From Chryseobacterium sp. LJ668 (lineage in GTDB: Bacteria > Bacteroidota > Bacteroidia > Flavobacteriales > Weeksellaceae): DNA of 64,000 nt. Below the pieces are notes generated by a model, which worked only from the letters and a program-made list of their open reading frames with translations, was not told the origin of the DNA and did no database searches. Both the position numbers and the translations under genes were made by a program. This document shows, piece after piece, positions 1 to 64,000 of the stretch; position 1 is the first letter of the stretch; every line of letters starts with the position of its first letter. Location: the NCBI RefSeq assembly GCF_019613955.1, contig NZ_CP080443.1, positions 3,085,001 to 3,149,000 on the forward strand. Reading direction: 5' to 3'.

Positions 1-402
1 TCGGTTTTCACAATCTGCACCGAGAATTATTTTTTCAGAACCGTATTTTTTTATAATTTCATAACAAAATTCGGGATTTTGAACGGCAATGCTTCCAATT
101 GTAATTTGGTCTGCTCCTGAATTAAACGCAATCTCAATATCTTTTTCCGTTTTCAACCCCCCTCCAAAATCGATTTGTAATGAAGTTTTAGTTGCAATTC
201 TTTCCAAAACTTTTTGATTGATAATATGCTTAGATTTTGCTCCATCAAGATCGACCAGATGTAGAAATTTTATTCCGAAATCTTCAAATTCTGTAGCAAC
301 TTCTACAGGATTTTCATTGTATATTTTTTTTGTGCTGTAGTCACCTTTTGAAAGTCTGACGCATTTTCCGTCGATAATATCTATGGCAGGAATTATTTTC
401 AT
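1..402 (-). CDS. hisA: HisA, phosphoribosylformimino-AICAR-P isomerase (partial, C-terminus outside the window)
   Basis: About 134 codons of the N-terminal part are present; the gene runs off the left edge. The translation begins [20 protein letters not shown], the typical opening of HisA (TIM barrel), and continues with [16 protein letters not shown] and ITIGSIA phosphate-binding strands. The family converts ProFAR to PRFAR in the cytosol, the fourth step of histidine synthesis. An ATG at 405-403 overlaps the hisH stop (TAATG) and a second ATG lies at 402-400; the second matches the family start better. It is the sixth gene of the his operon, and hisF and hisIE would be expected just outside the window. 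Confidence 0.95.
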
Positions 403-404
403 CA

Positions 405-983
405 TTAAATTTTTAGAAAGTTTTCCAATAATTGATTTCCAAATTTCCCTGATTTTTCAGGATGAAACTGTGTTGCAAAGAAATTATCTTTCTGCAACGT
501 TGCGCTGAATGGCAAAATATAATTGCAAACAGAAGTTGTAAAATCTGATAGCTCACAAAAATAACTGTGTACAAAATAAAAATCATTTTCTTCTGAAATC
601 TCCGAAAATAACTCCGATTTTAAATCTGAAATTGTATTCCAGCCCATGTGTGGGACGATATTTTCTGACGGAAATTTCTTCACATTAATATCAAAAATTC
701 CCATTCCAGTTGAGTTTCCCTCTTCATTGTTTTCACACATCAATTGCATTCCAAGGCAAATTCCGAGAACAGGCTGAGTCAATTTTGGAATTAACTGATC
801 CAAACCTCTTTCTTTCAACAATTTCATCGTTGAAGAAGCTTCGCCAACACCCGGAAAAATCACTTTATCAGCTTTTTGTATCAATTCAAAATCGTCTGTG
901 ATTATCGATTTTTCGTCTAATCTTTTTAATGCATTTTGAACCGAATTTACGTTTCCGCCGTTGTATTTTATAATTGCAATCAT
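405..983 (-). CDS. hisH: HisH, imidazole glycerol phosphate synthase glutaminase subunit
   Basis: 192 residues, normal for HisH. It is a class I glutamine amidotransferase: the nucleophile elbow GICLGMQLM puts the catalytic cysteine at residue 76, and FHPEKSG near the end supplies His174 and Glu176. The family supplies ammonia to HisF for making imidazole glycerol phosphate and AICAR. The start ATG directly abuts the hisB stop, and the stop overlaps the hisA start, which suggests translational coupling. hisF itself is not in the window. Confidence 0.96.
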
Positions 984-2078
984 TTATAAGCTTCCTTTTG
1001 TTGATGGTACATTATAGTTTTGATCTGTTTGATTTACAGCCATTTTAATTGCTTTTGCAAAAGCTTTAAAGACAGATTCTATCTTGTGATGTTCATTATT
1101 TCCTTTCGATTTTATATTTAAATTTGATTTGGAAGAATCTGTAAATGATTTGAAAAAGTGGAAAAACATTTCTGAAGGAACATCACCAATTTTTTCTCTA
1201 TTAAATACAACATCCCAAACTAACCACGGTCTTCCGCCAAGATCGATCGCAACCTGAGACAGGCAATCGTCCATTGGTAACAAAAAACCATATCTTTCAA
1301 TTCCTTTTTTTTTGCCTAAAGCCTGTAAAATCGCTTCTCCCAAAACAATCGCAGTATCTTCAATGGTGTGATGCTCATCAACTTGTAAATCTCCGTTTAC
1401 TTTAATTTTTAAATCTAAATTTCCGTGTTTTGAGATTTGTTCGAGCATATGATCAAAAAAATAAAGTCCTGTAGAAATTTCAGAATTTCCGCTTCCGTCT
1501 AGATTGACTTCAATTTCAATTTCTGTTTCATTGGTTTTTCTGTACACTTTAGCTTTTCTTGGAATCTGCTTTAAAAACTGATAAATTTCGCTCCAGTTTT
1601 TCGTAGTCAATTCAGCTTCTTCATTTGCCGTTCCACTGATGAAAATTGTTTTTGTTCCTAAGTTTTTTGCTAATTCAATATCAGTCAATCGATCACCAAT
1701 TACATAAGAGTTTTCAAGATCATAATTTCCGTGAATGTATTTTCCGAGCATCCCGGTTTTTGGTTTTCTCGTATTTAAGTTTTCATGCTCAAAACTTTTA
1801 TCAATGAAAACATCTGTAAAAAGTATTCCTTCGCTTTCAAAAGCTTTCATCATTTTTTCCTGTGGTTTTATAAAATCCTCGTAGGGAAAACTTTCTGTTC
1901 CTAATCCATCCTGGTTTGTTACCATTACCAATTCATAGTCTAATTCTGTTGCGATTTTTGCCAGATTCTGAAAAACTCCGGGATAAAATTCAAGCTTTTC
2001 CAAAGAGTCAACCTGAAAATCTGTTGGCGGTTCGATGATTAATGTTCCGTCTCTATCGATAAATAATACTTTTTTCAT
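984..2078 (-). CDS. hisB: HisB, bifunctional histidinol-phosphatase / imidazoleglycerol-phosphate dehydratase
   Basis: 364 residues, the size of the fused enzyme. Residues 1 to about 165 are a HAD phosphatase, with FIDRDGT at residues 6-12 giving nucleophile Asp8 and Asp10, VTNQDG as the second HAD motif and [12 protein letters not shown] as the acidic motif. From about residue 170 to the end is the dehydratase, with the metal-binding histidine motifs [10 protein letters not shown] and NEHHKIES. It catalyses two non-consecutive steps of histidine synthesis. It lies 2 nt after hisC and abuts hisH. Confidence 0.96.
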
Positions 2079-2080
2079 TT

Positions 2081-3106
2081 TTAAATATTTTTTAAAGCAT
2101 TAATTAATTGAATATTTTCTTCTCTGTTTCCAACATTTATTCTAATGCAGTTCGGAATTTGAGGAAACCTTTTGCTGGTTAAAATTTCGTTTTCCAACAA
2201 TTTTTGATAAACAGTTTCGACATTTTTAAATTGAATAAGAAAAAAATTGGCATCAGTCGGGAAAACTTTTTCGATAGATTTTATTGTTTTAAATTCCTCC
2301 TTTAACCAAGATCTTTCCGCAATGATCTGTTCCAGATTATTCTGAAATTCACTTACATTTTCAAGACTTTTCGAAACTAAATTCAAACTCAAAGAATTGA
2401 CATTATAAGGAGCTTTTACAGTATAAATTAGTTGAGAAATTTCTTGTGAAGAATAAGCGATTCCGATTCTCGCTCCTGCCATTCCCCAAGCTTTTGAAAA
2501 CGTTTGTGAGACAATCAGATTGGGAAATTTTTCTATCAATTCAACTGCTGATCTTTCATTCGAAAACTCAATGTAAGCTTCATCTACAACTACAATTCCG
2601 TTGAAATTTTCGATGTAAAATTCAATGTCTTTAATTGAATTTCCGGTTGGATTGTTGGGAGAACATATAAAGAAAATTTTAGGCTGATTTTCTGTTGTTA
2701 TTTTTAAAAAATCTTCTTTTTGAATCTCGAAATTTCCGTCTAACTGGATTTTTAGAACTGAATTCTCATTGATAGCTGCATAAAAACCATACATCGCAAA
2801 CGAAGGATTCATCATTAAAATCGAATCTTTTTTTGGTTCACAGAAAATTTTGATAATCAAATCGATCAATTCATCACTTCCGTTTCCGACTGAAATTTGC
2901 TTTGGTGAAATGCCTTTAAGCTGAGAAATCTGATTTCTGATTTTCTTATGAGTAGAATCCGGATAACGGTTGAATTCACCAAACGGACTTTCGTTAGCAT
3001 CCATCAAAATAGGATTTGCAAATTCATTCTGATCTCTGAAACTAATATAAGGTTGAAGTTCTGAAATATTTTTTCGAACAAAACGGTTGATATTTATTGC
3101 TGTCAT
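2081..3106 (-). CDS. hisC: HisC, histidinol-phosphate aminotransferase
   Basis: 341 residues. It is a fold-type I PLP aminotransferase: SPNNPTGN binds the cofactor, [10 protein letters not shown] carries the pyridine-nitrogen aspartate, and [16 protein letters not shown] holds the PLP-binding lysine. The family converts imidazole acetol phosphate to L-histidinol phosphate. The gene lies 1 nt after hisD and 2 nt before hisB in a compact operon. The product is a little shorter at the N-terminus than many HisC proteins, but no core motif is missing. Confidence 0.95.
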
Positions 3107-3107
3107 T

Positions 3108-4385
3108 TTACTTTTTTAATCTGATTGAAACTGCGATTTTATGGGCAATTAAACCTTCTGCTTCTGCCATTATTTCTATGGTTTTACCTAAATTTTGTAG
3201 TCCGTCTTTTGATAAATTCTGAAAAGTAATTTTCTTTACAAAACTATCTAATGACACTCCGCTGTAATTTTTAGCAAAACCATTCGTTGGTAGCGTGTGA
3301 TTGGTTCCGCTTGCATAATCTCCTGCACTTTCACAGGAGTAATTTCCGAGAAAAACCGAACCTGCATTTTCGATTAAAGGAACATAATTTTCAAAATTTT
3401 CAATGGCTAGAATTAAATGTTCCGGAGCATATAAATTGCTGAATTGCAAAGCTTCTTCGACAGATTTAACTAAAATAAAATGACTGTTATCTAAAGATTT
3501 TTGGGCAAATTCATTTCTCGGCAGACTTTTAATCTGCTTTTTAACTTCATCAACTGTCTCATTTAAAATTTTAAGATCAGTCGAAATAACAATCACCTGA
3601 CTGTCACTTCCGTGTTCTGCCTGTGAAAGAAGATCTGCAGCGCAGAACTCAGGAACTGCATTTTCATCGGCAATGATTAAAACTTCGCTCGGTCCTGCAG
3701 GCATATCGATTGCAACACCAAAATTCTGAGCCAGTTCTTTTGCTGCAACAACAAATTGATTTCCGGGACCAAAAATTTTGTAAACGTTGGGAATCGTTTC
3801 TGTTCCGAAAGTCATTGCTGCAATGGCCTGAGCTCCGCCAACTTTGAATATTTTAGTGATTCCGCAAAGCTGTGCAGTGTAGAGAATTGCAGGGTTTATT
3901 TCTCCATTTTTATCTGGTGGCGTACAAAGAATAATTTCCTTACAACCAGCCAACTGCGCAGGAATTGCAAGCATTAAAACTGTCGAAAACAATGGTGCAG
4001 TTCCACCAGGAATATAAATTCCGACTTTTTCAATGGCTCGGTTTTCTCTCCAACAAATCACTCCTTTTGTTGTTTCAATTTTTTGAATTTCAGTATTTTG
4101 GGATCTATGAAATTTTGTAATATTTTCTTTTGCCTGTTGAATAGCATTTTTTAATTCTTCTGAGATTAAGTTTGAAAAATTTTCTATATCATTTACTGAA
4201 ACAGAAAGATTTTCTATTTCAACCGAGTCAAATTTTTTGTTGAAATCAAACAGTGCTTTATCGCCAAATTTTTGTACTTCGCTGAAAATTCCTGAGACAA
4301 TGTCGGAAATTTCTTCTTTTTTAAAAACCGGACGTTTTGTCAGTGCGTTCCACTTATTTTTATTGGGAAATTGATATATATTCAT
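3108..4385 (-). CDS. hisD: HisD, histidinol dehydrogenase
   Basis: 425 residues, full length. Recognised by GGTAPLFSTVLM, VGGAQAIAA, DMPAGPSEVLIIAD, LLSQAEHGSDSQ (zinc-site region) and the C-terminal SAGDYASGTNHTLPT. The family oxidises histidinol to histidine in two NAD-dependent steps with a bound zinc ion. It is the second gene of the operon, 1 nt after hisG and 1 nt before hisC, and is controlled with them by the attenuator upstream of hisG. Confidence 0.97.
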   Translation of the reverse strand: MNIYQFPNKNKWNALTKRPVFKKEEISDIVSGIFSEVQKFGDKALFDFNKKFDSVEIENLSVSVNDIENFSNLISEELKNAIQQAKENITKFHRSQNTEIQKIETTKGVICWRENRAIEKVGIYIPGGTAPLFSTVLMLAIPAQLAGCKEIILCTPPDKNGEINPAILYTAQLCGITKIFKVGGAQAIAAMTFGTETIPNVYKIFGPGNQFVVAAKELAQNFGVAIDMPAGPSEVLIIADENAVPEFCAADLLSQAEHGSDSQVIVISTDLKILNETVDEVKKQIKSLPRNEFAQKSLDNSHFILVKSVEEALQFSNLYAPEHLILAIENFENYVPLIENAGSVFLGNYSCESAGDYASGTNHTLPTNGFAKNYSGVSLDSFVKKITFQNLSKDGLQNLGKTIEIMAEAEGLIAHKIAVSIRLKK

Positions 4386-4386
4386 C

Positions 4387-5244
4387 TTAAATAACCATTT
4401 TATCGATTGGAATTATCAAAATATCCTGTGCTCCGTTTTCTCTCAGTTCGTCAATGACATCCCAAAAACGTTCTTCATCAATCACAGAGTGAATGCTGCT
4501 CCAACCTTCTTCGGCCAACGGAATTACGGTCGGACTTTTCAGTACTGGAAGCACGTTTGAAATATCAGCAATTTTTTCATTGGGAACATTCATCAGAATA
4601 TATTTTGAGTTTTTAGCCTTTAATACAGCTTTAATTCTAAATAAGATCTTTTCAAGAATAATTTCTTTTTCAGAACTAAGTTGAGAAGTTTTAGCTAAAA
4701 CGGCTTCAGATTTCAAAATGGTAAGAGTTTCTCGTAAACCATTTTTGAATAAAGTGCTTCCCGAACTTACAATATCGCAGATTCCGTCTGCCAAACCAAT
4801 GTTGGGAGCAATTTCTACCGAACCGGAAATGACGTGAATATCAGCTTCGATATTATTTTCATTCAGAAATTTTTTAAGCGTGTTTGGATAAGATGTGGCA
4901 ATTTTTTTCCCCTGAAAATACTGAAGACTATTGGTTTCGATATTTTTCGTAACAGCAAGAGAAACGCGGCATTTGGAAAATCCTAATTGATGAACAATCG
5001 AAATGTTTTTGTTTTTTTCTGCCAGAAGATTTTCGCCGATGATGGCAATATCAACTACCCCATCTTCCAGATATTGAGGAATATCTGAATTTCTTAGATA
5101 CATAATTTCCATCGGAAAGTTTTCTACTGAAACTTTTAGTTGGTCTTTTCCATTGTTTACATTAATTCCGCAATCTTTAAGAAGCTGGAGCGATTCTTCA
5201 TAAAGACGGCCGCTTTTTTGGATTGCAATTTTTAATTTACTCAT
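4387..5244 (-). CDS. hisG: HisG, ATP phosphoribosyltransferase (long form)
   Basis: 285 residues from the ATG at 5244-5242; the frame also opens at a TTG at 5250, but the ATG gives the usual MSKLKIAIQKSGRL start. The catalytic domain contains DGVVDIAIIGENL and the phosphate loop VSSGSTLFKNGL. The extra C-terminal 70-75 residues form the ACT-like domain of long HisG, which in the family binds histidine for feedback inhibition. It catalyses the first committed step. So the pathway is probably controlled twice: by feedback here and by transcription attenuation in the 5' leader at 5313-5436. Confidence 0.96.
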   Translation of the reverse strand: MSKLKIAIQKSGRLYEESLQLLKDCGINVNNGKDQLKVSVENFPMEIMYLRNSDIPQYLEDGVVDIAIIGENLLAEKNKNISIVHQLGFSKCRVSLAVTKNIETNSLQYFQGKKIATSYPNTLKKFLNENNIEADIHVISGSVEIAPNIGLADGICDIVSSGSTLFKNGLRETLTILKSEAVLAKTSQLSSEKEIILEKILFRIKAVLKAKNSKYILMNVPNEKIADISNVLPVLKSPTVIPLAEEGWSSIHSVIDEERFWDVIDELRENGAQDILIIPIDKMVI

Positions 5245-5312
5245 TTTCAAATTTCTTGTGTCTGAGTAAATGGAAAGTATTTATTGAGATTTCTGAGGAA
5301 AATTCAGGAAAC

Positions 5313-5340
5313 AAAAAAACCGTCTATAGACTCAGACGGT
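5313..5340 (-). terminator. his operon attenuator terminator
   Basis: In the minus-strand transcript a 7-bp stem ACCGTCT/AGACGGT with an 8-nt loop (5340-5319) is followed by seven U. It lies between the leader peptide and hisG, so it can only act as a premature terminator for the his operon. Its 5' arm can instead pair with AGACGG at 5389-5384, which overlaps the leader stop codon. Confidence 0.88.
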
Positions 5341-5436
5341 TTAAATTATCATTATATTTTTTTAACACAAATATCAATCAATTCCGTCTTAGCAGAGATG
5401 ATGATAATGATGTACTGTTAAAAAATTGGGTTTCAT
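5319..5436 (-). promoter_or_regulatory. his leader attenuator (leader peptide, antiterminator and terminator arms)
   Basis: The sequence AGACGG occurs at 5389-5384 (segment A, overlapping the leader stop) and at 5325-5320 (segment C, the 3' terminator arm). Both are complementary to CCGTCT at 5339-5334 (segment B). A:B can extend to nine pairs with one mismatch. A ribosome stalled on the His codons (5412-5398) would leave A free to pair with B and prevent the terminator. A ribosome reaching the stop would cover A and let B:C form. The mechanism is inferred from the known enterobacterial his attenuator; the complementary segments are seen directly. Confidence 0.82.
5389..5436 (-). CDS. hisL: his operon leader peptide (15 residues, HHYHH)
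   Basis: An ATG at 5436-5434 opens a 15-codon frame reading MKPNFLTVHHYHHLC, ended by TAA at 5391-5389. Four of five consecutive codons are CAT (His). It lies about 18 nt downstream of a near-consensus Bacteroidota promoter and about 50 nt before the attenuator terminator, 145 nt from the hisG start. Position, histidine run and overlap of its stop with the antiterminator arm all support a regulatory leader peptide. The symbol is used by analogy with enterobacterial hisL; there is no expected sequence homology. Confidence 0.87.
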   Translation of the reverse strand: MKPNFLTVHHYHHLC

Positions 5437-5454
5437 TGTTGAATATTTATGGTA

Positions 5455-5484
5455 CAAATGTAGAACTAATTTTTAACTGACCAA
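5455..5484 (-). promoter_or_regulatory. his operon promoter
   Basis: TTG at 5484-5482, a 19-nt spacer and TACATTTG at 5462-5455 match the Bacteroidota consensus TTG-N19-TAnnTTTG exactly. The start point should fall near 5448, giving a short 5' leader before the hisL ATG. The promoter sits just 7 nt after the stop of the upstream glycosyltransferase gene, and no terminator separates the two units. Confidence 0.82.
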
Positions 5485-5491
5485 GAATTTT

Positions 5492-6589
5492 TCAAAGAAT
5501 TTTTTGATAAAGATTCACTAATGCGTTTGCAATGGGTTCGTCATTAAATTTTTGAACGAACTCGAAACCCTTGTCCGAACGGCGTTTTCTTTCTGATTCA
5601 TTTGCCCAGAGAAATTTTATTTTAGACTGAATATCTAAGTAATTTTTGGGATCAATGTAAACCGAATCTTTTCCGCCAGCTTCGGGAAGACAACTTGTGT
5701 TGCTGGTAATCGTTACCGTTTTTGAAAATAATGCTTCAATAATTGGAATTCCAAAACCTTCAAAAAAACTCGGATAAACAAAAATATCTGCTAATTTATA
5801 AATCACAGCTAACTCATCCATTGTAACTCCTTCCAGAAAATGAATCTGTTTTTCTAACTTATTTTTTTTGATGTACTGATTTATTTTAGCGAAATATTTT
5901 GTTTTTCTTCCGACAACAACTAAAGGAATTTCAGTTTTGTCAATTGCTTTTACAATATTTAAAAGATTTTTTCTTTCTTCGATGGTTCCTACATTTAAGA
6001 TAAATCTTTCAGGAAGATTGAATTTTTCTTTCGTTTTCTGAATAAATTCTTCAGACTGATTTTCTTTAAAAGCCTGATGGCAACCTTGATAAATAACCTC
6101 GATTTTATCTTCCGGAACTTTTAAATATTCAATAATATCACTTTTCGTCTGCTCCGAAATCGCAATGATTTTATCAGCTATTTCTGCTGATTTTTTAAAC
6201 TTCCAAAAGTGAATTTTTCTGTCAAAAAAAGAATAATATTGAGGAAATCTCATGAAAATAAGATCATGAATGGTGACCACTTTTTTGATCGGAGTTTTGT
6301 CCCATTTTAAGGGCAATTCTCCGGAAAGTCCGTGAAAAATATCTGCGTTTTGCTTTTGGGCATCTTTTCCCATCTTCAGCTGTCGCGAGAAGTTTCCTTT
6401 TGATGTTTCAATAAAATGAACATTTGAATTTTCTACAATAGAATTTCCTCTTTCAGATTTGTTTTTATTTAACAGAAGATATTGATTTTCAGGGAAATAT
6501 TTTGAAAGTATTCTTACCAGATCTCTGGAATAATTTCCTAAACCCGAAGTGTTGTGAAAGAAACGTTTTGCGTCGTAAGCTATCTTCAT
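5492..6589 (-). CDS. Glycosyltransferase family 4 (GT-B fold)
   Basis: 365 residues. The C-terminal half has the family motif FEGFGIPIIEAL (EX7E nucleotide-sugar site), preceded by FILNVGTIEERKNL, and the N-terminal half has the Rossmann-like GLGNYSRDL. No signal peptide or membrane segment, so it is probably cytosolic and membrane-associated. It would transfer a sugar from an activated donor during envelope or exopolysaccharide assembly; donor and acceptor cannot be told. Its ATG overlaps the stop of the deacetylase gene by 4 nt, so the two are translationally coupled. It is the last gene of the dapD-led unit. Confidence 0.9.
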   Translation of the reverse strand: MKIAYDAKRFFHNTSGLGNYSRDLVRILSKYFPENQYLLLNKNKSERGNSIVENSNVHFIETSKGNFSRQLKMGKDAQKQNADIFHGLSGELPLKWDKTPIKKVVTIHDLIFMRFPQYYSFFDRKIHFWKFKKSAEIADKIIAISEQTKSDIIEYLKVPEDKIEVIYQGCHQAFKENQSEEFIQKTKEKFNLPERFILNVGTIEERKNLLNIVKAIDKTEIPLVVVGRKTKYFAKINQYIKKNKLEKQIHFLEGVTMDELAVIYKLADIFVYPSFFEGFGIPIIEALFSKTVTITSNTSCLPEAGGKDSVYIDPKNYLDIQSKIKFLWANESERKRRSDKGFEFVQKFNDEPIANALVNLYQKIL

Positions 6590-7362
6590 GATTCTATCTG
6601 CTTTTGAAATTCCTGAAAAGTTCCGAATTTATAATTCTTATTTTTTAACCAGCCAACGAAATTATCAAACCTTTCAACCATTTCACTTCCAGACTTTTTA
6701 ACGGTAAATCCTGGAAGTTTGAACTTCGGATTTTTAATTTCAGCAAATTCCCACGGATGAAAATAAATGTTGAGATAATTGTCTTTCCGCAAAGTATCAG
6801 AAGCTAATTTTTTATAAAAACTTAATGGGAAATTATGAAAACTCAGCCAAAACAAAGGTATTCTAAAATTGGGCGAAACCGAAGCCGGAATTTGTGTGAC
6901 ACTTTCTTCTTTAAAATAAGTTCTTGAAACTTTTAAATTATTATATCTTCCGGGAAGAAATGTTGGATTTATCGAAGAATTATACAAATATCCGGCTTTT
7001 TCTACCTCTTTTTTATCAACAGACATCATTCTTGGCATTCTTAATCCTGTAACATTTGTTGAAAATAATTCCTGCAATTTTTCTCTCGATTCTTTTAAAT
7101 GTTTAACTTTAAACTCGGAATGAAACCATGTATGAGAGGCCAGTTCGTGACCCTCATTCAATAATCTTTCGATTAATAATTTGCTGTTTTCCGCAAAAAC
7201 TACTGTTGAGAAAAAAGTAGCTTTTGCGTTGTGTTTTTTAAGAATGTTCAGAATTCTTTCTAAGCCGATCTGAGAAATTGAAATCTGTTCTTCAAAGGAA
7301 ATTTCTCCCTGATATTCAAATGGCATATCAAATTCTTCGATGTCAAAACTTAACAATACCAT
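6586..7362 (-). CDS. Polysaccharide deacetylase family protein (NodB-like)
   Basis: 258 residues. LLSFDIEEFDMP near the N-terminus gives the Asp-rich motif 1, and ELASHTWFHSEF gives the zinc-binding motif 2 (H-x4-H). NIYFHPWEF further on is the family's C-terminal His motif. The family removes N-acetyl groups from sugars in polysaccharides or lipid-linked intermediates. There is no signal peptide, which suggests action on a cytosolic or lipid-linked intermediate. The gene lies between two glycosyltransferases with a 4-nt overlap and a 2-nt gap, so a shared glycan pathway is likely. Confidence 0.85.
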   Translation of the reverse strand: MVLLSFDIEEFDMPFEYQGEISFEEQISISQIGLERILNILKKHNAKATFFSTVVFAENSKLLIERLLNEGHELASHTWFHSEFKVKHLKESREKLQELFSTNVTGLRMPRMMSVDKKEVEKAGYLYNSSINPTFLPGRYNNLKVSRTYFKEESVTQIPASVSPNFRIPLFWLSFHNFPLSFYKKLASDTLRKDNYLNIYFHPWEFAEIKNPKFKLPGFTVKKSGSEMVERFDNFVGWLKNKNYKFGTFQEFQKQIES

Positions 7363-7364
7363 TT

Positions 7365-8294
7365 TTAAAAGTTTTTGTTTTTAATTATATAATTCGGTCT
7401 TGCTTTAACTTGCCTGAAAATTTTACCTAAATAAATTCCAATAATTCCTAAAATAATTAATTGCAGACCACCAAAGAAAACGATGGTCATAATCAATGAT
7501 GCCCAACCTGAAATTTCCGTTTTCGTAACAAAAGAATGGATGACATAGGCAGCATAACCAATCACCGAAAAACCTGAGAATAAGAATCCTAAATATGCTG
7601 CGATATACAAAGGCTTCACACTAAATGCAGTAATTCCTGTAAAAGCAAAAGTGATCATTTTCTTTAAATTATAGCTGCTTTCTCCCGAAACTCTTTCAGA
7701 TGCTGTGAATTCTAATGCAATTTGCTTAAAGCCCATCCAGCTTGTTAATCCGCGTAAAAAAAGATCATCTTCATTGAATTTCCTCATGACTTCAACAACA
7801 TTTGCATCCATCAATCTGAAATCTGAACCGCCACCTTTTGTAAGATTTACATCAGATAAACCGGATAGAATTTTATAGAAAAAATCTGAAGTTTTCCTTT
7901 TAAATAAAGAAATTTCTTTAGGATATTTTCTTATCGTCAAAATTACATCATATCCTTCTTCCCACTTTTGAATCATTTTGGGAATCAGTTCGGGAGGATG
8001 CTGAAGATCACCATCCATTGAAATTACTGCATTTCCTAAAGCACTGTCCATTCCTGCTTTTACGGCAGGTTGATGTCCGAAATTTCTTGAAAATTCTATA
8101 AATTTGACTTCGCTGAATTTAGTGGATAAATCTTCAAGTGCTTTTTGAGTCTGATCTCTGCTTCCGTCATTTACGAAAATGATTTCAAAATCATAATTTT
8201 CTAATTTTGAAAAAACTTCTTTGATTTTCTGATGAATGAGCGCAACATTTCCTTCTTCGTTATAGGCAGGAATTACAATAGATATTTTTTTCAT
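7365..8294 (-). CDS. Glycosyltransferase family 2, GtrB/DPM1-like
   Basis: 309 residues. The GT-A domain starts with SIVIPAYNEEGNV and has VNDGSRDQT and MDGDLQHPP (metal-binding DxD-like motif). Two transmembrane helices follow at about residues 228-252 and 263-290, the layout of bactoprenol glucosyltransferases such as GtrB. The family charges undecaprenyl phosphate with a hexose. The neighbouring polytopic protein at 8301-9467 could use such a lipid-linked sugar, which is inference. The 5' gap to that gene is 6 nt. Confidence 0.9.
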   Translation of the reverse strand: MKKISIVIPAYNEEGNVALIHQKIKEVFSKLENYDFEIIFVNDGSRDQTQKALEDLSTKFSEVKFIEFSRNFGHQPAVKAGMDSALGNAVISMDGDLQHPPELIPKMIQKWEEGYDVILTIRKYPKEISLFKRKTSDFFYKILSGLSDVNLTKGGGSDFRLMDANVVEVMRKFNEDDLFLRGLTSWMGFKQIALEFTASERVSGESSYNLKKMITFAFTGITAFSVKPLYIAAYLGFLFSGFSVIGYAAYVIHSFVTKTEISGWASLIMTIVFFGGLQLIILGIIGIYLGKIFRQVKARPNYIIKNKNF

Positions 8295-8300
8295 TTTACA

Positions 8301-9467
8301 TTATTGTAGGCTATAATCTTTTTCAAAATCTCTTGTCATCAGTTCATAAATTATTCTGAACCAAACGACAATGCAAGGTACCGCTTTTAAGGAATATTTT
8401 ACGATATAATTGACTTTGATAGATTTCGGAAATAAATCTGAAGGTGAAAAACTTGTCAGAATAATTACAAAAACAAGCATCGCAATAACCAATGGTGATC
8501 TTTCTTTCTGTAAAAAAAACCAAATCATCACTCCTGCAACTGCAATAATGTAAGTAGGAGATTCTGAACCTGAGCTAAATAATACCAAAAATAATAAAGT
8601 AGATGCCAATATCATTAACTGAAAAGCATAATTTTTATACTGCTTGATTCTGATGTATGGCAATGCAAATAAAGGCAAACCAAATGCTAAAAAAGCAAGA
8701 TTGGAAATGGATGCATCACCCAAAATTCTTCTTATAAAACCCATCAGAGAAATATCCTGATAACTGTTTAAGCTCTGATTTTGTCCGTTTTTTTCTGCTA
8801 ATGAGACAGACCAATCCTTATAACTCTGAATCACAAATTCCGGACTCGAATAAATCATTGGAAATACAAAGAACAATAATGCAATCACAATTCCGGCAAT
8901 GATAAATTTAGTTTTATTTTTAATAAAGAAGAATTGCGATAGACCTACAACTCCGTAGATTTTTACAAAAACTCCAACCATGAGTGCGGTTGCAGATTTT
9001 ACTTCTTTCTTTTCATAAATGTAAGTTGCTGATAACATTAGCAATCCCACCAAAGCAATGTTAAACTGCAAACTCAAAGCTGCCGTAATAAATTCCTGTA
9101 AGCATAATAAGGCAAATAAAGCCTTTTTAGCATCAGAAAAAGGAAGTTTGTGAATGGCATAAATAAAGATGAAAGTATTGGCAACATTCCAAAGCGAAAT
9201 TCCGAGCCAATCGGGCATTAAAGCAAAGGGAGCAATCAACGCGCTAAAGAAAATCCCATAATGATTAGAATCCTGAAAATGCTCAGGATATTGCAGATAT
9301 AGATTTTTCTCAAGAAGCGTATTGAAATACGTGTACTTAAAAATAAGGTAATTATTGATTGCATTACCTCTAAAGTATTTCGAAATAGCCGTAACGATTG
9401 CTATAATAAGATAAACCCCAAATATATACTTGGGGTTTAAAATAAACTTTAAAAATTTTTCTTTCAA
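8301..9467 (-). CDS. Polytopic membrane protein, probable GT87-type (DUF2029) glycosyltransferase
   Basis: 388 residues with about ten hydrophobic helices from residue 14 onward, a cytosolic N-terminus and a polar C-terminal tail. The overall look, with a periplasmic loop after the first helix and many aromatic residues, fits GT-C mannosyltransferases of the DUF2029/GT87 type that use polyprenyl-linked sugars. No catalytic motif can be named with certainty. The adjacent GtrB-like enzyme would provide the lipid-linked donor. The gene follows dapD by 26 nt. Confidence 0.65.
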   Translation of the reverse strand: MKEKFLKFILNPKYIFGVYLIIAIVTAISKYFRGNAINNYLIFKYTYFNTLLEKNLYLQYPEHFQDSNHYGIFFSALIAPFALMPDWLGISLWNVANTFIFIYAIHKLPFSDAKKALFALLCLQEFITAALSLQFNIALVGLLMLSATYIYEKKEVKSATALMVGVFVKIYGVVGLSQFFFIKNKTKFIIAGIVIALLFFVFPMIYSSPEFVIQSYKDWSVSLAEKNGQNQSLNSYQDISLMGFIRRILGDASISNLAFLAFGLPLFALPYIRIKQYKNYAFQLMILASTLLFLVLFSSGSESPTYIIAVAGVMIWFFLQKERSPLVIAMLVFVIILTSFSPSDLFPKSIKVNYIVKYSLKAVPCIVVWFRIIYELMTRDFEKDYSLQ

Positions 9468-9493
9468 GGTTTTTAGTTTTAGGTTAAATATGA

Positions 9494-10306
9494 TTAAACC
9501 GCAACATTATTCTCTCTCAAAGCGTCATTCAATGATGTCTTTTTGTCTGTAGATTCTTTTCGCTGGCCAATAATCAAAGCGCATGGAACGTGATATTCTC
9601 CGGCAGGATATTTCTTGGTATAGCTTCCGGGGATTACTACAGAACGTGCAGGAACTCGCCCTTTAATTTCAATTGGTTCAGGACCTGTAACGTCAATTAT
9701 TTTAGTAGAAGCCGTCAATACAACATTTGCTCCCAAAACCGCTTCTCTTTCGACATGAACTCCTTCTACAACGATACATCTTGAACCAATAAAACAGTCA
9801 TCTTCAATAATAACTGGTGCAGCCTGAAGCGGTTCTAAAACACCCCCAATACCAACACCCCCACTCAAATGGACATTTTTACCGATTTGTGCACAACTTC
9901 CAACAGTTGCCCATGTATCAACCATCGTTCCCGAATCAACGTAAGCTCCAATGTTCACATATGAAGGCATCAAAATAACACCAGAAGCGATGAAAGAACC
10001 CTCTCTGGCAACTGCATGAGGTACAACTCTTACACCTTTTTCAGCATAATTTCTCTTCAAAGGCATTTTATCGTGAAACTCAAACGGACCTACTTCAATA
10101 GTTTCCATTGTCTGGATAGGGAAATACATGACTACAGCCTTCTTTACCCATTCATTGACCTGCCATCCGTTTTCTGTAGGTTCAGCAACACGAAGTTTTC
10201 CTGAGTCTAAAAGAGAAATAACTTCTCTGATAGCCGTTTTGCTGTCTTCGTTTTGTAATAAATCTCTATGATCCCAGATATTTTCAATAGTTTGTTGTAG
10301 CGACAT
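9494..10306 (-). CDS. dapD: DapD, tetrahydrodipicolinate N-succinyltransferase
   Basis: 270 residues, the usual size. The central part is a left-handed beta-helix with hexapeptide repeats, including GVILMPSYVNIGAYVDSGT, GVGIGGVLEPL and DDCFIGSRCIVVEGVHV. The family succinylates tetrahydrodipicolinate in the lysine and meso-diaminopimelate pathway, which feeds peptidoglycan synthesis. It starts at an ATG about 30 nt after a TATCTTTG box. It is followed within 26 nt by sugar-transfer genes, so envelope precursor genes may be co-transcribed. Confidence 0.96.
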   Translation of the reverse strand: MSLQQTIENIWDHRDLLQNEDSKTAIREVISLLDSGKLRVAEPTENGWQVNEWVKKAVVMYFPIQTMETIEVGPFEFHDKMPLKRNYAEKGVRVVPHAVAREGSFIASGVILMPSYVNIGAYVDSGTMVDTWATVGSCAQIGKNVHLSGGVGIGGVLEPLQAAPVIIEDDCFIGSRCIVVEGVHVEREAVLGANVVLTASTKIIDVTGPEPIEIKGRVPARSVVIPGSYTKKYPAGEYHVPCALIIGQRKESTDKKTSLNDALRENNVAV

Positions 10307-10340
10307 GCTTATAGTTTAAATCAGTTAATAATTATGCCGT

Positions 10341-10348
10341 CAAAGATA
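10341..10348 (-). promoter_or_regulatory. dapD promoter -7 element
   Basis: TATCTTTG on the minus strand matches TAnnTTTG exactly, about 35 nt before the dapD ATG. No well-spaced TTG is seen. A small inverted repeat AAGCTT-TT-AAGCTT at 10363-10376 lies just upstream and could be an operator; nothing else supports that. Confidence 0.6.
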
Positions 10349-10427
10349 CAAAAAGTTGTGCAAAGCTTTTAAGCTTGTATCTGAATGGAGCTTATTTTGG
10401 TGACATTTTTTTTAATTTCCCCATAAG

Positions 10428-10997
10428 TTATAAAACTCTTTGGGTGTGAAGATAAGCTTTGTTCCAATATTTTTCGTTGAGAGAAGAAATAATCACGCCT
10501 TTGGATGTTGATGAGTGAATGAATTTAATTTCGCCGTTACTTTCGATTGAATAGACGATTCCAACATGAGAAACCTTATTACCGCCTGCTGTTGCAAAAA
10601 AAAGCAGATCACCAGGTTTTGCTTCTTTCACATCAATATTTTTACCTGCATTGGCTTGGTCAGCTGATCTTCTGGGTAGTTTTAAACCATTTTCATTGAA
10701 GACTTTAGCCGTTAAACCCGAACAGTCAAAACCATCTGAAGAATTACCTGCAAATTTATAGGGCGCACCCAAATATCTTTCGGCATCTTTTAGAATGCTT
10801 TTCATTGAACCCGAAAGTCGTCCATCAAAGTCAGACTCAAGATTTCTTAAATTTTCAGATTTTGAGGTAGTTTTTGCTGAATTCTTTGATTTTGAAATGT
10901 TCTTTGTACTTCCACACGAAATTATTACGGTACAAAGAATCATTAATATGGATAGGCCTTTTATAACCGATTTTGTTTTTGCAGATTTAATATACAT
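10428..10997 (-). CDS. NlpC/P60 (C40) family lipoprotein peptidase
   Basis: 189 residues from the ATG at 10997. An upstream in-frame ATG at 11018 would lie upstream of or at the predicted transcription start (box at 11020-11027), so 10997 is preferred. The N-terminus is a lipoprotein signal ending VIISC, followed by a Ser/Lys-rich linker of about 40 residues. The C-terminal catalytic domain has DGFDCSGL (nucleophile Cys), VSHVGIVYS (His) and FIHSST. The family cleaves peptidoglycan stem peptides, so this is probably a periplasm-facing lipid-anchored murein endopeptidase. Confidence 0.9.
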   Translation of the reverse strand: MYIKSAKTKSVIKGLSILMILCTVIISCGSTKNISKSKNSAKTTSKSENLRNLESDFDGRLSGSMKSILKDAERYLGAPYKFAGNSSDGFDCSGLTAKVFNENGLKLPRRSADQANAGKNIDVKEAKPGDLLFFATAGGNKVSHVGIVYSIESNGEIKFIHSSTSKGVIISSLNEKYWNKAYLHTQRVL

Positions 10998-11019
10998 TAC
11001 CCCTAATTTTAAATTCAAA

Positions 11020-11027
11020 CAAATATA
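11020..11027 (-). promoter_or_regulatory. Promoter -7 element of the NlpC/P60 gene
   Basis: TATATTTG on the minus strand, about 23 nt before the ATG at 10997. The -33 TTG is not evident. The box decides between two possible start codons for the gene. Confidence 0.55.
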
Positions 11028-11049
11028 AAAAATAATTTTGATTATATAG

Positions 11050-11070
11050 TAACTATACTACAACTATACT
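11050..11070. repeat. Short direct repeat AACTATACTA in the divergent intergenic region
   Basis: Two copies of AACTATACTA, starting at 11051 and 11062, are separated by one C (11-bp period, about one helical turn). They lie between the -7 boxes of two divergent genes at 11020 and 11111. The spacing suits a protein binding one DNA face, but AT-rich chance similarity is also possible. Confidence 0.45.
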
Positions 11071-11110
11071 ATAATTATATATTAAATATATAATTTTGAA
11101 ATTAAATTGC

Positions 11111-11118
11111 TATATTTG
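11111..11118 (+). promoter_or_regulatory. Promoter -7 element of the gene at 11136
   Basis: TATATTTG, an exact TAnnTTTG match, 17 nt before the ATG at 11136. No TTG at the proper distance; the upstream region is very AT-rich. Confidence 0.55.
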
Positions 11119-11135
11119 GAATTCAATTTAAATTT

Positions 11136-11786
11136 ATGGCAACATATGATAGCTTTCTCAAGCTTAACGGTTCTATAGGTGATCTGGTTTTTTATAATCT
11201 GAATGGGAAAAATGTTGTTCGGAAGAAAAGCGGTTTTAATAAAAATGCATTTAAGAAAAGTCCATCCTATGAAAAAGTTCGTCAAAATAGTTCAGAATTT
11301 GGTCATTGTTCGAAAACTGGAAAAATTATACGGCAATGTTTGGAAGAATATATCACAAAAACTAATGATCCCCTACTCTATCAAAAGTTTGCAAAGCTGA
11401 TGACTGAAATTAAGGATTTAGATATCATATCAGAAAAAGGGAAAAGAACCGTAAAAAATGGAATTGCAACAGAGTTGGGGTTGCAGATGCTGAGAAATTT
11501 CAAATTCGGAAGTATTCAAACTCACGAAAATTCTGCGACAATATCTTCAAGTTTATGGGATTACAGTTTGGTTTTAAATAAAAACATCCATGTTGATGAA
11601 ATTATTATCGAGACCCTGCACATTGATTTTGAAGAATATCAATCAGAACATTCCAGAAAAATAATTCCCGTCGAAAAACAGCTAAATGAATATTTTTTTG
11701 AAAAATTTTTTTCTGATGATGAGGCACAACTTCACTTTATTGTATTAAAAAAGGACGATCAAATCTTACAGATGGGTTTTGTTTAG
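11136..11786 (+). CDS. Conserved Bacteroidota hypothetical protein (IGDLVFYNLNGKNVVR type)
   Basis: 216 residues, no signal peptide or membrane helix. The N-terminal 60 residues (LNGSIGDLVFYNLNGKNVVR, then NSSEFGHCSKTGKIIR) resemble a group of Bacteroidota proteins with a GtIG-FY-x-GxxxVRxKxG start and an EFG-x-AGK-x-R stretch, related in style to DUF6266. I cannot name a function. The rest is mixed alpha/beta with an acidic C-terminal third. It is a single gene on the plus strand with its own promoter, ending at a bidirectional terminator. Family resemblance is from memory and is uncertain. Confidence 0.6.
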   Translation: MATYDSFLKLNGSIGDLVFYNLNGKNVVRKKSGFNKNAFKKSPSYEKVRQNSSEFGHCSKTGKIIRQCLEEYITKTNDPLLYQKFAKLMTEIKDLDIISEKGKRTVKNGIATELGLQMLRNFKFGSIQTHENSATISSSLWDYSLVLNKNIHVDEIIIETLHIDFEEYQSEHSRKIIPVEKQLNEYFFEKFFSDDEAQLHFIVLKKDDQILQMGFV

Positions 11787-11797
11787 AAGGTATAAAA

Positions 11798-11824
11798 AAA
11801 CCTGTAAACAAAGTTTACAGGTTT
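11798..11824. terminator. Bidirectional terminator
   Basis: Perfect 12-bp stem AAACCTGTAAAC/GTTTACAGGTTT with a 3-nt loop, A-rich on the left and T-rich on the right. It serves the plus-strand gene ending at 11786 and the minus-strand lipoprotein ending at 11844. Confidence 0.88.
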
Positions 11825-11843
11825 CAAATTTATAATTCAAAAA

Positions 11844-12215
11844 TTATTTATTCTTTTCTCCGGTCCACGCACCGCTTCTTGTTGGTGTAGGAACTGCATT
11901 TGTCCAGTTTCCGTTTCCTTTCTTATCAATGGTTAAAGTTCCTGTAAACTGACCGTCCGCAGGCAATCCCAAATCAGCAGTCAATTGTCCGGAAGCATCT
12001 AAATGACCTGAAATATTGTAGTTCTCATTATTAACTTCAGAATGCATTGTTCCTGTTACGTCACCATCATCGGCCACTACAAAATTCCACAATCCTTTAT
12101 CTGTACCACTGTAGGTTCCCGACCACGTACCTATATAATCGTAGATCGTTTCATCATCAGAAGAACACCCAATTAAAAGAAAAGTCGTCAATAAAAGTAA
12201 AAAAAATTTCTTCAT
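11844..12215 (-). CDS. Small secreted lipoprotein, function unknown
   Basis: 123 residues. A lipoprotein signal (MKKFFLLLLTTFLLIGC) is followed by SSDDE, whose acidic residues after the Cys resemble the lipoprotein export signal that directs Bacteroidota lipoproteins to the cell surface. The rest looks all-beta with many Gly, Thr and Asp (GTWSGTYSGTDKG, GTMHSE, GQFTGTLTI), in the style of small beta-barrel or lipocalin-like domains. No promoter is evident; it lies 37 nt downstream of tRNA-Ala on the same strand and may share its transcript. Confidence 0.75.
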   Translation of the reverse strand: MKKFFLLLLTTFLLIGCSSDDETIYDYIGTWSGTYSGTDKGLWNFVVADDGDVTGTMHSEVNNENYNISGHLDASGQLTADLGLPADGQFTGTLTIDKKGNGNWTNAVPTPTRSGAWTGEKNK

Positions 12216-12252
12216 AGCTTTTTATATGAGATTTGATAAAGTTTATTTCTTG

Positions 12253-12326
12253 TGGAGAATACGGGGATCGAACCCGTCACCTTTAGACTGCCAGTCTAAC
12301 GCTCTAGCCAGATGAGCTAATTCCCC
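12253..12326 (-). tRNA. tRNA-Ala (anticodon GGC)
   Basis: 74 nt forming a full cloverleaf: acceptor stem GGGGAAU/AUUCUCC, D-arm GCUC/GAGC, anticodon stem UUAGA/UCUAA with loop CUGGCAG (anticodon GGC), and T-arm GACGGGUUCGAUCCCCGUA with the invariant GTTCGATCC. The acceptor stem contains the G3:U70 pair that identifies alanine tRNAs. The CCA tail is not encoded. A full promoter lies at 12358-12387. No other tRNA is nearby. Confidence 0.95.
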
Positions 12327-12357
12327 TTGATCCCTGTGCTTTTCACACGAAGCGGTA

Positions 12358-12387
12358 CAAAAGTAAGTAATTAAACCATATTTGCAA
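12358..12387 (-). promoter_or_regulatory. tRNA-Ala promoter
   Basis: TTG at 12387-12385, a spacer of exactly 19 nt and TACTTTTG at 12365-12358, about 30 nt before the mature tRNA 5' end. This is one of the best promoter matches in the window. Between it and the terminator at 12474 there are about 86 nt with nothing recognisable. Confidence 0.82.
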
Positions 12388-12473
12388 ATAATTTGTTAAA
12401 TTTTATTTAAAGAGAATATTAAAAATATGCAGAATTTTCATTTATTCATCAATATAATCCTACAAAACACAAA

Positions 12474-12499
12474 AAACGTATGCTGAAGAGCATACGTTT
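12474..12499 (-). terminator. Terminator of the RND efflux operon
   Basis: Perfect 11-bp stem AAACGTATGCT/AGCATACGTTT with a GAAG loop, followed on the minus strand by six T. It lies 24 nt after the stop of the outer-membrane factor gene. Confidence 0.88.
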
Positions 12500-12522
12500 A
12501 AAAAATATTTATCTTAATTCAA

Positions 12523-13935
12523 TTATTTCCAGCCGCCTCCCAGAGCTCTGTACAGATCTACTGCAGCTTTCATTTTACTGTATTTAGCATTAGAAATATT
12601 AAGTTCTGCATTTAACGAATTGACGTTAGCATTCAAAACTTCCAAATAATTGGCCATTCCGTAATTGACCAATTCCTGAGAATATTCTACTGAGTTTTTA
12701 TAAGCGTTTAGTTCTTTTGTTTTTAAATCAATAAAAGAGTCCTGTACAGAAAAAACACGGATCGCATCAGATACTTCTTTCCCGGCTGTAAGAACGGTTT
12801 TTCTAAAATTTAAATAAGCCGTTTCTTTATTTGCAAGACTCACTTCATAATTGGTTTTGATCTGCCTTCTGTTTAAAACTGGTTGAGCCAGCCCACCAAT
12901 TAAACTTCCAAAAAGTGAGTTGACACTAAACAAATGGTCAATATCTACAGACTGTATTCCACCGCTTCCTGTCAGTCTCAAAGTCGGATAAAACTGTGCT
13001 TTTGCAGAATTTGTTAATTCAAAAGCATTCATCAGATTATATTCAGCCTGCATCACATCGGGACGATTAGCCAATAGATTGGCGGGATAACCCAATGCAA
13101 AGCTTTCGGGAAGCTTTTGACTGTCTAAAGTTGTTCTTTCAATCGCCTGAGAAGGCTCGCCCATTAAAAGGCTCATTGTGTTTTCTAACTGCTGAATCTG
13201 TGTATCAATATCAATTAACAGAGACTGTGCATTATAAACCAAGGCCTCACTCTGTTGAACTGCAACTTCTGTTAATATTCCGGCTGTTTTTAGAGCTTTT
13301 GTCGTTTCAAGATTATTTTCGCGGATTTTTATAGTTTCCTGAATGATTTTTTTCTGATCATCTAAAGTCAACAGCTGATAATAACTTGAGGCTACTGAAG
13401 CTACCAGATCACTTTTTACAGCCTGATGTGCAGCTACGTTTCCTAAATAGGTTGCTAGCTGAGCTTTTTCCTGAGCTTTTAATTTACCCCACAAATCTGC
13501 TTCCCAAGCTAATGACGCTGTAATATCGAATTGGTTGATATACCGTCTTGAACCAAATAACTGTCCGGTTTGCGTATTTATAGACTGGGTCTGGAATGCA
13601 TATCCCGGACCGACAGAAACCGTTGGTTGATACGCAGCTTTACTTTGCTTCAGATAAGCTTCTGCCGCATTGATATTCTGTATAGCAATTCTTATATCTA
13701 AATTGTTTTCTAAAGCTTTTAAAATATGTTTTTGAAGAACAGGATCGATAAAAATTTCTTTCCACGAAACATTTGCAATGCTTGTACTGTCCTGAGGTAG
13801 CATATCTGTCCTGAAAAGTTTTTCATCTACAACAGCTGCCGGTCTTTCATACTCCTTTCTTACATGACAGGAAATAATTGCCAGAGCGGTAAACACTGAA
13901 AAAGCAATTCCTTTTATTATTGATAAATTTTTCAT
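12523..13935 (-). CDS. RND efflux outer membrane factor (TolC/OprM, NodT family lipoprotein)
   Basis: 470 residues. The signal peptide ends AIISC, so Cys23 is probably lipid-modified as in OprM. Two repeats of the outer-membrane efflux domain can be followed, with family segments such as WEADLWGKL (early) and LLANRPDVMQAEYNLMNA (middle), and the end YRALGGGW is typical of NodT proteins. It would form the trimeric outer-membrane channel of the pump encoded just upstream. The gap from the transporter gene is 21 nt, and a strong terminator follows. Confidence 0.93.
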   Translation of the reverse strand: MKNLSIIKGIAFSVFTALAIISCHVRKEYERPAAVVDEKLFRTDMLPQDSTSIANVSWKEIFIDPVLQKHILKALENNLDIRIAIQNINAAEAYLKQSKAAYQPTVSVGPGYAFQTQSINTQTGQLFGSRRYINQFDITASLAWEADLWGKLKAQEKAQLATYLGNVAAHQAVKSDLVASVASSYYQLLTLDDQKKIIQETIKIRENNLETTKALKTAGILTEVAVQQSEALVYNAQSLLIDIDTQIQQLENTMSLLMGEPSQAIERTTLDSQKLPESFALGYPANLLANRPDVMQAEYNLMNAFELTNSAKAQFYPTLRLTGSGGIQSVDIDHLFSVNSLFGSLIGGLAQPVLNRRQIKTNYEVSLANKETAYLNFRKTVLTAGKEVSDAIRVFSVQDSFIDLKTKELNAYKNSVEYSQELVNYGMANYLEVLNANVNSLNAELNISNAKYSKMKAAVDLYRALGGGWK

Positions 13936-13956
13936 TATTTAAATCTTAAAGATTTC

Positions 13957-16900
13957 TTATTCAGCTAAATTGATGTCTTTTGGCTTAATTGGTTTTATTT
14001 TTTCCTGCAAAGTCTGGAAAACAACATACAAAACAGGAATTACAAATACTCCTAAAATAGTACCTATTAATAACCCTATTGAAGCACCTGTTGCAATTGA
14101 TCTGTTACCCACTGCACCGATTCCGCTTGCTAAAACGAGTGGTAGTAAACCAAAGATAAAAGCTAATGACGTCATCAAAATTGGCCTCAGTCTGGCTTTA
14201 GCCGCATTGATGGCAGATTCTACGATGGTTTCGCCATGATGTCTTCTCTGAACTGCAAATTCAATAATCAAAATTGCATTTTTCGCCAACAAACCAACCA
14301 ACATAATCAATGCAATCTGGAAGTAAATATTGTTTTCAAGTCCCATTATTTTCTGTCCGAAATAAGCACCCATTACCCCAAGGGGAAGTGAAATAACCAC
14401 AACTAAAGGCAAAATATAACTTTCATATTGCGCAGAAAGAATAAAATATACAAATACCAAACTCAAAGCAAAAATCAGTAAAGTCTGAGATCCTGAGCTT
14501 AATTCTTCTCTTGTAAGACCAGTAAATTCAACATTATAATTTTGATCCAGAGTTTCTTTGGCAACTGCCTGCACTGCAGTAATTGCGTCACCTGTACTGA
14601 AACCTGCTTTATTTGCTCCTGTAATTTTCACGGAAGTAAATAAGTTATAACGACCGACAGACTGAGGACCGTATGTTTTTGTCAATGTGACAAACTGTGA
14701 AATAGGCGACATTTCTCCTGAACTTGTTTTAATATAATACTGATTAAGATTTTCTGCATTTGCCCTGTCTTCCGGAAGCGCCTGAATCATTACCCTGAAC
14801 TGTTTTCCGTATTTGGTAAAGTCAGCACCATATACACCGCCGATATATCCCTGCATTGTTGCCAAAATATCGTTGACTGAAACTCCCTTCTGCTTTGCTA
14901 AAGGAACATTAATTGACATCATATACTGCGGATATTTTGTGTTGAATGAGGTCTGCGCAAATTCAATCTCGGGTCTTTGCATTAAGTTTCCGATAAATTC
15001 GTTGGTTTTTGCATCCAGTTGAGCAAAATCACCACCTGATTTATCTAAAAGTACCATCTCAAAACCCGCACTGTTACCAAATCCGGGCACACTTGGCGGC
15101 TGGAAGAATACAACTTTCGCATCAGGAACTTTTCCTGCCAAACCAAATAATCTCTTAGAGATTTCTTCAGATGATAAACCATCACCCTTTCTGTCGTCAA
15201 AAGGTTTAAGCTTAATGAAAGCAAGACCGTTATTGCTTCCGTTTCCTGATAATAAACCTCTACCGGTAGAAATTGTAACATTTTGAATTCCCGGAATTTT
15301 CATAGCATCTTTCTGTAGAGTTTTCAGAACATTATAAGTTCTTTCCATAGATGCTCCCGGGGGAAGCTGTACGTCGGTAAAGATAATTCCTCGGTCTTCG
15401 GTAGGTACAAAACCTTTTTTCATGCTGCCATTTGCCCAGTAAATAATTCCTCCGGTTATGATTAGAATAACCAAAGTCACCCACTTGTGCTTGATAAGAA
15501 AATTAAATCCTCTTCCGTAACGGTCTGTAGCCGTTTTAAAGCCTATATTAAATTTATAAAAGAATTTTTGAATAATATTTTTACTTTTATAATCTTGGTG
15601 ATGCTCATCATGAGGTTTTAAGAATAATGAACACAAAACAGGGCTCAATGTCAATGCATTTACTGCTGAAATGATGATCGCAATAATCAAGGTAATCCCA
15701 AACTGCTGATAAAATACACCGGTAGGACCTGTAATAAAAGTAACCGGAATAAATACCGCTGCCATTACCAAAGTAATCGAAATGATCGCTCCCGTGATTT
15801 CATCCATTGCTTCAACCGTTGCTTTTTTTGCATTCGAAATACCGTTTTCCATTTTAGCATGTACAGCCTCTACGACGACAATTGCATCATCCACCACAAT
15901 ACCAATTGCTAATACTAAAGCAAAAAGCGTTAATAGGTTTAATGAATATCCAAATAAATTTAAGAAGAAGAATGTTCCTACAATCGATACCGGAACGGCA
16001 ATCGCCGGAATTAAAGTTGACCTGAAATCCTGCAGAAAAATATATACTACAATAAAAACTAAGATAAATGCTTCGATCAAAGTATGAATTACTTTTTCGA
16101 TACTGGCATCCAGGAACTCATTGGTATCAAAGTTAAAAGTGTATTTTACTCCTTCAGGATATGATCCTTCATTATCTTTAAGTTGTTTCTTGATGTTCTC
16201 AATAATTTCCTGTGCATTGGATCCCGGAGTTTGGAAAACCCCCATACTAATGGACGGATTGTCCCCGTTTTCACCAACTCCCGAGTAAGAAAGACCTCCT
16301 AATTCAACTTTTGCAACATCTTTTAACATCAAATTCTGACCATCAGGAAGAGATTTGATGATAATATCATCATACTGTTCCTTTTCACTGAATTTTCCTA
16401 CATACTTGATGATGTATTCAAAAGAACTTCCGCTGTTTTGTCCTAGAGAACCTGCCGCAGCTTCTCTGCTCTGGTCATTGATAGCTGTAGTAACTTCGCT
16501 GGGTGTGATTCCGTAAGCTGCCAGTTTTGCAGGATCAAGCCATATTCTCATCGAATAATTTTTTCCTCCAAAAACATTGGCTTCACCTACTCCATTGATT
16601 CTTTGAAGATTCGGTATGACGTTGATATTCAAAAAGTTCTGAAGATAAACGTCGTCAATATTTTTGTTTTCAGAATAAAAAGAAAGGTACATTAAAGCAC
16701 TTGTCTGTTGTTTTTGAGTAACAACTCCCGCTCTCGTTACTTCGCTGGGAAGTAATGGGGAAGCTCTTGCTACACGGTTTTGAACGTTTACAGCTGCAAT
16801 ATCTGCATTAATACCCTGTTTAAAAAATACCTGAATCTGAGCCGATCCGTCATTTCCGGCTGATGAAGTAATATAATCCATACCTTCAACACCGTTGATC

Positions 16901-17103
16901 TGTTCTTCCAAGGGAACAACTACGCTCTTCATCACCGTTTCGGCATTAGCTCCTGTATAATTTGCCCTCACACTTACCGTTGCAGGTGCGATGTCGGGAT
17001 ATTGGGTAACCGGAAGTGATATAAGCCCCAAAACTCCGAGAATAACGATCAATATCGAGATTACGGTTGATAAAACCGGTCTGTTAATAAAGTTTTTTAT
17101 CAT
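13957..17103 (-). CDS. RND multidrug efflux transporter, HAE1 family (AcrB/MexB-like)
   Basis: 1048 residues, exactly the AcrB size class. Starts MIKNFINRPVLSTVISILIV, and has two periplasmic blocks between helices 1-2 and 7-8. TM4 carries GIVVDDAIVVVEAV with the proton-relay Asp pair, and TM10 carries LLAKNAILIIEFA with the relay Lys. The family exports hydrophobic drugs, dyes and detergents by proton antiport. Its ATG overlaps the stop of the adaptor gene (TAATG), so the two are coupled. Substrates cannot be told. Confidence 0.96.
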   Translation of the reverse strand: MIKNFINRPVLSTVISILIVILGVLGLISLPVTQYPDIAPATVSVRANYTGANAETVMKSVVVPLEEQINGVEGMDYITSSAGNDGSAQIQVFFKQGINADIAAVNVQNRVARASPLLPSEVTRAGVVTQKQQTSALMYLSFYSENKNIDDVYLQNFLNINVIPNLQRINGVGEANVFGGKNYSMRIWLDPAKLAAYGITPSEVTTAINDQSREAAAGSLGQNSGSSFEYIIKYVGKFSEKEQYDDIIIKSLPDGQNLMLKDVAKVELGGLSYSGVGENGDNPSISMGVFQTPGSNAQEIIENIKKQLKDNEGSYPEGVKYTFNFDTNEFLDASIEKVIHTLIEAFILVFIVVYIFLQDFRSTLIPAIAVPVSIVGTFFFLNLFGYSLNLLTLFALVLAIGIVVDDAIVVVEAVHAKMENGISNAKKATVEAMDEITGAIISITLVMAAVFIPVTFITGPTGVFYQQFGITLIIAIIISAVNALTLSPVLCSLFLKPHDEHHQDYKSKNIIQKFFYKFNIGFKTATDRYGRGFNFLIKHKWVTLVILIITGGIIYWANGSMKKGFVPTEDRGIIFTDVQLPPGASMERTYNVLKTLQKDAMKIPGIQNVTISTGRGLLSGNGSNNGLAFIKLKPFDDRKGDGLSSEEISKRLFGLAGKVPDAKVVFFQPPSVPGFGNSAGFEMVLLDKSGGDFAQLDAKTNEFIGNLMQRPEIEFAQTSFNTKYPQYMMSINVPLAKQKGVSVNDILATMQGYIGGVYGADFTKYGKQFRVMIQALPEDRANAENLNQYYIKTSSGEMSPISQFVTLTKTYGPQSVGRYNLFTSVKITGANKAGFSTGDAITAVQAVAKETLDQNYNVEFTGLTREELSSGSQTLLIFALSLVFVYFILSAQYESYILPLVVVISLPLGVMGAYFGQKIMGLENNIYFQIALIMLVGLLAKNAILIIEFAVQRRHHGETIVESAINAAKARLRPILMTSLAFIFGLLPLVLASGIGAVGNRSIATGASIGLLIGTILGVFVIPVLYVVFQTLQEKIKPIKPKDINLAE

Positions 17104-18287
17104 TAGAATTTCGGTTTTACTGATTGTACAAGACTATCCATGCTGATCTTTTTTTGTTTGACCGCAGTTCCCGGCTTTATAGTACCTGTTCCTGCTGCAA
17201 TAATGAGATCACCTTTTTTCAGTCCTGATTTTATTAAAGCTAAATTGTCTATTCTTTCAATCACTTCCACAACTGTGTTTCTTGCGGTATCTTTTTCAAC
17301 TTTGTAGACGTAAACAATACCTTGTTGTTCGTAAGTTGCACTTTCCGGAACGACCAAAACATTATCGAAGCTTTTCGGAAATCTGATGCTTCCGCTATTC
17401 CCGTTGCTCAGCATTTTTTGAGGATTTGTAAAACCTACTCTAAACTGAATAGTACCTGTAGTGGCATCTATTGAACCCGTAATGGCTTCAATTCTGCCTT
17501 TTTCTGGATAAATACTTCCGTTTGCTAGCTGTAATTCAACCATTGGAAGGTTTTTGATTTTTTCAGGAACAGATGATCCTACAGATTTTTCAAGGAAATC
17601 AAAATATTCTTTTTCATTCATAGAAAAATAAGCGAATACTTCTGAAGTATCTGAAATGGTCGTTAATGGAGACTGATCGGTTGGCCCAACCAAACTCCCC
17701 ACTTTTAAAGGTAATTTGCCAATCACTCCCGAAATCGGTGCACGGATGATAGAATAATCAACGTTTGCAGCTGCTCCTTTATAATTGGCACTTGCCTGCT
17801 GTCTTGCTGCGATTGCCTGCTGCACCTGCGCCTGCGCCTGAGAAAGATTAGCTTGTGCCGTCTGTAATTGTATGTTGCTGATAATATTTTTTGCAACCAG
17901 TGGTTTTAGCTTGTTGACTTCTACTTGTGCTGCGTTCACCGCTGCCTGCGCTGCTGCAATATTTGATTGCGCTGCACCTACGCCTGCTTTTGCCGCGGCG
18001 GCGGTTTCATTTAAAGTATTGGTCTCTAAGCGGAATAATGGCTGACCTTTTGTGACATATTGCCCCTCATCTACCAAGACCTGGGTAATATAACCTGAGA
18101 TCTTTGCCCGTACATCATTATTTACTCTTCCTTCTATACTTGCTGGGAAAATATCGTAACCAGTTACGTTTTTATTTTCAACCGACACCACCGGAAAAGT
18201 TTTGGGGCCATCCTGTTTCGGAGCTTCTTTTTTGCAGGCAATAAGAGAAAATGCTGCCACAGAAAATAGTATAAGCTTGTTTGTCAT
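17103..18287 (-). CDS. RND efflux periplasmic adaptor (AcrA/MexA family lipoprotein)
   Basis: 394 residues. Lipoprotein signal ending SLIAC (Cys18) followed by KKEAP. Then a biotinyl-lipoyl-like half motif (SGYITQVLVDEGQYVTKGQP), an Ala/Gln-rich coiled-coil hairpin at about residues 95-165, the second lipoyl half (IIRAPISGVIGKLPLKVGSL) and beta-barrel domains. It bridges the inner-membrane transporter and the outer-membrane channel. It lies 1 nt after the regulator gene and overlaps the transporter start by one base. Confidence 0.95.
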   Translation of the reverse strand: MTNKLILFSVAAFSLIACKKEAPKQDGPKTFPVVSVENKNVTGYDIFPASIEGRVNNDVRAKISGYITQVLVDEGQYVTKGQPLFRLETNTLNETAAAAKAGVGAAQSNIAAAQAAVNAAQVEVNKLKPLVAKNIISNIQLQTAQANLSQAQAQVQQAIAARQQASANYKGAAANVDYSIIRAPISGVIGKLPLKVGSLVGPTDQSPLTTISDTSEVFAYFSMNEKEYFDFLEKSVGSSVPEKIKNLPMVELQLANGSIYPEKGRIEAITGSIDATTGTIQFRVGFTNPQKMLSNGNSGSIRFPKSFDNVLVVPESATYEQQGIVYVYKVEKDTARNTVVEVIERIDNLALIKSGLKKGDLIIAAGTGTIKPGTAVKQKKISMDSLVQSVKPKF

Positions 18288-18288
18288 T

Positions 18289-18744
18289 TTACAGTTTATT
18301 AAGAGATTCTTTTATATTTGAAATGCTTTTGTTTAGAAGAGATTTGTAGACTTCCATCTTCTGATCATACTCTTTATCTTCTACCTTTCTGAATTGATTG
18401 AGATCGTCTAGTAATTTTAATTCATCCTGCATTTTCTGAACAATTTTTTCAAATCTGATTTTTTTATAATCATCATTAGCGAAAAAATAGCGCTTTCTTT
18501 CATCCATCTTATTGACATCAATAATCAGCTGCGAATTGAGCAATAAAGCAATATTGGTAGAGACAGAACTTTTACTTACCGAAAAAACCTCAACAAATTC
18601 ATCAAATGTGATTCCAATCTTCTCAAAATCGAAAATAAGGTAGGAATAGATTTTAGAAGCCAATGGAGGAAGATTAAACAATGTACTGTAAAACTTTACA
18701 GCGTCCTGAAAAATCTTCTTATCAATTGCTATACTTTTATTCAT
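18289..18744 (-). CDS. GbsR/MarR-type winged-helix regulator of the efflux operon
   Basis: 151 residues. An N-terminal helix bundle (FYSTLFNLPPLASKIYSYL) leads into a winged helix, with recognition helix VSKSSVSTNIALLLNSQLI and wing MDERKRYFFAN, followed by a long charged C-terminal helix likely to dimerise. This layout fits the GbsR branch of the MarR superfamily. It is the first gene of the pump operon, 1 nt before the adaptor gene, and the promoter in front contains a perfect inverted repeat, which suggests autorepression. The inducer is unknown. Confidence 0.85.
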   Translation of the reverse strand: MNKSIAIDKKIFQDAVKFYSTLFNLPPLASKIYSYLIFDFEKIGITFDEFVEVFSVSKSSVSTNIALLLNSQLIIDVNKMDERKRYFFANDDYKKIRFEKIVQKMQDELKLLDDLNQFRKVEDKEYDQKMEVYKSLLNKSISNIKESLNKL

Positions 18745-18760
18745 AGCACAATAATTTGAA

Positions 18761-18768
18761 CAAAAGTA
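18761..18768 (-). promoter_or_regulatory. Promoter -7 element of the efflux operon
   Basis: TACTTTTG on the minus strand matches TAnnTTTG, 17 nt before the regulator ATG. The nearest TTG, at 18795-18793, is 24 nt upstream, longer than usual, so the promoter may be weak at -33. Confidence 0.65.
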
Positions 18769-18772
18769 AAAA

Positions 18773-18787
18773 TTAGTTCGGAACTAA
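18773..18787. promoter_or_regulatory. Candidate operator TTAGTTC-G-GAACTAA
   Basis: A perfect 7-bp inverted repeat around a single G, lying within the promoter spacer just upstream of the -7 box. Its placement would block RNA polymerase when bound. The most likely ligand is the regulator encoded directly downstream; this is inferred from position only. Confidence 0.65.
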
Positions 18788-18866
18788 ACGAACAAACTCA
18801 ATAGAGTTTATGAATATATAGTTTCTTAGAGAATCAATCAAAATTGATTTAACCTTTTGATATTTA

Positions 18867-19385
18867 TCAAATCAGTACTTTTTCAAATGCCTTGCGAATG
18901 CCTCCTGCAAGAAAAACTTCACCACAATACGTGTAGCCTTTTGCTTCTAAAATTTTCAGCATTGCAATATTATCAAAGTTGGTATCTACTTTTACACTTA
19001 AAACATTTTCCATCTTTACAAAATCTTCAATATAATCAAAGAGCTTTTTTACAAGGCCTTGTCCAGCAAATTCTTCAGATATAGCAACTCTGTGAATCAC
19101 AACAAACTCACCATCAGTAAGCCAGGCTCCATCTATTGAACTGTAAGCCGGCTCATCGTTGAAAATAAGCGCAACATATACTGCTATTTTACCATCAACA
19201 GTCAAAACATATCCAAAGTTTTTTTCAATGTCACTTTTTACAGTTTGCTCATTCGGGTAGCCGTTTTGCCATTGTTGGCTACCGTCTATTCTCCTTCGTT
19301 CGATAGACTGCTGAATAATTTCCCATATGACGTCTTTGTCTGGTGTTTCAGCTTTTCTGAATTCAATGTTGTTATTTTGAGTCAT
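18867..19385 (-). CDS. GNAT family N-acetyltransferase
   Basis: 172 residues. The acetyl-CoA pyrophosphate loop is visible in VHRVAISEEFAGQGLVKKLF (R/Q-x-x-G-x-G/A type), followed by an N-(x)-AMLKILEAKGYTYCG stretch typical of strand 6/7 of the fold. Its substrate cannot be inferred. It precedes the efflux operon on the same strand with a 122-nt gap that holds the operon promoter, so it is probably a separate unit. Confidence 0.87.
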   Translation of the reverse strand: MTQNNNIEFRKAETPDKDVIWEIIQQSIERRRIDGSQQWQNGYPNEQTVKSDIEKNFGYVLTVDGKIAVYVALIFNDEPAYSSIDGAWLTDGEFVVIHRVAISEEFAGQGLVKKLFDYIEDFVKMENVLSVKVDTNFDNIAMLKILEAKGYTYCGEVFLAGGIRKAFEKVLI

Positions 19386-19494
19386 TGAGTTTTACTTTTA
19401 AAAGATTCGGATTTTATTGATTTTCTAAAAATTTTATCAGTCGTTATTTATTATTTAATAATCTGTAATCTGATTTTTAATTTTTGATAAAAAA

Positions 19495-19526
19495 AACCGA
19501 AAACTAATTTGAATTAATTTTCGGTT
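19495..19526 (-). terminator. Terminator after the DUF2007 gene
   Basis: Hairpin with outer stem AACCGAAAA/TTTTCGGTT and inner AATT pairing, followed on the minus strand by eight T. It lies 38 nt after the stop of the gene ending at 19564. Confidence 0.85.
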
Positions 19527-19563
19527 CCGAAGTAGTAAAATTTAAAATTATGAAATTGATTTA

Positions 19564-19791
19564 TTAATTCTTATTTTGCTGAAGATAAGCATCAATTACC
19601 TCGAATGCTTTTTTTTCATCCTGCAAATCTACCATTACTTTTAATGATGTTGCCGTTGGCGTAGTAGTAAAAGTAAGATAACTGTTTTCTACGGCATTGG
19701 TAATTTGAGCCTCTTCCAATTTTGACTTGATCAACTGAATTTCTGCAGGCTTATCACTTTCAAAAACTGATACTCTCGTGTTGCGTTCCAT
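19564..19791 (-). CDS. DUF2007 (putative signal-transducing) domain protein
   Basis: 75 residues. It fits the DUF2007 pattern: a short beta-strand (RVSVFESDKPAEIQLIKSKL), a helix and a second beta-alpha unit (LKVMVDLQDEKKAFEVIDAY), giving a ferredoxin-like GlnB-style fold. The biological role of the family is not established. It is a single-gene unit with a recognisable promoter and terminator. Confidence 0.78.
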   Translation of the reverse strand: MERNTRVSVFESDKPAEIQLIKSKLEEAQITNAVENSYLTFTTTPTATSLKVMVDLQDEKKAFEVIDAYLQQNKN

Positions 19792-19812
19792 ATAATATAC
19801 ATTTTGAGTATC

Positions 19813-19843
19813 TAAATATAGGATGTTTTTTTTATAATTCCAA
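19813..19843 (-). promoter_or_regulatory. Promoter of the DUF2007 gene
   Basis: TTG at 19843-19841, a 20-nt spacer and TATATTTA at 19820-19813 (one mismatch to TAnnTTTG), about 22 nt before the ATG. Confidence 0.62.
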
Positions 19844-19853
19844 GCCCAAAGTT

Positions 19854-21179
19854 TTAAATTTTATTAATATTGCTTTCAATCTTATCTAGCGCAATCTGAA
19901 TTTCTTCTTTAGTAACGTTCAAATGCGGTCTGAAACGTATGGACTGGTCGCCACATGCCAAAATGATTAATCCTTCATCATATAAAATTTCTCTCAACTC
20001 ATTTCTTTGCTCGTGCGTTGGAAGGTCTATTGCACACATTAATCCTCTACCACGTGCATTAGAAACCTTTTCAGGATATTTCTGAGCAAGATTTTGTAAG
20101 CCTTCTAATAAATATTCACCTACAATTCTTGCATTTTCCACTAAATTTTCTTTTTCAATCACTTCCATTACCAGCTGAAAACGAAGCATATCGATAAAGT
20201 TACCTCCAAAAGTAGAATTGATTCTTGAGCTTTCTCTGAAAACATTATCGGGTACTTCATCAAACTTTTCTCTGTTGGCCAAAACTCCGCAAACCTGTGT
20301 TTTTTTACCAAATGCAATAATGTCTGGTCTCACACTGAAATGTTCAAATGACCACATTTTTCCTGTGATTCCGATTCCTGTCTGTACTTCGTCAAAAATT
20401 AACAAGATTTCGTGCTCATCACACAGCTTTCTTAATTCTACAAAAAACTCATCTCTGAAATGATTGTCACCACCCTCAGCCTGAATAGGCTCTATAATGA
20501 TGCATGCAACTTTATCAGGATGAGACAGAATCGCTTCGCCGATGTTTAATAATGCTAATCTTTCATTGTTGATTGTAACTTCAAGATTTTCTTCAGTAAT
20601 TGGGAAAGTCAGTTTCGGATTGAGAATTCTCGGCCATTCAAACATCGGAAAATACTGATATTTTCTTGGGTCTGAAGTGTTTGTCAAACTTAAAGTATAA
20701 CCGCTACGTCCATGAAATGCCTGTCTGAAGTGAATACATATTCCCGCTTCGATATCAAGACCTTTCTCGAAATTCTTTTTTGTTTTCCAATCGAAGCAGG
20801 CTTTCATGGCATTTTCAACACCTAAAGCCCCACCTTCAATAAAGAATGCATATTGTAGCTCTTGTGGTATTACTACTCTTTCGAATACCTCTAAAAAATC
20901 GGCATATTCTTTAGAATACACATCAGCTAAAGTCGGTTTGTTAATCGCCATTTTACCCAGCCAACTTGATTTTTCTAACAAATAAGGATGATTGTAACCT
21001 ATCGAAGCTGAGCCGAACATTGAAAACATATCCAGAAAATTTTTACCTGTAATCGAATCATGAATCCAAGATCCGTGAGAATTTTCAATATCCATTACAA
21101 AATCAAAACCGTCTGCTAAAACGTGCTTTCCAACGGTTTGTTTTACTTTATTTATTTTTGTTTCTATTGTGTGTTCCAT
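19854..21179 (-). CDS. lat: L-lysine 6-transaminase
   Basis: 441 residues. It is a class III PLP aminotransferase: LLIFDEVQTGIGITGKMW gives the cofactor-nitrogen Asp, and IIAFGKKTQVCGVL contains the Schiff-base Lys. The start (GKHVLADGFDFVMDIENSHG) and FSMFGSASIGYNHP resemble lysine epsilon-aminotransferases known from Flavobacterium and actinomycetes. The family transfers the epsilon-amino group of lysine to 2-oxoglutarate, giving 2-aminoadipate 6-semialdehyde. The enzyme for the next step is encoded just upstream in the same direction, which supports the call. Confidence 0.9.
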   Translation of the reverse strand: MEHTIETKINKVKQTVGKHVLADGFDFVMDIENSHGSWIHDSITGKNFLDMFSMFGSASIGYNHPYLLEKSSWLGKMAINKPTLADVYSKEYADFLEVFERVVIPQELQYAFFIEGGALGVENAMKACFDWKTKKNFEKGLDIEAGICIHFRQAFHGRSGYTLSLTNTSDPRKYQYFPMFEWPRILNPKLTFPITEENLEVTINNERLALLNIGEAILSHPDKVACIIIEPIQAEGGDNHFRDEFFVELRKLCDEHEILLIFDEVQTGIGITGKMWSFEHFSVRPDIIAFGKKTQVCGVLANREKFDEVPDNVFRESSRINSTFGGNFIDMLRFQLVMEVIEKENLVENARIVGEYLLEGLQNLAQKYPEKVSNARGRGLMCAIDLPTHEQRNELREILYDEGLIILACGDQSIRFRPHLNVTKEEIQIALDKIESNINKI

Positions 21180-21243
21180 ATCTTAAGTGAGTTATTGGTA
21201 ATAAGCAATGAGTGATTAAATATCAAACGTTACTTAGAATTGT

Positions 21244-22794
21244 TTATAAATCAAATTTAATTCCCTGAGCTAAAGGAAGACTTGCTGTATAATTAATGGT
21301 GTTGGTTTGTCTTCTCATATAATATTTCCAGACATCTGAACCAGATTCTCGACCTCCGCCAGTTTCTTTTTCTCCTCCGAATGCTCCCCCGATCTCAGCA
21401 CCCGAAGTTCCGATATTGACGTTGGCAATTCCACAATCTGATCCCGCCTGAGAAAGGAATAATTCTGCCTCTCTCAAATTCTGTGTCATGATTGCTGAAG
21501 ACAACCCCTGAGGAACATCATTTTGAATTGCAATTGCTTCCTCCAGTGTTTTGTATTTAATTAAATATAATATCGGTGCAAATGTCTCATGCTGCACGAT
21601 TTCGAAAGAATTTTCAACTTCTGCGATACAAGGTTTGACGTAACATCCTGATTCGTAATCTTTTCCTTCTAAAACTCCGCCTTCTACCACAAATTTACCA
21701 CCCTCTTGGATACAGTTTTCAATCGCCATTTCGTACTGATTGACAGCTTGAACGTCGATCAATGGTCCTACATGCATATTTTCATCTAAAGGATTTCCAA
21801 TTTTCAGCTGTCCGTAAGCTTTTACCAGACGATTTTTTACTTCATCATAAACATCTTCGTGAATGATCAGTCTTCTTGTCGAAGTACATCTTTGTCCTGC
21901 AGTTCCTACCGCTCCGAAAACCGCTCCGATGATTGACATATCCAGATCTGCGTCCTTAGAAATAATAATGGCATTATTACCTCCCAATTCAAGAATTGAT
22001 TTACCGAATCTTTCGGCAACTTTAGAGGAAACCATTCTTCCTACTTTTGTTGAACCTGTAAATGAGATCAATGAAACGCGTTTGTCCTCCACTAATAATT
22101 GTCCAATTTCATGATCTGCTACCAAAACGCTTGAAATACCTTCAGGAAGATTGTTTTCTTTTAAAACTTCCATCATGATATTCTGGCAGGCTATTGCACA
22201 GAAAGGAGTTTTTTCTGACGGTTTCCAGATCGTTACGTTTCCACAAATCCACGCTAAAGCTGTATTCCACGCCCAAACAGCAACGGGAAAGTTGAAAGCG
22301 GTGATCACGCCCACAATTCCCAGCGGATGATATTGCTCGTACATTCTGTGACCCGGTCTTTCAGAATGCATGGTGTAACCGTGAAGCTGTCTTGAAAGGC
22401 CTACTGCAAAGTCGCAGATATCAATCATTTCCTGAACTTCACCCAGACCTTCCTGCAATGATTTACCCATTTCATACGAAACAAGTTTCCCTAAATCATC
22501 CTTATATTCTCTTAATTTCTGGCCCAGCTGTCTTACATATTCGCCTCTTTTGGGAGCAGGAATCATTCTGAATTCCTTAAATGCAGCCTGTGCAGATTCT
22601 ATTACTTTATCATAATCTTTTTCAGATGAAGTTTTTATTTTCCCTATTAATCTTCCGTCTGATGGCGAATAACTTTCAATAGTTTTCCCGGAAGCAAAAA
22701 ATTTACCTCCAGTAGAAGTTCCTTTATTTTCTGCTTTTAATCCGAGGTTTTTTAAAGATTTTTCAATTCCGAAATCTTTGATTTTTTTTGACAT
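21244..22794 (-). CDS. L-2-aminoadipate-6-semialdehyde (piperideine-6-carboxylate) dehydrogenase, ALDH7 type
   Basis: 516 residues. It is an aldehyde dehydrogenase with GSTKVGRM (NAD site), [10 protein letters not shown] (general-base Glu) and [13 protein letters not shown] (catalytic Cys). The C-terminal [19 protein letters not shown] is typical of ALDH7/antiquitin enzymes. The family oxidises 2-aminoadipate semialdehyde to 2-aminoadipate. With lat 64 nt downstream it makes a two-step lysine-degradation unit. A TATCTTTA box lies at 22824-22817. Confidence 0.92.
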
Positions 22795-22816
22795 AAATGT
22801 TACTTTTCGTTTTGTC

Positions 22817-22824
22817 TAAAGATA
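22817..22824 (-). promoter_or_regulatory. Promoter -7 element of the lysine-degradation pair
   Basis: TATCTTTA on the minus strand, one mismatch to TAnnTTTG, 22 nt before the ATG at 22794. No TTG at the right distance. Confidence 0.45.
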
Positions 22825-22874
22825 AAAATATTTCCGAGACTGATGAAATTTTTGTGATTTAATCCTATTTTTAT

Positions 22875-22904
22875 TTGGAATCAATCTAAACATCTATATC
22901 TTTG
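22875..22904 (+). promoter_or_regulatory. Promoter of the small membrane protein gene
   Basis: TTG at 22875-22877, exactly 19 nt, then TATCTTTG at 22897-22904, an exact Bacteroidota consensus promoter, 24 nt before the ATG at 22929. Confidence 0.82.
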
Positions 22905-22928
22905 TAATACAAATTTTTATTTCAGAAA

Positions 22929-23123
22929 ATGGAAATCAATAAATCTGTAAAACAACCCGAAGAGGAAAAAAAATCGAGGTGGAAAAAGATGCTGAAAAAA
23001 TTCGGGATCGGCGGTATTATATTTTTTACAGTGAAAGGTATAATCACTTCAACACTTATTTATTTTTTAGGTAAAAATTTCTGGACTATTATCAGAGATT
23101 ATTTTTCAGGTATTTTTCAATAA
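22929..23123 (+). CDS. Small membrane protein, function unknown
   Basis: 64 residues. A charged, Lys/Glu-rich N-terminal 28 residues (EEEKKSRWKKMLKKF) leads to one hydrophobic stretch at about residues 29-48 (GGIIFFTVKGIITSTLIYFL), then an amphipathic end. The positive flank predicts N-in topology. It has a full-consensus promoter and its own terminator, so it is very probably a real gene despite its size. Not recognised. Confidence 0.72.
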   Translation: MEINKSVKQPEEEKKSRWKKMLKKFGIGGIIFFTVKGIITSTLIYFLGKNFWTIIRDYFSGIFQ

Positions 23124-23151
23124 AAAAGAGCGAAAAATTCTCCGCTCTTTT
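23124..23151. terminator. Bidirectional terminator
   Basis: 9-bp stem AAAAGAGCG/CGCTCTTTT with a 10-nt loop directly after the small plus-strand gene. The T/A flanks on both sides let it also serve the minus-strand gene ending at 23170. Confidence 0.82.
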
Positions 23152-23169
23152 CAAAATCAATCTAATTAT

Positions 23170-23364
23170 TTATTCTTTTTTCTTCCTTCCGGAGTTAACT
23201 AAGCTTTGATTAAGTAGGTATTCTATTTGTCCGTTTACACTTCTGAATTCATCATTTGCCCATTTTTCAAGTAATTTATAAGTAGACTCATCGATCCTTA
23301 TGACAAAAGATTTTTTGCCTTTTGGCGGAGTTTCTGAAGAGTTTTTTGGGTTCTGAGATTTCAT
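23170..23364 (-). CDS. Arc-like ribbon-helix-helix DNA-binding protein
   Basis: 64 residues. KSFVIRIDESTYKLLEKWAND gives the DNA-contacting strand and first helix, and EFRSVNGQIEYLLNQSL gives the second helix of a ribbon-helix-helix (Arc/MetJ type). The N-terminal 17 residues are Pro/Ser/Lys-rich and probably disordered. Such small proteins act as dimeric repressors or as antitoxins, but no toxin gene is adjacent. Flavobacteria commonly carry solitary copies annotated as Arc family proteins. Confidence 0.8.
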   Translation of the reverse strand: MKSQNPKNSSETPPKGKKSFVIRIDESTYKLLEKWANDEFRSVNGQIEYLLNQSLVNSGRKKKE

Positions 23365-23410
23365 TTTTCTGTTTTATTTTTCTCGCAGATTTTCATGTAT
23401 TATTAAAATT

Positions 23411-23503
23411 TAATTTAACGCAAAATTCGCAAAGATTTTTTTACTACAACTGCTTTTAAGTTCGCAAAGGCGTTTCACTTAGCTAAAAACGTGAAGATTT
23501 AAC
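23411..23503. repeat. Candidate dispersed intergenic repeat (TTCGCAAAG type)
   Basis: The stretch contains TTTAACGCAAAATTCGCAAAG and, 46 nt later, TTCGCAAAGGCGTTTCAC, so TTCGCAAAG appears twice. Its style is like repeated intergenic sequences I recall from Chryseobacterium and Flavobacterium genomes. There is no ORF in it. Only a genome-wide search would confirm that it is dispersed. Confidence 0.45.
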
Positions 23504-23557
23504 ACTCACATTATTTAAATGAACTTTCTTATCTTGATCTTTGCTTTATCCTCAACC

Positions 23558-24436
23558 CTAATTATACAATGTTCCTGCGTTCAGAATAGGTTGCGCTGCT
23601 TTTTCGCCGCAGAGAACAACCATGAGATTGCTAACCATTGCAGCTTTTCTTTCGTCATCTAATTCAACAATATTTTCTTCTGATAATTTTTTTAATGCTA
23701 AATCTACCATTCCTACTGCACCTTCTACGATCTTCGTTCTCGCAGCAACAATTGCGGTCGCCTGTTGTCTCTGAAGCATTGCTCCTGCAATTTCTGAAGC
23801 GTAAGCCAAATGTGAAATTCTTGCCTCCTGAATGATGATTCCGGCTTTTGAAAGTCGGTCGGTCAGTTCCTGCTCTAGAATAGAATTGATCTTTTCTCCC
23901 CCTTCTCTCAAAGTAATCGGTGCATGATCGTCTTCCAGATTATCATAAGGAAAACTCATTGCCAAATGACGAACTGCCGCTTCACTCTGCATTTTAACAA
24001 AATCAGAATATCTTTCAACATCAAATGCTGCTTTGTAAGTATCTCCTACTTTCCAGACCATTACTACTGCAATTTCTATTGGATTTCCCATCTTGTCATT
24101 CACTTTTAAAGTTTGTCCCTGAAGATTTTCAGAACGTAAAGACATCTTCTGTGATGAGTATAGAGGATTGATAAAAAACAATCCGTTATCTTTTACTGAT
24201 CCTACATATTTTCCAAAGAAATTTAAAACTCGTGAATGATTGGGCTGAATGATCATCAAACCTTTCATAAAGAAGAATGTAAGAAAAAAACATATTATAG
24301 AAATAATAAGGAATGTGATGTTATTTTCTATTCTGTCATTGACACCCATAAAAAAAAGGTAGGCAGAAGCGCCAAATAATATGAGACAAATAACAAGGGC
24401 AAGATAACCTGACATCGGTTTTAAAGTTTTTTCCAT
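23558..24436 (-). CDS. SPFH/Band 7 domain membrane protein
   Basis: 292 residues. Two hydrophobic segments at about 11-29 and 39-58 anchor the protein. The SPFH domain follows (QPNHSRVLNFFGKYVGSVKD), with DRLSKAGIIIQEARISHLAY and the Ala/Gln-rich helix EIAGAMLQRQQATAIVAAR typical of stomatin/flotillin-like proteins. Such proteins scaffold membrane microdomains or attach to proteases and channels. The specific partner is not indicated by the neighbours. Single gene. Confidence 0.87.
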   Translation of the reverse strand: MEKTLKPMSGYLALVICLILFGASAYLFFMGVNDRIENNITFLIISIICFFLTFFFMKGLMIIQPNHSRVLNFFGKYVGSVKDNGLFFINPLYSSQKMSLRSENLQGQTLKVNDKMGNPIEIAVVMVWKVGDTYKAAFDVERYSDFVKMQSEAAVRHLAMSFPYDNLEDDHAPITLREGGEKINSILEQELTDRLSKAGIIIQEARISHLAYASEIAGAMLQRQQATAIVAARTKIVEGAVGMVDLALKKLSEENIVELDDERKAAMVSNLMVVLCGEKAAQPILNAGTLYN

Positions 24437-24585
24437 GATTTTTTATTTTTAAGTGATATTAATTTGATATCATAAAATTAATTATAAATTCTGAATTTTT
24501 GAGTATAAATTTTTAATTTTTACTTTTTTCAACAATGAAATTTTATCAGATTTATTTCCTTACGCTTTACGTTCGTACATCAAAA

Positions 24586-24615
24586 AAACTCCCGAAAATC
24601 AATTTTCGGAAGTTT
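24586..24615 (-). terminator. Terminator of ccsBA
   Basis: Hairpin with core CCGAAAA/TTTTCGG and outer AAACT/AGTTT pairs, followed on the minus strand by seven T, 20 nt after the ccsBA stop. Confidence 0.82.
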
Positions 24616-24634
24616 GAGATATATAAAATACTAT

Positions 24635-27600
24635 TTATTTTTTCTTTAAAGCAACAAATTTAATGTAAGAAACTATTGACAATAACAGCATCGTTGCCAG
24701 TCCAATATACACCCAAGCCGGAACAGGAACCGGGTCACCCGCTGCGTAAGAATGCAAGCCGCTTAAGTAATAATTGACTCCAAAATAGGTCATCACCATT
24801 GAACAAAATGCAAACATCGTCGCCACGTGAAACGCCCATCTGCTTCTCAATCCTGGAACCAATCTCATGTGTAATACAAAAGCGTAAACCATAATTGAAA
24901 TGAATGCCCATGTTTCTTTTGGATCCCAGCTCCAGTATCTTCCCCAAGATTCATTTGCCCAGATTCCACCCAAAAAATTTCCTACGGTAAGAGCAAAAAG
25001 TCCTATTGTTAAAGACATTTCAGAAACGATTGCCAATTCTTTCAATGTTGTATCGTTATGAATTTTAAAAGCAGTCTTATTTGAAATAATATAAAACACC
25101 AGTGAAATTACTGCGATAATCATCGATAGTCCAAAGAAACCATAACTCGAGGTAATAATTGCTACGTGTACAATCAACCAATAAGACTTCAAGACAGGAA
25201 CCAATGGCGTAATCTGAGGATCAAGGGCTGAACCTCCATGTGCAAACCCCATCATGATTACAGCTACCATAAATCCTGCTGCCGGAATTAATGCATTCGA
25301 AGTGTTTCCTTTACTGACAAGTCTCATAGTAGCCAAAGAAGCTTTTTGTTCCAAATTTGGTTTTCCAAATCCGAAGTAAAACATCAAACCAGCTGAAATT
25401 CCGATCCAGGAAATAAAGATGATCGCTTCATAACCGTTACTCCAAGGAGCATGACCTGAAATGAACCATCTTGCAACCAATCCCAGGAAGTGAAAGAAGT
25501 AACCCACTGTTCCAATAATTATTATTGCTTTAATGATCTTACTCAATAATTTTCTGGGTTTAAATAATTCCACAAAACCTAAAATCAACAATAAACTTCC
25601 AATGATGGTGTAAAAAATTAAAAGCTTAAAATTAAGATTCACTTCATTCATGAAAACTTCAAGATTTACTTTGTTTTCTGAGGGAACCACGCTTTTGCCC
25701 CATTTCTGCTGATATGCTGAAAGCTTTGCCAATTCTGCATCTGCTTTGCTCCAGTTGCCTGTTTTCTGTGCCTGAAGTGCTTCTGCAAAATAAGGTCCCA
25801 TTACTTGCTGAGATTCCATATCCGGCTCCATCTTCTGGTCAAGCCATGAATGCCAAGTGTGATTGGGATCATTTTTTACAGGAACGATTCTCATGAACTG
25901 TCCGCTGAAAAATTCGTTAAAAATCTGCACTCTTTCGTTTATTTTGATGACCTGTTTATCATATTCTGACTGGTCTCCAGGTTTTTTACGAAAAGCCGTA
26001 TTGTAATCTTCATCTAAAATATACGTCAGGTTTCCATTGGCATCTGCAGGGAAAAGATTCATCAAAGAAGTATATCCTTCTTCATCGGCTTTTGTTTTCC
26101 GTAAAAGCTCTTTTCCTCCTTTAGCATCGATTTTAATCAAAGGAACCATTGTCCAGCTCGGAGTGTCTGTATTCACGGATAAAAACCATTGGTTAGCCGT
26201 CAGATATTTTCCGTCTGTTCCTCTGAAAGCATCTTTTTTATATAATTTTCTTAAAACATCTAAAGCCTGCGTATTGATCGGAACTATTCTACCTTCATAA
26301 TTCTGAACCAAAAGATATCCGAATTTATCTGCGTGATCCTTACTGATTTTATTTCTTGCAATGATTTCGTCTGGCGAAATCATTTTCATTTTCGTAAGAG
26401 GTGCAGCTACTGAATTCTGCTGTATACGTTTTTCCGGCTGACCAGCCTGTGGAGCTATTTCATGGGTATGATCATCGCCCTCTACATGTACATGTTCTCT
26501 GCTTCCGTCGGTATTACCATGTGTTTCAATTTTTTGAGCATTGAAACCGAAACTTAAAAATAAAAGTAAAATTGCTGCTGCTCTTTTCTTATTGATATCT
26601 TTCAGCATTTTATTTAATTTCCAGAAATGGGTCCCTTTCCAAAAGAACATCACAAACATTCCTCCGAATAAAAATGTATATCCGATATAAGAGATCAAAG
26701 TTCCCCAGAAATCATGATTAACGGATAAAACTGTTCCCATTCTGTCCGGTGAGAAACTAGACTGGAAGAAACGGTATCCTTTATAATTCAAGACATTATT
26801 CATATAAATTTTATAGGGCGTCTGTTTACCTTCATCAATGATCTTCACATGACTTTCATAAGCACTTGGAGATGAACTTCCGGGATAAGTTTCCATTACA
26901 AAATCATCCAGTTTCAGTGCAAAAGGCGTGTTGTAAATTTTAGGGCCGAAACCTACCATAATATTCAGACCATCCATTGTCACCTGTTTATAAGCATTTG
27001 GATTTCCTCTTTCTACGGATAAATCAACAATCTGTTTTGTTTTTGGACCCTGAAGTTCGATGGTCATTACGTCAGGAACGTTCTGATCTTTTTTTCTGTC
27101 ACCTTCGAAAGCCATTAGTTTTCCTTTTCTAAGACCTTCAGGCACAACCAACTTCAATTCGTTAATCGTATACAAACTTCTCAAAACCAATGGCTGGAAC
27201 TGATCTTTTACGGTAGTTCCTGTAGCCTGGGTCGCCATCGTCATAAAATTGGCGTCAACGGGAGTTTTGATTAAGATCTGTCCGTTTTCTTTTCTGAATT
27301 CGACCGCACCGTCAATGGCTCTGTTAAACGTTACCAAAGTTCCATTGATCGATTTTGTTTCGCCCGGTTTGATATAAATATTTTGTCTTCCAGTTTCAGC
27401 CGTAGAAACCAAATGAAGATATTCTGCACCATTCGGATCGGCAATTAAACTGTCTTTTTTTCTTTGCACATAATCGAGAGTCTTTACTTTAATGTCTTTA
27501 CCATGGAAATCATACGTTGCATTAAAATTTTTATGCAAAGGTGACATTAAATAAGGAACATCCTGATAATCCAGTACATCTCCTTTATCTTCGATCTGAA

Positions 27601-27970
27601 TTTTGAAGAAATGCTTATCGGTAACAATTTCATTAGAAGTTTCTCCTTCTCTGATCACCATCTGACCTTCAAAGCTTATGTATCTTGTGATGGCTCCACC
27701 TATGAAAATAAAAATAAATGAGAGGTGAAAAACCAGCACAGGCCATTTTTCTCTTCTCCAGAGACGATATCTGGCAATATTTCCAAGGAAATTTAAGATC
27801 AAAACAACCATAATCAGCTCAAACCATTTTGCTTCATAGATTAATGCTTTTGCTGTGGGCGTTCCATAGTCGTTTTCTAAGAATGTTGCATACGCCATCG
27901 AAAATGCGTAAACCAGCAATAGAACTGCCATCGTTCTGGTTGAAATAAGAATATCCTGGATCTTCTTCAT
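24635..27970 (-). CDS. ccsBA: CcsBA, fused cytochrome c biogenesis protein (ResB + CcsA)
   Basis: 1111 residues, a single polypeptide joining the two system II haem-lyase subunits. The N-terminal half is ResB-like with three early helices, a large periplasmic domain and a further helix at about residue 435. The C-terminal third is CcsA with about eight helices and the haem-handling WWD motif WGRYWSWDPKETWAF. His-rich DDHTHEIAPQ lies in the central loop. It exports haem and attaches it to apocytochrome c at the outer face of the inner membrane. It is divergent from ftsK. Confidence 0.94.
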   Translation of the reverse strand: MKKIQDILISTRTMAVLLLVYAFSMAYATFLENDYGTPTAKALIYEAKWFELIMVVLILNFLGNIARYRLWRREKWPVLVFHLSFIFIFIGGAITRYISFEGQMVIREGETSNEIVTDKHFFKIQIEDKGDVLDYQDVPYLMSPLHKNFNATYDFHGKDIKVKTLDYVQRKKDSLIADPNGAEYLHLVSTAETGRQNIYIKPGETKSINGTLVTFNRAIDGAVEFRKENGQILIKTPVDANFMTMATQATGTTVKDQFQPLVLRSLYTINELKLVVPEGLRKGKLMAFEGDRKKDQNVPDVMTIELQGPKTKQIVDLSVERGNPNAYKQVTMDGLNIMVGFGPKIYNTPFALKLDDFVMETYPGSSSPSAYESHVKIIDEGKQTPYKIYMNNVLNYKGYRFFQSSFSPDRMGTVLSVNHDFWGTLISYIGYTFLFGGMFVMFFWKGTHFWKLNKMLKDINKKRAAAILLLFLSFGFNAQKIETHGNTDGSREHVHVEGDDHTHEIAPQAGQPEKRIQQNSVAAPLTKMKMISPDEIIARNKISKDHADKFGYLLVQNYEGRIVPINTQALDVLRKLYKKDAFRGTDGKYLTANQWFLSVNTDTPSWTMVPLIKIDAKGGKELLRKTKADEEGYTSLMNLFPADANGNLTYILDEDYNTAFRKKPGDQSEYDKQVIKINERVQIFNEFFSGQFMRIVPVKNDPNHTWHSWLDQKMEPDMESQQVMGPYFAEALQAQKTGNWSKADAELAKLSAYQQKWGKSVVPSENKVNLEVFMNEVNLNFKLLIFYTIIGSLLLILGFVELFKPRKLLSKIIKAIIIIGTVGYFFHFLGLVARWFISGHAPWSNGYEAIIFISWIGISAGLMFYFGFGKPNLEQKASLATMRLVSKGNTSNALIPAAGFMVAVIMMGFAHGGSALDPQITPLVPVLKSYWLIVHVAIITSSYGFFGLSMIIAVISLVFYIISNKTAFKIHNDTTLKELAIVSEMSLTIGLFALTVGNFLGGIWANESWGRYWSWDPKETWAFISIMVYAFVLHMRLVPGLRSRWAFHVATMFAFCSMVMTYFGVNYYLSGLHSYAAGDPVPVPAWVYIGLATMLLLSIVSYIKFVALKKK

Positions 27971-27990
27971 GATTTTTTTTAGTTGACATG

Positions 27991-27998
27991 CAAAAATA
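27991..27998 (-). promoter_or_regulatory. ccsBA promoter -7 element
   Basis: TATTTTTG on the minus strand, an exact TAnnTTTG match, 20 nt before the ATG at 27970. No TTG at the right spacing is seen. Confidence 0.6.
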
Positions 27999-28070
27999 AG
28001 GATGATAAAACGAAAGGGAGAGAAAAAAAGCTGTTTTTTGTCATCAGAGGGTAATGAAATCGTTATTTTG

Positions 28071-28098
28071 AATGATTCTTAATAGCTTATGAATCATT
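28071..28098. repeat. Inverted repeat AATGATTC...GAATCATT between ccsBA and ftsK
   Basis: Perfect 8-bp arms with a 12-nt loop in the middle of the 235-nt divergent region. It is not followed by a T run on either strand, so it is not an obvious terminator. It may be an operator or chance. The rest of the region holds only the two -7 boxes. Confidence 0.4.
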
Positions 28099-28183
28099 TT
28101 TGAAATGTAAATTATTGGCAAACGAATACAAAAAACCAGACTTGTTTTGGTGAAAAAAAATAATGACAATATTAAAAAAACAC

Positions 28184-28191
28184 TAAATTTG
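28184..28191 (+). promoter_or_regulatory. ftsK promoter -7 element
   Basis: TAAATTTG, an exact TAnnTTTG match, 14 nt before the ftsK ATG, implying a very short 5' leader. Confidence 0.55.
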
Positions 28192-28205
28192 CCGAGATTG
28201 ACATT

Positions 28206-30713
28206 ATGGAAAAGAAAACACAAAAACCACAGACCGAATCGCCCGAAAGAGGCAAAATTTTATCGAAGCCGCGCATCTTTTTCGGATTGACGTTTATCGT
28301 TTTTTCAGGAGTTCTGGCACTTTCTTTCATTTCATATTTAATGAACTGGAAATCAGACCAAAGCCAAGCCGGAACAATGCTTGATAAAAGCATACAGTCT
28401 TCCAATATTTTTGGAAAGCTGGGTGACTGGCTGGGCAATATTTTTATTTTTGAAAGTATTGGTGTTGCCTCATTTATTGTTGCATTTCTCTTTGTGGTTT
28501 TGGGGACAATGATCCTGAAGAAAAAAATCTTTAAACCTTGGATGACTTTCGGCCATTCTTTATTCTTTATTTGCTGGCTTCCTATATTTTTTGGTGCCAT
28601 CACAAAAGGTCAGGGAAGTGCGGGAGTTTTGAGTGGAGTCTACGGATACCAGATTATGGATTCTTTGAATGCAATCATCGGAAGTGTAGGCCTTTGGCTG
28701 GTTTTGGCAGTAAGTATTGCTTTGTATTTTATTCTTGAATTTAATATGAGACCCAGCTCGATCAAAGCAAAATTTGACGAAATCAACGAAAATACAATCG
28801 GCAGAGTACGATCTATGATGCCGAATTCCAGTGAAAGTTTCGAAGCAGATGAAGAGCTGGAAAACGAAGTTCAGGAATTCCCTTCTAATATTACGGTAAC
28901 TGATCTTTCTGAAAGTAATAAGACTAACGAAATTTTGAAATCTGTCAATGAAAAACAGACTTCTGTCAATGTAGAAACGATTGTTACGCCGAATCACACT
29001 TCTTTTGAGGAGGATAAAAAAGATTTTTCTTCAGTAACTTTAGATTTAAATACAAAACCTGTAATTCCCGCTATAAAACCTGAGCAAGCTTTTGACATTG
29101 AGCCTGCAGCAGACGGAATTAAATTTAATGTTGAAGTTGCTCCGGCTGTAGAAATTTTAAATGATTCCGAAAAACAATCAAATGAACTGGTTGAAAAGCA
29201 CGGCTTATACGATCATCGATTAGATTTGGCTAACTTCCAGATGCCAACTTTAGATCTGTTGAAAGATTACGGAAATGAAGAGATTTCAGTAAACAAAGAG
29301 GAATTAGAAGAAAATAAGAATAAAATTGTTGGTTTACTAAAAAACTTTAACGTTGGAATCGCTGAGATAAAAGCGACTATCGGACCAACAGTTACATTAT
29401 ATGAAATTGTACCTGAGGCAGGAATCAGAGTATCTGCAATCAAAAAACTTCAGGATGATATCGCACTCAATCTTTCGGCTTTAGGAATCAGAATCATTGC
29501 CCCCATGCCTGGAAAAGGAACGATCGGAATTGAAGTTCCGAGAAAAAACCCTACAATGGTTTCAATGCGTTCGGTGATCGCTTCGCAGAAATTCCAGAAT
29601 ACGGATATGGATCTTCCGGTGGTATTTGGGAAAACAATTTCTAATGAAGTCTTCATGGCCGATTTATCAAAAATGCCACACCTTTTAATGGCGGGTTCTA
29701 CCGGTCAGGGAAAATCGGTGGGTATTAATGCAATTCTGACTTCCCTACTCTATAAGAAACATCCGAGTGAATTGAAATTTGTAATGGTAGATCCTAAAAA
29801 AGTAGAACTTTCATTATACTCAAAAATTGAAAGACATTATCTGGCGAAACTTCCGGATTCTGATGATGCCATTATCACAGACACCCATAAAGTAATCAAT
29901 ACATTAAATTCGCTTTGTGTAGAGATGGATCAGCGATATGATTTGCTTAAAAATGCTTTCTGTAAAAACTTAAAAGAATACAACAAGAAATTCAGCGAGA
30001 GAAAGTTAAATCCTGATAACGGACACCGGTATTTACCATACATCGTTTTGGTGGTTGACGAATTTGCAGATTTGATCATGACTGCCGGTAAAGAAGTTGA
30101 ACTTCCTATCGCAAGACTAGCGCAGCTGGCAAGAGCAGTCGGAATTCACCTGATTGTTGCAACCCAGAGACCTTCCGTCAACGTAATTACGGGAATGATT
30201 AAAGCTAATTTTCCTGCAAGAGCCGCTTTCAGAGTAATTTCAAGTGTTGATTCAAGAACGATCTTAGATTCTCCGGGAGCTGATCAGCTGATTGGTAAGG
30301 GTGATATGCTTTATTTTAACGGAAATGAAATTTTAAGACTTCAGTGTGCATTTATTGATACACCAGAAGTTGAAAAACTTGCAGAATTCATTGGCGAACA
30401 AAAAGGATATGCTTCTGCGTTTATGCTTCCTGAATATGTAAATGAAGAAGCAACAAGCTCGGTAGGATCTTTTGATCCGAATGAAAAAGATCAATTATTT
30501 GATGATGCGGCGAGAATTATTGTATCTACACAGCAAGGTTCTACTTCAATGCTTCAGAGACAATTAAAATTAGGATATAACAGAGCCGGAAGAATTATGG
30601 ATCAGCTTGAGGCAAGCGGTATTGTGGGAGGATTTAATGGAGCTAAAGCAAGAGAAGTTCTGATCAGCGATTTGAATTCTCTAGAGCAGTTTTTAGAAGA
30701 TTTGAGAAATTAA
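28206..30713 (+). CDS. ftsK: FtsK/SpoIIIE DNA translocase
   Basis: 835 residues. Four membrane helices lie within residues 24-178, followed by an acidic linker to about 340. The motor domain has Walker A AGSTGQGKSVG at about residue 495 and Walker B VVDEFADLI at about 615, with LAQLARAVGIHLIVATQRPS. A C-terminal winged-helix gamma domain (LKLGYNRAGRIMDQLEASG) recognises polar DNA sequences in the family. It pumps chromosome ends across the division septum and activates XerCD recombination. Followed after 11 nt by a lipoprotein gene. Confidence 0.96.
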   Translation: MEKKTQKPQTESPERGKILSKPRIFFGLTFIVFSGVLALSFISYLMNWKSDQSQAGTMLDKSIQSSNIFGKLGDWLGNIFIFESIGVASFIVAFLFVVLGTMILKKKIFKPWMTFGHSLFFICWLPIFFGAITKGQGSAGVLSGVYGYQIMDSLNAIIGSVGLWLVLAVSIALYFILEFNMRPSSIKAKFDEINENTIGRVRSMMPNSSESFEADEELENEVQEFPSNITVTDLSESNKTNEILKSVNEKQTSVNVETIVTPNHTSFEEDKKDFSSVTLDLNTKPVIPAIKPEQAFDIEPAADGIKFNVEVAPAVEILNDSEKQSNELVEKHGLYDHRLDLANFQMPTLDLLKDYGNEEISVNKEELEENKNKIVGLLKNFNVGIAEIKATIGPTVTLYEIVPEAGIRVSAIKKLQDDIALNLSALGIRIIAPMPGKGTIGIEVPRKNPTMVSMRSVIASQKFQNTDMDLPVVFGKTISNEVFMADLSKMPHLLMAGSTGQGKSVGINAILTSLLYKKHPSELKFVMVDPKKVELSLYSKIERHYLAKLPDSDDAIITDTHKVINTLNSLCVEMDQRYDLLKNAFCKNLKEYNKKFSERKLNPDNGHRYLPYIVLVVDEFADLIMTAGKEVELPIARLAQLARAVGIHLIVATQRPSVNVITGMIKANFPARAAFRVISSVDSRTILDSPGADQLIGKGDMLYFNGNEILRLQCAFIDTPEVEKLAEFIGEQKGYASAFMLPEYVNEEATSSVGSFDPNEKDQLFDDAARIIVSTQQGSTSMLQRQLKLGYNRAGRIMDQLEASGIVGGFNGAKAREVLISDLNSLEQFLEDLRN

Positions 30714-30724
30714 TGTAATTAGTG

Positions 30725-31201
30725 ATGAAAAAATTATTGTATTTTTTATTTTTAGTTTCTCTTATTAGCTGCTCTACTGTACAAAATTATACGAGTAATG
30801 AGCTAAACCCAGAATATTACCGTGAAAAAAATCTAACATTTCAAACAGGTGCACAAATCATTAATATGGAAGGTGCATATGTAGGAAATGTCGCACAGCC
30901 AGATTTTAAAGAGACTTTTGCTGCAGCTGTTTTAGAAATGGCTGAAGAAACAAAATTAAATTTAAAAACCGGAAGTTATCCTGATTCGAATATAGATGTA
31001 AAGGTTTTAGAAGCAAATTGGGACTTTAAATTGTCAAGTGCTGAGCTTATTACCAAAATCAATTTTCACACAAGTTTTGGGAATTATGAAACTGTCGGAA
31101 AATTTAAAAATGCAGGTGGCGGTTCTGAGAGAAAAAATTTAAAAAATTCTTTTAAGAATGCGATCTACAACTTTTTGATGGAGTATCAGAAAAGGAAATA
31201 A
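30725..31201 (+). CDS. Putative lipoprotein of unknown function
   Basis: 158 residues from the ATG at 30725 (a GTG just before it is also in frame). Lipoprotein signal ending VSLISC followed by STVQN. The mature part is predicted soluble and mixed alpha/beta, without a recognised domain. It follows ftsK by 11 nt and is likely co-transcribed. A lolA-like gene follows, so it may also take part in envelope maintenance, but that is only context. Confidence 0.7.
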   Translation: MKKLLYFLFLVSLISCSTVQNYTSNELNPEYYREKNLTFQTGAQIINMEGAYVGNVAQPDFKETFAAAVLEMAEETKLNLKTGSYPDSNIDVKVLEANWDFKLSSAELITKINFHTSFGNYETVGKFKNAGGGSERKNLKNSFKNAIYNFLMEYQKRK

Positions 31202-31254
31202 TCAATAGTTGGAACAATTTTTGGAAGACCTGCGAAGTTAAAAAGGAATTTAAC

Positions 31255-31278
31255 TTTAGACATTGCAAAGTGTCTAAA
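31255..31278. repeat. Inverted repeat TTTAGACA/TGTCTAAA upstream of the lolA-like gene
   Basis: Perfect 8-bp arms with an 8-nt loop, 22 nt before the ATG at 31300. It has no T run. It could be an mRNA hairpin in the leader of the lolA-like gene or a protein-binding site. Confidence 0.45.
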
Positions 31279-31299
31279 GAACAGTAAAAGTAGAAAATC

Positions 31300-31947
31300 A
31301 TGAAAAAAATAATTTCAAAAATAATATTTGGAAGTTTTGTAATCGGAAGTATTGCTTTTGTTCAGGCACAAAAAATTGATGCCAAAGCAAAAAAAATACT
31401 GGATGATGTGACAGCAAATTATAAATCTAAAAAGAATTCATATTTCAAATTTGCCTTTGGAAGCGGTATTAATGGAACCGTCAACAAAAACGAACCCGGT
31501 ATTTACTATACAGCCGGAGATAAATACAAATTGAAGATCATGGAAACCGAGCAGATTTTCGATGGCAGCAAGATCTATAATATCAATACAGAAGATAAGG
31601 AAGTGACGGTAGCCAAGCCTAATGAAAGCTCTACAATGTTCTCTCCAATCAATTATCTTACATCGTACAGAAAAGATTACAACGTTTCTTATAACGGAAA
31701 AAAAACCATAGACGGTGTAAGTGCAGATTTCATTAAATTGACCCCGGTAAAAGCAAACGGATTAAAATACATCTATATTTATATCGATGGTGCAAAAAAG
31801 CAGATGCTTAAATTAGAACAGCACGGAAACAACAAAGACATTGCCGTGATCGCCATCAAAGAATACAAAGAAAACCAGCAATTAGACGCAAATATGTTTG
31901 TTTTTGATAAGAATAAGTATAAGAATTATCTTGTCACAGAATTATAA
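31300..31947 (+). CDS. LolA-like outer membrane lipoprotein carrier protein
   Basis: 215 residues. Signal peptide ending FVQAQ, then KAKKILDDVTANYKSKKNSYFKF, as in Flavobacteriia LolA-type proteins, followed by an open beta-barrel pattern (YYTAGDKYKLKIMETEQIFDGSKIY, KLTPVKA, KQMLKLEQ). Homologues ferry lipoproteins across the periplasm to the outer membrane. The location downstream of ftsK and upstream of an LptF/G-type permease is a common Bacteroidota arrangement. It ends just before a strong terminator. Confidence 0.85.
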   Translation: MKKIISKIIFGSFVIGSIAFVQAQKIDAKAKKILDDVTANYKSKKNSYFKFAFGSGINGTVNKNEPGIYYTAGDKYKLKIMETEQIFDGSKIYNINTEDKEVTVAKPNESSTMFSPINYLTSYRKDYNVSYNGKKTIDGVSADFIKLTPVKANGLKYIYIYIDGAKKQMLKLEQHGNNKDIAVIAIKEYKENQQLDANMFVFDKNKYKNYLVTEL

Positions 31948-31968
31948 TTCTAAATATATATAAAATTT

Positions 31969-31998
31969 AAAGCCACAAGGGAAACTTTGTGGCTTTTT
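31969..31998 (+). terminator. Terminator after the lolA-like gene
   Basis: 10-bp stem AAAGCCACAA/TTGTGGCTTT, loop of 8 nt, then five T. It closes the ftsK-lolA unit. The next gene starts only 16 nt later. Confidence 0.85.
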
Positions 31999-32001
31999 CA
32001 T

Positions 32002-32009
32002 TAATTTTG
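32002..32009 (+). promoter_or_regulatory. Possible promoter -7 element for the LptF/G-type gene
   Basis: TAATTTTG lies 4 nt before the ATG at 32014 and directly after the terminator. If used, transcription would start at or within a few bases of the start codon, giving a leaderless message. A TTG at the right distance is absent. Confidence 0.4.
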
Positions 32010-32013
32010 GCGA

Positions 32014-33468
32014 ATGTTTAAAATATTAGACCGATATATCATTAAAACCTTTTTTGGTCCGTTCTTTTTTATATTCAGTGTATTGTTTTTCATTTTCATT
32101 GTAAACATTGTCTGGATTCAGCTAGGGCAGTTTATGGGGAAAGGTCTTACAACGTTACAGATCATGAAGCTTCTTTTCTATTTGGGAGTGAACGTTGTAA
32201 GTATGGTATTGCCTTTAACGATACTTCTGGCAAGCATCATGTCCTTCGGGGAATTTGGTGAACGATACGAACTTGCCGCCATGAAGGCCGCCGGAATCTC
32301 TTTGACCCGAGTAATGATGCCTCTTTTGGGAGTCGTTACCCTAATGGCCATAATACTCTATTTTTTTTCAAACAATATCATTCCAGACTTCCAAAGGAAA
32401 GCCAAAAATATGCTTTTCAATATTGCTCAGACCAAACCTGCTTTAAATTTTACACCTGGGCAGTTTATTGATCAGATTCCCGGCTATATGGTAAAATTTG
32501 ATAAAATTGAAGGTGAAGACGGACGTAAGCTCGAAGGAATATTCATTCATAAAAAAGCGAGTACTTTCGAAAACCAACAGTCTATAGTCGCAGAAAAAGG
32601 AAAATTCGTAACGCCTGCAAACAAAAATTATTTACAACTTGTATTATATAATGGCTATGTGTTTGAAGACAGCTATGCCGGAAAAGCTGAAAATGTAAGG
32701 TTAAAGCAACCCGATCAGGCAATAAAATTTGACACATTGGTTTCTCATTTCGACATTAGTGAAATTATCAATAAAGCGATTGAACAGGAAAGAATAACTG
32801 AAGATTACCGATTTCAGACTTTTAATGAATTGTTTACCACAATCGACAAAACTAGAAAAGACAATACAAAATTGACGGAGAATGTAGGTAATGAAGTGCT
32901 GTCGCAAACCAGTTCAGTCGTAAGTTATATGGATAAAAACAAAGCGAAAGCTCCTGTAAAATCACAATATAAGTTTGACACCATAAAAAAAGATAAAAAG
33001 CTGGAAATGATCTATAATGCTCACAGCAGACTTGATAATCTTAAATCCACACTTGATTCAAAAGATGAAGAGCTTAAACCAAGCGTAAAATATTTTAATA
33101 AAGTTGTTATTTACCAGCAGAGAATTATCTCTTATTCATTTACCTGTATTATATTTTTTATGATCGGCGCAAGTTTAGGATCAATCATTCGAAAAGGAGG
33201 CATGGGTGTTCCAGTTATCGTAGCCATCGTAATTTTTATTGTATTCTATGTAATTAATGTAGGTTTCGAAAACGTTGCCTGGTCCGGAAAAATGAGTCCG
33301 TATCTTGCGGCATGGCTTCCAAATATCATCTTATTCCCGTTTGGAGTTTTAATGACTTATAAAGCTCTTACAGATTCTCAATTATTTGATTCAGAAAAAT
33401 ATAAAGCGTTCTTTAAACCACTTACAAAACTTTTTGTAAAAGATAAAGAGCATAAACGTTATCAATAA
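32014..33468 (+). CDS. LptF/LptG family permease (YjgP/YjgQ)
   Basis: 484 residues. Three N-terminal helices (about residues 12-40, 55-80, 98-118), a long periplasmic beta-jellyroll region, and three C-terminal helices (about 370-390, 398-418, 428-448). The start LDRYIIKTFFGPFFFIFSVL and PLTILLASIMSFGEFGERYE are characteristic. The family forms the membrane part of the Lpt system that extracts lipopolysaccharide from the inner membrane. Here the periplasmic region contains an extra charged stretch at about 255-340, as often seen in Flavobacteriia. LptF versus LptG cannot be decided. Confidence 0.9.
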   Translation: MFKILDRYIIKTFFGPFFFIFSVLFFIFIVNIVWIQLGQFMGKGLTTLQIMKLLFYLGVNVVSMVLPLTILLASIMSFGEFGERYELAAMKAAGISLTRVMMPLLGVVTLMAIILYFFSNNIIPDFQRKAKNMLFNIAQTKPALNFTPGQFIDQIPGYMVKFDKIEGEDGRKLEGIFIHKKASTFENQQSIVAEKGKFVTPANKNYLQLVLYNGYVFEDSYAGKAENVRLKQPDQAIKFDTLVSHFDISEIINKAIEQERITEDYRFQTFNELFTTIDKTRKDNTKLTENVGNEVLSQTSSVVSYMDKNKAKAPVKSQYKFDTIKKDKKLEMIYNAHSRLDNLKSTLDSKDEELKPSVKYFNKVVIYQQRIISYSFTCIIFFMIGASLGSIIRKGGMGVPVIVAIVIFIVFYVINVGFENVAWSGKMSPYLAAWLPNIILFPFGVLMTYKALTDSQLFDSEKYKAFFKPLTKLFVKDKEHKRYQ

Positions 33469-33471
33469 ACA

Positions 33472-33501
33472 AAAATCCGGAAACAAGTTCCCGGGTTTTT
33501 T
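33472..33501 (+). terminator. Terminator after the LptF/G-type gene
   Basis: Stem AAAATCCGG/CCGGGTTTT (one G-U pair), extended inward with one mismatch, followed by T. It lies 3 nt after the stop codon. Confidence 0.75.
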
Positions 33502-33582
33502 AGGCTTAACTAATAATTGTTATATATTAGGATTACAAAAAAAAATCTCATATTTACGAACTAAATTTTAATTATAAATTCT

Positions 33583-34350
33583 ATGAAAAAATTATTACTT
33601 ATTGGGCTTTTCGGGCTATTTTCATTAAATGCATATGCTCAGGAAGAAACTACATATAATGGTGAAAAATACGGATACATTGTTGACAAATCCGGCAAAA
33701 AAATAGAAGGTGTCGTGCATTTGAACGGAAGTTATTCCAGTCCGTGGCAGAACCAGTCGAAGGTAAAGTTTGCTGCAGTCGCCGATATTGATAAAGTAAA
33801 AAACAAGATCAAGTTTAAAACTTATGATGCAGATGATATCAAAGAATATATGCTCTATGATGGTGATACGCCGAGAGTTTTTGAATCGATCAAGTACACC
33901 AATAAAAGAGAAGCGCTGAACAGTTCTGATAATGCTACCGGTTTAGGTGCAGGTATAAAAGCATTGAATAATCTTTCGAGAAATTCGCAATTTGCAGAAA
34001 TTGTAATGGATGGAAAGATTAAGGTATATAAAATGTACGGCTACCCAACCTCTGCTGCAGCCTACAATTCGGAGGAGAATGAGAGATTAAGAACTTCACC
34101 AGATTATGTATATTCAAAAAAAGGAGGTAAAGTGGAAGATTTTACTCCTGCAAAAGTAAAAATTGCTATTGCAGACTGTCCATCTACAAAATCTAAAGCA
34201 GCTAAAGGCGAATATGGTTCTTTAAAGAAAGAAGAAAAGCAAAGATCAGGTCTTGGAAAATTCATCAGAGATGAGATCAAAAACGCAACGGTTGATAAAT
34301 TATCAATAGTCAACGAAGTCATTTATGATTATAACGAAAACTGTAAATAA
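33583..34350 (+). CDS. Secreted protein of unknown function
   Basis: 255 residues. Signal peptide MKKLLLIGLFGLFSLNAYAQ with cleavage after AYA or AQ. The mature protein is rich in Lys and Asp, begins YGYIVDKSGKKIEGVVHLNG (beta-rich start) and later has a Lys-rich stretch. No known domain recognised. No Cys lipobox, so it is periplasmic or exported. It sits between two terminators as a single-gene unit. Confidence 0.7.
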   Translation: MKKLLLIGLFGLFSLNAYAQEETTYNGEKYGYIVDKSGKKIEGVVHLNGSYSSPWQNQSKVKFAAVADIDKVKNKIKFKTYDADDIKEYMLYDGDTPRVFESIKYTNKREALNSSDNATGLGAGIKALNNLSRNSQFAEIVMDGKIKVYKMYGYPTSAAAYNSEENERLRTSPDYVYSKKGGKVEDFTPAKVKIAIADCPSTKSKAAKGEYGSLKKEEKQRSGLGKFIRDEIKNATVDKLSIVNEVIYDYNENCK

Positions 34351-34367
34351 CTAATTTCAGCATAAAG

Positions 34368-34398
34368 AAAAAACAACTGCTTTTGTAGTTGTTTTTTT
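34368..34398 (+). terminator. Terminator after the gene at 33583
   Basis: 11-bp stem AAAAAACAACT/AGTTGTTTTTT with an 8-nt loop and a T run, 18 nt after the stop codon. Confidence 0.85.
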
Positions 34399-34448
34399 AT
34401 GCATAAATTTATTTCTATCTTTAATTTCAGCAATCTAAAATTTTAATT

Positions 34449-34787
34449 ATGAAAAAATTACTTTTTATATTCTTGATCACCATTGGCATTTCTGCTTCGG
34501 CTCAACACACTGAAAAAGAAAATTATATCAAAAAAGAAAGCATTGGCGGAAAATTGGATTTTTCGAAAAAAGTAGAAGCAAAATACGGTGATGCACCATC
34601 TATTCGTTTTGGTGACCTACTTTATAATAAGAAAGATTTTGCCATTTTACTTTGGGCTGCAAATGTTAGAAATTTTGGTGTACAATCTTTTGAGCATGCA
34701 GCGGAAATATGGGAAGAAATTTATAAAAGAAGTCTGACCGAACCTGAAAAAAAAGCTTTAAAGACAGGATTTGAAGCTAAATTTTAA
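34449..34787 (+). CDS. Small secreted protein of unknown function
   Basis: 112 residues with a signal peptide ending ISASAQ. The mature part of about 94 residues has no Cys and is mostly helical toward the end (AEIWEEIYKRSLTEPEKKALKTGF). Not recognised. A TATCTTTA box at 34416-34423 may be its promoter. It lies in a run of small exported proteins after the LptF/G-type gene. Confidence 0.65.
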   Translation: MKKLLFIFLITIGISASAQHTEKENYIKKESIGGKLDFSKKVEAKYGDAPSIRFGDLLYNKKDFAILLWAANVRNFGVQSFEHAAEIWEEIYKRSLTEPEKKALKTGFEAKF

Positions 34788-34848
34788 TACTCTGATATTT
34801 TATCGCACATTTTTTGTTTGAAGAACATTAGATCTTAAAACTGCTATA

Positions 34849-35490
34849 ATGAAGAATCTACTTTTAATCTCTTGTGCATTTGTAGTACTTTCCTGTAAAA
34901 AAGAAGATAATAGAACTGATCATTTTAAAAATTCAGACAGTTTATTTTCAAAAACAAGCGGAGATTCTCTACAAATAAAAAATAATTTAAATTCAGTTGA
35001 AGAAATTAAAAAAGAATACAATGTGGTCAATTCAAAATTGATCGCGAAAAAACTTGACTCTGTAAGTTTTGATTACGAATGTGAAGAACGATCAGGAAAT
35101 GTTGTCTACTATTCTGAAAACGGAGTTTTAAAAGTGATGAAACACTTCAATGCAGACAGTCATTTTTCTTCAACGGAAAATTATTTTGTGAATGATGGAA
35201 AACCTTACTTTATTTTTCAGCAGCAAACAGTTTGGAGCTTTGACGGCGGTACATCGGAAAAACCCGAAACTAGAGATGACATCACTGAGCAAAGATATTA
35301 TATTGCTGAAGGTAAACCGATTCAATGTTTGGAGAAAAAATATACTTTAAAATCAAGCTTAAAAAACAATTCCAAATCTGAAAATATTGAGAATAAAGAA
35401 CTGAAAAACTGCTCGATTGATGAATTGCAGAAAACATTTGATCTGCTCATGAAAAATAAAGATCAAAAAGGCAAAATCAATTGTCTCTAG
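34849..35490 (+). CDS. Putative lipoprotein of unknown function
   Basis: 213 residues. Lipoprotein signal ending VVLSC followed by KKEDNRTD. The middle resembles a short beta-sheet repeat with aromatic residues (VVYYSENGVLKVMKHFN, DGKPYFIFQQQTVWSFDGG), and the end is Lys/Glu-rich. No domain recognised. It converges on frr across a strong bidirectional terminator. Confidence 0.68.
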   Translation: MKNLLLISCAFVVLSCKKEDNRTDHFKNSDSLFSKTSGDSLQIKNNLNSVEEIKKEYNVVNSKLIAKKLDSVSFDYECEERSGNVVYYSENGVLKVMKHFNADSHFSSTENYFVNDGKPYFIFQQQTVWSFDGGTSEKPETRDDITEQRYYIAEGKPIQCLEKKYTLKSSLKNNSKSENIENKELKNCSIDELQKTFDLLMKNKDQKGKINCL

Positions 35491-35495
35491 AAATA

Positions 35496-35528
35496 AAAAG
35501 TGGTTTCGAATTTATCGAAACCACTTTT
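35496..35528. terminator. Bidirectional terminator between the lipoprotein gene and frr
   Basis: Perfect 14-bp stem AAAAGTGGTTTCGA/TCGAAACCACTTTT with a 5-nt loop. A-rich left and T-rich right sides let it stop both convergent units. Confidence 0.9.
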
Positions 35529-35549
35529 AGTATAATTTAAAACTGAAAA

Positions 35550-36104
35550 TTACACTTTCATAATTTCAGCTTCTTTCGTCTTAAGATGATCGTCACAAAG
35601 TTTCACATGCTTGTCAGTAAGCACCTGGATTTCTTCTTCTACACTTTTTATAGCATCTTCAGAAATACCCTCAAGTTTCTTTAATTCTTTGATCCCGTTT
35701 TGTCTTGCGTTTCTCACAACAATTTTAGTATCTTCGGTTTCTCCTTTAGCTTGTTTGGCTAGCTCTCTTCTCCTATCCTCTGTCAAAGGCGGTACATTAA
35801 GGATAATATTTTCACCATTATTGGAAGGCGCAAAGCCTAAATTTGAATTGATGATTGCTTTTTCTATAGCTCCAATTGCTGTTCTATCCCAAGGTTGAAT
35901 AGAAATGGTCATCGCATCGGGCACAGAAACGTTAGCAACCTGATTAAGAGGAGTCGGAGCACCATAATACTCTACCATCACATCCTGCACCATATTTGTA
36001 GACGCACGTCCCGCCCTGATTCTTTGAAATGCATGATCCAAGTGCTTTATAGCTGCTTCCATATCATGTTTTACAGATTCTACAATAAGATCTAATTCTT
36101 CCAT
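35550..36104 (-). CDS. frr: Frr, ribosome recycling factor
   Basis: 184 residues from the ATG at 36104 (MEELDLIVESVK); the frame is open 30 nt further upstream, but the shorter form has the family's normal length. Contains HAFQRIRAGRAS and the domain II and helix motifs RRELAKQAKGETEDTKIVVRNAR. It splits post-termination ribosomes with EF-G. It lies 91 nt after pyrH on the same strand, the classic pyrH-frr pair. Confidence 0.97.
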   Translation of the reverse strand: MEELDLIVESVKHDMEAAIKHLDHAFQRIRAGRASTNMVQDVMVEYYGAPTPLNQVANVSVPDAMTISIQPWDRTAIGAIEKAIINSNLGFAPSNNGENIILNVPPLTEDRRRELAKQAKGETEDTKIVVRNARQNGIKELKKLEGISEDAIKSVEEEIQVLTDKHVKLCDDHLKTKEAEIMKV

Positions 36105-36195
36105 TATATAATAAAAATTTGAAAGGTTACACATTTTTTTAGCAATAAGTAATGAATATTATTTCTTTTTACTTTGCCTTTTATTTTTATTTATT

Positions 36196-36903
36196 TTAAA
36201 TATTCACTAAAGTTCCGACAGATTCTCCTTCAACAATCTTCACTAAATTACCATCCTTATTCATATCAAACACAATGATGGGCAATTTGTTTTCATGGCT
36301 TAATGTAAATGCCGTCATATCCATTACCTTAAGATTTTTTTCAAAAACTTCGTCGAAAGATAGGGAGTTGTATTTTACTGCATTTTCGTTTTTCTCAGGA
36401 TCGCTATCGTAGATTCCGTCTACTCTGGTTCCTTTTAATATAACTTCTGCATCAATTTCTATAGCTCTTAGAGTTGCTGCAGTATCTGTGGTAAAATAAG
36501 GGTTTCCTGTACCCGCCCCGAAGATCACTACTCTACCCTTTTCAAGATGTCTTACGGCTCTTCTTTTGATGAATGGTTCAGCGACTTTATCCATTTCGAT
36601 GGCAGATTGCAGTCTGGTTCTGATTCCGGCATCTTCTAGAGCACCTTGTAATGCCATTCCGTTGATAACGGTTGCAAGCATTCCCATATAATCACCCTGT
36701 ACCCTATCCATACCTTTTGCAGCACCCGCAACACCACGGAAAATATTTCCTCCTCCAATGACGATAGCAATTTCACAGCCAAGGTCTACTACCTTTTTGA
36801 TTTCCTGAGCGTATTCCATCAGTCTTTCGGTATCAATACCGTACTGTCTGTTCCCCATCAATGCCTCACCACTCAGTTTTAGAAGGATTCTTTTATATTT
36901 CAT
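36196..36903 (-). CDS. pyrH: PyrH, uridylate kinase
   Basis: 235 residues. It is an amino acid kinase fold with KLSGEALMG, the glycine-rich [29 protein letters not shown] and [15 protein letters not shown]. It phosphorylates UMP to UDP for nucleic acid and sugar-nucleotide synthesis. The promoter has a TATATTTG box at 36964-36957, and the 5' leader begins with a perfect palindrome at 36951-36932, which could add post-initiation control. Followed by frr. Confidence 0.97.
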
Positions 36904-36931
36904 CTTTAAATTTATAATAGTTTTTTAAGGT

Positions 36932-36951
36932 TTAATTTCCTCGGAAATTAA
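36932..36951. promoter_or_regulatory. Perfect palindrome at the start of the pyrH transcript
   Basis: TTAATTTCC-TC-GGAAATTAA, 9-bp arms with a 2-nt centre, lying just downstream of the pyrH -7 box. It could be an operator or a 5' hairpin that stabilises the mRNA. It is also present in the shared divergent region with porQ. Confidence 0.55.
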
Positions 36952-36956
36952 CTTTG

Positions 36957-36964
36957 CAAATATA
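36957..36964 (-). promoter_or_regulatory. pyrH promoter -7 element
   Basis: TATATTTG on the minus strand, exact TAnnTTTG match, about 54 nt before the ATG. Confidence 0.6.
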
Positions 36965-37021
36965 ATCATTATAAATATTGAAAAAAGAAAATATTTAATA
37001 CTAAATAATGGAGTAAATATT

Positions 37022-37050
37022 TTGATAAGTACGAAAAAGGATTATTTTTG
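37022..37050 (+). promoter_or_regulatory. porQ promoter
   Basis: TTG at 37022-37024, an 18-nt spacer and TATTTTTG at 37043-37050, about 18 nt before the TTG start codon of porQ. Confidence 0.72.
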
Positions 37051-37068
37051 CATTAATTAATTACTGAT

Positions 37069-38061
37069 TTGAAGAAAGTTCTAATTTTTTCACTATTTCT
37101 TTCGGGAATTGTTTCATTTGCTCAAACTGGAACAAACGTATATCCGTTTCTGAATATTCCTGTTTCTGCAAGACAGGCTTCTTTGGGTGGTGATGCTATC
37201 ACAGCGAGAGATCATGATGTTTCTTTTGCCATAGCTAATCCTTCTTTGCTAAATAAGGAGTCTGACAAACAGCTTTCTGTAAACGCAACAGCATATCTCG
37301 CAGATTCAAAGTACGGAACGATTGCCTACGCAAAAGATCTTGATAATGGTCACATGGTTACTGTGAACGCACGCTATATGAGCTACGGAAATATCCCGAG
37401 AACCGATGACAGCGGTTTTGAAATGGGAGAATTCTCAGCTTCAGACGTTGCCGTTGGCGGTGGATATGCTTATCAGTTTGAAGAAGACTGGACGATTGGC
37501 GGTGGGTTGAATTTTATTACTTCAAAAATCGACACCTATACTTCTTCTGCATTGGCAGGAACGTTGGGCGTTACTTACCATCCAAAACAAAGTAAAGAAG
37601 TAGTTTCTGTCGTATTAAGAAACTTTGGATATCAGCTAAAATCTTTCAATGGTGATAGAGAAAATTTGCCATTCAGAATAGATTTGGGATATACAAAAAT
37701 CTTAAAAGCCTTTCCTCTTGCAATTACAATTACTGCACACGATTTACAGGAATTCGATATTTCATCTGAGCTCAATGTCAACGGACAGGAAGTGAATATC
37801 GGAAGAAAGATTGCCGATCACTTTTCTTTAGGAGCAGAGCTTTTTCCTGAAAAAAGTTTCAATTTTAGATTAGGATATAATGTCAGAAGAGGAAACGAAC
37901 TAGCTGTTGCCGATCAAAGAAACTTCTCCGGACTTTCTGCAGGCTTCGGACTTAAGGTTTCAAGATTTCGTATTGATTATGCGCATGTGAGATACCATAA
38001 TTCTTCGAATGTCAACCAAATCGGAATTTCAGTCGATCTTAGCGGTCATCAGGGAGAATAA
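37069..38061 (+). CDS. porQ: PorQ, type IX secretion system outer membrane protein
   Basis: 330 residues. A TTG start is chosen because an in-frame stop lies 13 nt upstream, the signal peptide KKVLIFSLFLSGIVSFAQ follows at once, and no other start fits. The mature start VYPFLNIPVSARQASLGGDAI is typical of PorV/PorQ beta-barrels of the OmpP1/FadL fold, with many aromatic-ended strands. PorQ helps process and anchor type IX cargo at the outer membrane. It is followed by cmk, a common pairing in Flavobacteriia. Confidence 0.88.
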   Translation: MKKVLIFSLFLSGIVSFAQTGTNVYPFLNIPVSARQASLGGDAITARDHDVSFAIANPSLLNKESDKQLSVNATAYLADSKYGTIAYAKDLDNGHMVTVNARYMSYGNIPRTDDSGFEMGEFSASDVAVGGGYAYQFEEDWTIGGGLNFITSKIDTYTSSALAGTLGVTYHPKQSKEVVSVVLRNFGYQLKSFNGDRENLPFRIDLGYTKILKAFPLAITITAHDLQEFDISSELNVNGQEVNIGRKIADHFSLGAELFPEKSFNFRLGYNVRRGNELAVADQRNFSGLSAGFGLKVSRFRIDYAHVRYHNSSNVNQIGISVDLSGHQGE

Positions 38062-38141
38062 TCTCATACTTTAAACCTAAAAAATTTAAGAATATATTTG
38101 ATATTTCTTGAATTTTCAGAATTTTTTTTGAAATTTGTAGT

Positions 38142-38813
38142 ATGAAAAAACCAGTGATAGCGATTGACGGATACTCATCAACAGGGAAAAGTTCCATATC
38201 AAAAATTATTGCCGAAAAGTTAGGAATTGTACATTTAGATACAGGAGCTCTATATCGTGGTATTACCTGGTTTGCCCTGCAGAATTGTGTAAATGACGAT
38301 GAAACTATCAATCTTTCTGAGCTTTTTAATTCTTTTCCCCTCATTGAGCTAGAATTTAAAAATGATGGCGGCGAACTGGTATTATTTCTCAATCATATCA
38401 ATGTTTCAAAAGAAATCCGCTCAAATGAAGTATCAAAAAATGTAAGTTTCATTGCAAAACAAAAAGAAGTTAGAGATTTTCTTATGGAATCTCAGCGCAA
38501 TCTGGCACAAAAAGGCGGAATTATAATGGATGGCAGAGATATTGGCACTGTCGTTTTACCCAATGCCGATTTTAAATTTTTTCTCACTGCCAGTATTGAA
38601 GAAAGAACTAATAGAAGATACCAGGAATTGCTTCATCTCGGAATTGATACTGATGAGCAGCAGGTGAAAGAAAACCTTATTGCCAGGGATAAAATCGACA
38701 GTGAGAGGGAAATTGCCCCGTTAAAACAAGCCAACGACGCAATAGTAATTGATAATACGATGCTTACAAAGAAAGAGACTATAGAAAGCATCCTTGCATA
38801 TGTAAAAAAATAA
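38142..38813 (+). CDS. cmk: Cmk, cytidylate kinase
   Basis: 223 residues. P-loop IAIDGYSSTGKSSISKIIA at the N-terminus, HLDTGALYRGIT for substrate binding, MDGRDIGTVVLPNADFKFFLTAS and the LID region RRYQELL. It phosphorylates CMP and dCMP. It lies 80 nt after porQ and directly before a long hairpin. Confidence 0.96.
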   Translation: MKKPVIAIDGYSSTGKSSISKIIAEKLGIVHLDTGALYRGITWFALQNCVNDDETINLSELFNSFPLIELEFKNDGGELVLFLNHINVSKEIRSNEVSKNVSFIAKQKEVRDFLMESQRNLAQKGGIIMDGRDIGTVVLPNADFKFFLTASIEERTNRRYQELLHLGIDTDEQQVKENLIARDKIDSEREIAPLKQANDAIVIDNTMLTKKETIESILAYVKK

Positions 38814-38853
38814 CAATTTTATATACCAAATTTGTCATTTGGTATATAAATTG
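38814..38853 (+). terminator. Long hairpin directly after cmk
   Basis: Arms of about 16-17 nt (CAATTTTATATACCAAA and TTTGGTATATAAATTG, one base bulged) with a 7-nt loop, starting at the base after the cmk stop codon. There is no T run, so it is an imperfect terminator; mRNA 3'-end protection or a protein-binding site are alternatives. Confidence 0.5.
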
Positions 38854-38902
38854 TAAGATTGGAGGTATAAATATTTATTAACCATAATTAAAAAAACAAA
38901 AA

Positions 38903-39253
38903 ATGTCTAAAAAAGAGAATAATACAGCGGGTATTTTAGCGGGACTTCTTGCAGGTGCAGCAGCAGGAGTGATTTTAGGAATGTTGTATGCTCCTGAAGA
39001 AGGTAAGGAAACGAGAAAAAAAATTAAAACAAAAGCGAACGATCTGAAAGAAGAAGCTAAAAACAAATACGGTGAAGTTTCTGAAAAAGTAAAAGATCAG
39101 TACGGAAATATCTCTACTACCTTTAAAGAAACTGCAAGTAACGTAGCTCATACCGTAAAAGATGGTTACGATAAATATAAAGATCAGATTGTTTCTAAGA
39201 CTACTGATATCGTAAAAGATGTTGAAACAGGATTGAATGATCTGAAAGGATAA
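38903..39253 (+). CDS. YtxH domain stress-type membrane protein
   Basis: 116 residues. N-terminal helix with GILAGLLAGAAAGVILGMLYAPEEG, the YtxH signature (glycine-rich transmembrane helix followed by LYAPxxGxxxR), then a Lys-rich coiled-coil-like tail (KEEAKNKYGEVSEKVKDQYG). The family is linked to stress survival, but a molecular role is not established. First of a three-gene set with a holin-like membrane protein. Confidence 0.85.
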   Translation: MSKKENNTAGILAGLLAGAAAGVILGMLYAPEEGKETRKKIKTKANDLKEEAKNKYGEVSEKVKDQYGNISTTFKETASNVAHTVKDGYDKYKDQIVSKTTDIVKDVETGLNDLKG

Positions 39254-39274
39254 ATTCATTTACTAAAAATGATA

Positions 39275-39309
39275 AAAGGAACTTTGACCATATTAAAGTT
39301 CCTTTTTTT
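39275..39309 (+). terminator. Terminator after the YtxH gene
   Basis: 11-bp stem AAAGGAACTTT/AAAGTTCCTTT, 9-nt loop, then T. It lies 22 nt after the YtxH stop. Since the next gene begins 21 nt later with no clear promoter, it may be partly read through. Confidence 0.8.
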
Positions 39310-39329
39310 GTAACTTTTAAAAAAAAACA

Positions 39330-39638
39330 ATGATAGAAACTATAAAAGAATATGCATCGAAGCGAATTGACCTTCTGAAAATAGAAGCCACAGAAAAATC
39401 ATCAATATCTGCTGGAGTTGTTGCCTATCTCGTTACTTTATTAGTTGCTTTTGCTTTTTTTATTATCCTTTTTAATTTTGGATTGGCATTTTTTATAGGT
39501 AAACTATTGAATAATACTTCTTATGGATTTTTAATTGTAGCAGCATTTTATTTGCTAATAATGATTATAGTTATTACATTTAAAAAACGAATTGTAAACA
39601 TGGTCGCAAATAAAGTAATCGAATTTTTAAATCACTAA
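39330..39638 (+). CDS. Phage holin family (DUF1469-like) membrane protein
   Basis: 102 residues. Short amphipathic start (TIKEYASKRIDLLKIEATEKS) and two long hydrophobic helices at about residues 30-52 and 60-90, with a short positive tail. The layout fits the Actinobacteriophage holin X/DUF1469 group, which in non-phage genomes sits next to YtxH genes and is not a lysis protein. Overlaps the stress cluster; 3 nt before the next gene. Confidence 0.75.
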   Translation: MIETIKEYASKRIDLLKIEATEKSSISAGVVAYLVTLLVAFAFFIILFNFGLAFFIGKLLNNTSYGFLIVAAFYLLIMIIVITFKKRIVNMVANKVIEFLNH

Positions 39639-39641
39639 TTT

Positions 39642-40139
39642 ATGAGCAGAAATTACGAAAGTCTGGAAGAGTTAAGAAGAAAGAAAAAGCTTTTAAAAAG
39701 TGAAATACAGGATTTGGAAGGATTGCTGACTTTCAAAAACACCAAAGAAAGTTTAAGTGCATTCACCAATGGCCTTACAGATCAGTATCTGAAAGAAAAA
39801 ATAGATGAAGACGGTGAAGAAACAACGGTTCTTAGAAAAGATGTCATTGCAAAGCAGTTAACTTCTGAGGTGAAAGATCTTTTTCTAAACAGAAATGCAG
39901 CAATGGGTTTAGCCGGAAGTGCATTTAAAGGTGATGCTTTAGATACAGTTGTCAAACTTGCAGTCACTGCTTTTGTTGCCAACTATGCAAAGAAAAATAT
40001 GCGAAGTTCAAACTGGAAAAAGAAAATTCTTGGAGCAGTGTTGATTTATGTAGCACCAATGGCTTTAAAATTCGTCAGAAAAAAATTGGAAGCTTATCAA
40101 AAAAGCAAAAGTGTATCCAGTATGGAGCAACTTATTTAA
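39642..40139 (+). CDS. Hypothetical protein of the YtxH/holin cluster
   Basis: 165 residues. The N-terminal 25-residue helix is charged (SLEELRRKKKLLKSEIQDLEGL), followed by a middle region and a weakly hydrophobic helix around residues 125-145 (ILGAVLIYVAPMALKFV). No family recognised with confidence. It is tightly linked to the holin-like gene (3 nt), so they are probably co-translated and act together. Confidence 0.65.
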   Translation: MSRNYESLEELRRKKKLLKSEIQDLEGLLTFKNTKESLSAFTNGLTDQYLKEKIDEDGEETTVLRKDVIAKQLTSEVKDLFLNRNAAMGLAGSAFKGDALDTVVKLAVTAFVANYAKKNMRSSNWKKKILGAVLIYVAPMALKFVRKKLEAYQKSKSVSSMEQLI

Positions 40140-40205
40140 AATTAGTTATTGGAAATTAGATGTAGTTTTTACATGTTGTATTAAACCGATTCTAATTTCT
40201 AGTAT

Positions 40206-40940
40206 CTAATCATTTTGGTTAGAATATATCTGTCCTAAAATAATTCCTGCTGCCATAGAAACATTAAGGCTTTCTGTAGATTGCGATTTTCCAAATCTTG
40301 GGATTGAGATTTTCTTTTGTAGTAATTTTTCTGTTTCAATCCGCATTCCTTTACCTTCGTTTCCTAGAATCAGATTAAGTTTTTTAGGTTTTTTAAACGA
40401 ATAAATATTTTCACCTTCCATATCGGTTCCTATATTTGTATTTTTAGTTTCGGACAGAAAATCGACCAAATTACAATACACGATATTTACTCTCATAAAA
40501 GACCCCATACTCGCCTGAATCACTTTTGGGTTATAGAAATCTACTGTATCTTCACTGCAAATAATCTGTTCGATCCCAAACCAGTCTGCAAGACGTATCA
40601 TTGTTCCTAAATTGCCAGGATCCTGAATTCCGTCTAAAACCAATTGAATGCTTTGATCTTCTAGTTTTAAGTCTTGTTTTAGTTCACAAACTGCTACAGA
40701 ATCTTTGGGATTTTGAAGAAAACTAATTTTTTTTAGTTCATTTTCAGTAATTTGGTGCAAAACAGTATTGTCAAAATCTAAATTTTGAAGATTTGTAGAA
40801 AATATTTCTTTAATTTTAAAGTTAGAATTGGGAAGTTCGGAAATGATTTTATTCCCTTCTACCAAAAACAAATTGTATTTTTGCCTGAACTTCTTTTTAT
40901 CTAAAGACTGTAAAACTTTTATTGTATGAGCTGTAAGCAT
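40206..40940 (-). CDS. TrmH/SpoU family RNA 2'-O-methyltransferase
   Basis: 244 residues from the ATG at 40940; an earlier in-frame ATG at 40958 lies deeper in the divergent gene. The SPOUT domain has QDPGNLGTMIRLADWFGIEQI (motif 1), LILGNEGKGM (motif 2) and STESLNVSMAAGIIL (motif 3), with an N-terminal RNA-binding substrate domain. It methylates ribose in rRNA or tRNA; the target cannot be told. Its start overlaps head-to-head with tamL by 15 nt. Confidence 0.9.
   Translation of the reverse strand: MLTAHTIKVLQSLDKKKFRQKYNLFLVEGNKIISELPNSNFKIKEIFSTNLQNLDFDNTVLHQITENELKKISFLQNPKDSVAVCELKQDLKLEDQSIQLVLDGIQDPGNLGTMIRLADWFGIEQIICSEDTVDFYNPKVIQASMGSFMRVNIVYCNLVDFLSETKNTNIGTDMEGENIYSFKKPKKLNLILGNEGKGMRIETEKLLQKKISIPRFGKSQSTESLNVSMAAGIILGQIYSNQND
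40876..40883 (+). promoter_or_regulatory. Possible tamL promoter -7 element inside the methyltransferase gene
   Basis: TATTTTTG, exact TAnnTTTG match, 43 nt before the tamL ATG. The head-to-head overlap of the two genes means any tamL promoter must lie in the opposite coding strand here. Confidence 0.45.
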
Positions 40941-43523
40941 TTTAAGAATTCTCCTCAAAAATATTATAAAATTCTATCATTTGCAACTGTTATTGGTGTC
41001 CTTTACGCTTGCAGTACGACAAAAAAGGTTCCCGATGGTGAATTTCTGCTCACAAAAAACAACTTTAAGTTTGAAGATAAGAAAGAATTTTTTGATGATG
41101 AATTAAAGAATTATGTACAGCAAAAGCCCAATAAGAAACAGTTTCTTTTCATACCATTGGGACTTCTGCTTCATAATGCTGCAAACCCAAAATACGATAC
41201 GCTATTCAGCGAATATCTGACCTATCCAAGCGAGATGAGAAATCAAAAGCTGAGGGATTCCTTATTCGTTAAATATAATATGCAAAGCAGTGTGGGTAAG
41301 AGTTTGTTGTGGGACAGGATTTTACACAATTTTGGAACGCCACCAGTAATTTTGGACCAGACAAGAACTGAAAAAAGTGCTCAATCAATTGAGAAAAGGA
41401 TGACCTACAGAGGATATTGGGATTCTGAAGTAAAATTTAAACATGATCTGGATTCTACAGCAAAAAAAGCGGCAGTTACCTATTTTATTAAACACAATAG
41501 CCCTACATACATTAAAGATTATTATTACAACATTCCTGATTTGGGAATTAAAAATATCTATCAGCAACAAATTAATGAAACACTCGTAAAATCGGGCAAA
41601 ATTCTTGATCAGACCGTGCTTGAAAAAGAAGTTACAAGACTCAATGATTTGATGCGCAACAGCGGATATTATAAGTTTAATAATGGTAATGATGAAGTTG
41701 GTTTTATTGCCGATTCTTTAAAAAGTAGAAAACAAATTCCTTTAACGCTTGAAATTCATAAAGATTCTGCAGATTCTCCATACAAAGTGGCTACGATTGG
41801 AAATATCGACGTTGCAATTGTAGATGAACCAAGTGATTTCGGTAAAAAAACGGTGAAAGATAGCCTCAGAAGAGTTCGTTTTCATAAAATGAACGATAAT
41901 TATAAGACCAATGCGCTTTGGAGAGCAATTATTATCGACAATAAATCTGTTTATAATCAGAGAAAACTTGATTTAACTAAACGGAATTTTATTGCCATGA
42001 ATAATTTCAGCATTTTAAAGGCTAAAGATTCCCTCAGACAAGGTGGAGCAGCAAAACCTAACGACAGCATCATCGATGTCTTATATCTGCTTAAACCGCT
42101 CCCAAAATATGAAGTAAAAGTAGGAACAGACATTAACTATTCTCAATTACTAAATTTGGGAATTTCACCTTCGGTTGATTTAACTACACGAAATGTTTTC
42201 AAGGGTGCAGAGAACCTTTCAACAAGTGTTTCGGGTACATTTGGTTCAATAAGAAATCCTAAAAATTTAGACAAAAGAATTTTAGCCTATGAAATATCCG
42301 CACAGGCAGCACTGAATTTCCCACGTCTGCTTCTGCCATTTGATTATTACAAACTGATCCCCAAAAGATATACTCCTACTTCTTCTATCGTCTTAGGAAC
42401 GTCAATTCAAAATAATATTGGTTTGGGAAGGGTGAATTTCAATACGGGCTTAAATTATTTTGCAAACGTAAATGATCAGTCATCTCACAGACTGACATTA
42501 TTTAATACATTATTTAGTTTAACTAAAAATAAAGACAATTATTATGATTTCTTCGTTAATGATGATGCAGTTAGAAGGGCTGTTTTTGATGATTATTTTG
42601 TTTACAATCCACAATTACAACAACAGTTTCTATCTGGTGCATTGACGAGAGATCAGGTATCTGAACAGATTATTGCAGATACAAATTATATATCAACACT
42701 AGATCCGGAAAGAGGAAACAGAATGGTTGAATTTTTAGGTACATTAGTCAATAAAGACAGGCAGACCCAGGATGTTATCATCTCCTCTTTTGTATATAAT
42801 TTTATCTATAACGAGATCGGGAAAAAAGATTATCCTAATGCATTTTACTTTAACGGAAAAGTAGAACTGGCCGGAAATATTTTAAGCGTTTTCAATCAGA
42901 AGAGAGATGACGGTGGAGGAATTATTAGAAGCCCGGAAAGAACAATTTTTGGGATTCCGTATGCACAATTTGTCAAATTTGATTTTGATGTTAGAAAATA
43001 TTTTAAATTCAACGGAAATCAATCATTAGTATTGCGTCAGTTTATCGGATTGGGAATTCCCTACGGAAATTCTTCTTCAATGCCTTTTGTGAGATCTTAT
43101 TTTAATGGTGGTTCAAATGATATTCGTGCATGGGTGGCATTCGGAGGTTTAGGTCCCGGAGGTTCACAGGTTGACGAAAGAGTTCGTACCTATTTAATGG
43201 GAAATATCAAACTGACAACCAATTTAGAATACAGGATTCCATTTAATGACATGTATGAAGGTGCGATTTTCACCGATATCGGAAACATCTGGAATACAGA
43301 TAACAGTGGATTTGGTGACCAATTTAAATTTAACAAATTCATCCGTGAAATGGGTGTTGGCAGTGGTTTCGGGTTGAGAGTAAATGTTGCTTATATTACA
43401 TTAAGAGTAGATTTAGCCTATAAAATTTACGATCCGAATCAACCTGACGGAGAAAGATGGAGATTTAATCAGTTTCAGCCTTTGAAACCTACACTGAATA
43501 TAGCATTCGGATATCCTTTCTAA
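40926..43523 (+). CDS. tamL: TamL, BamA/TamA-family outer membrane assembly lipoprotein
   Basis: 865 residues. The N-terminal signal ends VLYAC, so the Cys at about residue 29 is probably lipidated, which defines TamL in Bacteroidota. POTRA-like segments follow (about 40-330), then a long C-terminal beta-barrel ending LNIAFGYPF with the terminal Phe signature. GIPYGNSSSMPFVRSYFNGG resembles the conserved (L)xxFxxGG-type loop of Omp85 proteins. It inserts beta-barrel proteins with the TamB partner, which is not in the window. The stop overlaps the convergent SanA-type gene by 4 nt. Confidence 0.9.
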   Translation: MSCKHFKNSPQKYYKILSFATVIGVLYACSTTKKVPDGEFLLTKNNFKFEDKKEFFDDELKNYVQQKPNKKQFLFIPLGLLLHNAANPKYDTLFSEYLTYPSEMRNQKLRDSLFVKYNMQSSVGKSLLWDRILHNFGTPPVILDQTRTEKSAQSIEKRMTYRGYWDSEVKFKHDLDSTAKKAAVTYFIKHNSPTYIKDYYYNIPDLGIKNIYQQQINETLVKSGKILDQTVLEKEVTRLNDLMRNSGYYKFNNGNDEVGFIADSLKSRKQIPLTLEIHKDSADSPYKVATIGNIDVAIVDEPSDFGKKTVKDSLRRVRFHKMNDNYKTNALWRAIIIDNKSVYNQRKLDLTKRNFIAMNNFSILKAKDSLRQGGAAKPNDSIIDVLYLLKPLPKYEVKVGTDINYSQLLNLGISPSVDLTTRNVFKGAENLSTSVSGTFGSIRNPKNLDKRILAYEISAQAALNFPRLLLPFDYYKLIPKRYTPTSSIVLGTSIQNNIGLGRVNFNTGLNYFANVNDQSSHRLTLFNTLFSLTKNKDNYYDFFVNDDAVRRAVFDDYFVYNPQLQQQFLSGALTRDQVSEQIIADTNYISTLDPERGNRMVEFLGTLVNKDRQTQDVIISSFVYNFIYNEIGKKDYPNAFYFNGKVELAGNILSVFNQKRDDGGGIIRSPERTIFGIPYAQFVKFDFDVRKYFKFNGNQSLVLRQFIGLGIPYGNSSSMPFVRSYFNGGSNDIRAWVAFGGLGPGGSQVDERVRTYLMGNIKLTTNLEYRIPFNDMYEGAIFTDIGNIWNTDNSGFGDQFKFNKFIREMGVGSGFGLRVNVAYITLRVDLAYKIYDPNQPDGERWRFNQFQPLKPTLNIAFGYPF

Positions 43524-44137
43524 TCTGGAGAAATGCCAAGAACAAAATAAACTACAGCGACCACTCGGGCAATAATTTCTCTCGACTGGTTTCTGTAGAA
43601 ACTTTCGGGCTTGTTGACATCCTGAGCATCAAATCCCAAAGCATTCATATTGTTGTTTCTGGCAAAAAATAAGCCCCGAAGATTGTGAAATCCTTGTGAA
43701 ACGATAATCACGTTTTTCTTTTTGTAAACATCTTTACAGCGCAGAATGCTTTTGTAGGTATTGAATCCTTTTGGATCTTCAATGATGATATCTTCGGGCA
43801 CACCTTCCTGATAAATCAGATAGTTTTTCATGGCTGCAGGCTCATTATACCCTTGGCTTTTTTCACCGCTTACAATGATTTTTTTTATCTTTCCGTGATG
43901 ATAAAGCAGTGCCGTGGCATCCATTCTTTTGGTAAAATACGGATTGGAAACTCCCGATTGCATTCTTGGAGAAGTCCCCAGAACCAAAGCCACTTCCCTT
44001 GGAGGAATTTTTGAAATTTTATTGTACGTTCTACCGTTGGTAAGACCAAAAACCCAGATATTCGACAAGCATATCAAAAGAAAAAACAATTCTATTGATG
44101 AAATAATAAGTTTAAATATGTTCCGGATGATTCTCAA
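43520..44137 (-). CDS. SanA/YdcF-type membrane protein (DUF218)
   Basis: 205 residues. One membrane helix at about residues 9-32, then the DUF218 domain with VALVLGTSPRM, KKIIVSGEKSQGYNEP and VIIVSQGFHNLRGLFFA. E. coli SanA/YdcF proteins affect outer-membrane barrier and vancomycin tolerance; the enzymatic role is not settled. It overlaps the reductase gene by 4 nt and tamL by 4 nt at its stop. Confidence 0.85.
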   Translation of the reverse strand: MRIIRNIFKLIISSIELFFLLICLSNIWVFGLTNGRTYNKISKIPPREVALVLGTSPRMQSGVSNPYFTKRMDATALLYHHGKIKKIIVSGEKSQGYNEPAAMKNYLIYQEGVPEDIIIEDPKGFNTYKSILRCKDVYKKKNVIIVSQGFHNLRGLFFARNNNMNALGFDAQDVNKPESFYRNQSREIIARVVAVVYFVLGISPD

Positions 44138-45258
44138 TTGAAATCAAAGTTAAGCTTTATTTTCTTAGTTTTCGCTATCGACATACAGGCCAGAATTTTT
44201 CCCTGGGCTTCCTCTTTTTCTGTTAAATATTCATTTTCTAAGAGCTCAACCTCGCCTTCTTCCAAAGTACACTCACAGCTCCCGCAAATTCCGGATTTAC
44301 AGGAATAAGGTACCGGGAAATTCTGAACCAATAGCTGCTGCAGAATTTTCTCTCTATTATTGGGAAGTTCGGCCTGATATTTTTTACCTAACATTTTAAA
44401 ATCTATCTGCACATTTTCAATCAGAGGAGATTCTATTTCTACAGGATAAATATCATCATTAAATTCTTCAAAAAGCTCAAAATGAATATTTGCTTTTCGG
44501 ATCCCGTGATGATAACATGCATTGGCAAGCGTTTTAATCATCTCCCCTTTTCCGCATATCAAAACTTCATCTACCGCATCCCAGATGGTGGCTTCTTCAT
44601 CGGTATCATCCAAATGCAGAATCTGATTGATAATTAAATTCAGTTTTTTGGCATCCAGCCTTCCATAGAAAAACCGATCAGGTGTTTTTTCCTGTGAATA
44701 AAAATAGAATATATGGAGCCTGTTATTATATTGTCGTGCAAGATTATCTAATAACTCACGGTAAATAAGCTCTTCAGAGTTTTTATTTCCAAAAAATAAA
44801 AACAATCTTGTTCTTGGTTCGTTATGAAGAATATTTTTGAAATGACTCAATATAGGTGTGATACCGATTCCTCCGGCAAAACCGACGATCGTCCGAAATT
44901 CACTCGGTTTTGAAATCAGTGTAAATCTTCCGTTTGGCACACTCACTAGTAGGTCATCACCAACTTGATAATTTTCATATAACTGAGAAGTTGCACCATC
45001 GGTGGAGCCCACTTTAATGCCCAAAGATATTTTTTGCTCGTACGGAGCCGAAGTCATTGAATAGTCGTTAATGATTTCTTCGCCGTGGGATTTGAATTTT
45101 ATACTGACAAACTGACCTGCTTCAAATGTAAAAATTTCCTTTAGATTTTCCGGAATCTCAAGCTCCAGCGAAAAAGTATTTTTGGTCAGGTCTTCCTTTT
45201 TAGCTATTTTTAACCAGTGAAACTGCGTGAGTTTTCCTTTATAGATTTGTTGTTCCAT
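44134..45258 (-). CDS. PaaE-like ferredoxin-NADP reductase with C-terminal 2Fe-2S domain
   Basis: 374 residues. FAD domain with INDYSMTSAPYE (flavin-binding RxYS/T-type), NAD(P) domain with FAGGIGITPILSHFK, and a C-terminal plant-type ferredoxin domain with CKSGICGSCECTL plus a distal Cys. This modular order is that of phenylacetyl-CoA epoxidase reductase PaaE and related oxygenase reductases. No oxygenase or paa gene is nearby, so the partner is unknown. Tightly linked to the SanA-type gene. Confidence 0.88.
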   Translation of the reverse strand: MEQQIYKGKLTQFHWLKIAKKEDLTKNTFSLELEIPENLKEIFTFEAGQFVSIKFKSHGEEIINDYSMTSAPYEQKISLGIKVGSTDGATSQLYENYQVGDDLLVSVPNGRFTLISKPSEFRTIVGFAGGIGITPILSHFKNILHNEPRTRLFLFFGNKNSEELIYRELLDNLARQYNNRLHIFYFYSQEKTPDRFFYGRLDAKKLNLIINQILHLDDTDEEATIWDAVDEVLICGKGEMIKTLANACYHHGIRKANIHFELFEEFNDDIYPVEIESPLIENVQIDFKMLGKKYQAELPNNREKILQQLLVQNFPVPYSCKSGICGSCECTLEEGEVELLENEYLTEKEEAQGKILACMSIAKTKKIKLNFDFN

Positions 45259-45267
45259 ACTTCAATT

Positions 45268-45275
45268 CAAAAATA
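45268..45275 (-). promoter_or_regulatory. Promoter -7 element of the reductase gene
   Basis: TATTTTTG on the minus strand, exact TAnnTTTG match, about 10 nt before the ATG at 45258. Confidence 0.5.
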
Positions 45276-45379
45276 GAGAAAAAAATATTACAATATTAAC
45301 CTTAACGCAATTTTCTTGCCTTCAAAACCAATGAGAAATACCAATCGTATATCTTATTTAACAATAGAATATTTACTTT

Positions 45380-45937
45380 ATGAAAAAGTTACTCTTATCT
45401 GCATTTTTAGCTGCCACCCTTTTTAGCTGTAAAAAAGAGGCTGAAAAATCGGAAAATACTGCAGTTATAGATTCAATTTCAAATAAAAGTCCGGAATCTG
45501 TTCCCGCAGCTGTATCACTAAAGGTATTAAATTCGCAGCAAACAACAGATTTTCTTCAGACTAAAAATGACACTTTATATGTAACCAATTTCTTTGCAAC
45601 CTGGTGTGGGCCTTGTGTAAGAGAAATTCCACATTTTAAAGATAAGATTTCAGAATTAAAAGACCAGCCTGTAAAAATCACATTTATCAGTTTAGACACT
45701 AAAGAAGTCTGGGCTTCTGAAGTTCCCGTTTTTGTAGATAAACTGGGTATCCGTAACAACACCATTCTTTTAGATGGCAGCCAGCTGGATGAAAAGTTTT
45801 TTAAAAATAACTTTGAAAAATGGGACGGCGGAGCAATTCCGTTTACCTACATGAGAAAAGGGGACAAAACTGATGAATATTTAGGGATGATGACTCCTGA
45901 ATTATTAAATTCTAAAATTGATTCTTTTCTTAAATAA
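45380..45937 (+). CDS. TlpA/ResA-like thioredoxin-fold lipoprotein
   Basis: 185 residues. Lipoprotein signal ending ATLFSC, followed by KKEAEK. The thioredoxin fold has FFATWCGPCVREIPHF with the CxxC active site at about residue 76 and GGAIPFTYM with the cis-Pro. Periplasmic TlpA-like proteins reduce disulfides for cytochrome c maturation or respond to stress. It lies 15 nt upstream of a FecCD permease gene, so the two may be co-transcribed, possibly for metal handling. Confidence 0.87.
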   Translation: MKKLLLSAFLAATLFSCKKEAEKSENTAVIDSISNKSPESVPAAVSLKVLNSQQTTDFLQTKNDTLYVTNFFATWCGPCVREIPHFKDKISELKDQPVKITFISLDTKEVWASEVPVFVDKLGIRNNTILLDGSQLDEKFFKNNFEKWDGGAIPFTYMRKGDKTDEYLGMMTPELLNSKIDSFLK

Positions 45938-45952
45938 TTTTTAGAGTTTTTA

Positions 45953-46924
45953 ATGTCAAAAAAATTTAAAATCCTGTGTTTATTATTAATTATCGCAATT
46001 GTAATTACGGCGGTCATTAATCTGAACACAGGATTTTTGCATTTAAATCTTACGGATTTTTTGCAAGATTCTGAAAATGGACAAATCGCTGAAATTAGAA
46101 TCAATAGGGTGTTGGTCATGCTTTTAGCAGGAATTTCCATCCCAACTTCGGGTTTTCTAATGCAGGAATACTTTCAAAATCCTCTTGCCGGTCCGGATAT
46201 TTTAGGCATCACTTCGGTTGCAAGTTTATCTGTCGCATTTTATATTTTTTTTTCGCACAGCATTTTACTTCCTGAATTTTTAAAAAACAGCTTTTTAAGT
46301 TTATCTGCGATTATCGGAAGTTTACTTCTGATGTTGGTTTTACTCTCAATGTCCAATAAATTTCAAGACAAATCATATTTAATCATTTTCGGATTTTTGG
46401 TTTCGGCGTTTGCAGGAGCAATCGTTTCTCTTTTGCAGTTTTACGCTGAAAATCAAAGTCTGAAAAACTATATTTTATGGTCTTTTGGAGCTAATAATAT
46501 GGTTTCTAGAAATCAGATTATCGTACTATCAATTTTAGTCGGGATTGGATTATTTTTTTGTTTTAAAACCATCAAACCTTTAATAGGAAATTCTTTAGGA
46601 AGTTCTTATGCACAAAGTTTAGGAGTTAATTTAAATCATTTAAAAATATTGATCATTGTGACTTCTTCACTCTTATCTGCTTCTATCACAGCTTTTTTAG
46701 GGCCTATCTTATTTATCGGAATCATCGTACCTCATTTCTGCAGATTGATTTATAACCCTGCAAAACTTTGGCAACAATGGATTTTGAATATGTTTTTAGG
46801 TATGCTTATCATGCTGCTCTTTTCAGTTGCTGCTGAAAAAACGCAAATTCCTTTGAATGTAATAAGCTCCATATTTGGAATTCCGGTGATTTTGATGATG
46901 CTTTTGAGGCAGAATAAAGCGTAA
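45953..46924 (+). CDS. FecCD-type ABC transporter permease (iron/haem/cobalamin)
   Basis: 323 residues with about nine helices. FecCD motifs include RVLVMLLAGISIPTSGFLMQEYFQNPLAGPDILGI in pieces, with the coupling helix region NPLAGPDILG, and LGPILFIGIIVPHFCR. The family imports siderophores, haem or vitamin B12. The ATP-binding partner is at 47383. No periplasmic binding protein or TonB receptor lies next to it, so the substrate cannot be told. Confidence 0.9.
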   Translation: MSKKFKILCLLLIIAIVITAVINLNTGFLHLNLTDFLQDSENGQIAEIRINRVLVMLLAGISIPTSGFLMQEYFQNPLAGPDILGITSVASLSVAFYIFFSHSILLPEFLKNSFLSLSAIIGSLLLMLVLLSMSNKFQDKSYLIIFGFLVSAFAGAIVSLLQFYAENQSLKNYILWSFGANNMVSRNQIIVLSILVGIGLFFCFKTIKPLIGNSLGSSYAQSLGVNLNHLKILIIVTSSLLSASITAFLGPILFIGIIVPHFCRLIYNPAKLWQQWILNMFLGMLIMLLFSVAAEKTQIPLNVISSIFGIPVILMMLLRQNKA

Positions 46925-46954
46925 AAATTAATTATAAATTATTAATTTTAAAAT

Positions 46955-46992
46955 CTCTCGCTGATTTGGCAGATTGCACAGATGATTGAGAG
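46955..46992. repeat. Candidate dispersed repeat (CTCGCTGATTTGGCAGATT type)
   Basis: CTCGCTGATTTGGCAGATTG with a following CACAGATGATTG resembles intergenic repeats I recall from Chryseobacterium genomes (short GCAGAT units). Inside are the near-repeats GCTGATTTG, GCAGATTG and ACAGATGATTG. Confirmation needs a whole-genome search. Confidence 0.4.
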
Positions 46993-47027
46993 TAATTTTC
47001 ATTATTAATTTGAAAATAAAACGTTTA

Positions 47028-47086
47028 ATTTGTCATTCAGAAGGAATCTAAATTAAATTTGTGGAGATGTTTCTAGTATGACAAAT
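47028..47086. repeat. Inverted repeat element ATTTGTCAT...ATGACAAAT
   Basis: Perfect 9-bp ends (47028-47036 and 47078-47086) enclose 41 nt with AATCT and AGATG segments. This resembles small TGTCATTC-starting palindromic repeats dispersed in Flavobacteriia intergenic DNA. It overlaps the upstream ATG of the following gene, which is a reason to choose the later start. Confidence 0.55.
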
Positions 47087-47092
47087 AATAAA

Positions 47093-47380
47093 ATGAGAAT
47101 CAGAATATCACAAAAACAATTAATTATTGCAAACATATTTTTGTTTGTAGTAAGTTTTGCAATTCTGGAATATTCAAGAATGTTTAGAATGAGCTTGGAT
47201 AAACATTGGATTTACTCTTATGGTCATAATTGGTGGTTCATGGTTGCAATGCCTTCAGCATTTTCGGGATCATTAATTTTAGGAATTTACAGCTTATGGA
47301 AAGTTAAAAACTATAAATTTTTATATTTTATTTTTAGCCTTGTTCCTCTTATATTATTTATAATACTTATTTCTATTTAA
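47093..47380 (+). CDS. Hypothetical membrane protein
   Basis: 95 residues from the ATG at 47093; the in-frame ATG at 47078 lies inside a palindromic repeat and is less likely. Three hydrophobic helices: IIANIFLFVVSFAILEYS, WWFMVAMPSAFSGSLILGIYSLW and FLYFIFSLVPLILFIILIS. No family recognised. It sits between the FecCD permease and its ATPase (2 nt before the latter), which is unusual for this operon; it might be an accessory membrane subunit, but nothing else shows that. Confidence 0.62.
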   Translation: MRIRISQKQLIIANIFLFVVSFAILEYSRMFRMSLDKHWIYSYGHNWWFMVAMPSAFSGSLILGIYSLWKVKNYKFLYFIFSLVPLILFIILISI

Positions 47381-47382
47381 AT

Positions 47383-48306
47383 ATGCTCCTACAAATCAAC
47401 CAAACAAACATCGGCTACGACAAAACTTTAATTTCAAATGTAAATACACATTTGAATTTAGGTGAGGTATGCCTTTTGATTGGTAATAACGGTGTAGGAA
47501 AAACAACCTTAATCAAATCAATTCTTCATCAAAATTCTTTATTAAAAGGAGAAATTTTAATAAATAACAAAAATGTAACAAAACTTTCGGTAAAAGAGAT
47601 CGCTGAAAATGTTGCAGTTGTATTTTCAAAATCGATAATTCCACAGAATTATACTGTTGAAGACCTTATTTCATTAGGAAAATATATATATTATCCTTTT
47701 TACTTCGAGCTCAGAGAAAAAGACAAGCAGGAGGTTAAAAAAATTATTGAAGAATTAAATTTAAATGAATATAAAGACACACTTCTCAAAAATCTTTCAG
47801 ACGGAAATCTTCAAAAAGCATTTATTGGAAGAGCCTTAACGCAGAATTCTCCTATTATCATCTTAGATGAACCGACAACTCATCTGGATGAAAAAAACAA
47901 ATTAATTATTCTTAAAACCCTGCGAAAACTAGCCAAAGAACAGAATAAGCTGATCCTTTTTTCATCCCATGACTGGAGATTGGCAAAAGAATTTGCTGAT
48001 AAAATGTGGTATGTAAAAGATACACAATTGTATTCCGGAATTGTAGAAGATGTTTTGATTCAGCATGATGAACTCACGAATGCTGCCTTATTTCAAATCA
48101 ATGATAAATTTGTAGCTCCACAGATCTCAGCACCGCGAGTTCACAAAGAAATGTTATATTCTCTCCTTCAGAAAAATTTCCAAAAAGATCTCTCTCATCT
48201 TAATTTTGATTTTCAAAATAGATTTTGGATGATTTCCTACAATAATTCGGAGCAGCAATGTGAATCTTTTGAAGAAATCGTCAAATTTATCAAGAAACTA
48301 CATTAA
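47383..48306 (+). CDS. FecE-type ABC transporter ATP-binding protein
   Basis: 307 residues. Walker A GNNGVGKTTLIKS, signature LSDGNLQKAFIGRAL, Walker B IIILDEPTTHLD, and switch His in SSHDWRLAKEF. The signature LSDGN departs from LSGGQ, but similar LSDGQ forms occur in Bacteroidota. The last 65 residues form an extra C-terminal region (VAPQISAPRVHKEMLYSLLQ) beyond the core ATPase. It energises the FecCD permease encoded 458 nt upstream. Confidence 0.88.
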   Translation: MLLQINQTNIGYDKTLISNVNTHLNLGEVCLLIGNNGVGKTTLIKSILHQNSLLKGEILINNKNVTKLSVKEIAENVAVVFSKSIIPQNYTVEDLISLGKYIYYPFYFELREKDKQEVKKIIEELNLNEYKDTLLKNLSDGNLQKAFIGRALTQNSPIIILDEPTTHLDEKNKLIILKTLRKLAKEQNKLILFSSHDWRLAKEFADKMWYVKDTQLYSGIVEDVLIQHDELTNAALFQINDKFVAPQISAPRVHKEMLYSLLQKNFQKDLSHLNFDFQNRFWMISYNNSEQQCESFEEIVKFIKKLH

Positions 48307-48332
48307 ATTTCATTATTCATTAAGTATATCGC

Positions 48333-48352
48333 ATACTATGCATGCATAGTAT
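48333..48352. promoter_or_regulatory. MarR operator candidate 1, perfect 20-bp palindrome
   Basis: ATACTATGCATGCATAGTAT, fully self-complementary over 20 bases, 115 nt upstream of the marR start. A second copy lies 83 nt downstream. MarR proteins bind palindromes of this size. Confidence 0.78.
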
Positions 48353-48415
48353 TATGCTAATCATACAATTTAAGTAATTGATTATCTGATTATTAACAAA
48401 TTTTAATGTTAATAA

Positions 48416-48435
48416 ATACTATGCATGCATAATAT
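48416..48435. promoter_or_regulatory. MarR operator candidate 2, near-perfect copy
   Basis: ATACTATGCATGCATAATAT, differing from copy 1 at one base. It ends 4 nt before the -7 box at 48440, so binding would block RNA polymerase. Centre-to-centre distance to copy 1 is 83 bp, about eight helical turns, which would allow looping. Confidence 0.78.
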
Positions 48436-48439
48436 TTAC

Positions 48440-48447
48440 TAAATTTG
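48440..48447 (+). promoter_or_regulatory. marR-fad operon promoter -7 element
   Basis: TAAATTTG, exact TAnnTTTG match, 20 nt before the marR ATG. No TTG at the usual distance, because the palindromic operator occupies the spacer. Confidence 0.6.
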
Positions 48448-48467
48448 ATAAAACGATTTGCAAAAAT

Positions 48468-48920
48468 ATGATGGATAATAATAAAGAAAAAACGGAAAAT
48501 GTCGACCTTATTTTGAAGCAGACCTGGTTAGCTGTTTCAAAAATGTATACCGAGCTTGCGCAGGAGCATGATTCTACCGCAGTTCAGGCACTTACTTTAT
48601 TAAAAATTGATCCAAAAGAAGGTACCAGAAGTACCAATCTTGGTCCTAAAATGGCTATCGAGCCAACTTCCCTCACCAGAATTATCAAACTTCTTGAAGA
48701 CAACGGCTATATCTATAAGGAAAAAACCACCACAGACAAAAGGGAGGTGATTATAAAACTTACAGATAAAGGTTTGAACTCAAGAAACCTCTCAAAAGAA
48801 GTAGTTGTTAACTTCAATAAAAAAGTAATGGAGAAAATTGCTCCAGAAAAGCTGGAAACCTTTAAAGAAGTAATGGTTGAAATTATGAAGATCGCTACCG
48901 ATATCAATAACAGAAAATAA
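48468..48920 (+). CDS. MarR family transcriptional regulator of the fad operon
   Basis: 150 residues. Winged-helix domain with RSTNLGPKMAIEPTSLTRIIKLLEDNGYI (recognition helix) and wing KTTTDKREVIIKLTDKG, flanked by helices for dimerisation. It is the first gene before fadN (43 nt) and has two palindromic operators at its promoter, so autorepression and control of beta-oxidation by acyl-CoA or fatty acids is likely. The ligand is inferred from context only. Confidence 0.88.
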   Translation: MMDNNKEKTENVDLILKQTWLAVSKMYTELAQEHDSTAVQALTLLKIDPKEGTRSTNLGPKMAIEPTSLTRIIKLLEDNGYIYKEKTTTDKREVIIKLTDKGLNSRNLSKEVVVNFNKKVMEKIAPEKLETFKEVMVEIMKIATDINNRK

Positions 48921-48963
48921 AACTAATAAAATTCAAGACCAATAATAAAATAAATATAATCTA

Positions 48964-51357
48964 ATGAAAAGACGAATCAAACATGTTACTGTTTTAGGTT
49001 CAGGAATTATGGGAAGCGGTATTGCTGCGCACTTTGCCAACATCGGAGTGCAGGTGTCTCTGCTCGATATTGTTCCTTTCGAACTCAGCGAAGCAGAACA
49101 GAAAAAAGGTTTGACCAAAGATGATAAAGCGGTAAGAAACAGAATCGCTTCTGAAAACTTTGAAAAACTGAAAAAAGCAAGTCCGGCTCTGCTCTATTCT
49201 CCAAAATTTGCTGAAAGAATAACAGTCGGAAATTTTGATGATGATTTACTGAAAATAAAAGATACTGATTGGATTATTGAGGTGGTAGTTGAAAAACTAG
49301 ACATTAAAAAATCAGTTTACGAAAAAATTGAACAGTTCAGAAAACCTGGAACTTTAGTTTCATCTAATACTTCTGGAATCCCGATTAATCTATTGGTTGA
49401 AGGAAGAACTGACGACTTCAAAAAATATTTTGCCGGAACGCATTTTTTTAATCCGGTAAGATATCTTCCTCTTCTGGAGGTGATTCCAACACATGATACA
49501 GATCCGGAAATTGCAGATTTCTACATGAACTACGGAGCCAAATTTTTAGGTAAAACAACCGTTTTAGCAAAAGATACACCTGCGTTTATTGCCAACAGAA
49601 TTGGGGTTTTCTCAATGATGGATTTGCTTCACAATGTTCAGAAATTAGGTTTAAATGTTTCTGATGTTGATAAATTAACAGGTCCTATTATTGGTCGTCC
49701 AAAATCTGCAACATTCAGAACTGCCGATGTTGTTGGTTTAGATACTTTGGTAATGGTTGCCAACGGTGTTCGTAACAGCGGTGCTGAGGCGAATGATTTC
49801 AACAATGTTTTCTCACTTCCTGATTATATTCAGAAAATGGTAGATAACAAATGGTTGGGATCAAAAACCGAACAAGGTTTCTATAAAAAAGTGAAAAGTG
49901 CCGATGGAAAATCTGAAATTCACGGATTAAATCTGGATACGTTAGAATACGAAATGCAAGGAAAATCTTCTTTTCCGACTTTAGAATTAACTAAAAATAT
50001 TGACAAACCGATTGACAGATTTAAAGTTTTAATTGGCGGAAAAGATAAAGCCGGTGAGCTTTACAGAAAATCTTTGGGAGCATTATTCGCTTATGTTTCT
50101 CACAAAGTTCCTGAAATTTCTGATGAAGTGTACAAAATTGATGATGCAATGCGTGCAGGCTTCGGATGGGAAAACGGGCCCTTTGAAATTTGGGACGCAG
50201 TTGGAGTTCAGAAAGGAATTGAATTGGCTACAGAAGCTGGTTACGAAGTTTCAGACTGGGTGAAAAATGTTGAATCTTTCTATAAAATAAATGAGGATGG
50301 ACAAAGTATTTTCGTTGATAAAAATTCAGGAGAATACAATAAAATTCCTGGACAGGATGCCTTTATCATTTTAGATAATATCAGAAAAAACAAAACACTT
50401 TGGAGTAATTCAGGAGCTTCTATTGAAGATTTGGGCGATGGAATTATCAACTTTGAAATCCGTTCTAAAATGAATTCTCTTGGAGGCGAAGTTTTAGATG
50501 GATTAAACAGAGCGATTGATTTAGCTGAAAAAGAATATGACGGATTAGTTATTGGAAATCAAGGTGCCAATTTCTCTGTAGGAGCAAATTTAGCGATGAT
50601 TTTAATGATGGCCATCGAACAGGATTGGGACGATTTGAATATGGCAATCGCTTATTTCCAAAAATCGATGATGAGGGTTCGTTATTCCTCAATTCCTGTT
50701 GTAGTAGCTCCTCACGGAATGACTCTTGGTGGAGGTTGCGAAATGACCATGCACGCTGACAGAGTTGTCGCAGCAGCAGAAACTTATATCGGATTGGTTG
50801 AAACCGGAGTTGGTGTCATTCCCGGCGGTGGCGGAACGAAAGAATTTGCTTTGAGAACTTCAAGAGAATTCCACAGTGATGATGTGAAAAACAACAGACT
50901 ACGTGAAGCATTCATGAATATTGCAATGGGTAAAGTTGCTACGTCAGCGTACGAAGCATACGATATGGGAATTCTTGAAAAAGGAAAAGATGTTATCGTA
51001 GTAGATAAAAAACGTCAAATCATGACTGCAAAAATGATGGCGAAAAGTTTGGCAGAACACGGTTACACTCAACCCATCGAACAAACCGTAAAAGTTCTTG
51101 GAAAAGATGCTCTAGGAATGTTCTATGTTGGAACGGATCAAATGTTAACCGGAAATTTCATCTCAAAACATGATAAATTAATTGCTGATAAATTAGCTAA
51201 TGTTTTAGTTGGTGGAAATCTTTCTGAACCTACTGTTGTGACTGAACAATATTTATTGAATCTTGAAAGAGAAACTTTCCTTCAACTATGTGGTGAAAGA
51301 AAAACTTTAGAAAGGATTCAGTTTATGTTGCAGAAAGGAAAGCCTCTTAGGAATTAG
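48964..51357 (+). CDS. fadN: FadN-type 3-hydroxyacyl-CoA dehydrogenase / enoyl-CoA hydratase
   Basis: 797 residues, the length of Bacillus FadN. The dehydrogenase comes first, with VLGSGIMGSGIAAHFAN (NAD loop) and AGTHFFNPVRYLP (catalytic His region), and the enoyl-CoA hydratase domain comes last with PHGMTLGGGCEMTMHAD and GVGVIPGGGGTKE. This order is opposite to E. coli FadB. It performs the hydration and oxidation steps of fatty-acid beta-oxidation. It leads a fadN-x-fadA-y-fadE set in which x and y look inserted. Confidence 0.93.
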   Translation: MKRRIKHVTVLGSGIMGSGIAAHFANIGVQVSLLDIVPFELSEAEQKKGLTKDDKAVRNRIASENFEKLKKASPALLYSPKFAERITVGNFDDDLLKIKDTDWIIEVVVEKLDIKKSVYEKIEQFRKPGTLVSSNTSGIPINLLVEGRTDDFKKYFAGTHFFNPVRYLPLLEVIPTHDTDPEIADFYMNYGAKFLGKTTVLAKDTPAFIANRIGVFSMMDLLHNVQKLGLNVSDVDKLTGPIIGRPKSATFRTADVVGLDTLVMVANGVRNSGAEANDFNNVFSLPDYIQKMVDNKWLGSKTEQGFYKKVKSADGKSEIHGLNLDTLEYEMQGKSSFPTLELTKNIDKPIDRFKVLIGGKDKAGELYRKSLGALFAYVSHKVPEISDEVYKIDDAMRAGFGWENGPFEIWDAVGVQKGIELATEAGYEVSDWVKNVESFYKINEDGQSIFVDKNSGEYNKIPGQDAFIILDNIRKNKTLWSNSGASIEDLGDGIINFEIRSKMNSLGGEVLDGLNRAIDLAEKEYDGLVIGNQGANFSVGANLAMILMMAIEQDWDDLNMAIAYFQKSMMRVRYSSIPVVVAPHGMTLGGGCEMTMHADRVVAAAETYIGLVETGVGVIPGGGGTKEFALRTSREFHSDDVKNNRLREAFMNIAMGKVATSAYEAYDMGILEKGKDVIVVDKKRQIMTAKMMAKSLAEHGYTQPIEQTVKVLGKDALGMFYVGTDQMLTGNFISKHDKLIADKLANVLVGGNLSEPTVVTEQYLLNLERETFLQLCGERKTLERIQFMLQKGKPLRN

Positions 51358-51362
51358 AATAA

Positions 51363-52397
51363 ATGAAAAAGCGAGATATGACATTTCTAATTTGGGGAAG
51401 TCTGTTACTTATTAGTTTCACAACTCTTTTACTCTTCTTAAAATTTAAGGATACCAATGTCTTGGGTTCACTTGGGACAACAGGAGACTTTATTGGAGGT
51501 TATTTAGGAACTATTGTTTCAATTTTCGCCACATATCTAATTTTTATAACTTATTCAAGTCAAAAAAAAGAACTAAAGTTACAACGAGATTTATTTTCAC
51601 AACAAAAATTTGAAACTACCTTTTTCAACATGCTTAATGTTCATAATGAATTAAAAAAGAATTTATTTTTGGATTATAGATTAAAAAGGGTTACTGGGGA
51701 TTCTGCAGAAGAAGATTCAGAAAATATGCGAAAATTCGGAGTAGTTAAATACGGTTACTTAAACGGATTTGAAATTTTTGAATTCTTGAGAAATGATTTT
51801 ACAAAATTTTACAGAGAGTTTCATATTCACGATGCAGGAGTATTTGATGATCAAATTAATTCAGAATTAGTAATCAAATCTTTAAAAGAAAAATTTGATG
51901 AAGACGATAATTTTTTTAAAAATTTAAATGAAGACAGTTTGAATATTAAACCTTCATTGGCATACATTGATGAATGGGATGAAAACAATAATAAATTAGA
52001 AACTCATAAAAATAAAATTCTATATCTGTTCAGTTTATATTTTGATAATTATCAAGAAATAATTAGTCATTATTGTAGAAATGTATATCACATATTAAAA
52101 TTTATTCGAGAAAATGAAGAATTAGAATCAAAAAATTATAGTGACAAAAAAATGGCTTATAAAAAATACAAACAATATGCAAACATTTTTCAATCCCAAC
52201 TAAATCTTAATGAACAATTTTTGTTATTCTATAACTTTATTCACTTTAATCAAGAAACACAAAATGAAACATATTGGACTGTTAATTTAGTAAATCATTA
52301 TAAGTTTTTAGAAAATATTGGAATTAAAAATTTAATATTTAAAAAACATGAAGAGTTTTATAATTTTCAAATTAAGGGCTCAGATAGAATTATTTAA
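51363..52397 (+). CDS. Putative phage abortive infection (putAbiC-like) membrane protein
   Basis: 344 residues. Two hydrophobic helices at the start (TFLIWGSLLLISFTTLLLFL, and SLGTTGDFIGGYLGTIVSIFATYLIF) are followed by a charged helical body. QKFETTFFNMLNVHNEL, ILYLFSLYFDNY and LLFYNFIHFN recall the group annotated as putative phage abortive infection protein (AbiC-like). It begins 5 nt after the fadN stop and ends 21 nt before fadA, and reads more AT-rich than the neighbours. The family call is from memory; a defence role is inference. Confidence 0.68.
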   Translation: MKKRDMTFLIWGSLLLISFTTLLLFLKFKDTNVLGSLGTTGDFIGGYLGTIVSIFATYLIFITYSSQKKELKLQRDLFSQQKFETTFFNMLNVHNELKKNLFLDYRLKRVTGDSAEEDSENMRKFGVVKYGYLNGFEIFEFLRNDFTKFYREFHIHDAGVFDDQINSELVIKSLKEKFDEDDNFFKNLNEDSLNIKPSLAYIDEWDENNNKLETHKNKILYLFSLYFDNYQEIISHYCRNVYHILKFIRENEELESKNYSDKKMAYKKYKQYANIFQSQLNLNEQFLLFYNFIHFNQETQNETYWTVNLVNHYKFLENIGIKNLIFKKHEEFYNFQIKGSDRII

Positions 52398-52418
52398 AAA
52401 TTTTAAAAAATTAAAAAA

Positions 52419-53600
52419 ATGTCAAAACAAGCATACATCATAAAAGGGTTCAGAACCGCCGTTGGAAAAGCACCAAAAGGTTCACTCCGCTTCACGCGTC
52501 CCGACGTAATGGCAGCAACAGTGATCGAAAAACTGATGGAAGCCGTTCCGCAGTTAGATAAAGACAGAGTTGACGATTTAATCGTGGGAAATGCAATGCC
52601 GGAAGCTGAACAAGGCTTAAACGTTGCCCGTTTGATTTCATTAATGGGATTAAATACCGACAAAGTTCCCGGTGTTACCGTCAACAGATATTGTGCATCA
52701 GGAAGTGAAGCGATTGCGATTGCTTCAGCAAAAATTCAGGCAGGAATGGCAGATTGTATCATCGCAGGTGGAACAGAATCCATGTCGTACATTCCGATGG
52801 GTGGTTATAAACCTGTTCCGGAAACGGAAATCGCAAAAACCAATCCCGATTATTATTGGGGAATGGGTTACACTGCAGAAGAAGTTGCAAAACAATTTAA
52901 TATTTCTCGTGAAGAACAGGATCAGTTTGCGTTCGAATCACACCAGAAAGCTTTGAGAGCGAATCAGGAAGGGAAATTTGCCAGTCAAATTGTTCCAATT
53001 CCTGTAGAATATAATTTCTTGGATGAAAACCAGAAAATGCAGACTAAAAAGTTTGATTTTTCTGTAGATGAAGGTCCGAGATTAGATACCTCTTTGGATG
53101 GTTTAGCTAAATTAAAACCTGTTTTCGCCAACGGAGGAAGCGTAACTGCAGGAAACTCTTCTCAAATGAGTGACGGAGCAGCTTTTGTTATCGTAATGTC
53201 TGAAGAAATGGTAAAAGAATTGGGTCTTGAACCTGAAGCAAGATTAGTAGCTTATGCTGCAGCAGGTCTTGAACCAAGAATCATGGGAATGGGACCAATT
53301 TATGCAATTCCAAAAGCTTTAAAACAGGCAGGTTTAGAATTAAAAGATATAGAATTGATTGAATTAAACGAAGCTTTCGCATCACAATCAGTTGCAATTA
53401 AAAAAGAATTAAACTTAAATCCTGATATTCTGAATGTGAATGGAGGTGCAATTGCTTTGGGTCATCCACTTGGCTGTACCGGAACAAAACTTACCGTTCA
53501 ACTTCTTGACGAAATGAGAAAACGCGGAAACAAATACGGAATGGTTTCAATGTGCGTTGGAACTGGGCAGGGTGCAGCTTCAATCTTTGAACTTCTATAA
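52419..53600 (+). CDS. fadA: FadA, acetyl-CoA C-acyltransferase (3-ketoacyl-CoA thiolase)
   Basis: 393 residues. VNRYCASGSEAIAIA has the acyl-accepting Cys92; GGAIALGHPLGCTG has His349, and MCVGTGQGAAS has Cys379. The family cleaves 3-ketoacyl-CoA to acetyl-CoA and shortened acyl-CoA, the last step of beta-oxidation. It is separated from fadN by the inserted membrane-protein gene, and from fadE by the four-helix-bundle ORF. Confidence 0.95.
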   Translation: MSKQAYIIKGFRTAVGKAPKGSLRFTRPDVMAATVIEKLMEAVPQLDKDRVDDLIVGNAMPEAEQGLNVARLISLMGLNTDKVPGVTVNRYCASGSEAIAIASAKIQAGMADCIIAGGTESMSYIPMGGYKPVPETEIAKTNPDYYWGMGYTAEEVAKQFNISREEQDQFAFESHQKALRANQEGKFASQIVPIPVEYNFLDENQKMQTKKFDFSVDEGPRLDTSLDGLAKLKPVFANGGSVTAGNSSQMSDGAAFVIVMSEEMVKELGLEPEARLVAYAAAGLEPRIMGMGPIYAIPKALKQAGLELKDIELIELNEAFASQSVAIKKELNLNPDILNVNGGAIALGHPLGCTGTKLTVQLLDEMRKRGNKYGMVSMCVGTGQGAASIFELL

Positions 53601-53601
53601 A

Positions 53602-53616
53602 ATAATTTTGAATTTT
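53602..53616. repeat. Left copy of a 15-bp inverted repeat framing the four-helix-bundle ORF
   Basis: ATAATTTTGAATTTT, identical to the reverse complement of 54018-54032. It begins directly after the fadA stop. It contains TAATTTTG, a TAnnTTTG -7 match, so the element may carry its own promoter. Confidence 0.72.
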
Positions 53617-53636
53617 GAATTTTAAATTTTGGATTA

Positions 53637-53999
53637 ATGCAAAAGGAAAATTTAATTAAAGAAAAGACATTCAATTTTGCATTATCAATTATTGAGTTAT
53701 ATAAAATATGTAAATCTCAAAATGAATTTATTCTTTCAAAGCAATTATTGAGAAGTGGGACTTCTATTGGTGCAAATGTTCAGGAAGCTTTAGCTGGATT
53801 TTCAGAAAAGGATTTTCTTCATAAAATGTCCATAGCTAGTAAAGAGGCAAGAGAAACTCAGTATTGGATTGATTTATTATCACAGTCTCAATTAGTAAAA
53901 TTTGATGAATCAAAATATAAAACAGATATACAAAGTATTGTAAATATTTTAACATCAATTGTTAAAACACTTCAAGTAAAATTGAGACCGAATGTATAA
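53637..53999 (+). CDS. Four-helix-bundle protein (S23/intervening-sequence type)
   Basis: 120 residues. Four amphipathic helices with the family features FNFALSIIELYK, LSKQLLRSGTSIGANVQEALAGFS and KEARETQYWIDLL, as in the S23 rRNA-intervening-sequence family (TIGR02436). Such ORFs were first seen in intervening sequences of 23S rRNA genes, and some accompany retroelements; their general role is unknown. It lies between fadA and fadE inside a pair of inverted repeats and has no rRNA or reverse transcriptase nearby. Confidence 0.88.
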   Translation: MQKENLIKEKTFNFALSIIELYKICKSQNEFILSKQLLRSGTSIGANVQEALAGFSEKDFLHKMSIASKEARETQYWIDLLSQSQLVKFDESKYKTDIQSIVNILTSIVKTLQVKLRPNV

Positions 54000-54017
54000 T
54001 TCAAAATCCATAATCTA

Positions 54018-54032
54018 AAATTCAAAATTATA
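54018..54032. repeat. Right copy of the 15-bp inverted repeat
   Basis: AAAATTCAAAATTAT, the exact reverse complement of 53602-53616. It lies 18 nt after the stop of the four-helix-bundle ORF and 25 nt before fadE. Inside both ends lie further partial matches around GGATT/AATCC. Confidence 0.72.
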
Positions 54033-54057
54033 TAACTAAATTTTAAAATAACAAATC

Positions 54058-55848
54058 ATGAGTGATACACTTAATAAAACATTAAAAGGTGGTGAATTCC
54101 TTATCAAAGAAGTTGCTGCAAACGAAATCTTCACTTTAGAAGAACTTTCAGAAGAACAAAAAATGCTTCGTGATTCTGCGAAAGAATTTATTGACAGAGA
54201 AGTAATACCGCATCATGATCGTTTTGAGAAAAAAGATTATGCATTGACTGAAGAAACCATGCGCAAATTAGGCGAAATGGGACTTCTTGGAATCACCGTT
54301 CCCGAAGAATATGGCGGCCTTGGAATGGGATTCGTAAGTACAATGCTGGCTTGTGATTACGTTTCAGGAGGAAATGGCTCATTAGCAACGGCTTACGGAG
54401 CACACACAGGAATCGGAACACTACCTACTCTTCTTTACGGAAGTGAAGAGTTAAAAAAGAAATATCTTCCGGATCTCGCTACAGGAACAAAATTCGGAGC
54501 ATATTGTTTGACTGAGCCAGATGCTGGTTCAGACGCAAACTCAGGGAAAACAAGAGCAAAATTGTCAGAAGATGGAAAACATTACATCATCAACGGACAG
54601 AAAATGTGGATTTCAAACGCCGGATTTGCTGATACTTTTACATTGTTCGCTAAAATTGATGATGACAAAAATATTACAGGTTTTGTGATCAACCGTTCAG
54701 AATTGGAAGATCCAAACAGCTTAACTTTTGGTGAAGAAGAGCATAAATTAGGGATCCGTTCTTCCTCTACCCGTCAGGTTTTCTTTAATGATATGAAAGT
54801 TCCGGTAGAAAATCTTTTAGGCGAAAGAAACAACGGTTTCAAAATCGCTTTGAATGCTTTGAATGTTGGAAGAATCAAATTAGCCGCTGCAAATCTTGAC
54901 GGACAAAGAAGAATTTTAAACCACTCTCTGCAATATTCCAACGAAAGAAAACAATTTGGGGTTTCTATCTCAACTTTTGGTGCCATCAGAAAGAAATTGG
55001 CAGAAATGGCAACCGGAGTTTTCGTGAGTGAAGCAGGTTCTTACCGTTTAGCAAAAAATGTTGAAGATAAGATTGAAGAATTGGTTTCCGGAGGAATGAA
55101 TCATCAACAAGCTGAATTGAAAGGTGTTGAAGAGTTTGCTGTAGAAGCTTCTATTCTTAAAGTTTTTGTTTCAGATCTTACTCAGGTTACCGCCGATGAA
55201 GGAATTCAGATTTATGGTGGAATGGGATTCTCGGAAGACACTCCAATGGAAGCTGCATGGAGAGATGCCAGAATTGGACGAATCTATGAAGGAACCAACG
55301 AAATCAATCGTCTTTTGGCCGTAGGAATGCTAATTAAAAAAGCAATGAAAGGTGAATTGGATTTACTTTCTCCGGCAATGGCAATTTCTAAAGAATTGAT
55401 GGGAATTCCTTCATTTGAAGTTCCTGATTATTCTGAATTGATGAGCGAAGAAAAAGCAATTTTGGCAAATCTTAAAAAAGTATTTTTAATGGTTTCCGGA
55501 GCTGCACTTCAAAAATACATGATGGATATTGAGAAACAACAGCATTTATTATTAAATGCTTCTGAAATTCTTAACCAGATTTATATGGCGGAATCAGCAG
55601 TTTTAAGAGCTGAAAAACATTTTTCAGCAGATTCTGTAGAGGTTGCAATGGCTCAGCTAAATCTTTATAAAGCTATTGAGAAAATTATTTCCGGCGCCAA
55701 AGAAGGAATTATTTCTTTCGCTGAAGGTGACGAACAAAGAATGATGCTTTCAGGGTTGAGAAGATTTACAAAATATACAAACAATCCGAATGTAGTGGCT
55801 TTAACAGAGAAAGTAGCGGCACATTATATAGAAAAAGGACATTATTAA
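54058..55848 (+). CDS. fadE: FadE-type acyl-CoA dehydrogenase
   Basis: 596 residues, close to Bacillus FadE. Contains YCLTEPDAGSDANSG, GIRSSSTRQVFF, QIYGGMGFSEDTPMEAAWRD and RIYEGTNEINR, where the Glu of YEGTNE is the catalytic base in the family, and an extended C-terminal helical domain. It oxidises acyl-CoA to trans-2-enoyl-CoA with FAD, the first step of beta-oxidation, passing electrons to ETF. Last gene of the operon, followed by a terminator. Confidence 0.94.
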   Translation: MSDTLNKTLKGGEFLIKEVAANEIFTLEELSEEQKMLRDSAKEFIDREVIPHHDRFEKKDYALTEETMRKLGEMGLLGITVPEEYGGLGMGFVSTMLACDYVSGGNGSLATAYGAHTGIGTLPTLLYGSEELKKKYLPDLATGTKFGAYCLTEPDAGSDANSGKTRAKLSEDGKHYIINGQKMWISNAGFADTFTLFAKIDDDKNITGFVINRSELEDPNSLTFGEEEHKLGIRSSSTRQVFFNDMKVPVENLLGERNNGFKIALNALNVGRIKLAAANLDGQRRILNHSLQYSNERKQFGVSISTFGAIRKKLAEMATGVFVSEAGSYRLAKNVEDKIEELVSGGMNHQQAELKGVEEFAVEASILKVFVSDLTQVTADEGIQIYGGMGFSEDTPMEAAWRDARIGRIYEGTNEINRLLAVGMLIKKAMKGELDLLSPAMAISKELMGIPSFEVPDYSELMSEEKAILANLKKVFLMVSGAALQKYMMDIEKQQHLLLNASEILNQIYMAESAVLRAEKHFSADSVEVAMAQLNLYKAIEKIISGAKEGIISFAEGDEQRMMLSGLRRFTKYTNNPNVVALTEKVAAHYIEKGHY

Positions 55849-55875
55849 ATCTTAAATTAAATTTGCTTTATTAAA

Positions 55876-55910
55876 AAAACCTGACAGACTTCCAATCTGT
55901 CGGGTTTTTT
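55876..55910 (+). terminator. Terminator of the fad operon
   Basis: Stem AAAACCTGACAGA/TCTGTCGGGTTTT (one G-U pair) with a 7-nt loop and T run, 28 nt after the fadE stop. Confidence 0.88.
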
Positions 55911-55994
55911 ATTTTAAATATCTTAAGGATCAACTGATCTCTCGTATTGTGCACAAAAATTTTCTAAAAATATTAAAATTAAAACTCCAAAAAT

Positions 55995-56025
55995 TTGCGT
56001 AGTTAAATAACTACATTTATATTTG
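55995..56025 (+). promoter_or_regulatory. Promoter of the ArsR operon
   Basis: TTG at 55995-55997, a 20-nt spacer and TATATTTG at 56018-56025. The spacer contains operator copy 1 and the 3' side overlaps operator copy 2. Confidence 0.8.
55999..56014. promoter_or_regulatory. ArsR operator candidate 1 (perfect)
   Basis: GTAGTTAAATAACTAC, perfect 7-bp arms around AA, lying in the promoter spacer. ArsR-type repressors commonly bind such 12-2-12-like palindromes over promoters. Confidence 0.78.
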
Positions 56026-56040
56026 TAGTCAAATAACTAC
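56025..56040. promoter_or_regulatory. ArsR operator candidate 2 (one mismatch)
   Basis: GTAGTCAAATAACTAC starts at the last base of the -7 box, 26 bp from copy 1. Together the two copies bracket the -7 element, so a dimer at each site would shut off the promoter. Confidence 0.75.
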
Positions 56041-56081
56041 ATAAAAGGTTATTTTTAATTTAATTCAAATAAGTTAAACAG

Positions 56082-56405
56082 ATGAATCTTAGAAGAGATG
56101 TTTTTCAGGCAATTGCAGATCCTACGAGGAGGGCAATTCTTCTCCTGGTGGCAAGCCAATCGATGACAGCAGGTGCAATAGCTTCCAATTTTGATACCGC
56201 AAGACCGACTGTTTCAAAACATTTGCAAATCCTTACTGAATGTGAATTATTAAAAAAAGAACAAAATGGAAGAGAAATCTTGTATCATCTCAATCCGAAT
56301 AAAATGAAAGAGATTTCCGAATTCATAGAGCCTTTTAGAAAAATGTGGGATGATCGTTTCAATACATTAGAATCTGTAATGAAAAGCCATAAAAATACCA
56401 AATAA
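56082..56405 (+). CDS. ArsR family transcriptional regulator
   Basis: 107 residues. Winged helix with [21 protein letters not shown], then [26 protein letters not shown] for the recognition helix and wing. No metal-binding CxC is seen, so it is of the non-metal type often found before AHSA1 genes. Two operators flank its own promoter. It starts 42 nt after operator 2 and lies 1 nt before the SRPBCC gene. Confidence 0.92.
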
Positions 56406-56406
56406 A

Positions 56407-56874
56407 ATGGAACTAAAAACCAAAATCACAGCCCAAGATGATAAGCAAGAATTGATAATTACAAGAGTGTTTGATCTTCCTGTGGAATTATTATTTAAAG
56501 CTTATGAAGAACCTGAAATAGTAGAACAATGGATGGGAACGAGAGTAGATCAACTAGAGAATAAACCGCATGGAAGCTGGCGTTTTGAGACTTCGCATCA
56601 TGGCAAAGTTGTATTTTCTGCCAATGGAGTTATTCTTGAGTTTGTTCAGAATGAAAAGATCACACGAACTTTTGAGATGGAAAACAGTCATTTTCCCGTT
56701 CAGTTAGAATTTTTTGAATTTGAAAAGATTAATGAAGAAACAAGTCAACTTACAATGCAGATTGTTTTTAAATCTGTGGAATTCCGGAATCAGCTATTAA
56801 AAATGCCTTTTGCTCAAGGTTTAAGCATGGCTCATGATCGTCTTCAGAATTTAATTTTAGATTTAAAAAAATAA
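56407..56874 (+). CDS. SRPBCC (AHSA1-like) domain protein
   Basis: 155 residues. The START-like fold begins with LIITRVFDLPVELLFKAYEEPEIVEQWMG in pieces, and ends with the long C-terminal helix MPFAQGLSMAHDRLQNLI. AHSA1-like proteins bind lipids, or in some cases act as co-chaperones. ArsR-AHSA1-DoxX sets are frequent in bacteria and are often induced by chemical stress, but the ligand is unknown. It lies 1 nt after arsR and 6 nt before the DoxX gene. Confidence 0.88.
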   Translation: MELKTKITAQDDKQELIITRVFDLPVELLFKAYEEPEIVEQWMGTRVDQLENKPHGSWRFETSHHGKVVFSANGVILEFVQNEKITRTFEMENSHFPVQLEFFEFEKINEETSQLTMQIVFKSVEFRNQLLKMPFAQGLSMAHDRLQNLILDLKK

Positions 56875-56880
56875 TGAATC

Positions 56881-57225
56881 ATGAATCGAAATAAAATAAT
56901 ATATTGGATAACAACCATTTTCCTTTCCATTGGGATGTTGGCAGGCGGTGTACAACAAACTTTACAGGTTGGCGGCTACAATGAGATTGTATCTAAACTT
57001 GGTTATCCGTTATATCTTTTAAGCATTCTCGGCGTATGGAAAATTTTGGGAGTCATTGTCATTCTGCTTCCGAAATTGCCTCTAATAAAAGAATGGGCGT
57101 ATGCAGGATTTTTTTTTGTAATGACAGGAGCGGCCATTTCACATTTTGCCGTTGGGCAACCATCTACGGAAGCTATTCCATCAATTGTTTTATTGACGGC
57201 CACTATTATTTCATGGCTTTTCTGA
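56881..57225 (+). CDS. DoxX-like membrane protein, probably cut short by an in-frame TGA
   Basis: 114 residues with four hydrophobic helices, e.g. IIYWITTIFLSIGMLAGGV, LYLLSILGVWKILGVIVIL, WAYAGFFFVMTGAAISHF and PSIVLLTATIISWLF. It then meets TGA at 57223-57225. The same frame continues for 11 more codons (PLERKLVSLKF) to TAG at 57259, and the related proteins I recall end with SWYFRPADRK-like residues. An Arg CGA codon changing to TGA would explain this. Full length would be about 126 residues. Confidence 0.8.
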   Translation: MNRNKIIYWITTIFLSIGMLAGGVQQTLQVGGYNEIVSKLGYPLYLLSILGVWKILGVIVILLPKLPLIKEWAYAGFFFVMTGAAISHFAVGQPSTEAIPSIVLLTATIISWLF

Positions 57226-57264
57226 CCATTAGAAAGGAAATTAGTTTCTTTAAAATTTTAGAAT

Positions 57265-57864
57265 ATGAATACAGACGCAGAAATATTTTTTGAAAATGCT
57301 AAAAAATGGAATCATGAATTTGATCTATTGAGAGAAATTATTCTTGAAAATAAATTGCTTGAAGAAGATTTTAAATGGATGCATCCGTGCTACACTTTTC
57401 AAGGGAAAAATATAGTTTTGATTCATGGGTTTAAAGAATATTGCGCATTACTTTTTCACAAAGGAGTTTTGTTAAAAGATGCTGCAAATATCCTGATTCA
57501 ACAGACAGAAAATGTACAATCTGCAAGACAGTTGCGTTTTAAAAATCTTACAGAAATAGAGGAAATAAAATCTTTAATAAAATCTTATATCAGAGAAGCT
57601 ATTGAGATTGAAAAATCAGGTGAAAAAGTAGCAATGAAGACGGTTAAAGATTATTCAGTTCCCGAAGAATTTAAACAGATTTTAGACAGTGACATAGATT
57701 TGAACAAAGCTTTTTATTCCCTAACGCCGGGACGTCAAAAAGCATATTTATTTCATTTTTCTCAAGCCAAACAATCAAAAACCCGGGAAGCAAGAATTAA
57801 AAAATATTTTCAGAAAATATTAGACGGGAAAGGAATTGATGATCAAAATTTTAAAATCTTCTGA
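57265..57864 (+). CDS. YdeI/OmdA-family protein (DUF1801-type domain)
   Basis: 199 residues. The first part (FKWMHPCYTFQGKNIVLIHGFK, CALLFHKGVLLKD) is a DUF1801-type alpha/beta domain, and the C-terminal part with FYSLTPGRQKAYLFHFSQAKQSKTREARIKKY is the OmdA-type bacteriocin-protection helix bundle. Members have been linked to antimicrobial peptide tolerance, but the mechanism is unclear. It starts 3 nt after the TAG that would end an intact DoxX gene. Probably the last gene of the arsR operon. Confidence 0.8.
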   Translation: MNTDAEIFFENAKKWNHEFDLLREIILENKLLEEDFKWMHPCYTFQGKNIVLIHGFKEYCALLFHKGVLLKDAANILIQQTENVQSARQLRFKNLTEIEEIKSLIKSYIREAIEIEKSGEKVAMKTVKDYSVPEEFKQILDSDIDLNKAFYSLTPGRQKAYLFHFSQAKQSKTREARIKKYFQKILDGKGIDDQNFKIF

Positions 57865-57955
57865 CTCCTGAACCATCTAAAAAAGAAATTAAAAAATATC
57901 ACTTTTTTAGAAATGAATAATTTTAAAATTGTTGATAAATAATTCTAAAAACCGT

Positions 57956-57984
57956 TTGTTTTTTTGAACTGTTTTATATTTTTG
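57956..57984 (+). promoter_or_regulatory. Promoter of the HD hydrolase gene
   Basis: TTG at 57956-57958, an 18-nt spacer and TATTTTTG at 57977-57984, 17 nt before the ATG at 58002. An inverted repeat CTAAAAAAG/CTTTTTTAG at 57877-57910 lies upstream and may end the arsR operon weakly. Confidence 0.68.
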
Positions 57985-58001
57985 TAGTCTATTATTGAGT
58001 A

Positions 58002-58448
58002 ATGACAAAAGAAGAACTTTTACATAAAGCCATCAGAATTGCTGATAAAGCACATAAAGGTCAAAAAGATAAATATCATGCTCCGTACATCGCTCATGTA
58101 ATGCGTGTGATGGAATATGGAAAAACAATGGACGAGAAAATCGTAGGAGTTTTGCATGATGTTGTAGAGGATAATCCTCAGGATTTCAGTATTGAATATT
58201 TAAGGAATGAGGGATTCCCTGAATATATTTTGTACGCAGTAAGCTGTCTAACAAAATATGATCCTGACGAAGTATATGATGATTTTGTCAAAAGAACCGA
58301 AAGATCTCCTTTAGCAGTCGCTGTTAAATTGAATGATCTTCGCGATAATATGGATCTACGAAGAGTGAACCGTGAGCTAAGTCCTAAAGATATAACGCGG
58401 TTTAACAAATACCTGAAAGCTTATCGCTATTTATCTGAAAAATATTAA
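58002..58448 (+). CDS. HD domain phosphohydrolase (RelA/SpoT-hydrolase-like)
   Basis: 148 residues. HKGQKDKYHAPYIAHVMRVMEY, then GVLHDVVEDNP gives the HD pair and the Glu-Asp motif, and VKLNDLRDNMDLRR the distal Asp/Asn, as in small SpoT-type hydrolases. The domain hydrolyses phosphodiester bonds of nucleotides such as ppGpp in related proteins; this one lacks synthetase or TGS domains. Its stop overlaps that of the convergent DUF2490 gene by 4 nt. Confidence 0.85.
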   Translation: MTKEELLHKAIRIADKAHKGQKDKYHAPYIAHVMRVMEYGKTMDEKIVGVLHDVVEDNPQDFSIEYLRNEGFPEYILYAVSCLTKYDPDEVYDDFVKRTERSPLAVAVKLNDLRDNMDLRRVNRELSPKDITRFNKYLKAYRYLSEKY

Positions 58449-59164
58449 TCTGCCCCAGGGAAATGGTAGGTTTTGGTTTCCTGATCTTTCGTGCCGTCAA
58501 TGTTGATATTCAGGGCTAAATAAATGAAATGGACATTTTTATTTCCTTTTGCATCAAACTCACGCTGCCAAAGATAGCCGCTTACAATTCCAAAATTTTC
58601 ATCAGCCTGATATCCGAAGCCGCCATAAAGTCTGTTTCTGGCAAACGCAGGTTTTGTAGGTGTTACAAAAAAGACTTCATCGTAAACATTGGCAAATAAG
58701 GTTCCGGGTCCAATTTTTTTTGCATTCAGAGGCACCGAAATATTTAGACGGTAACGGTAACGCATTCTCTCAGAATTTTTATCAGCTTGAGGCTCATAAA
58801 ACCATGATTTTTCTATTCTAAATCTGTTTTCAAATTTTACGATCCCTTTTTTGACATCAATAACATCCTGCAGCCAAACCCTGAATTCTTCTTTGTTGAT
58901 AGCATGATCTTTATAAGTTGCATATCTCCCCAAACCGACAAAAGGTTTGTGGTTTTGGGTAAGATTATATCCTAAACCACCTTTTATTTCGTAATAATCA
59001 GGATAGGTATACTCTTCGATACCTCTCATCTGTCCTTCCGCATACAAGAAAAATTTCGGATGAAACTTATAGTTCACTGTCAACGCATTAAATGAGGATA
59101 TATGTTCCTGAGCAAAAAAAAGATTCATCATCAAAACAAAAGCAAGACCTGTAATAAGTTTCAT
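58445..59164 (-). CDS. DUF2490 outer-membrane beta-barrel protein
   Basis: 239 residues. Signal peptide ending MNLFFAQ, then alternating beta-strands with aromatic ends (YKFHPKFFLYAEGQMRG, FRVWLQDVIDVKKG, FENRFRIEKSWF, RYRYRLNISVPL), fitting the DUF2490 family. The role is unknown. It follows the TonB-dependent receptor by 50 nt on the same strand and may share its transcript, though a TATTTTTG box at 59185-59178 suggests a separate promoter. Confidence 0.82.
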   Translation of the reverse strand: MKLITGLAFVLMMNLFFAQEHISSFNALTVNYKFHPKFFLYAEGQMRGIEEYTYPDYYEIKGGLGYNLTQNHKPFVGLGRYATYKDHAINKEEFRVWLQDVIDVKKGIVKFENRFRIEKSWFYEPQADKNSERMRYRYRLNISVPLNAKKIGPGTLFANVYDEVFFVTPTKPAFARNRLYGGFGYQADENFGIVSGYLWQREFDAKGNKNVHFIYLALNINIDGTKDQETKTYHFPGAD

Positions 59165-59177
59165 CCAAAAATTTTTG

Positions 59178-59185
59178 CAAAAATA
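59178..59185 (-). promoter_or_regulatory. Possible promoter -7 element of the DUF2490 gene
   Basis: TATTTTTG on the minus strand, 14 nt before the ATG. No TTG at the expected distance. Confidence 0.4.
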
Positions 59186-59214
59186 ACTGATTTAATGTTT
59201 AGTTCATATTAAGT

Positions 59215-61026
59215 TTACTTAATATTAATATTGTAAGTAAAACCAATGTGAAACCATCTTTGAGGCATCGGAACACCAAAAGTTTCTGTATAATCGGAAT
59301 TGGTCACATTATTAATTAAAGCATAAATAGAAAAATTATCTTTATTAAAGCTTATTTTTTCATCCAGAAGATTATAGCTTCCTAAATTTACCCGTTCGTT
59401 GTATCTGTAAACTAACTCGTTTGTAAAATTTTTCAGAAATTTCGTTTGCAATTTCGCAACGAACTGATGTTTCAGATTATCAAGTACATATCTTGAATAA
59501 CCTTCATTAAATTGTTTAAATTTATTATCTAAAAAAGTATAACCTAAACTATATTTCACCCAACCAAAAACTTGGTGATCAAATTCAGCTTCAATACCTT
59601 TTATTTCAGTATCTCCAACGTTTTTAGCGTACCAAACCGGATCTTGTAAAGAATTTTTCACCCAATCGATCGCATCTTTGGAGCCCCGGTAAAACCCACT
59701 GACCTTTGCTAATATATTTTTATTCTGAAACTGATATCCTACCTCTGCATACAATGCGCTTTCAGGAAGAAGTTCAGTATTTCCCTGTTCTGTTTTACTG
59801 GTATAATAAAGGTCTGTAAAAGTTGGAACACGGTGTACTTTCGAAATATTTCCGTAAATTTTATTGTTCTCAAAGAAAGAATATCCTACATCTAAACCCG
59901 GATAAAAGAAATTTCCTTCATTAGAATAATTTGCCCAGGAAATTCCAGGTGTTATATTTAATTTTTTATCCAACAAAGAAAAATGATGCTCAAAAAAAAC
60001 CTGAGAAACAAATCGTTCCCTGTGACCCAAATTGTTGCTTGCTAAAAACTCTTTTCTCAACTCAATACCTAAACCGGTGGTACCTAGATTTGAAGTGTAA
60101 CTTGAATTCACTTCTCCACCCACGTTGTTTCCGATATGCATGTTTCGGTAAATCTCAGGCTTTTCCCTGTTAAAAAGATACATATCCTGTCCTCTTCTCC
60201 AGTAAACATTTGAGTTTAATTTAAATTTGTCGAAACTTTGCTGGTAAGCCAAACTTACAATAGAAGCCTGAAGTTCCTCATATTGTTCTGTAGCATTGGG
60301 TGAAGAATAAAAACCGTTGGCTCCGAATTTTTTTTCAGAAATACCGGCTTGCAATCTGATGCTTCCGTCTTTTATTTTTAATTGATTCTGATAGAAAACA
60401 TTTCTCATTTCAAAATCAGTATTGTGTCGGTAACCTTCTGAAGAATTTGTAGTCGCCTGTAAAAGATTAGAAAATTTTTCATTTCCAAAATTGGCATTTA
60501 AACCAAGCCCATACGTTTTGTAATCGCCTGCCTCCGCTCGTATTTTTACTCTTTTACCCGGATTTGCTTTCGTAATGATGTTAATAGCTCCTGCATATGC
60601 ATTCTGTCCAAAACGTCTTGCTGCAGGACCTTTAATTATTTCAATCCGCTCAACATCTTCAAGATCTACGGGAACATTCAGCGAGTTGTGACCGGTTTGC
60701 GAATCATTTATTCTAATTCCGTTGAGAAGCAAAAGAACCTGCTCAAAAGAGCTGCCGCGGAAGCCAATATCACTTTGAACTCCATTTGCTCCTCTCCTTC
60801 TGATATCCATTCCAGGAATTTGCTGAAGAATTTCATCGATACTTGTTGCAGGTGAATTCAAAATATCTGCTCTCGTAATGACAGAAATATTTTGATTGGC
60901 ATTTTTATAAGGAGTTGAAATAAATTTTCCCTGAATTTCTATAGAATCAATTTCTGAAGTTTTTTCCTGAGCATTCAGACTGTAAAATCCGCTGAGGAAA
61001 AAAGCTGCAAGCAGTTGCTTTTTCAT
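59215..61026 (-). CDS. TonB-dependent outer membrane receptor
   Basis: 603 residues from the ATG at 61026 (MKKQLLAAFFLSGFYSLNAQ, a clean signal peptide). An ATG 30 nt upstream lies over the promoter box at 61054-61061 and is rejected. The plug domain runs from about residue 30 to 150 (ISVITRADILNSPATSIDEI, QQIPGMDIRRRG, RRFGQNAYAGAINIITKA) and a 22-strand barrel follows, ending FHIGFTYNINIK. The plug resembles BtuB-type receptors, but no cobalamin riboswitch is seen. It takes up an unknown ligand using TonB energy. DUF2490 gene downstream. Confidence 0.9.
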   Translation of the reverse strand: MKKQLLAAFFLSGFYSLNAQEKTSEIDSIEIQGKFISTPYKNANQNISVITRADILNSPATSIDEILQQIPGMDIRRRGANGVQSDIGFRGSSFEQVLLLLNGIRINDSQTGHNSLNVPVDLEDVERIEIIKGPAARRFGQNAYAGAINIITKANPGKRVKIRAEAGDYKTYGLGLNANFGNEKFSNLLQATTNSSEGYRHNTDFEMRNVFYQNQLKIKDGSIRLQAGISEKKFGANGFYSSPNATEQYEELQASIVSLAYQQSFDKFKLNSNVYWRRGQDMYLFNREKPEIYRNMHIGNNVGGEVNSSYTSNLGTTGLGIELRKEFLASNNLGHRERFVSQVFFEHHFSLLDKKLNITPGISWANYSNEGNFFYPGLDVGYSFFENNKIYGNISKVHRVPTFTDLYYTSKTEQGNTELLPESALYAEVGYQFQNKNILAKVSGFYRGSKDAIDWVKNSLQDPVWYAKNVGDTEIKGIEAEFDHQVFGWVKYSLGYTFLDNKFKQFNEGYSRYVLDNLKHQFVAKLQTKFLKNFTNELVYRYNERVNLGSYNLLDEKISFNKDNFSIYALINNVTNSDYTETFGVPMPQRWFHIGFTYNINIK

Positions 61027-61053
61027 ATTTATTTTAGTTTTATTTAAAGCTTC

Positions 61054-61061
61054 CAAAATTA
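61054..61061 (-). promoter_or_regulatory. Promoter -7 element of the TonB receptor gene
   Basis: TAATTTTG on the minus strand, exact TAnnTTTG match, 27 nt before the ATG at 61026. A TTG 17 nt further upstream may serve as -33. It makes the upstream ATG of the frame an unlikely start. Confidence 0.62.
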
Positions 61062-61099
61062 GAAGACTTTATCAAAACCAAAAAATGATACATATCATA

Positions 61100-61131
61100 A
61101 AAAAAAGACACAGTATTCTGTGTCTTTTTTT
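61100..61131. terminator. Terminator after the 16-codon ORF
   Basis: 14-bp stem AAAAAAAGACACAG/CTGTGTCTTTTTTT with a 4-nt loop. On the minus strand it follows the small ORF by 20 nt and has a run of T. It lies upstream of the TonB receptor promoter, so the small ORF is a separate transcript or a leader. On the plus strand it has no gene to end. Confidence 0.85.
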
Positions 61132-61151
61132 GAGGGCATTACGGGAAAATT

Positions 61152-61202
61152 TTATCTTTTGGTCATCAAATATGTAATAAAGTGTTTAAACAGTGTTTTC
61201 AT
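61152..61202 (-). CDS. Candidate 16-codon small ORF with its own terminator
   Basis: ATG at 61202-61200 opens MKTLFKHFITYLMTKR, ended by TAA at 61154-61152. Upstream, a TTG (61255-61253) with a 20-nt spacer and TAAATTGC at 61232-61225 make a weak promoter. A strong terminator follows 20 nt later. The peptide is basic and amphipathic. It might be a small protein, a leader peptide or part of an sRNA; nothing decides between these. The existence of the terminator argues that something is transcribed here. Confidence 0.45.
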   Translation of the reverse strand: MKTLFKHFITYLMTKR

Positions 61203-61261
61203 ATTTTAGTATTTTATGGTACATGCAATTTACATATTATTTAAACATAAAGCAATATGAT

Positions 61262-61479
61262 ACAACTAAATACATTTATTTTTTCGTAAATATATCTCAC
61301 AGAATTGATAATTAGTGACTTAAATTTTAACATGGTCTAAAAAAATGTTAACAAAGTGAATTATTGTACGAAATTTAAACCATAAGAACTTAAAATTATT
61401 TTGAATTTATGATGCGTAAAAGTCATATTATGATCAAAATCGCTCTAAAATTACTTCGAAAATTCCGATTTAAAATTCG
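61262..61479. other. Non-coding upstream region of uvrA, nothing further recognised
   Basis: About 220 nt of AT-rich DNA between the small ORF region and the uvrA promoter. There is a short inverted repeat TTAACAT/ATGTTAA around 61327-61353. No ORF, RNA motif or LexA-box-like sequence was seen. Confidence 0.5.
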
Positions 61480-61487
61480 TATTTTTG
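61480..61487 (+). promoter_or_regulatory. uvrA promoter -7 element
   Basis: TATTTTTG, exact TAnnTTTG match, 17 nt before the uvrA ATG. No TTG at the usual distance. Confidence 0.5.
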
Positions 61488-61504
61488 TTAGTCTTAATTT
61501 TACT

Positions 61505-64000
61505 ATGACTCCAATTACAGAAATAGATATAAAAAAACAGGTTTTCGTTAAGAATGCTCATCTTAACAATCTGAAACACATTGATGTATTAATTCCTAAA
61601 AATAAATTAATTGTCATCACAGGAGTTTCCGGCAGCGGAAAATCTTCACTGGCTTTTGACACGATTTATGCTGAAGGTCAAAGACGATATGTGGAAAGCC
61701 TGAGTTCGTATGCCCGTCAGTTTCTAGGCAAACTAGAAAAGCCTAAAGTTGATGACATTAAAGGTTTGGCGCCTTCGATTGCAATTCAGCAGAAAGTAAT
61801 CTCATCAAATCCTCGCTCCACGGTAGGAACTTCTACAGAGATTTATGATTACATGAAGCTTCTCTTTGCAAGAATCGGTCGAACTTTTTCTCCTGTTTCG
61901 GGTGGGGAAGTAAAAAAAGATTCGGTTTCTGACGTCATTGATTTTATTAAATCAGCAAAAAGTGACACCGCATTTCTATTGACGGCACCTTTAGATTATG
62001 ACATTGAGAATTTTACTGAAAATCTAAATATTCTGAAGCTTGCAGGTTTTACAAGACTTGAAGTCAACGGAAATGTTGCAGGAATCGAAGATTTGGAAAG
62101 TTTCGGGTTTACTCCTGAGAAAACAATGGTCATTAATCTGGTAATCGACCGTTTTTCGTATGAAGATGATGAAAATTTTCTTCAGCGTTTGGCAGATTCC
62201 ATTCAAATGGCTTTTTATGAAGGACGTGGTTATTGTTCGTTAAAAAATATAGAAACCGGAGAAAAAAGAGATTTCTCCAACAAATTTGAGCTTGATGGGC
62301 TCGAATTTCTGGAACCGAATGTTCATTTTTTCAGCTTTAATAATCCTTACGGAGCTTGTCCGACCTGTGAAGGTTATGGTAAAGTTATCGGAATTGATGA
62401 AGATTTAGTGATTCCGAACAAAGCATTATCTGTTTTTGAAGATACTGTAGCTTCTTGGAGAGGTGAAACGATGAGCGAATGGAAAAAAGATTTCATTAAA
62501 AAAGCAAAAGACTTCCCTATTCATAAGCCCTATCATCAATTGACCAAAGAGCAGAAAAATTATCTCTGGAAAGGTGATGGAAGCAAAAATTTCCCTTCGT
62601 TGAATAATTTCTTCAATATGCTTGAGGAAAATTTATATAAAATTCAGTACCGCGTAATGCTGTCCCGTTATCGTGGAAAAACACTTTGCCCTACCTGTGA
62701 AGGTCTGCGTTTGCGTGAGGAGACTACTTGGGTCAGGATTGACGGACACAATATCCAGTCGATGATTGAACTGCCTTTGGATGAACTGTCACCTATGATC
62801 AGCAGTTTAAAACTGTCTCAGCACGATAAAGATATTGCTAAAAGATTGTTATATGAAATCACTACACGTCTAGAGTTTTTACTAAAAGTCGGTTTAGGAT
62901 ATTTATCAATTAACAGAACATCCAACACGCTTTCCGGCGGGGAGAGCCAGAGAATTAACCTTGCAACGAGTTTGGGAAGTTCGTTGGTGGGTTCTATTTA
63001 TATTTTGGATGAACCATCGATTGGATTGCACTCTCGTGATACAGAAAACCTGATTGGCGTTTTAAAAAATCTTCGCGATTTAGGTAACACCGTTATTGTC
63101 GTAGAACATGACGAAGACGTGATGAGAGCTGCAGATTACATCATTGATATTGGTCCGGAAGCAGGTTATTTGGGTGGCGAATTAGTCTTTGCAGGAGATT
63201 ATAAAGAATTAAAATCTGCTGATACATTGACTTCAAAATATTTAACAGGCAGATTAGAAATCAAAGTTCCCGAAAAGCGCAGAAAAGCAAAAGAATTTAT
63301 CCACATCAAAGGGGCTAGAACCAACAATCTTAAAAATATTGATGTCGATGTTCCGTTAGAAAGTTTAGTGGTGATTTCAGGAGTTTCCGGAAGCGGAAAA
63401 TCTACTTTGATGAAAGAAATCTTGACCAATGAAATTCAGATTCAGCTGGGAATGGGCGGCAAAAAAGGTGATTATGATTCTGTAGAGTTTCCTAAAAAAC
63501 TGATAAAAAATATCGAACTGATTGATCAAAACCCGATCGGTAAATCTTCAAGATCAAACCCAGTCACCTATCTGAAGGCCTATGACGATATCAGAGATCT
63601 CTATTCTAAGCAAAAGATGTCTAAAATGATGGGTTACAAACCGAAACATTTTTCTTTCAACGTTGATGGCGGAAGATGTGACGAATGTAAAGGTGAAGGC
63701 GTAATCAATGTTTCGATGCAGTTTATGGCAGATATCGAGCTGGAATGCGAAACCTGCAAAGGAACCCGTTTTAAAAACGAAATCCTTGAAGTGAGATTTG
63801 ACGAAAAAAACATTTCAGATATTCTCCACATGACCGTAGATGAAGCACTGACGTTTTTTAAAGATAATAAAGAAGATAAAATCGTGACAAAACTGACCCC
63901 TCTTCAAGAAGTCGGTTTGGGTTATCTGCAGTTGGGGCAAAGCTCTTCTACTCTTTCCGGTGGAGAAGCGCAGCGTGTGAAACTTGCTTCGTTTCTGGTA
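61505..64000 (+). CDS. uvrA: UvrA, excinuclease ABC subunit A (partial, C-terminus outside the window)
   Basis: 832 codons of the gene are present, from the ATG at 61505; the window ends before its stop. Two ABC modules: Walker [10 protein letters not shown] near residue 40, ABC signature [22 protein letters not shown], then second Walker [10 protein letters not shown] and [13 protein letters not shown] at the edge. Zinc-binding [16 protein letters not shown] and [14 protein letters not shown] pairs are seen. UvrA dimers scan DNA for bulky damage and load UvrB. Only the last 100 or so residues are missing. Confidence 0.97.

Follow-up and report, generated by a model that had tools for sequence, protein, structure and literature searches.

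The histidine operon in the window (the whole stretch of 64,000 nucleotides analysed) is, element D left aside, very probably controlled by a ribosome-mediated transcription attenuator, and a candidate leader-peptide attenuator with testable arms and coordinates precedes hisG in most of the Bacteroidota that we sampled. The attenuator reading is well supported because a His-rich open reading frame (ORF) is conserved in 209 of the 214 loci compared and two competing arms, A and B, change together. A further segment between the T run and hisG, which we call element D, suggests a second, translational lock on hisG. More tentatively, and with somewhat less than even confidence, we propose that the his leader of Flavobacteriales may be a double lock operated by a single stalled ribosome, in which A, C, and D would compete for the B arm and loop, D would be shared with the hisG start codon, and the loop and the first hisG codons would have co-evolved through D.

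Every element, from the promoter, leader ORF, arms, and terminator to the his genes, lies on the minus strand (Table 1); the original prediction had left the strand unstated, and the elements that it listed are all present. In 5' to 3' order they are a promoter, a 15-codon ORF, the A arm overlapping its stop, the B:C terminator, and hisG. The full promoter that had been claimed is there as TTGG and TACATTTG, which we take to be the Bacteroidota promoter type (consensus TTG / TAnnTTTG), and a scan for E. coli-type promoters detected none at this place. In the 110 nt that precede the first His codon, TAnnTTTG is found in 68/68 leaders of the genus, 54/57 of the family, 35/46 of the order, and 22/30 of the class or phylum, in comparison with 212 of 4020 mononucleotide shuffles, and TTG stands 17 to 27 nt upstream of this motif in 66 of the 68 genus leaders. 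The ORF had been described correctly as having four His codons in five, and so had the overlap of the competing repeats with the leader stop, AGACGG sharing the last base of the TAA. The fold of the leader RNA has a z score of -3.3, none of 200 shuffles being equally good. The terminator (5342-5317) reads AAACCGTCTG-AGTCTA-TAGACGGTTT and has 10 pairs with A-U pairs counted, of which the 7 bp originally described are the core. The seven T that follow agree with the earlier account, three of them being also paired, but their placement directly before hisG does not: 68 nt separate the T run from the hisG ATG (5244). This is the one terminator-like site in 1.2 kb, and the scan is not significant on its own because shuffles gave a mean of 0.7.

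Table 1. Features of the his leader and operon in the window (all on the minus strand).
Feature	Position	Strand	Remarks
Upstream promoter element TTGG	5481..5484	-	-33 type
Promoter element TACATTTG (TAnnTTTG)	5455..5462	-	18 nt spacer after TTGG
Leader ORF MKPNFLTVHHYHHLC (15 codons and TAA)	5389..5436	-	counterparts in 209/214 loci
Arm 1, 5' part TTTTTTAACA (codons F-L-T)	5416..5425	-	fold; compensatory leader classes FLT/FLA/FST
HHYHH codons CAT CAT TAT CAT CAT	5398..5412	-	proposed stall site, also within arm 1
A arm AGACGG (putative antiterminator, pairs with B)	5384..5389	-	overlaps leader stop
Arm 2 segment TTGATTGATA, predicted pairing with His codons	5372..5381	-	fold
Arm 2 segment TGTTAAAAAAA, predicted pairing with TTTTTTAACA	5357..5367	-	fold; leader classes
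B arm AAACCGTCTG (terminator 5' half)	5333..5342	-	
Terminator loop AGTCTA	5327..5332	-	AGTAAA in many relatives
C arm TAGACGGTTT (terminator 3' half)	5317..5326	-	
Seven-T run after hairpin core	5313..5319	-	
Element D ATTTACTCAGAC	5260..5271	-	complementary to B arm and loop and to hisG start
Element E ATGAGTAAAT (hisG start codon and codons 2-3)	5235..5244	-	complementary to D
hisG, ATP phosphoribosyltransferase (long form)	4387..5244	-	TIGR00070 and TIGR03455 above cut-off
hisD	3108..4385	-	TIGR00069 above cut-off
hisC	2081..3106	-	TIGR01141 above cut-off
hisB, bifunctional	984..2078	-	NF003937 above cut-off
hisH	405..983	-	TIGR01855 above cut-off
hisA, cut by window edge	1..405	-	TIGR00007 142.7 bits, below cut-off

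The downstream enzymes in the window are all histidine enzymes by NCBIfam profiles, and neighboring genes overlap, abut, or lie 1-2 nt apart. The hisA score falls under its cut-off because the window holds a cut piece; the whole frame is present in the genome beyond the window, where the operon continues with frames read by eye as hisF and hisIE. The nearest named relatives of the HisG protein are mostly from Chryseobacterium, with 83-88% identity. A second leader-like arrangement was seen in the same genome, about 45.2 kb on contig C1 (L236:722-799), where a Trp-rich ORF MFNTSNNFWWWHSNSSSGLKLLSCC is followed by a terminator-like hairpin and a T run; the gene downstream is trpE-like (Chorismate_bind, 474-aa frame), and the arrangement is likely a trp attenuator. 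Searches of this genome for prephenate dehydratase (PDT) gave no match, and those for acetolactate synthase gave none above the cut-off and only a 26-bit partial match. The host is probably auxotrophic for Phe and the branched-chain amino acids and not for His, all his genes being present. Among relatives, hisG is broken by stops or split in G062, G064, G092, G127, G210, and G223, and a search of 148 genus genomes found no hisG match in 6.

We compared 600 nt upstream of hisG in 214 genomes (68 genus, 58 family, 48 order, and 40 class/phylum), which are a hand-picked part of the matches. The genus set combines the 30 best matches with 18 that came from the family search and a further 20, mostly divergent ones; at the wider levels, loci were chosen by hand from the lists so as to cover different genera. 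A short ORF with at least three His in six codons was found in 209 of the 214 loci and in 49 of 2140 dinucleotide shuffles, and one with at least four His in 190 loci and 2 of 2140 shuffles. The conservation of the His-rich leader is thus far beyond chance; clusters of Ser and Ile in the ORF counts presumably reflect other frames of the CAT repeats. By group, the leader is present in 68/68 genus, 57/58 family, 47/48 order, and 37/40 class/phylum loci, and a terminator between leader and hisG in 68/68, 57/58, 46/48, and 30/40, respectively, leader or terminator being absent from 10 of the 40 class/phylum loci. Among named genomes, which overlap in species with the 214 and are not an independent sample, 74 of 80 loci have a His-rich leader, all 74 with a terminator, and L300, one of those without a leader, holds only 183 nt upstream, so that its missing leader means little; the genera with both include Chryseobacterium, Winogradskyella, Brumimicrobium, Crocinitomix, Flavobacterium, Tenacibaculum, Maribacter, Marinifilum, and Reichenbachiella. 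Rfam gave no match at cut-off in the window, and no leader family at the gathering score in the loci of 20 named relatives. The label RF00514 His_leader was dropped, its match in the window scoring 25.4 bits (E 0.12) against a gathering score of 49.

Three kinds of departure were seen. In 21 of 21 reduced genomes of about 0.6 Mb from one genus of the order (L143, L215-L234), hisG is kept without a His-rich leader ORF, and a hairpin AGCTTAC...GTAAGCT with a T-rich tail remains by eye; this looks like a loss of sensing in endosymbionts. In two families of the class (L200-L204, L182, L190, L191), the leaders are His-rich and the scan found no intrinsic terminator in 7 of 8, L204 having a 5-bp hairpin only; perhaps these loci use a different output mechanism. 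In L010, L022, and L167, the leader stop is lost and the ORF extends by 5-6 codons (KDGID, QDGID, PDGIDW), with the A arm still in place.

Within the genus, the arms are nearly fixed at AGACGG/CCGTCT/AGACGG, some loci having AGGCGG; as A, B, and C hardly vary there, they are uninformative on pairing, and the support for A:B comes from other families. Between families, A and B change jointly, as in AAGGCG/CGCCTT, CTCAAGCG/CGTTTGAG, CACCACGGC/GCTGTGGTG, TCCACGGTGAG/CTCGCTGTGGA, and GCGGTAGGCT/GGCTTACCGC. The A:B duplex ranks among the best 10 of 200 shuffles in 65/68 genus, 50/57 family, 41/46 order, and 19/30 class/phylum loci. In a swap test of 55 distinct B arms, corrected by subtracting row and column means and leaving out stems <8 bp, none of 20,000 permutations was as good as the observed pairs; own pairs were favored in 54 of 55 cases (-4.19 kcal/mol, permutation sd 0.35) and were in the top 5% of their row in 16. 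Without the correction, the signal was moderate, the own B arm being the best in 10 of 59 cases and in the top 5% in 20 of 59. The position of A is similarly regular: it ends no more than 9 nt past the end of the leader stop in 68/68 genus, 57/57 family, and 44/45 order loci and starts 7-8 nt (median) after the last His codon, the best A overlapping the His codons in some family and order loci. A terminating ribosome is reported to cover up to 12 nt past the stop (PMC4833913), and by its position the A arm would lie within reach of a ribosome terminating on the leader. The genomes show directly what the parts are, how well they are conserved, how they are spaced, and that they change in concert.

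In the predicted fold of the window, the stretch immediately 3' of A pairs with the F-L-T codons and the His codons, and from the comparisons that follow we consider such an arm 1:2 likely, though not proven. Genus leaders fall into the classes FLT (TTTTTTAACA), FLA (TTTTTAGCA), and FST (TTCTCAACA), with the 3' partners TGTTAAAA, TGCTAAAA, and GTGTTGAA, respectively. We compared arm 1:2 by duplex energy because alignment misplaced the 3' part of arm 2; with 63 leaders aligned, that part was misaligned in some subgroups, and alignment-based pair counts for arm 2 were abandoned. Over the 66 distinct leaders among the 68 of the genus, which served for the energy and pair-count tests alike, the mean duplex energy with the own partner was -6.7 for FLT (-3.6 and -6.9 with the others), -9.2 for FLA (-7.2 and -6.0), and -10.7 for FST (-4.2 and -3.3). 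The FLA and FST arms thus pair best with their own 3' partners, and FLT equally well with the FST partner. Permutation over 15 distinct arms gave 6 of 20,000 results as good, a number to be read with the classes being possibly only two changes. At least 8 of 9 pairs form in 60 of 66 leaders, in comparison with 1419 of 6600 mononucleotide shuffles. A swap test on pair counts failed to separate the classes (FLA own 8.00 vs. 8.35; FST own 6.00 vs. 6.33), partly because G-U counts as a pair. The 1:2 duplex ranks among the best 10 of 200 shuffles in 9/68 genus, 17/57 family, 26/46 order, and 11/30 class/phylum loci.

Element D is complementary both to the B arm and loop (GTCTGAGT in the window and GTCTGAGTAAA in many relatives) and to the hisG start TGAGTAAAT. 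Loop, D, and start change jointly, the combinations being GAGTAAA / TTTACTC / ATGAGTAAA; a Flavobacterium type, GAGTACA / TGTACTC / ATGAGTACA or ATGAGTACT; GAACAAA / TTTGTTC / ATGAACAAA; TTGAGTTTT / AAACTCAA / ATGAGTTCA; and, in L310, GAACTAA / TTTAGTTC / ATGAACAAA. With 25 of the 30 terminator-bearing class/phylum loci included, and with loci that are related and not independent, D:B+loop ranks among the best 5 of 100 shuffles in 68/68 genus, 52/57 family, 32/46 order, and 2/25 class/phylum loci, and the predicted pairing of D with the hisG start does so in 53/68, 42/57, 27/46, and 3/25. In the named set, the corresponding numbers are 68/77 and 51/77 (3 of 80 loci skipped). Swap tests on 76 distinct combinations, class/phylum loci excluded, gave 0 of 20,000 permutations for each pairing. 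When D was anchored by its arm part alone, loop and D were readable in 116 of 171 loci; among these, and with G-U allowed, D pairs with every one of the five loop positions in 88 and with every one of the five start positions in 82. Beyond the genus, loop and D were identical in 26 of 59 cases, the shuffled mean being 7.5 and the maximum 17. The arm part follows B as well: B arms with GTCTGA go with TCAGAC, TCGGAC, or TCAGGC in D at 81 loci and with TCAAAC at 1, and B arms with GTTTGA go with TCAAAC at 14 loci and, by wobble, with TCAGAC or TCAGGC at 7. No D was recognized in 16 loci of the GTCTGA type and 13 of the GTTTGA type. On the start side, codon 2 of hisG, when Ser, is AGT in 67/67, 36/38, and 29/31 instances, and the share of AGT among internal hisG Ser codons is 13% (72 loci). 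Most class/phylum loci and some of the order loci lack D.

On a HisG tree of 103 rows, the matching changes of loop, D, and E do not sit in a single place: they occur in one clade of 11 rows whose loops read ACA or GCA, in a GTT clade of 6 rows, in Flavobacterium, and in L310. An independent-pairs test on this tree found 3-7 supported pairs, too few to confirm the D reading, and did not reach significance, with no median p below 0.25 among the results listed. Equilibrium folding predicts a D:start hairpin, a start-codon base being unpaired with a median probability of about 0.35. Freeing B raised the predicted accessibility of the start by more than 0.1 in only 33 of the 171 loci and lowered it in 8, and equilibrium folding was rejected as proof of a D switch. 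Such a switch would have to be kinetic, D being made before the start codon and meeting free B first. Since D is made after the terminator, it would act only in read-through RNA and not on termination. In one locus, L136, the hairpin lacks a T run and the fold pairs B and loop with D and not with C, the D pairing being the predicted main structure.

Could control be mainly translational, the leader ribosome setting access to the hisG start through D:start or D:B-loop pairing and the hairpin with its T run being a weak terminator? The double complementarity of D and its matching changes would fit this, as would L182, L190, L191, and L200-L203, which have a His run and no intrinsic terminator by scan. 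Hairpin and T run are nevertheless kept in 68/68 genus, 57/58 family, and 46/48 order loci, and most class/phylum loci lack D yet keep leader and terminator, and we regard this reading as very improbable. Still less probable, in our judgment, is a role at the DNA level, in which D and E together would be an inverted-repeat operator bound by a repressor, instead of an RNA device: ATTTACTCA...TGAGTAAAT is indeed a perfect inverted repeat in the window, but the distance from D to its hisG match varies from about 25 to 48 nt among the matches listed, and D tracks changes in the terminator 5' arm, which is outside the repeat.

We find it hardly credible that the conserved peptide is itself a trans-acting factor, with the RNA structures secondary to it. 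Trans-acting leader peptides exist, such as peTrpL (PMC7298713), and the short ORF is kept in nearly all loci, but outside the His run the peptide differs widely between families, its changes within the genus go with RNA pairing, and the three stop-loss variants lengthen it while keeping the A arm.

Ribosome-mediated attenuation remains the preferred reading. The stalling on CAT codons that the original prediction proposed, with AGACGG pairing with CCGTCT, finds support in the His codons conserved upstream of hisG in relatives and in the A/B complementarity kept through sequence change across families; it was incomplete in missing arm 1:2 and element D, and clues to attenuation in this group were already in print (PMC9723704). 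For stalling, timing, termination, and the response to histidine, we infer the following course. Transcription would begin slightly upstream of the leader ORF, whose 15 codons the first ribosome would enter behind the polymerase. With ample His-tRNA, the ribosome would reach the stop and cover A, B:C would form, and transcription would end before hisG. With scarce His-tRNA, it would stall in the His run and open 1:2, in which segments 3' of A are paired with the FLT and His codons; A would then be free to pair with B, no terminator would form, and the operon would be read. The D layer is less certain. When histidine is plentiful and B is held in the terminator hairpin, D may close the hisG start in transcripts that have leaked through; when a stalled ribosome frees B, B and loop may capture D, and hisG would be translated.

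The comparative papers of Vitreschak in 2004 and Lopatovskaya in 2010 reportedly include predictions for Bacteroidetes. The accessible part of a Flavobacterium psychrophilum transcriptome study describes strong clues to leader-peptide attenuation before amino-acid operons and a conserved hisG 5' element found also in other Flavobacteriaceae (PMC9723704). Gene, phylum, and proposed mechanism are the same as here, and it is very likely the same element, although that part of the account gives no arms or D element (PMC9723704). As far as the accessible texts go, a survey of his genes in the superphylum mentions attenuation only for enterobacteria (PMC8305728), leader-like sORFs have been noted in Bacteroides thetaiotaomicron (PMC7366714), and in 2010 no leader peptides were known outside Proteobacteria and Actinobacteria, except ermC (PMC2965389). 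The attenuator type is already known and has been glimpsed in this group, partly in print (PMC9723704). New here are how widely it occurs in the sampled phylum, the likely 1:2 arm, and, most of all, element D, which, judged by title and the start of the abstract, is undescribed among the literature matches listed, from a coverage with most subscription papers outside it. If D acts in this way, one RNA segment would couple transcription termination to translation initiation, and the strong AGT preference at hisG codon 2 would be an RNA constraint. Bacteroidota make little use of Shine-Dalgarno sequences.

The enterobacterial his attenuator (hisL; RF00514) has, as here, a leader ORF with a His run, competing arms, and an intrinsic terminator before hisG. 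The run here is shorter (HHYHH), the arms are fewer, and there is no Rfam match at cut-off, and we claim no similarity; we know of no D element in hisL. In the B. subtilis trp operon, one leader governs both termination and translation of the first gene, the TRAP protein senses tryptophan, and this step works without a stalled ribosome, unlike the stalling proposed at the his leader. In the B. subtilis leaders of yxjB (PMC6851288) and vmlR (PMC9226507), by the accessible parts of their descriptions, stalling in a leader ORF prevents termination, as proposed here, and controls both termination and translation, the yxjB leader also having a hairpin that hides the ribosome-binding site (PMC6851288). 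These leaders sense antibiotics and hide the Shine-Dalgarno sequence, whereas the his leader would sense His-tRNA and D would hide the start codon itself.
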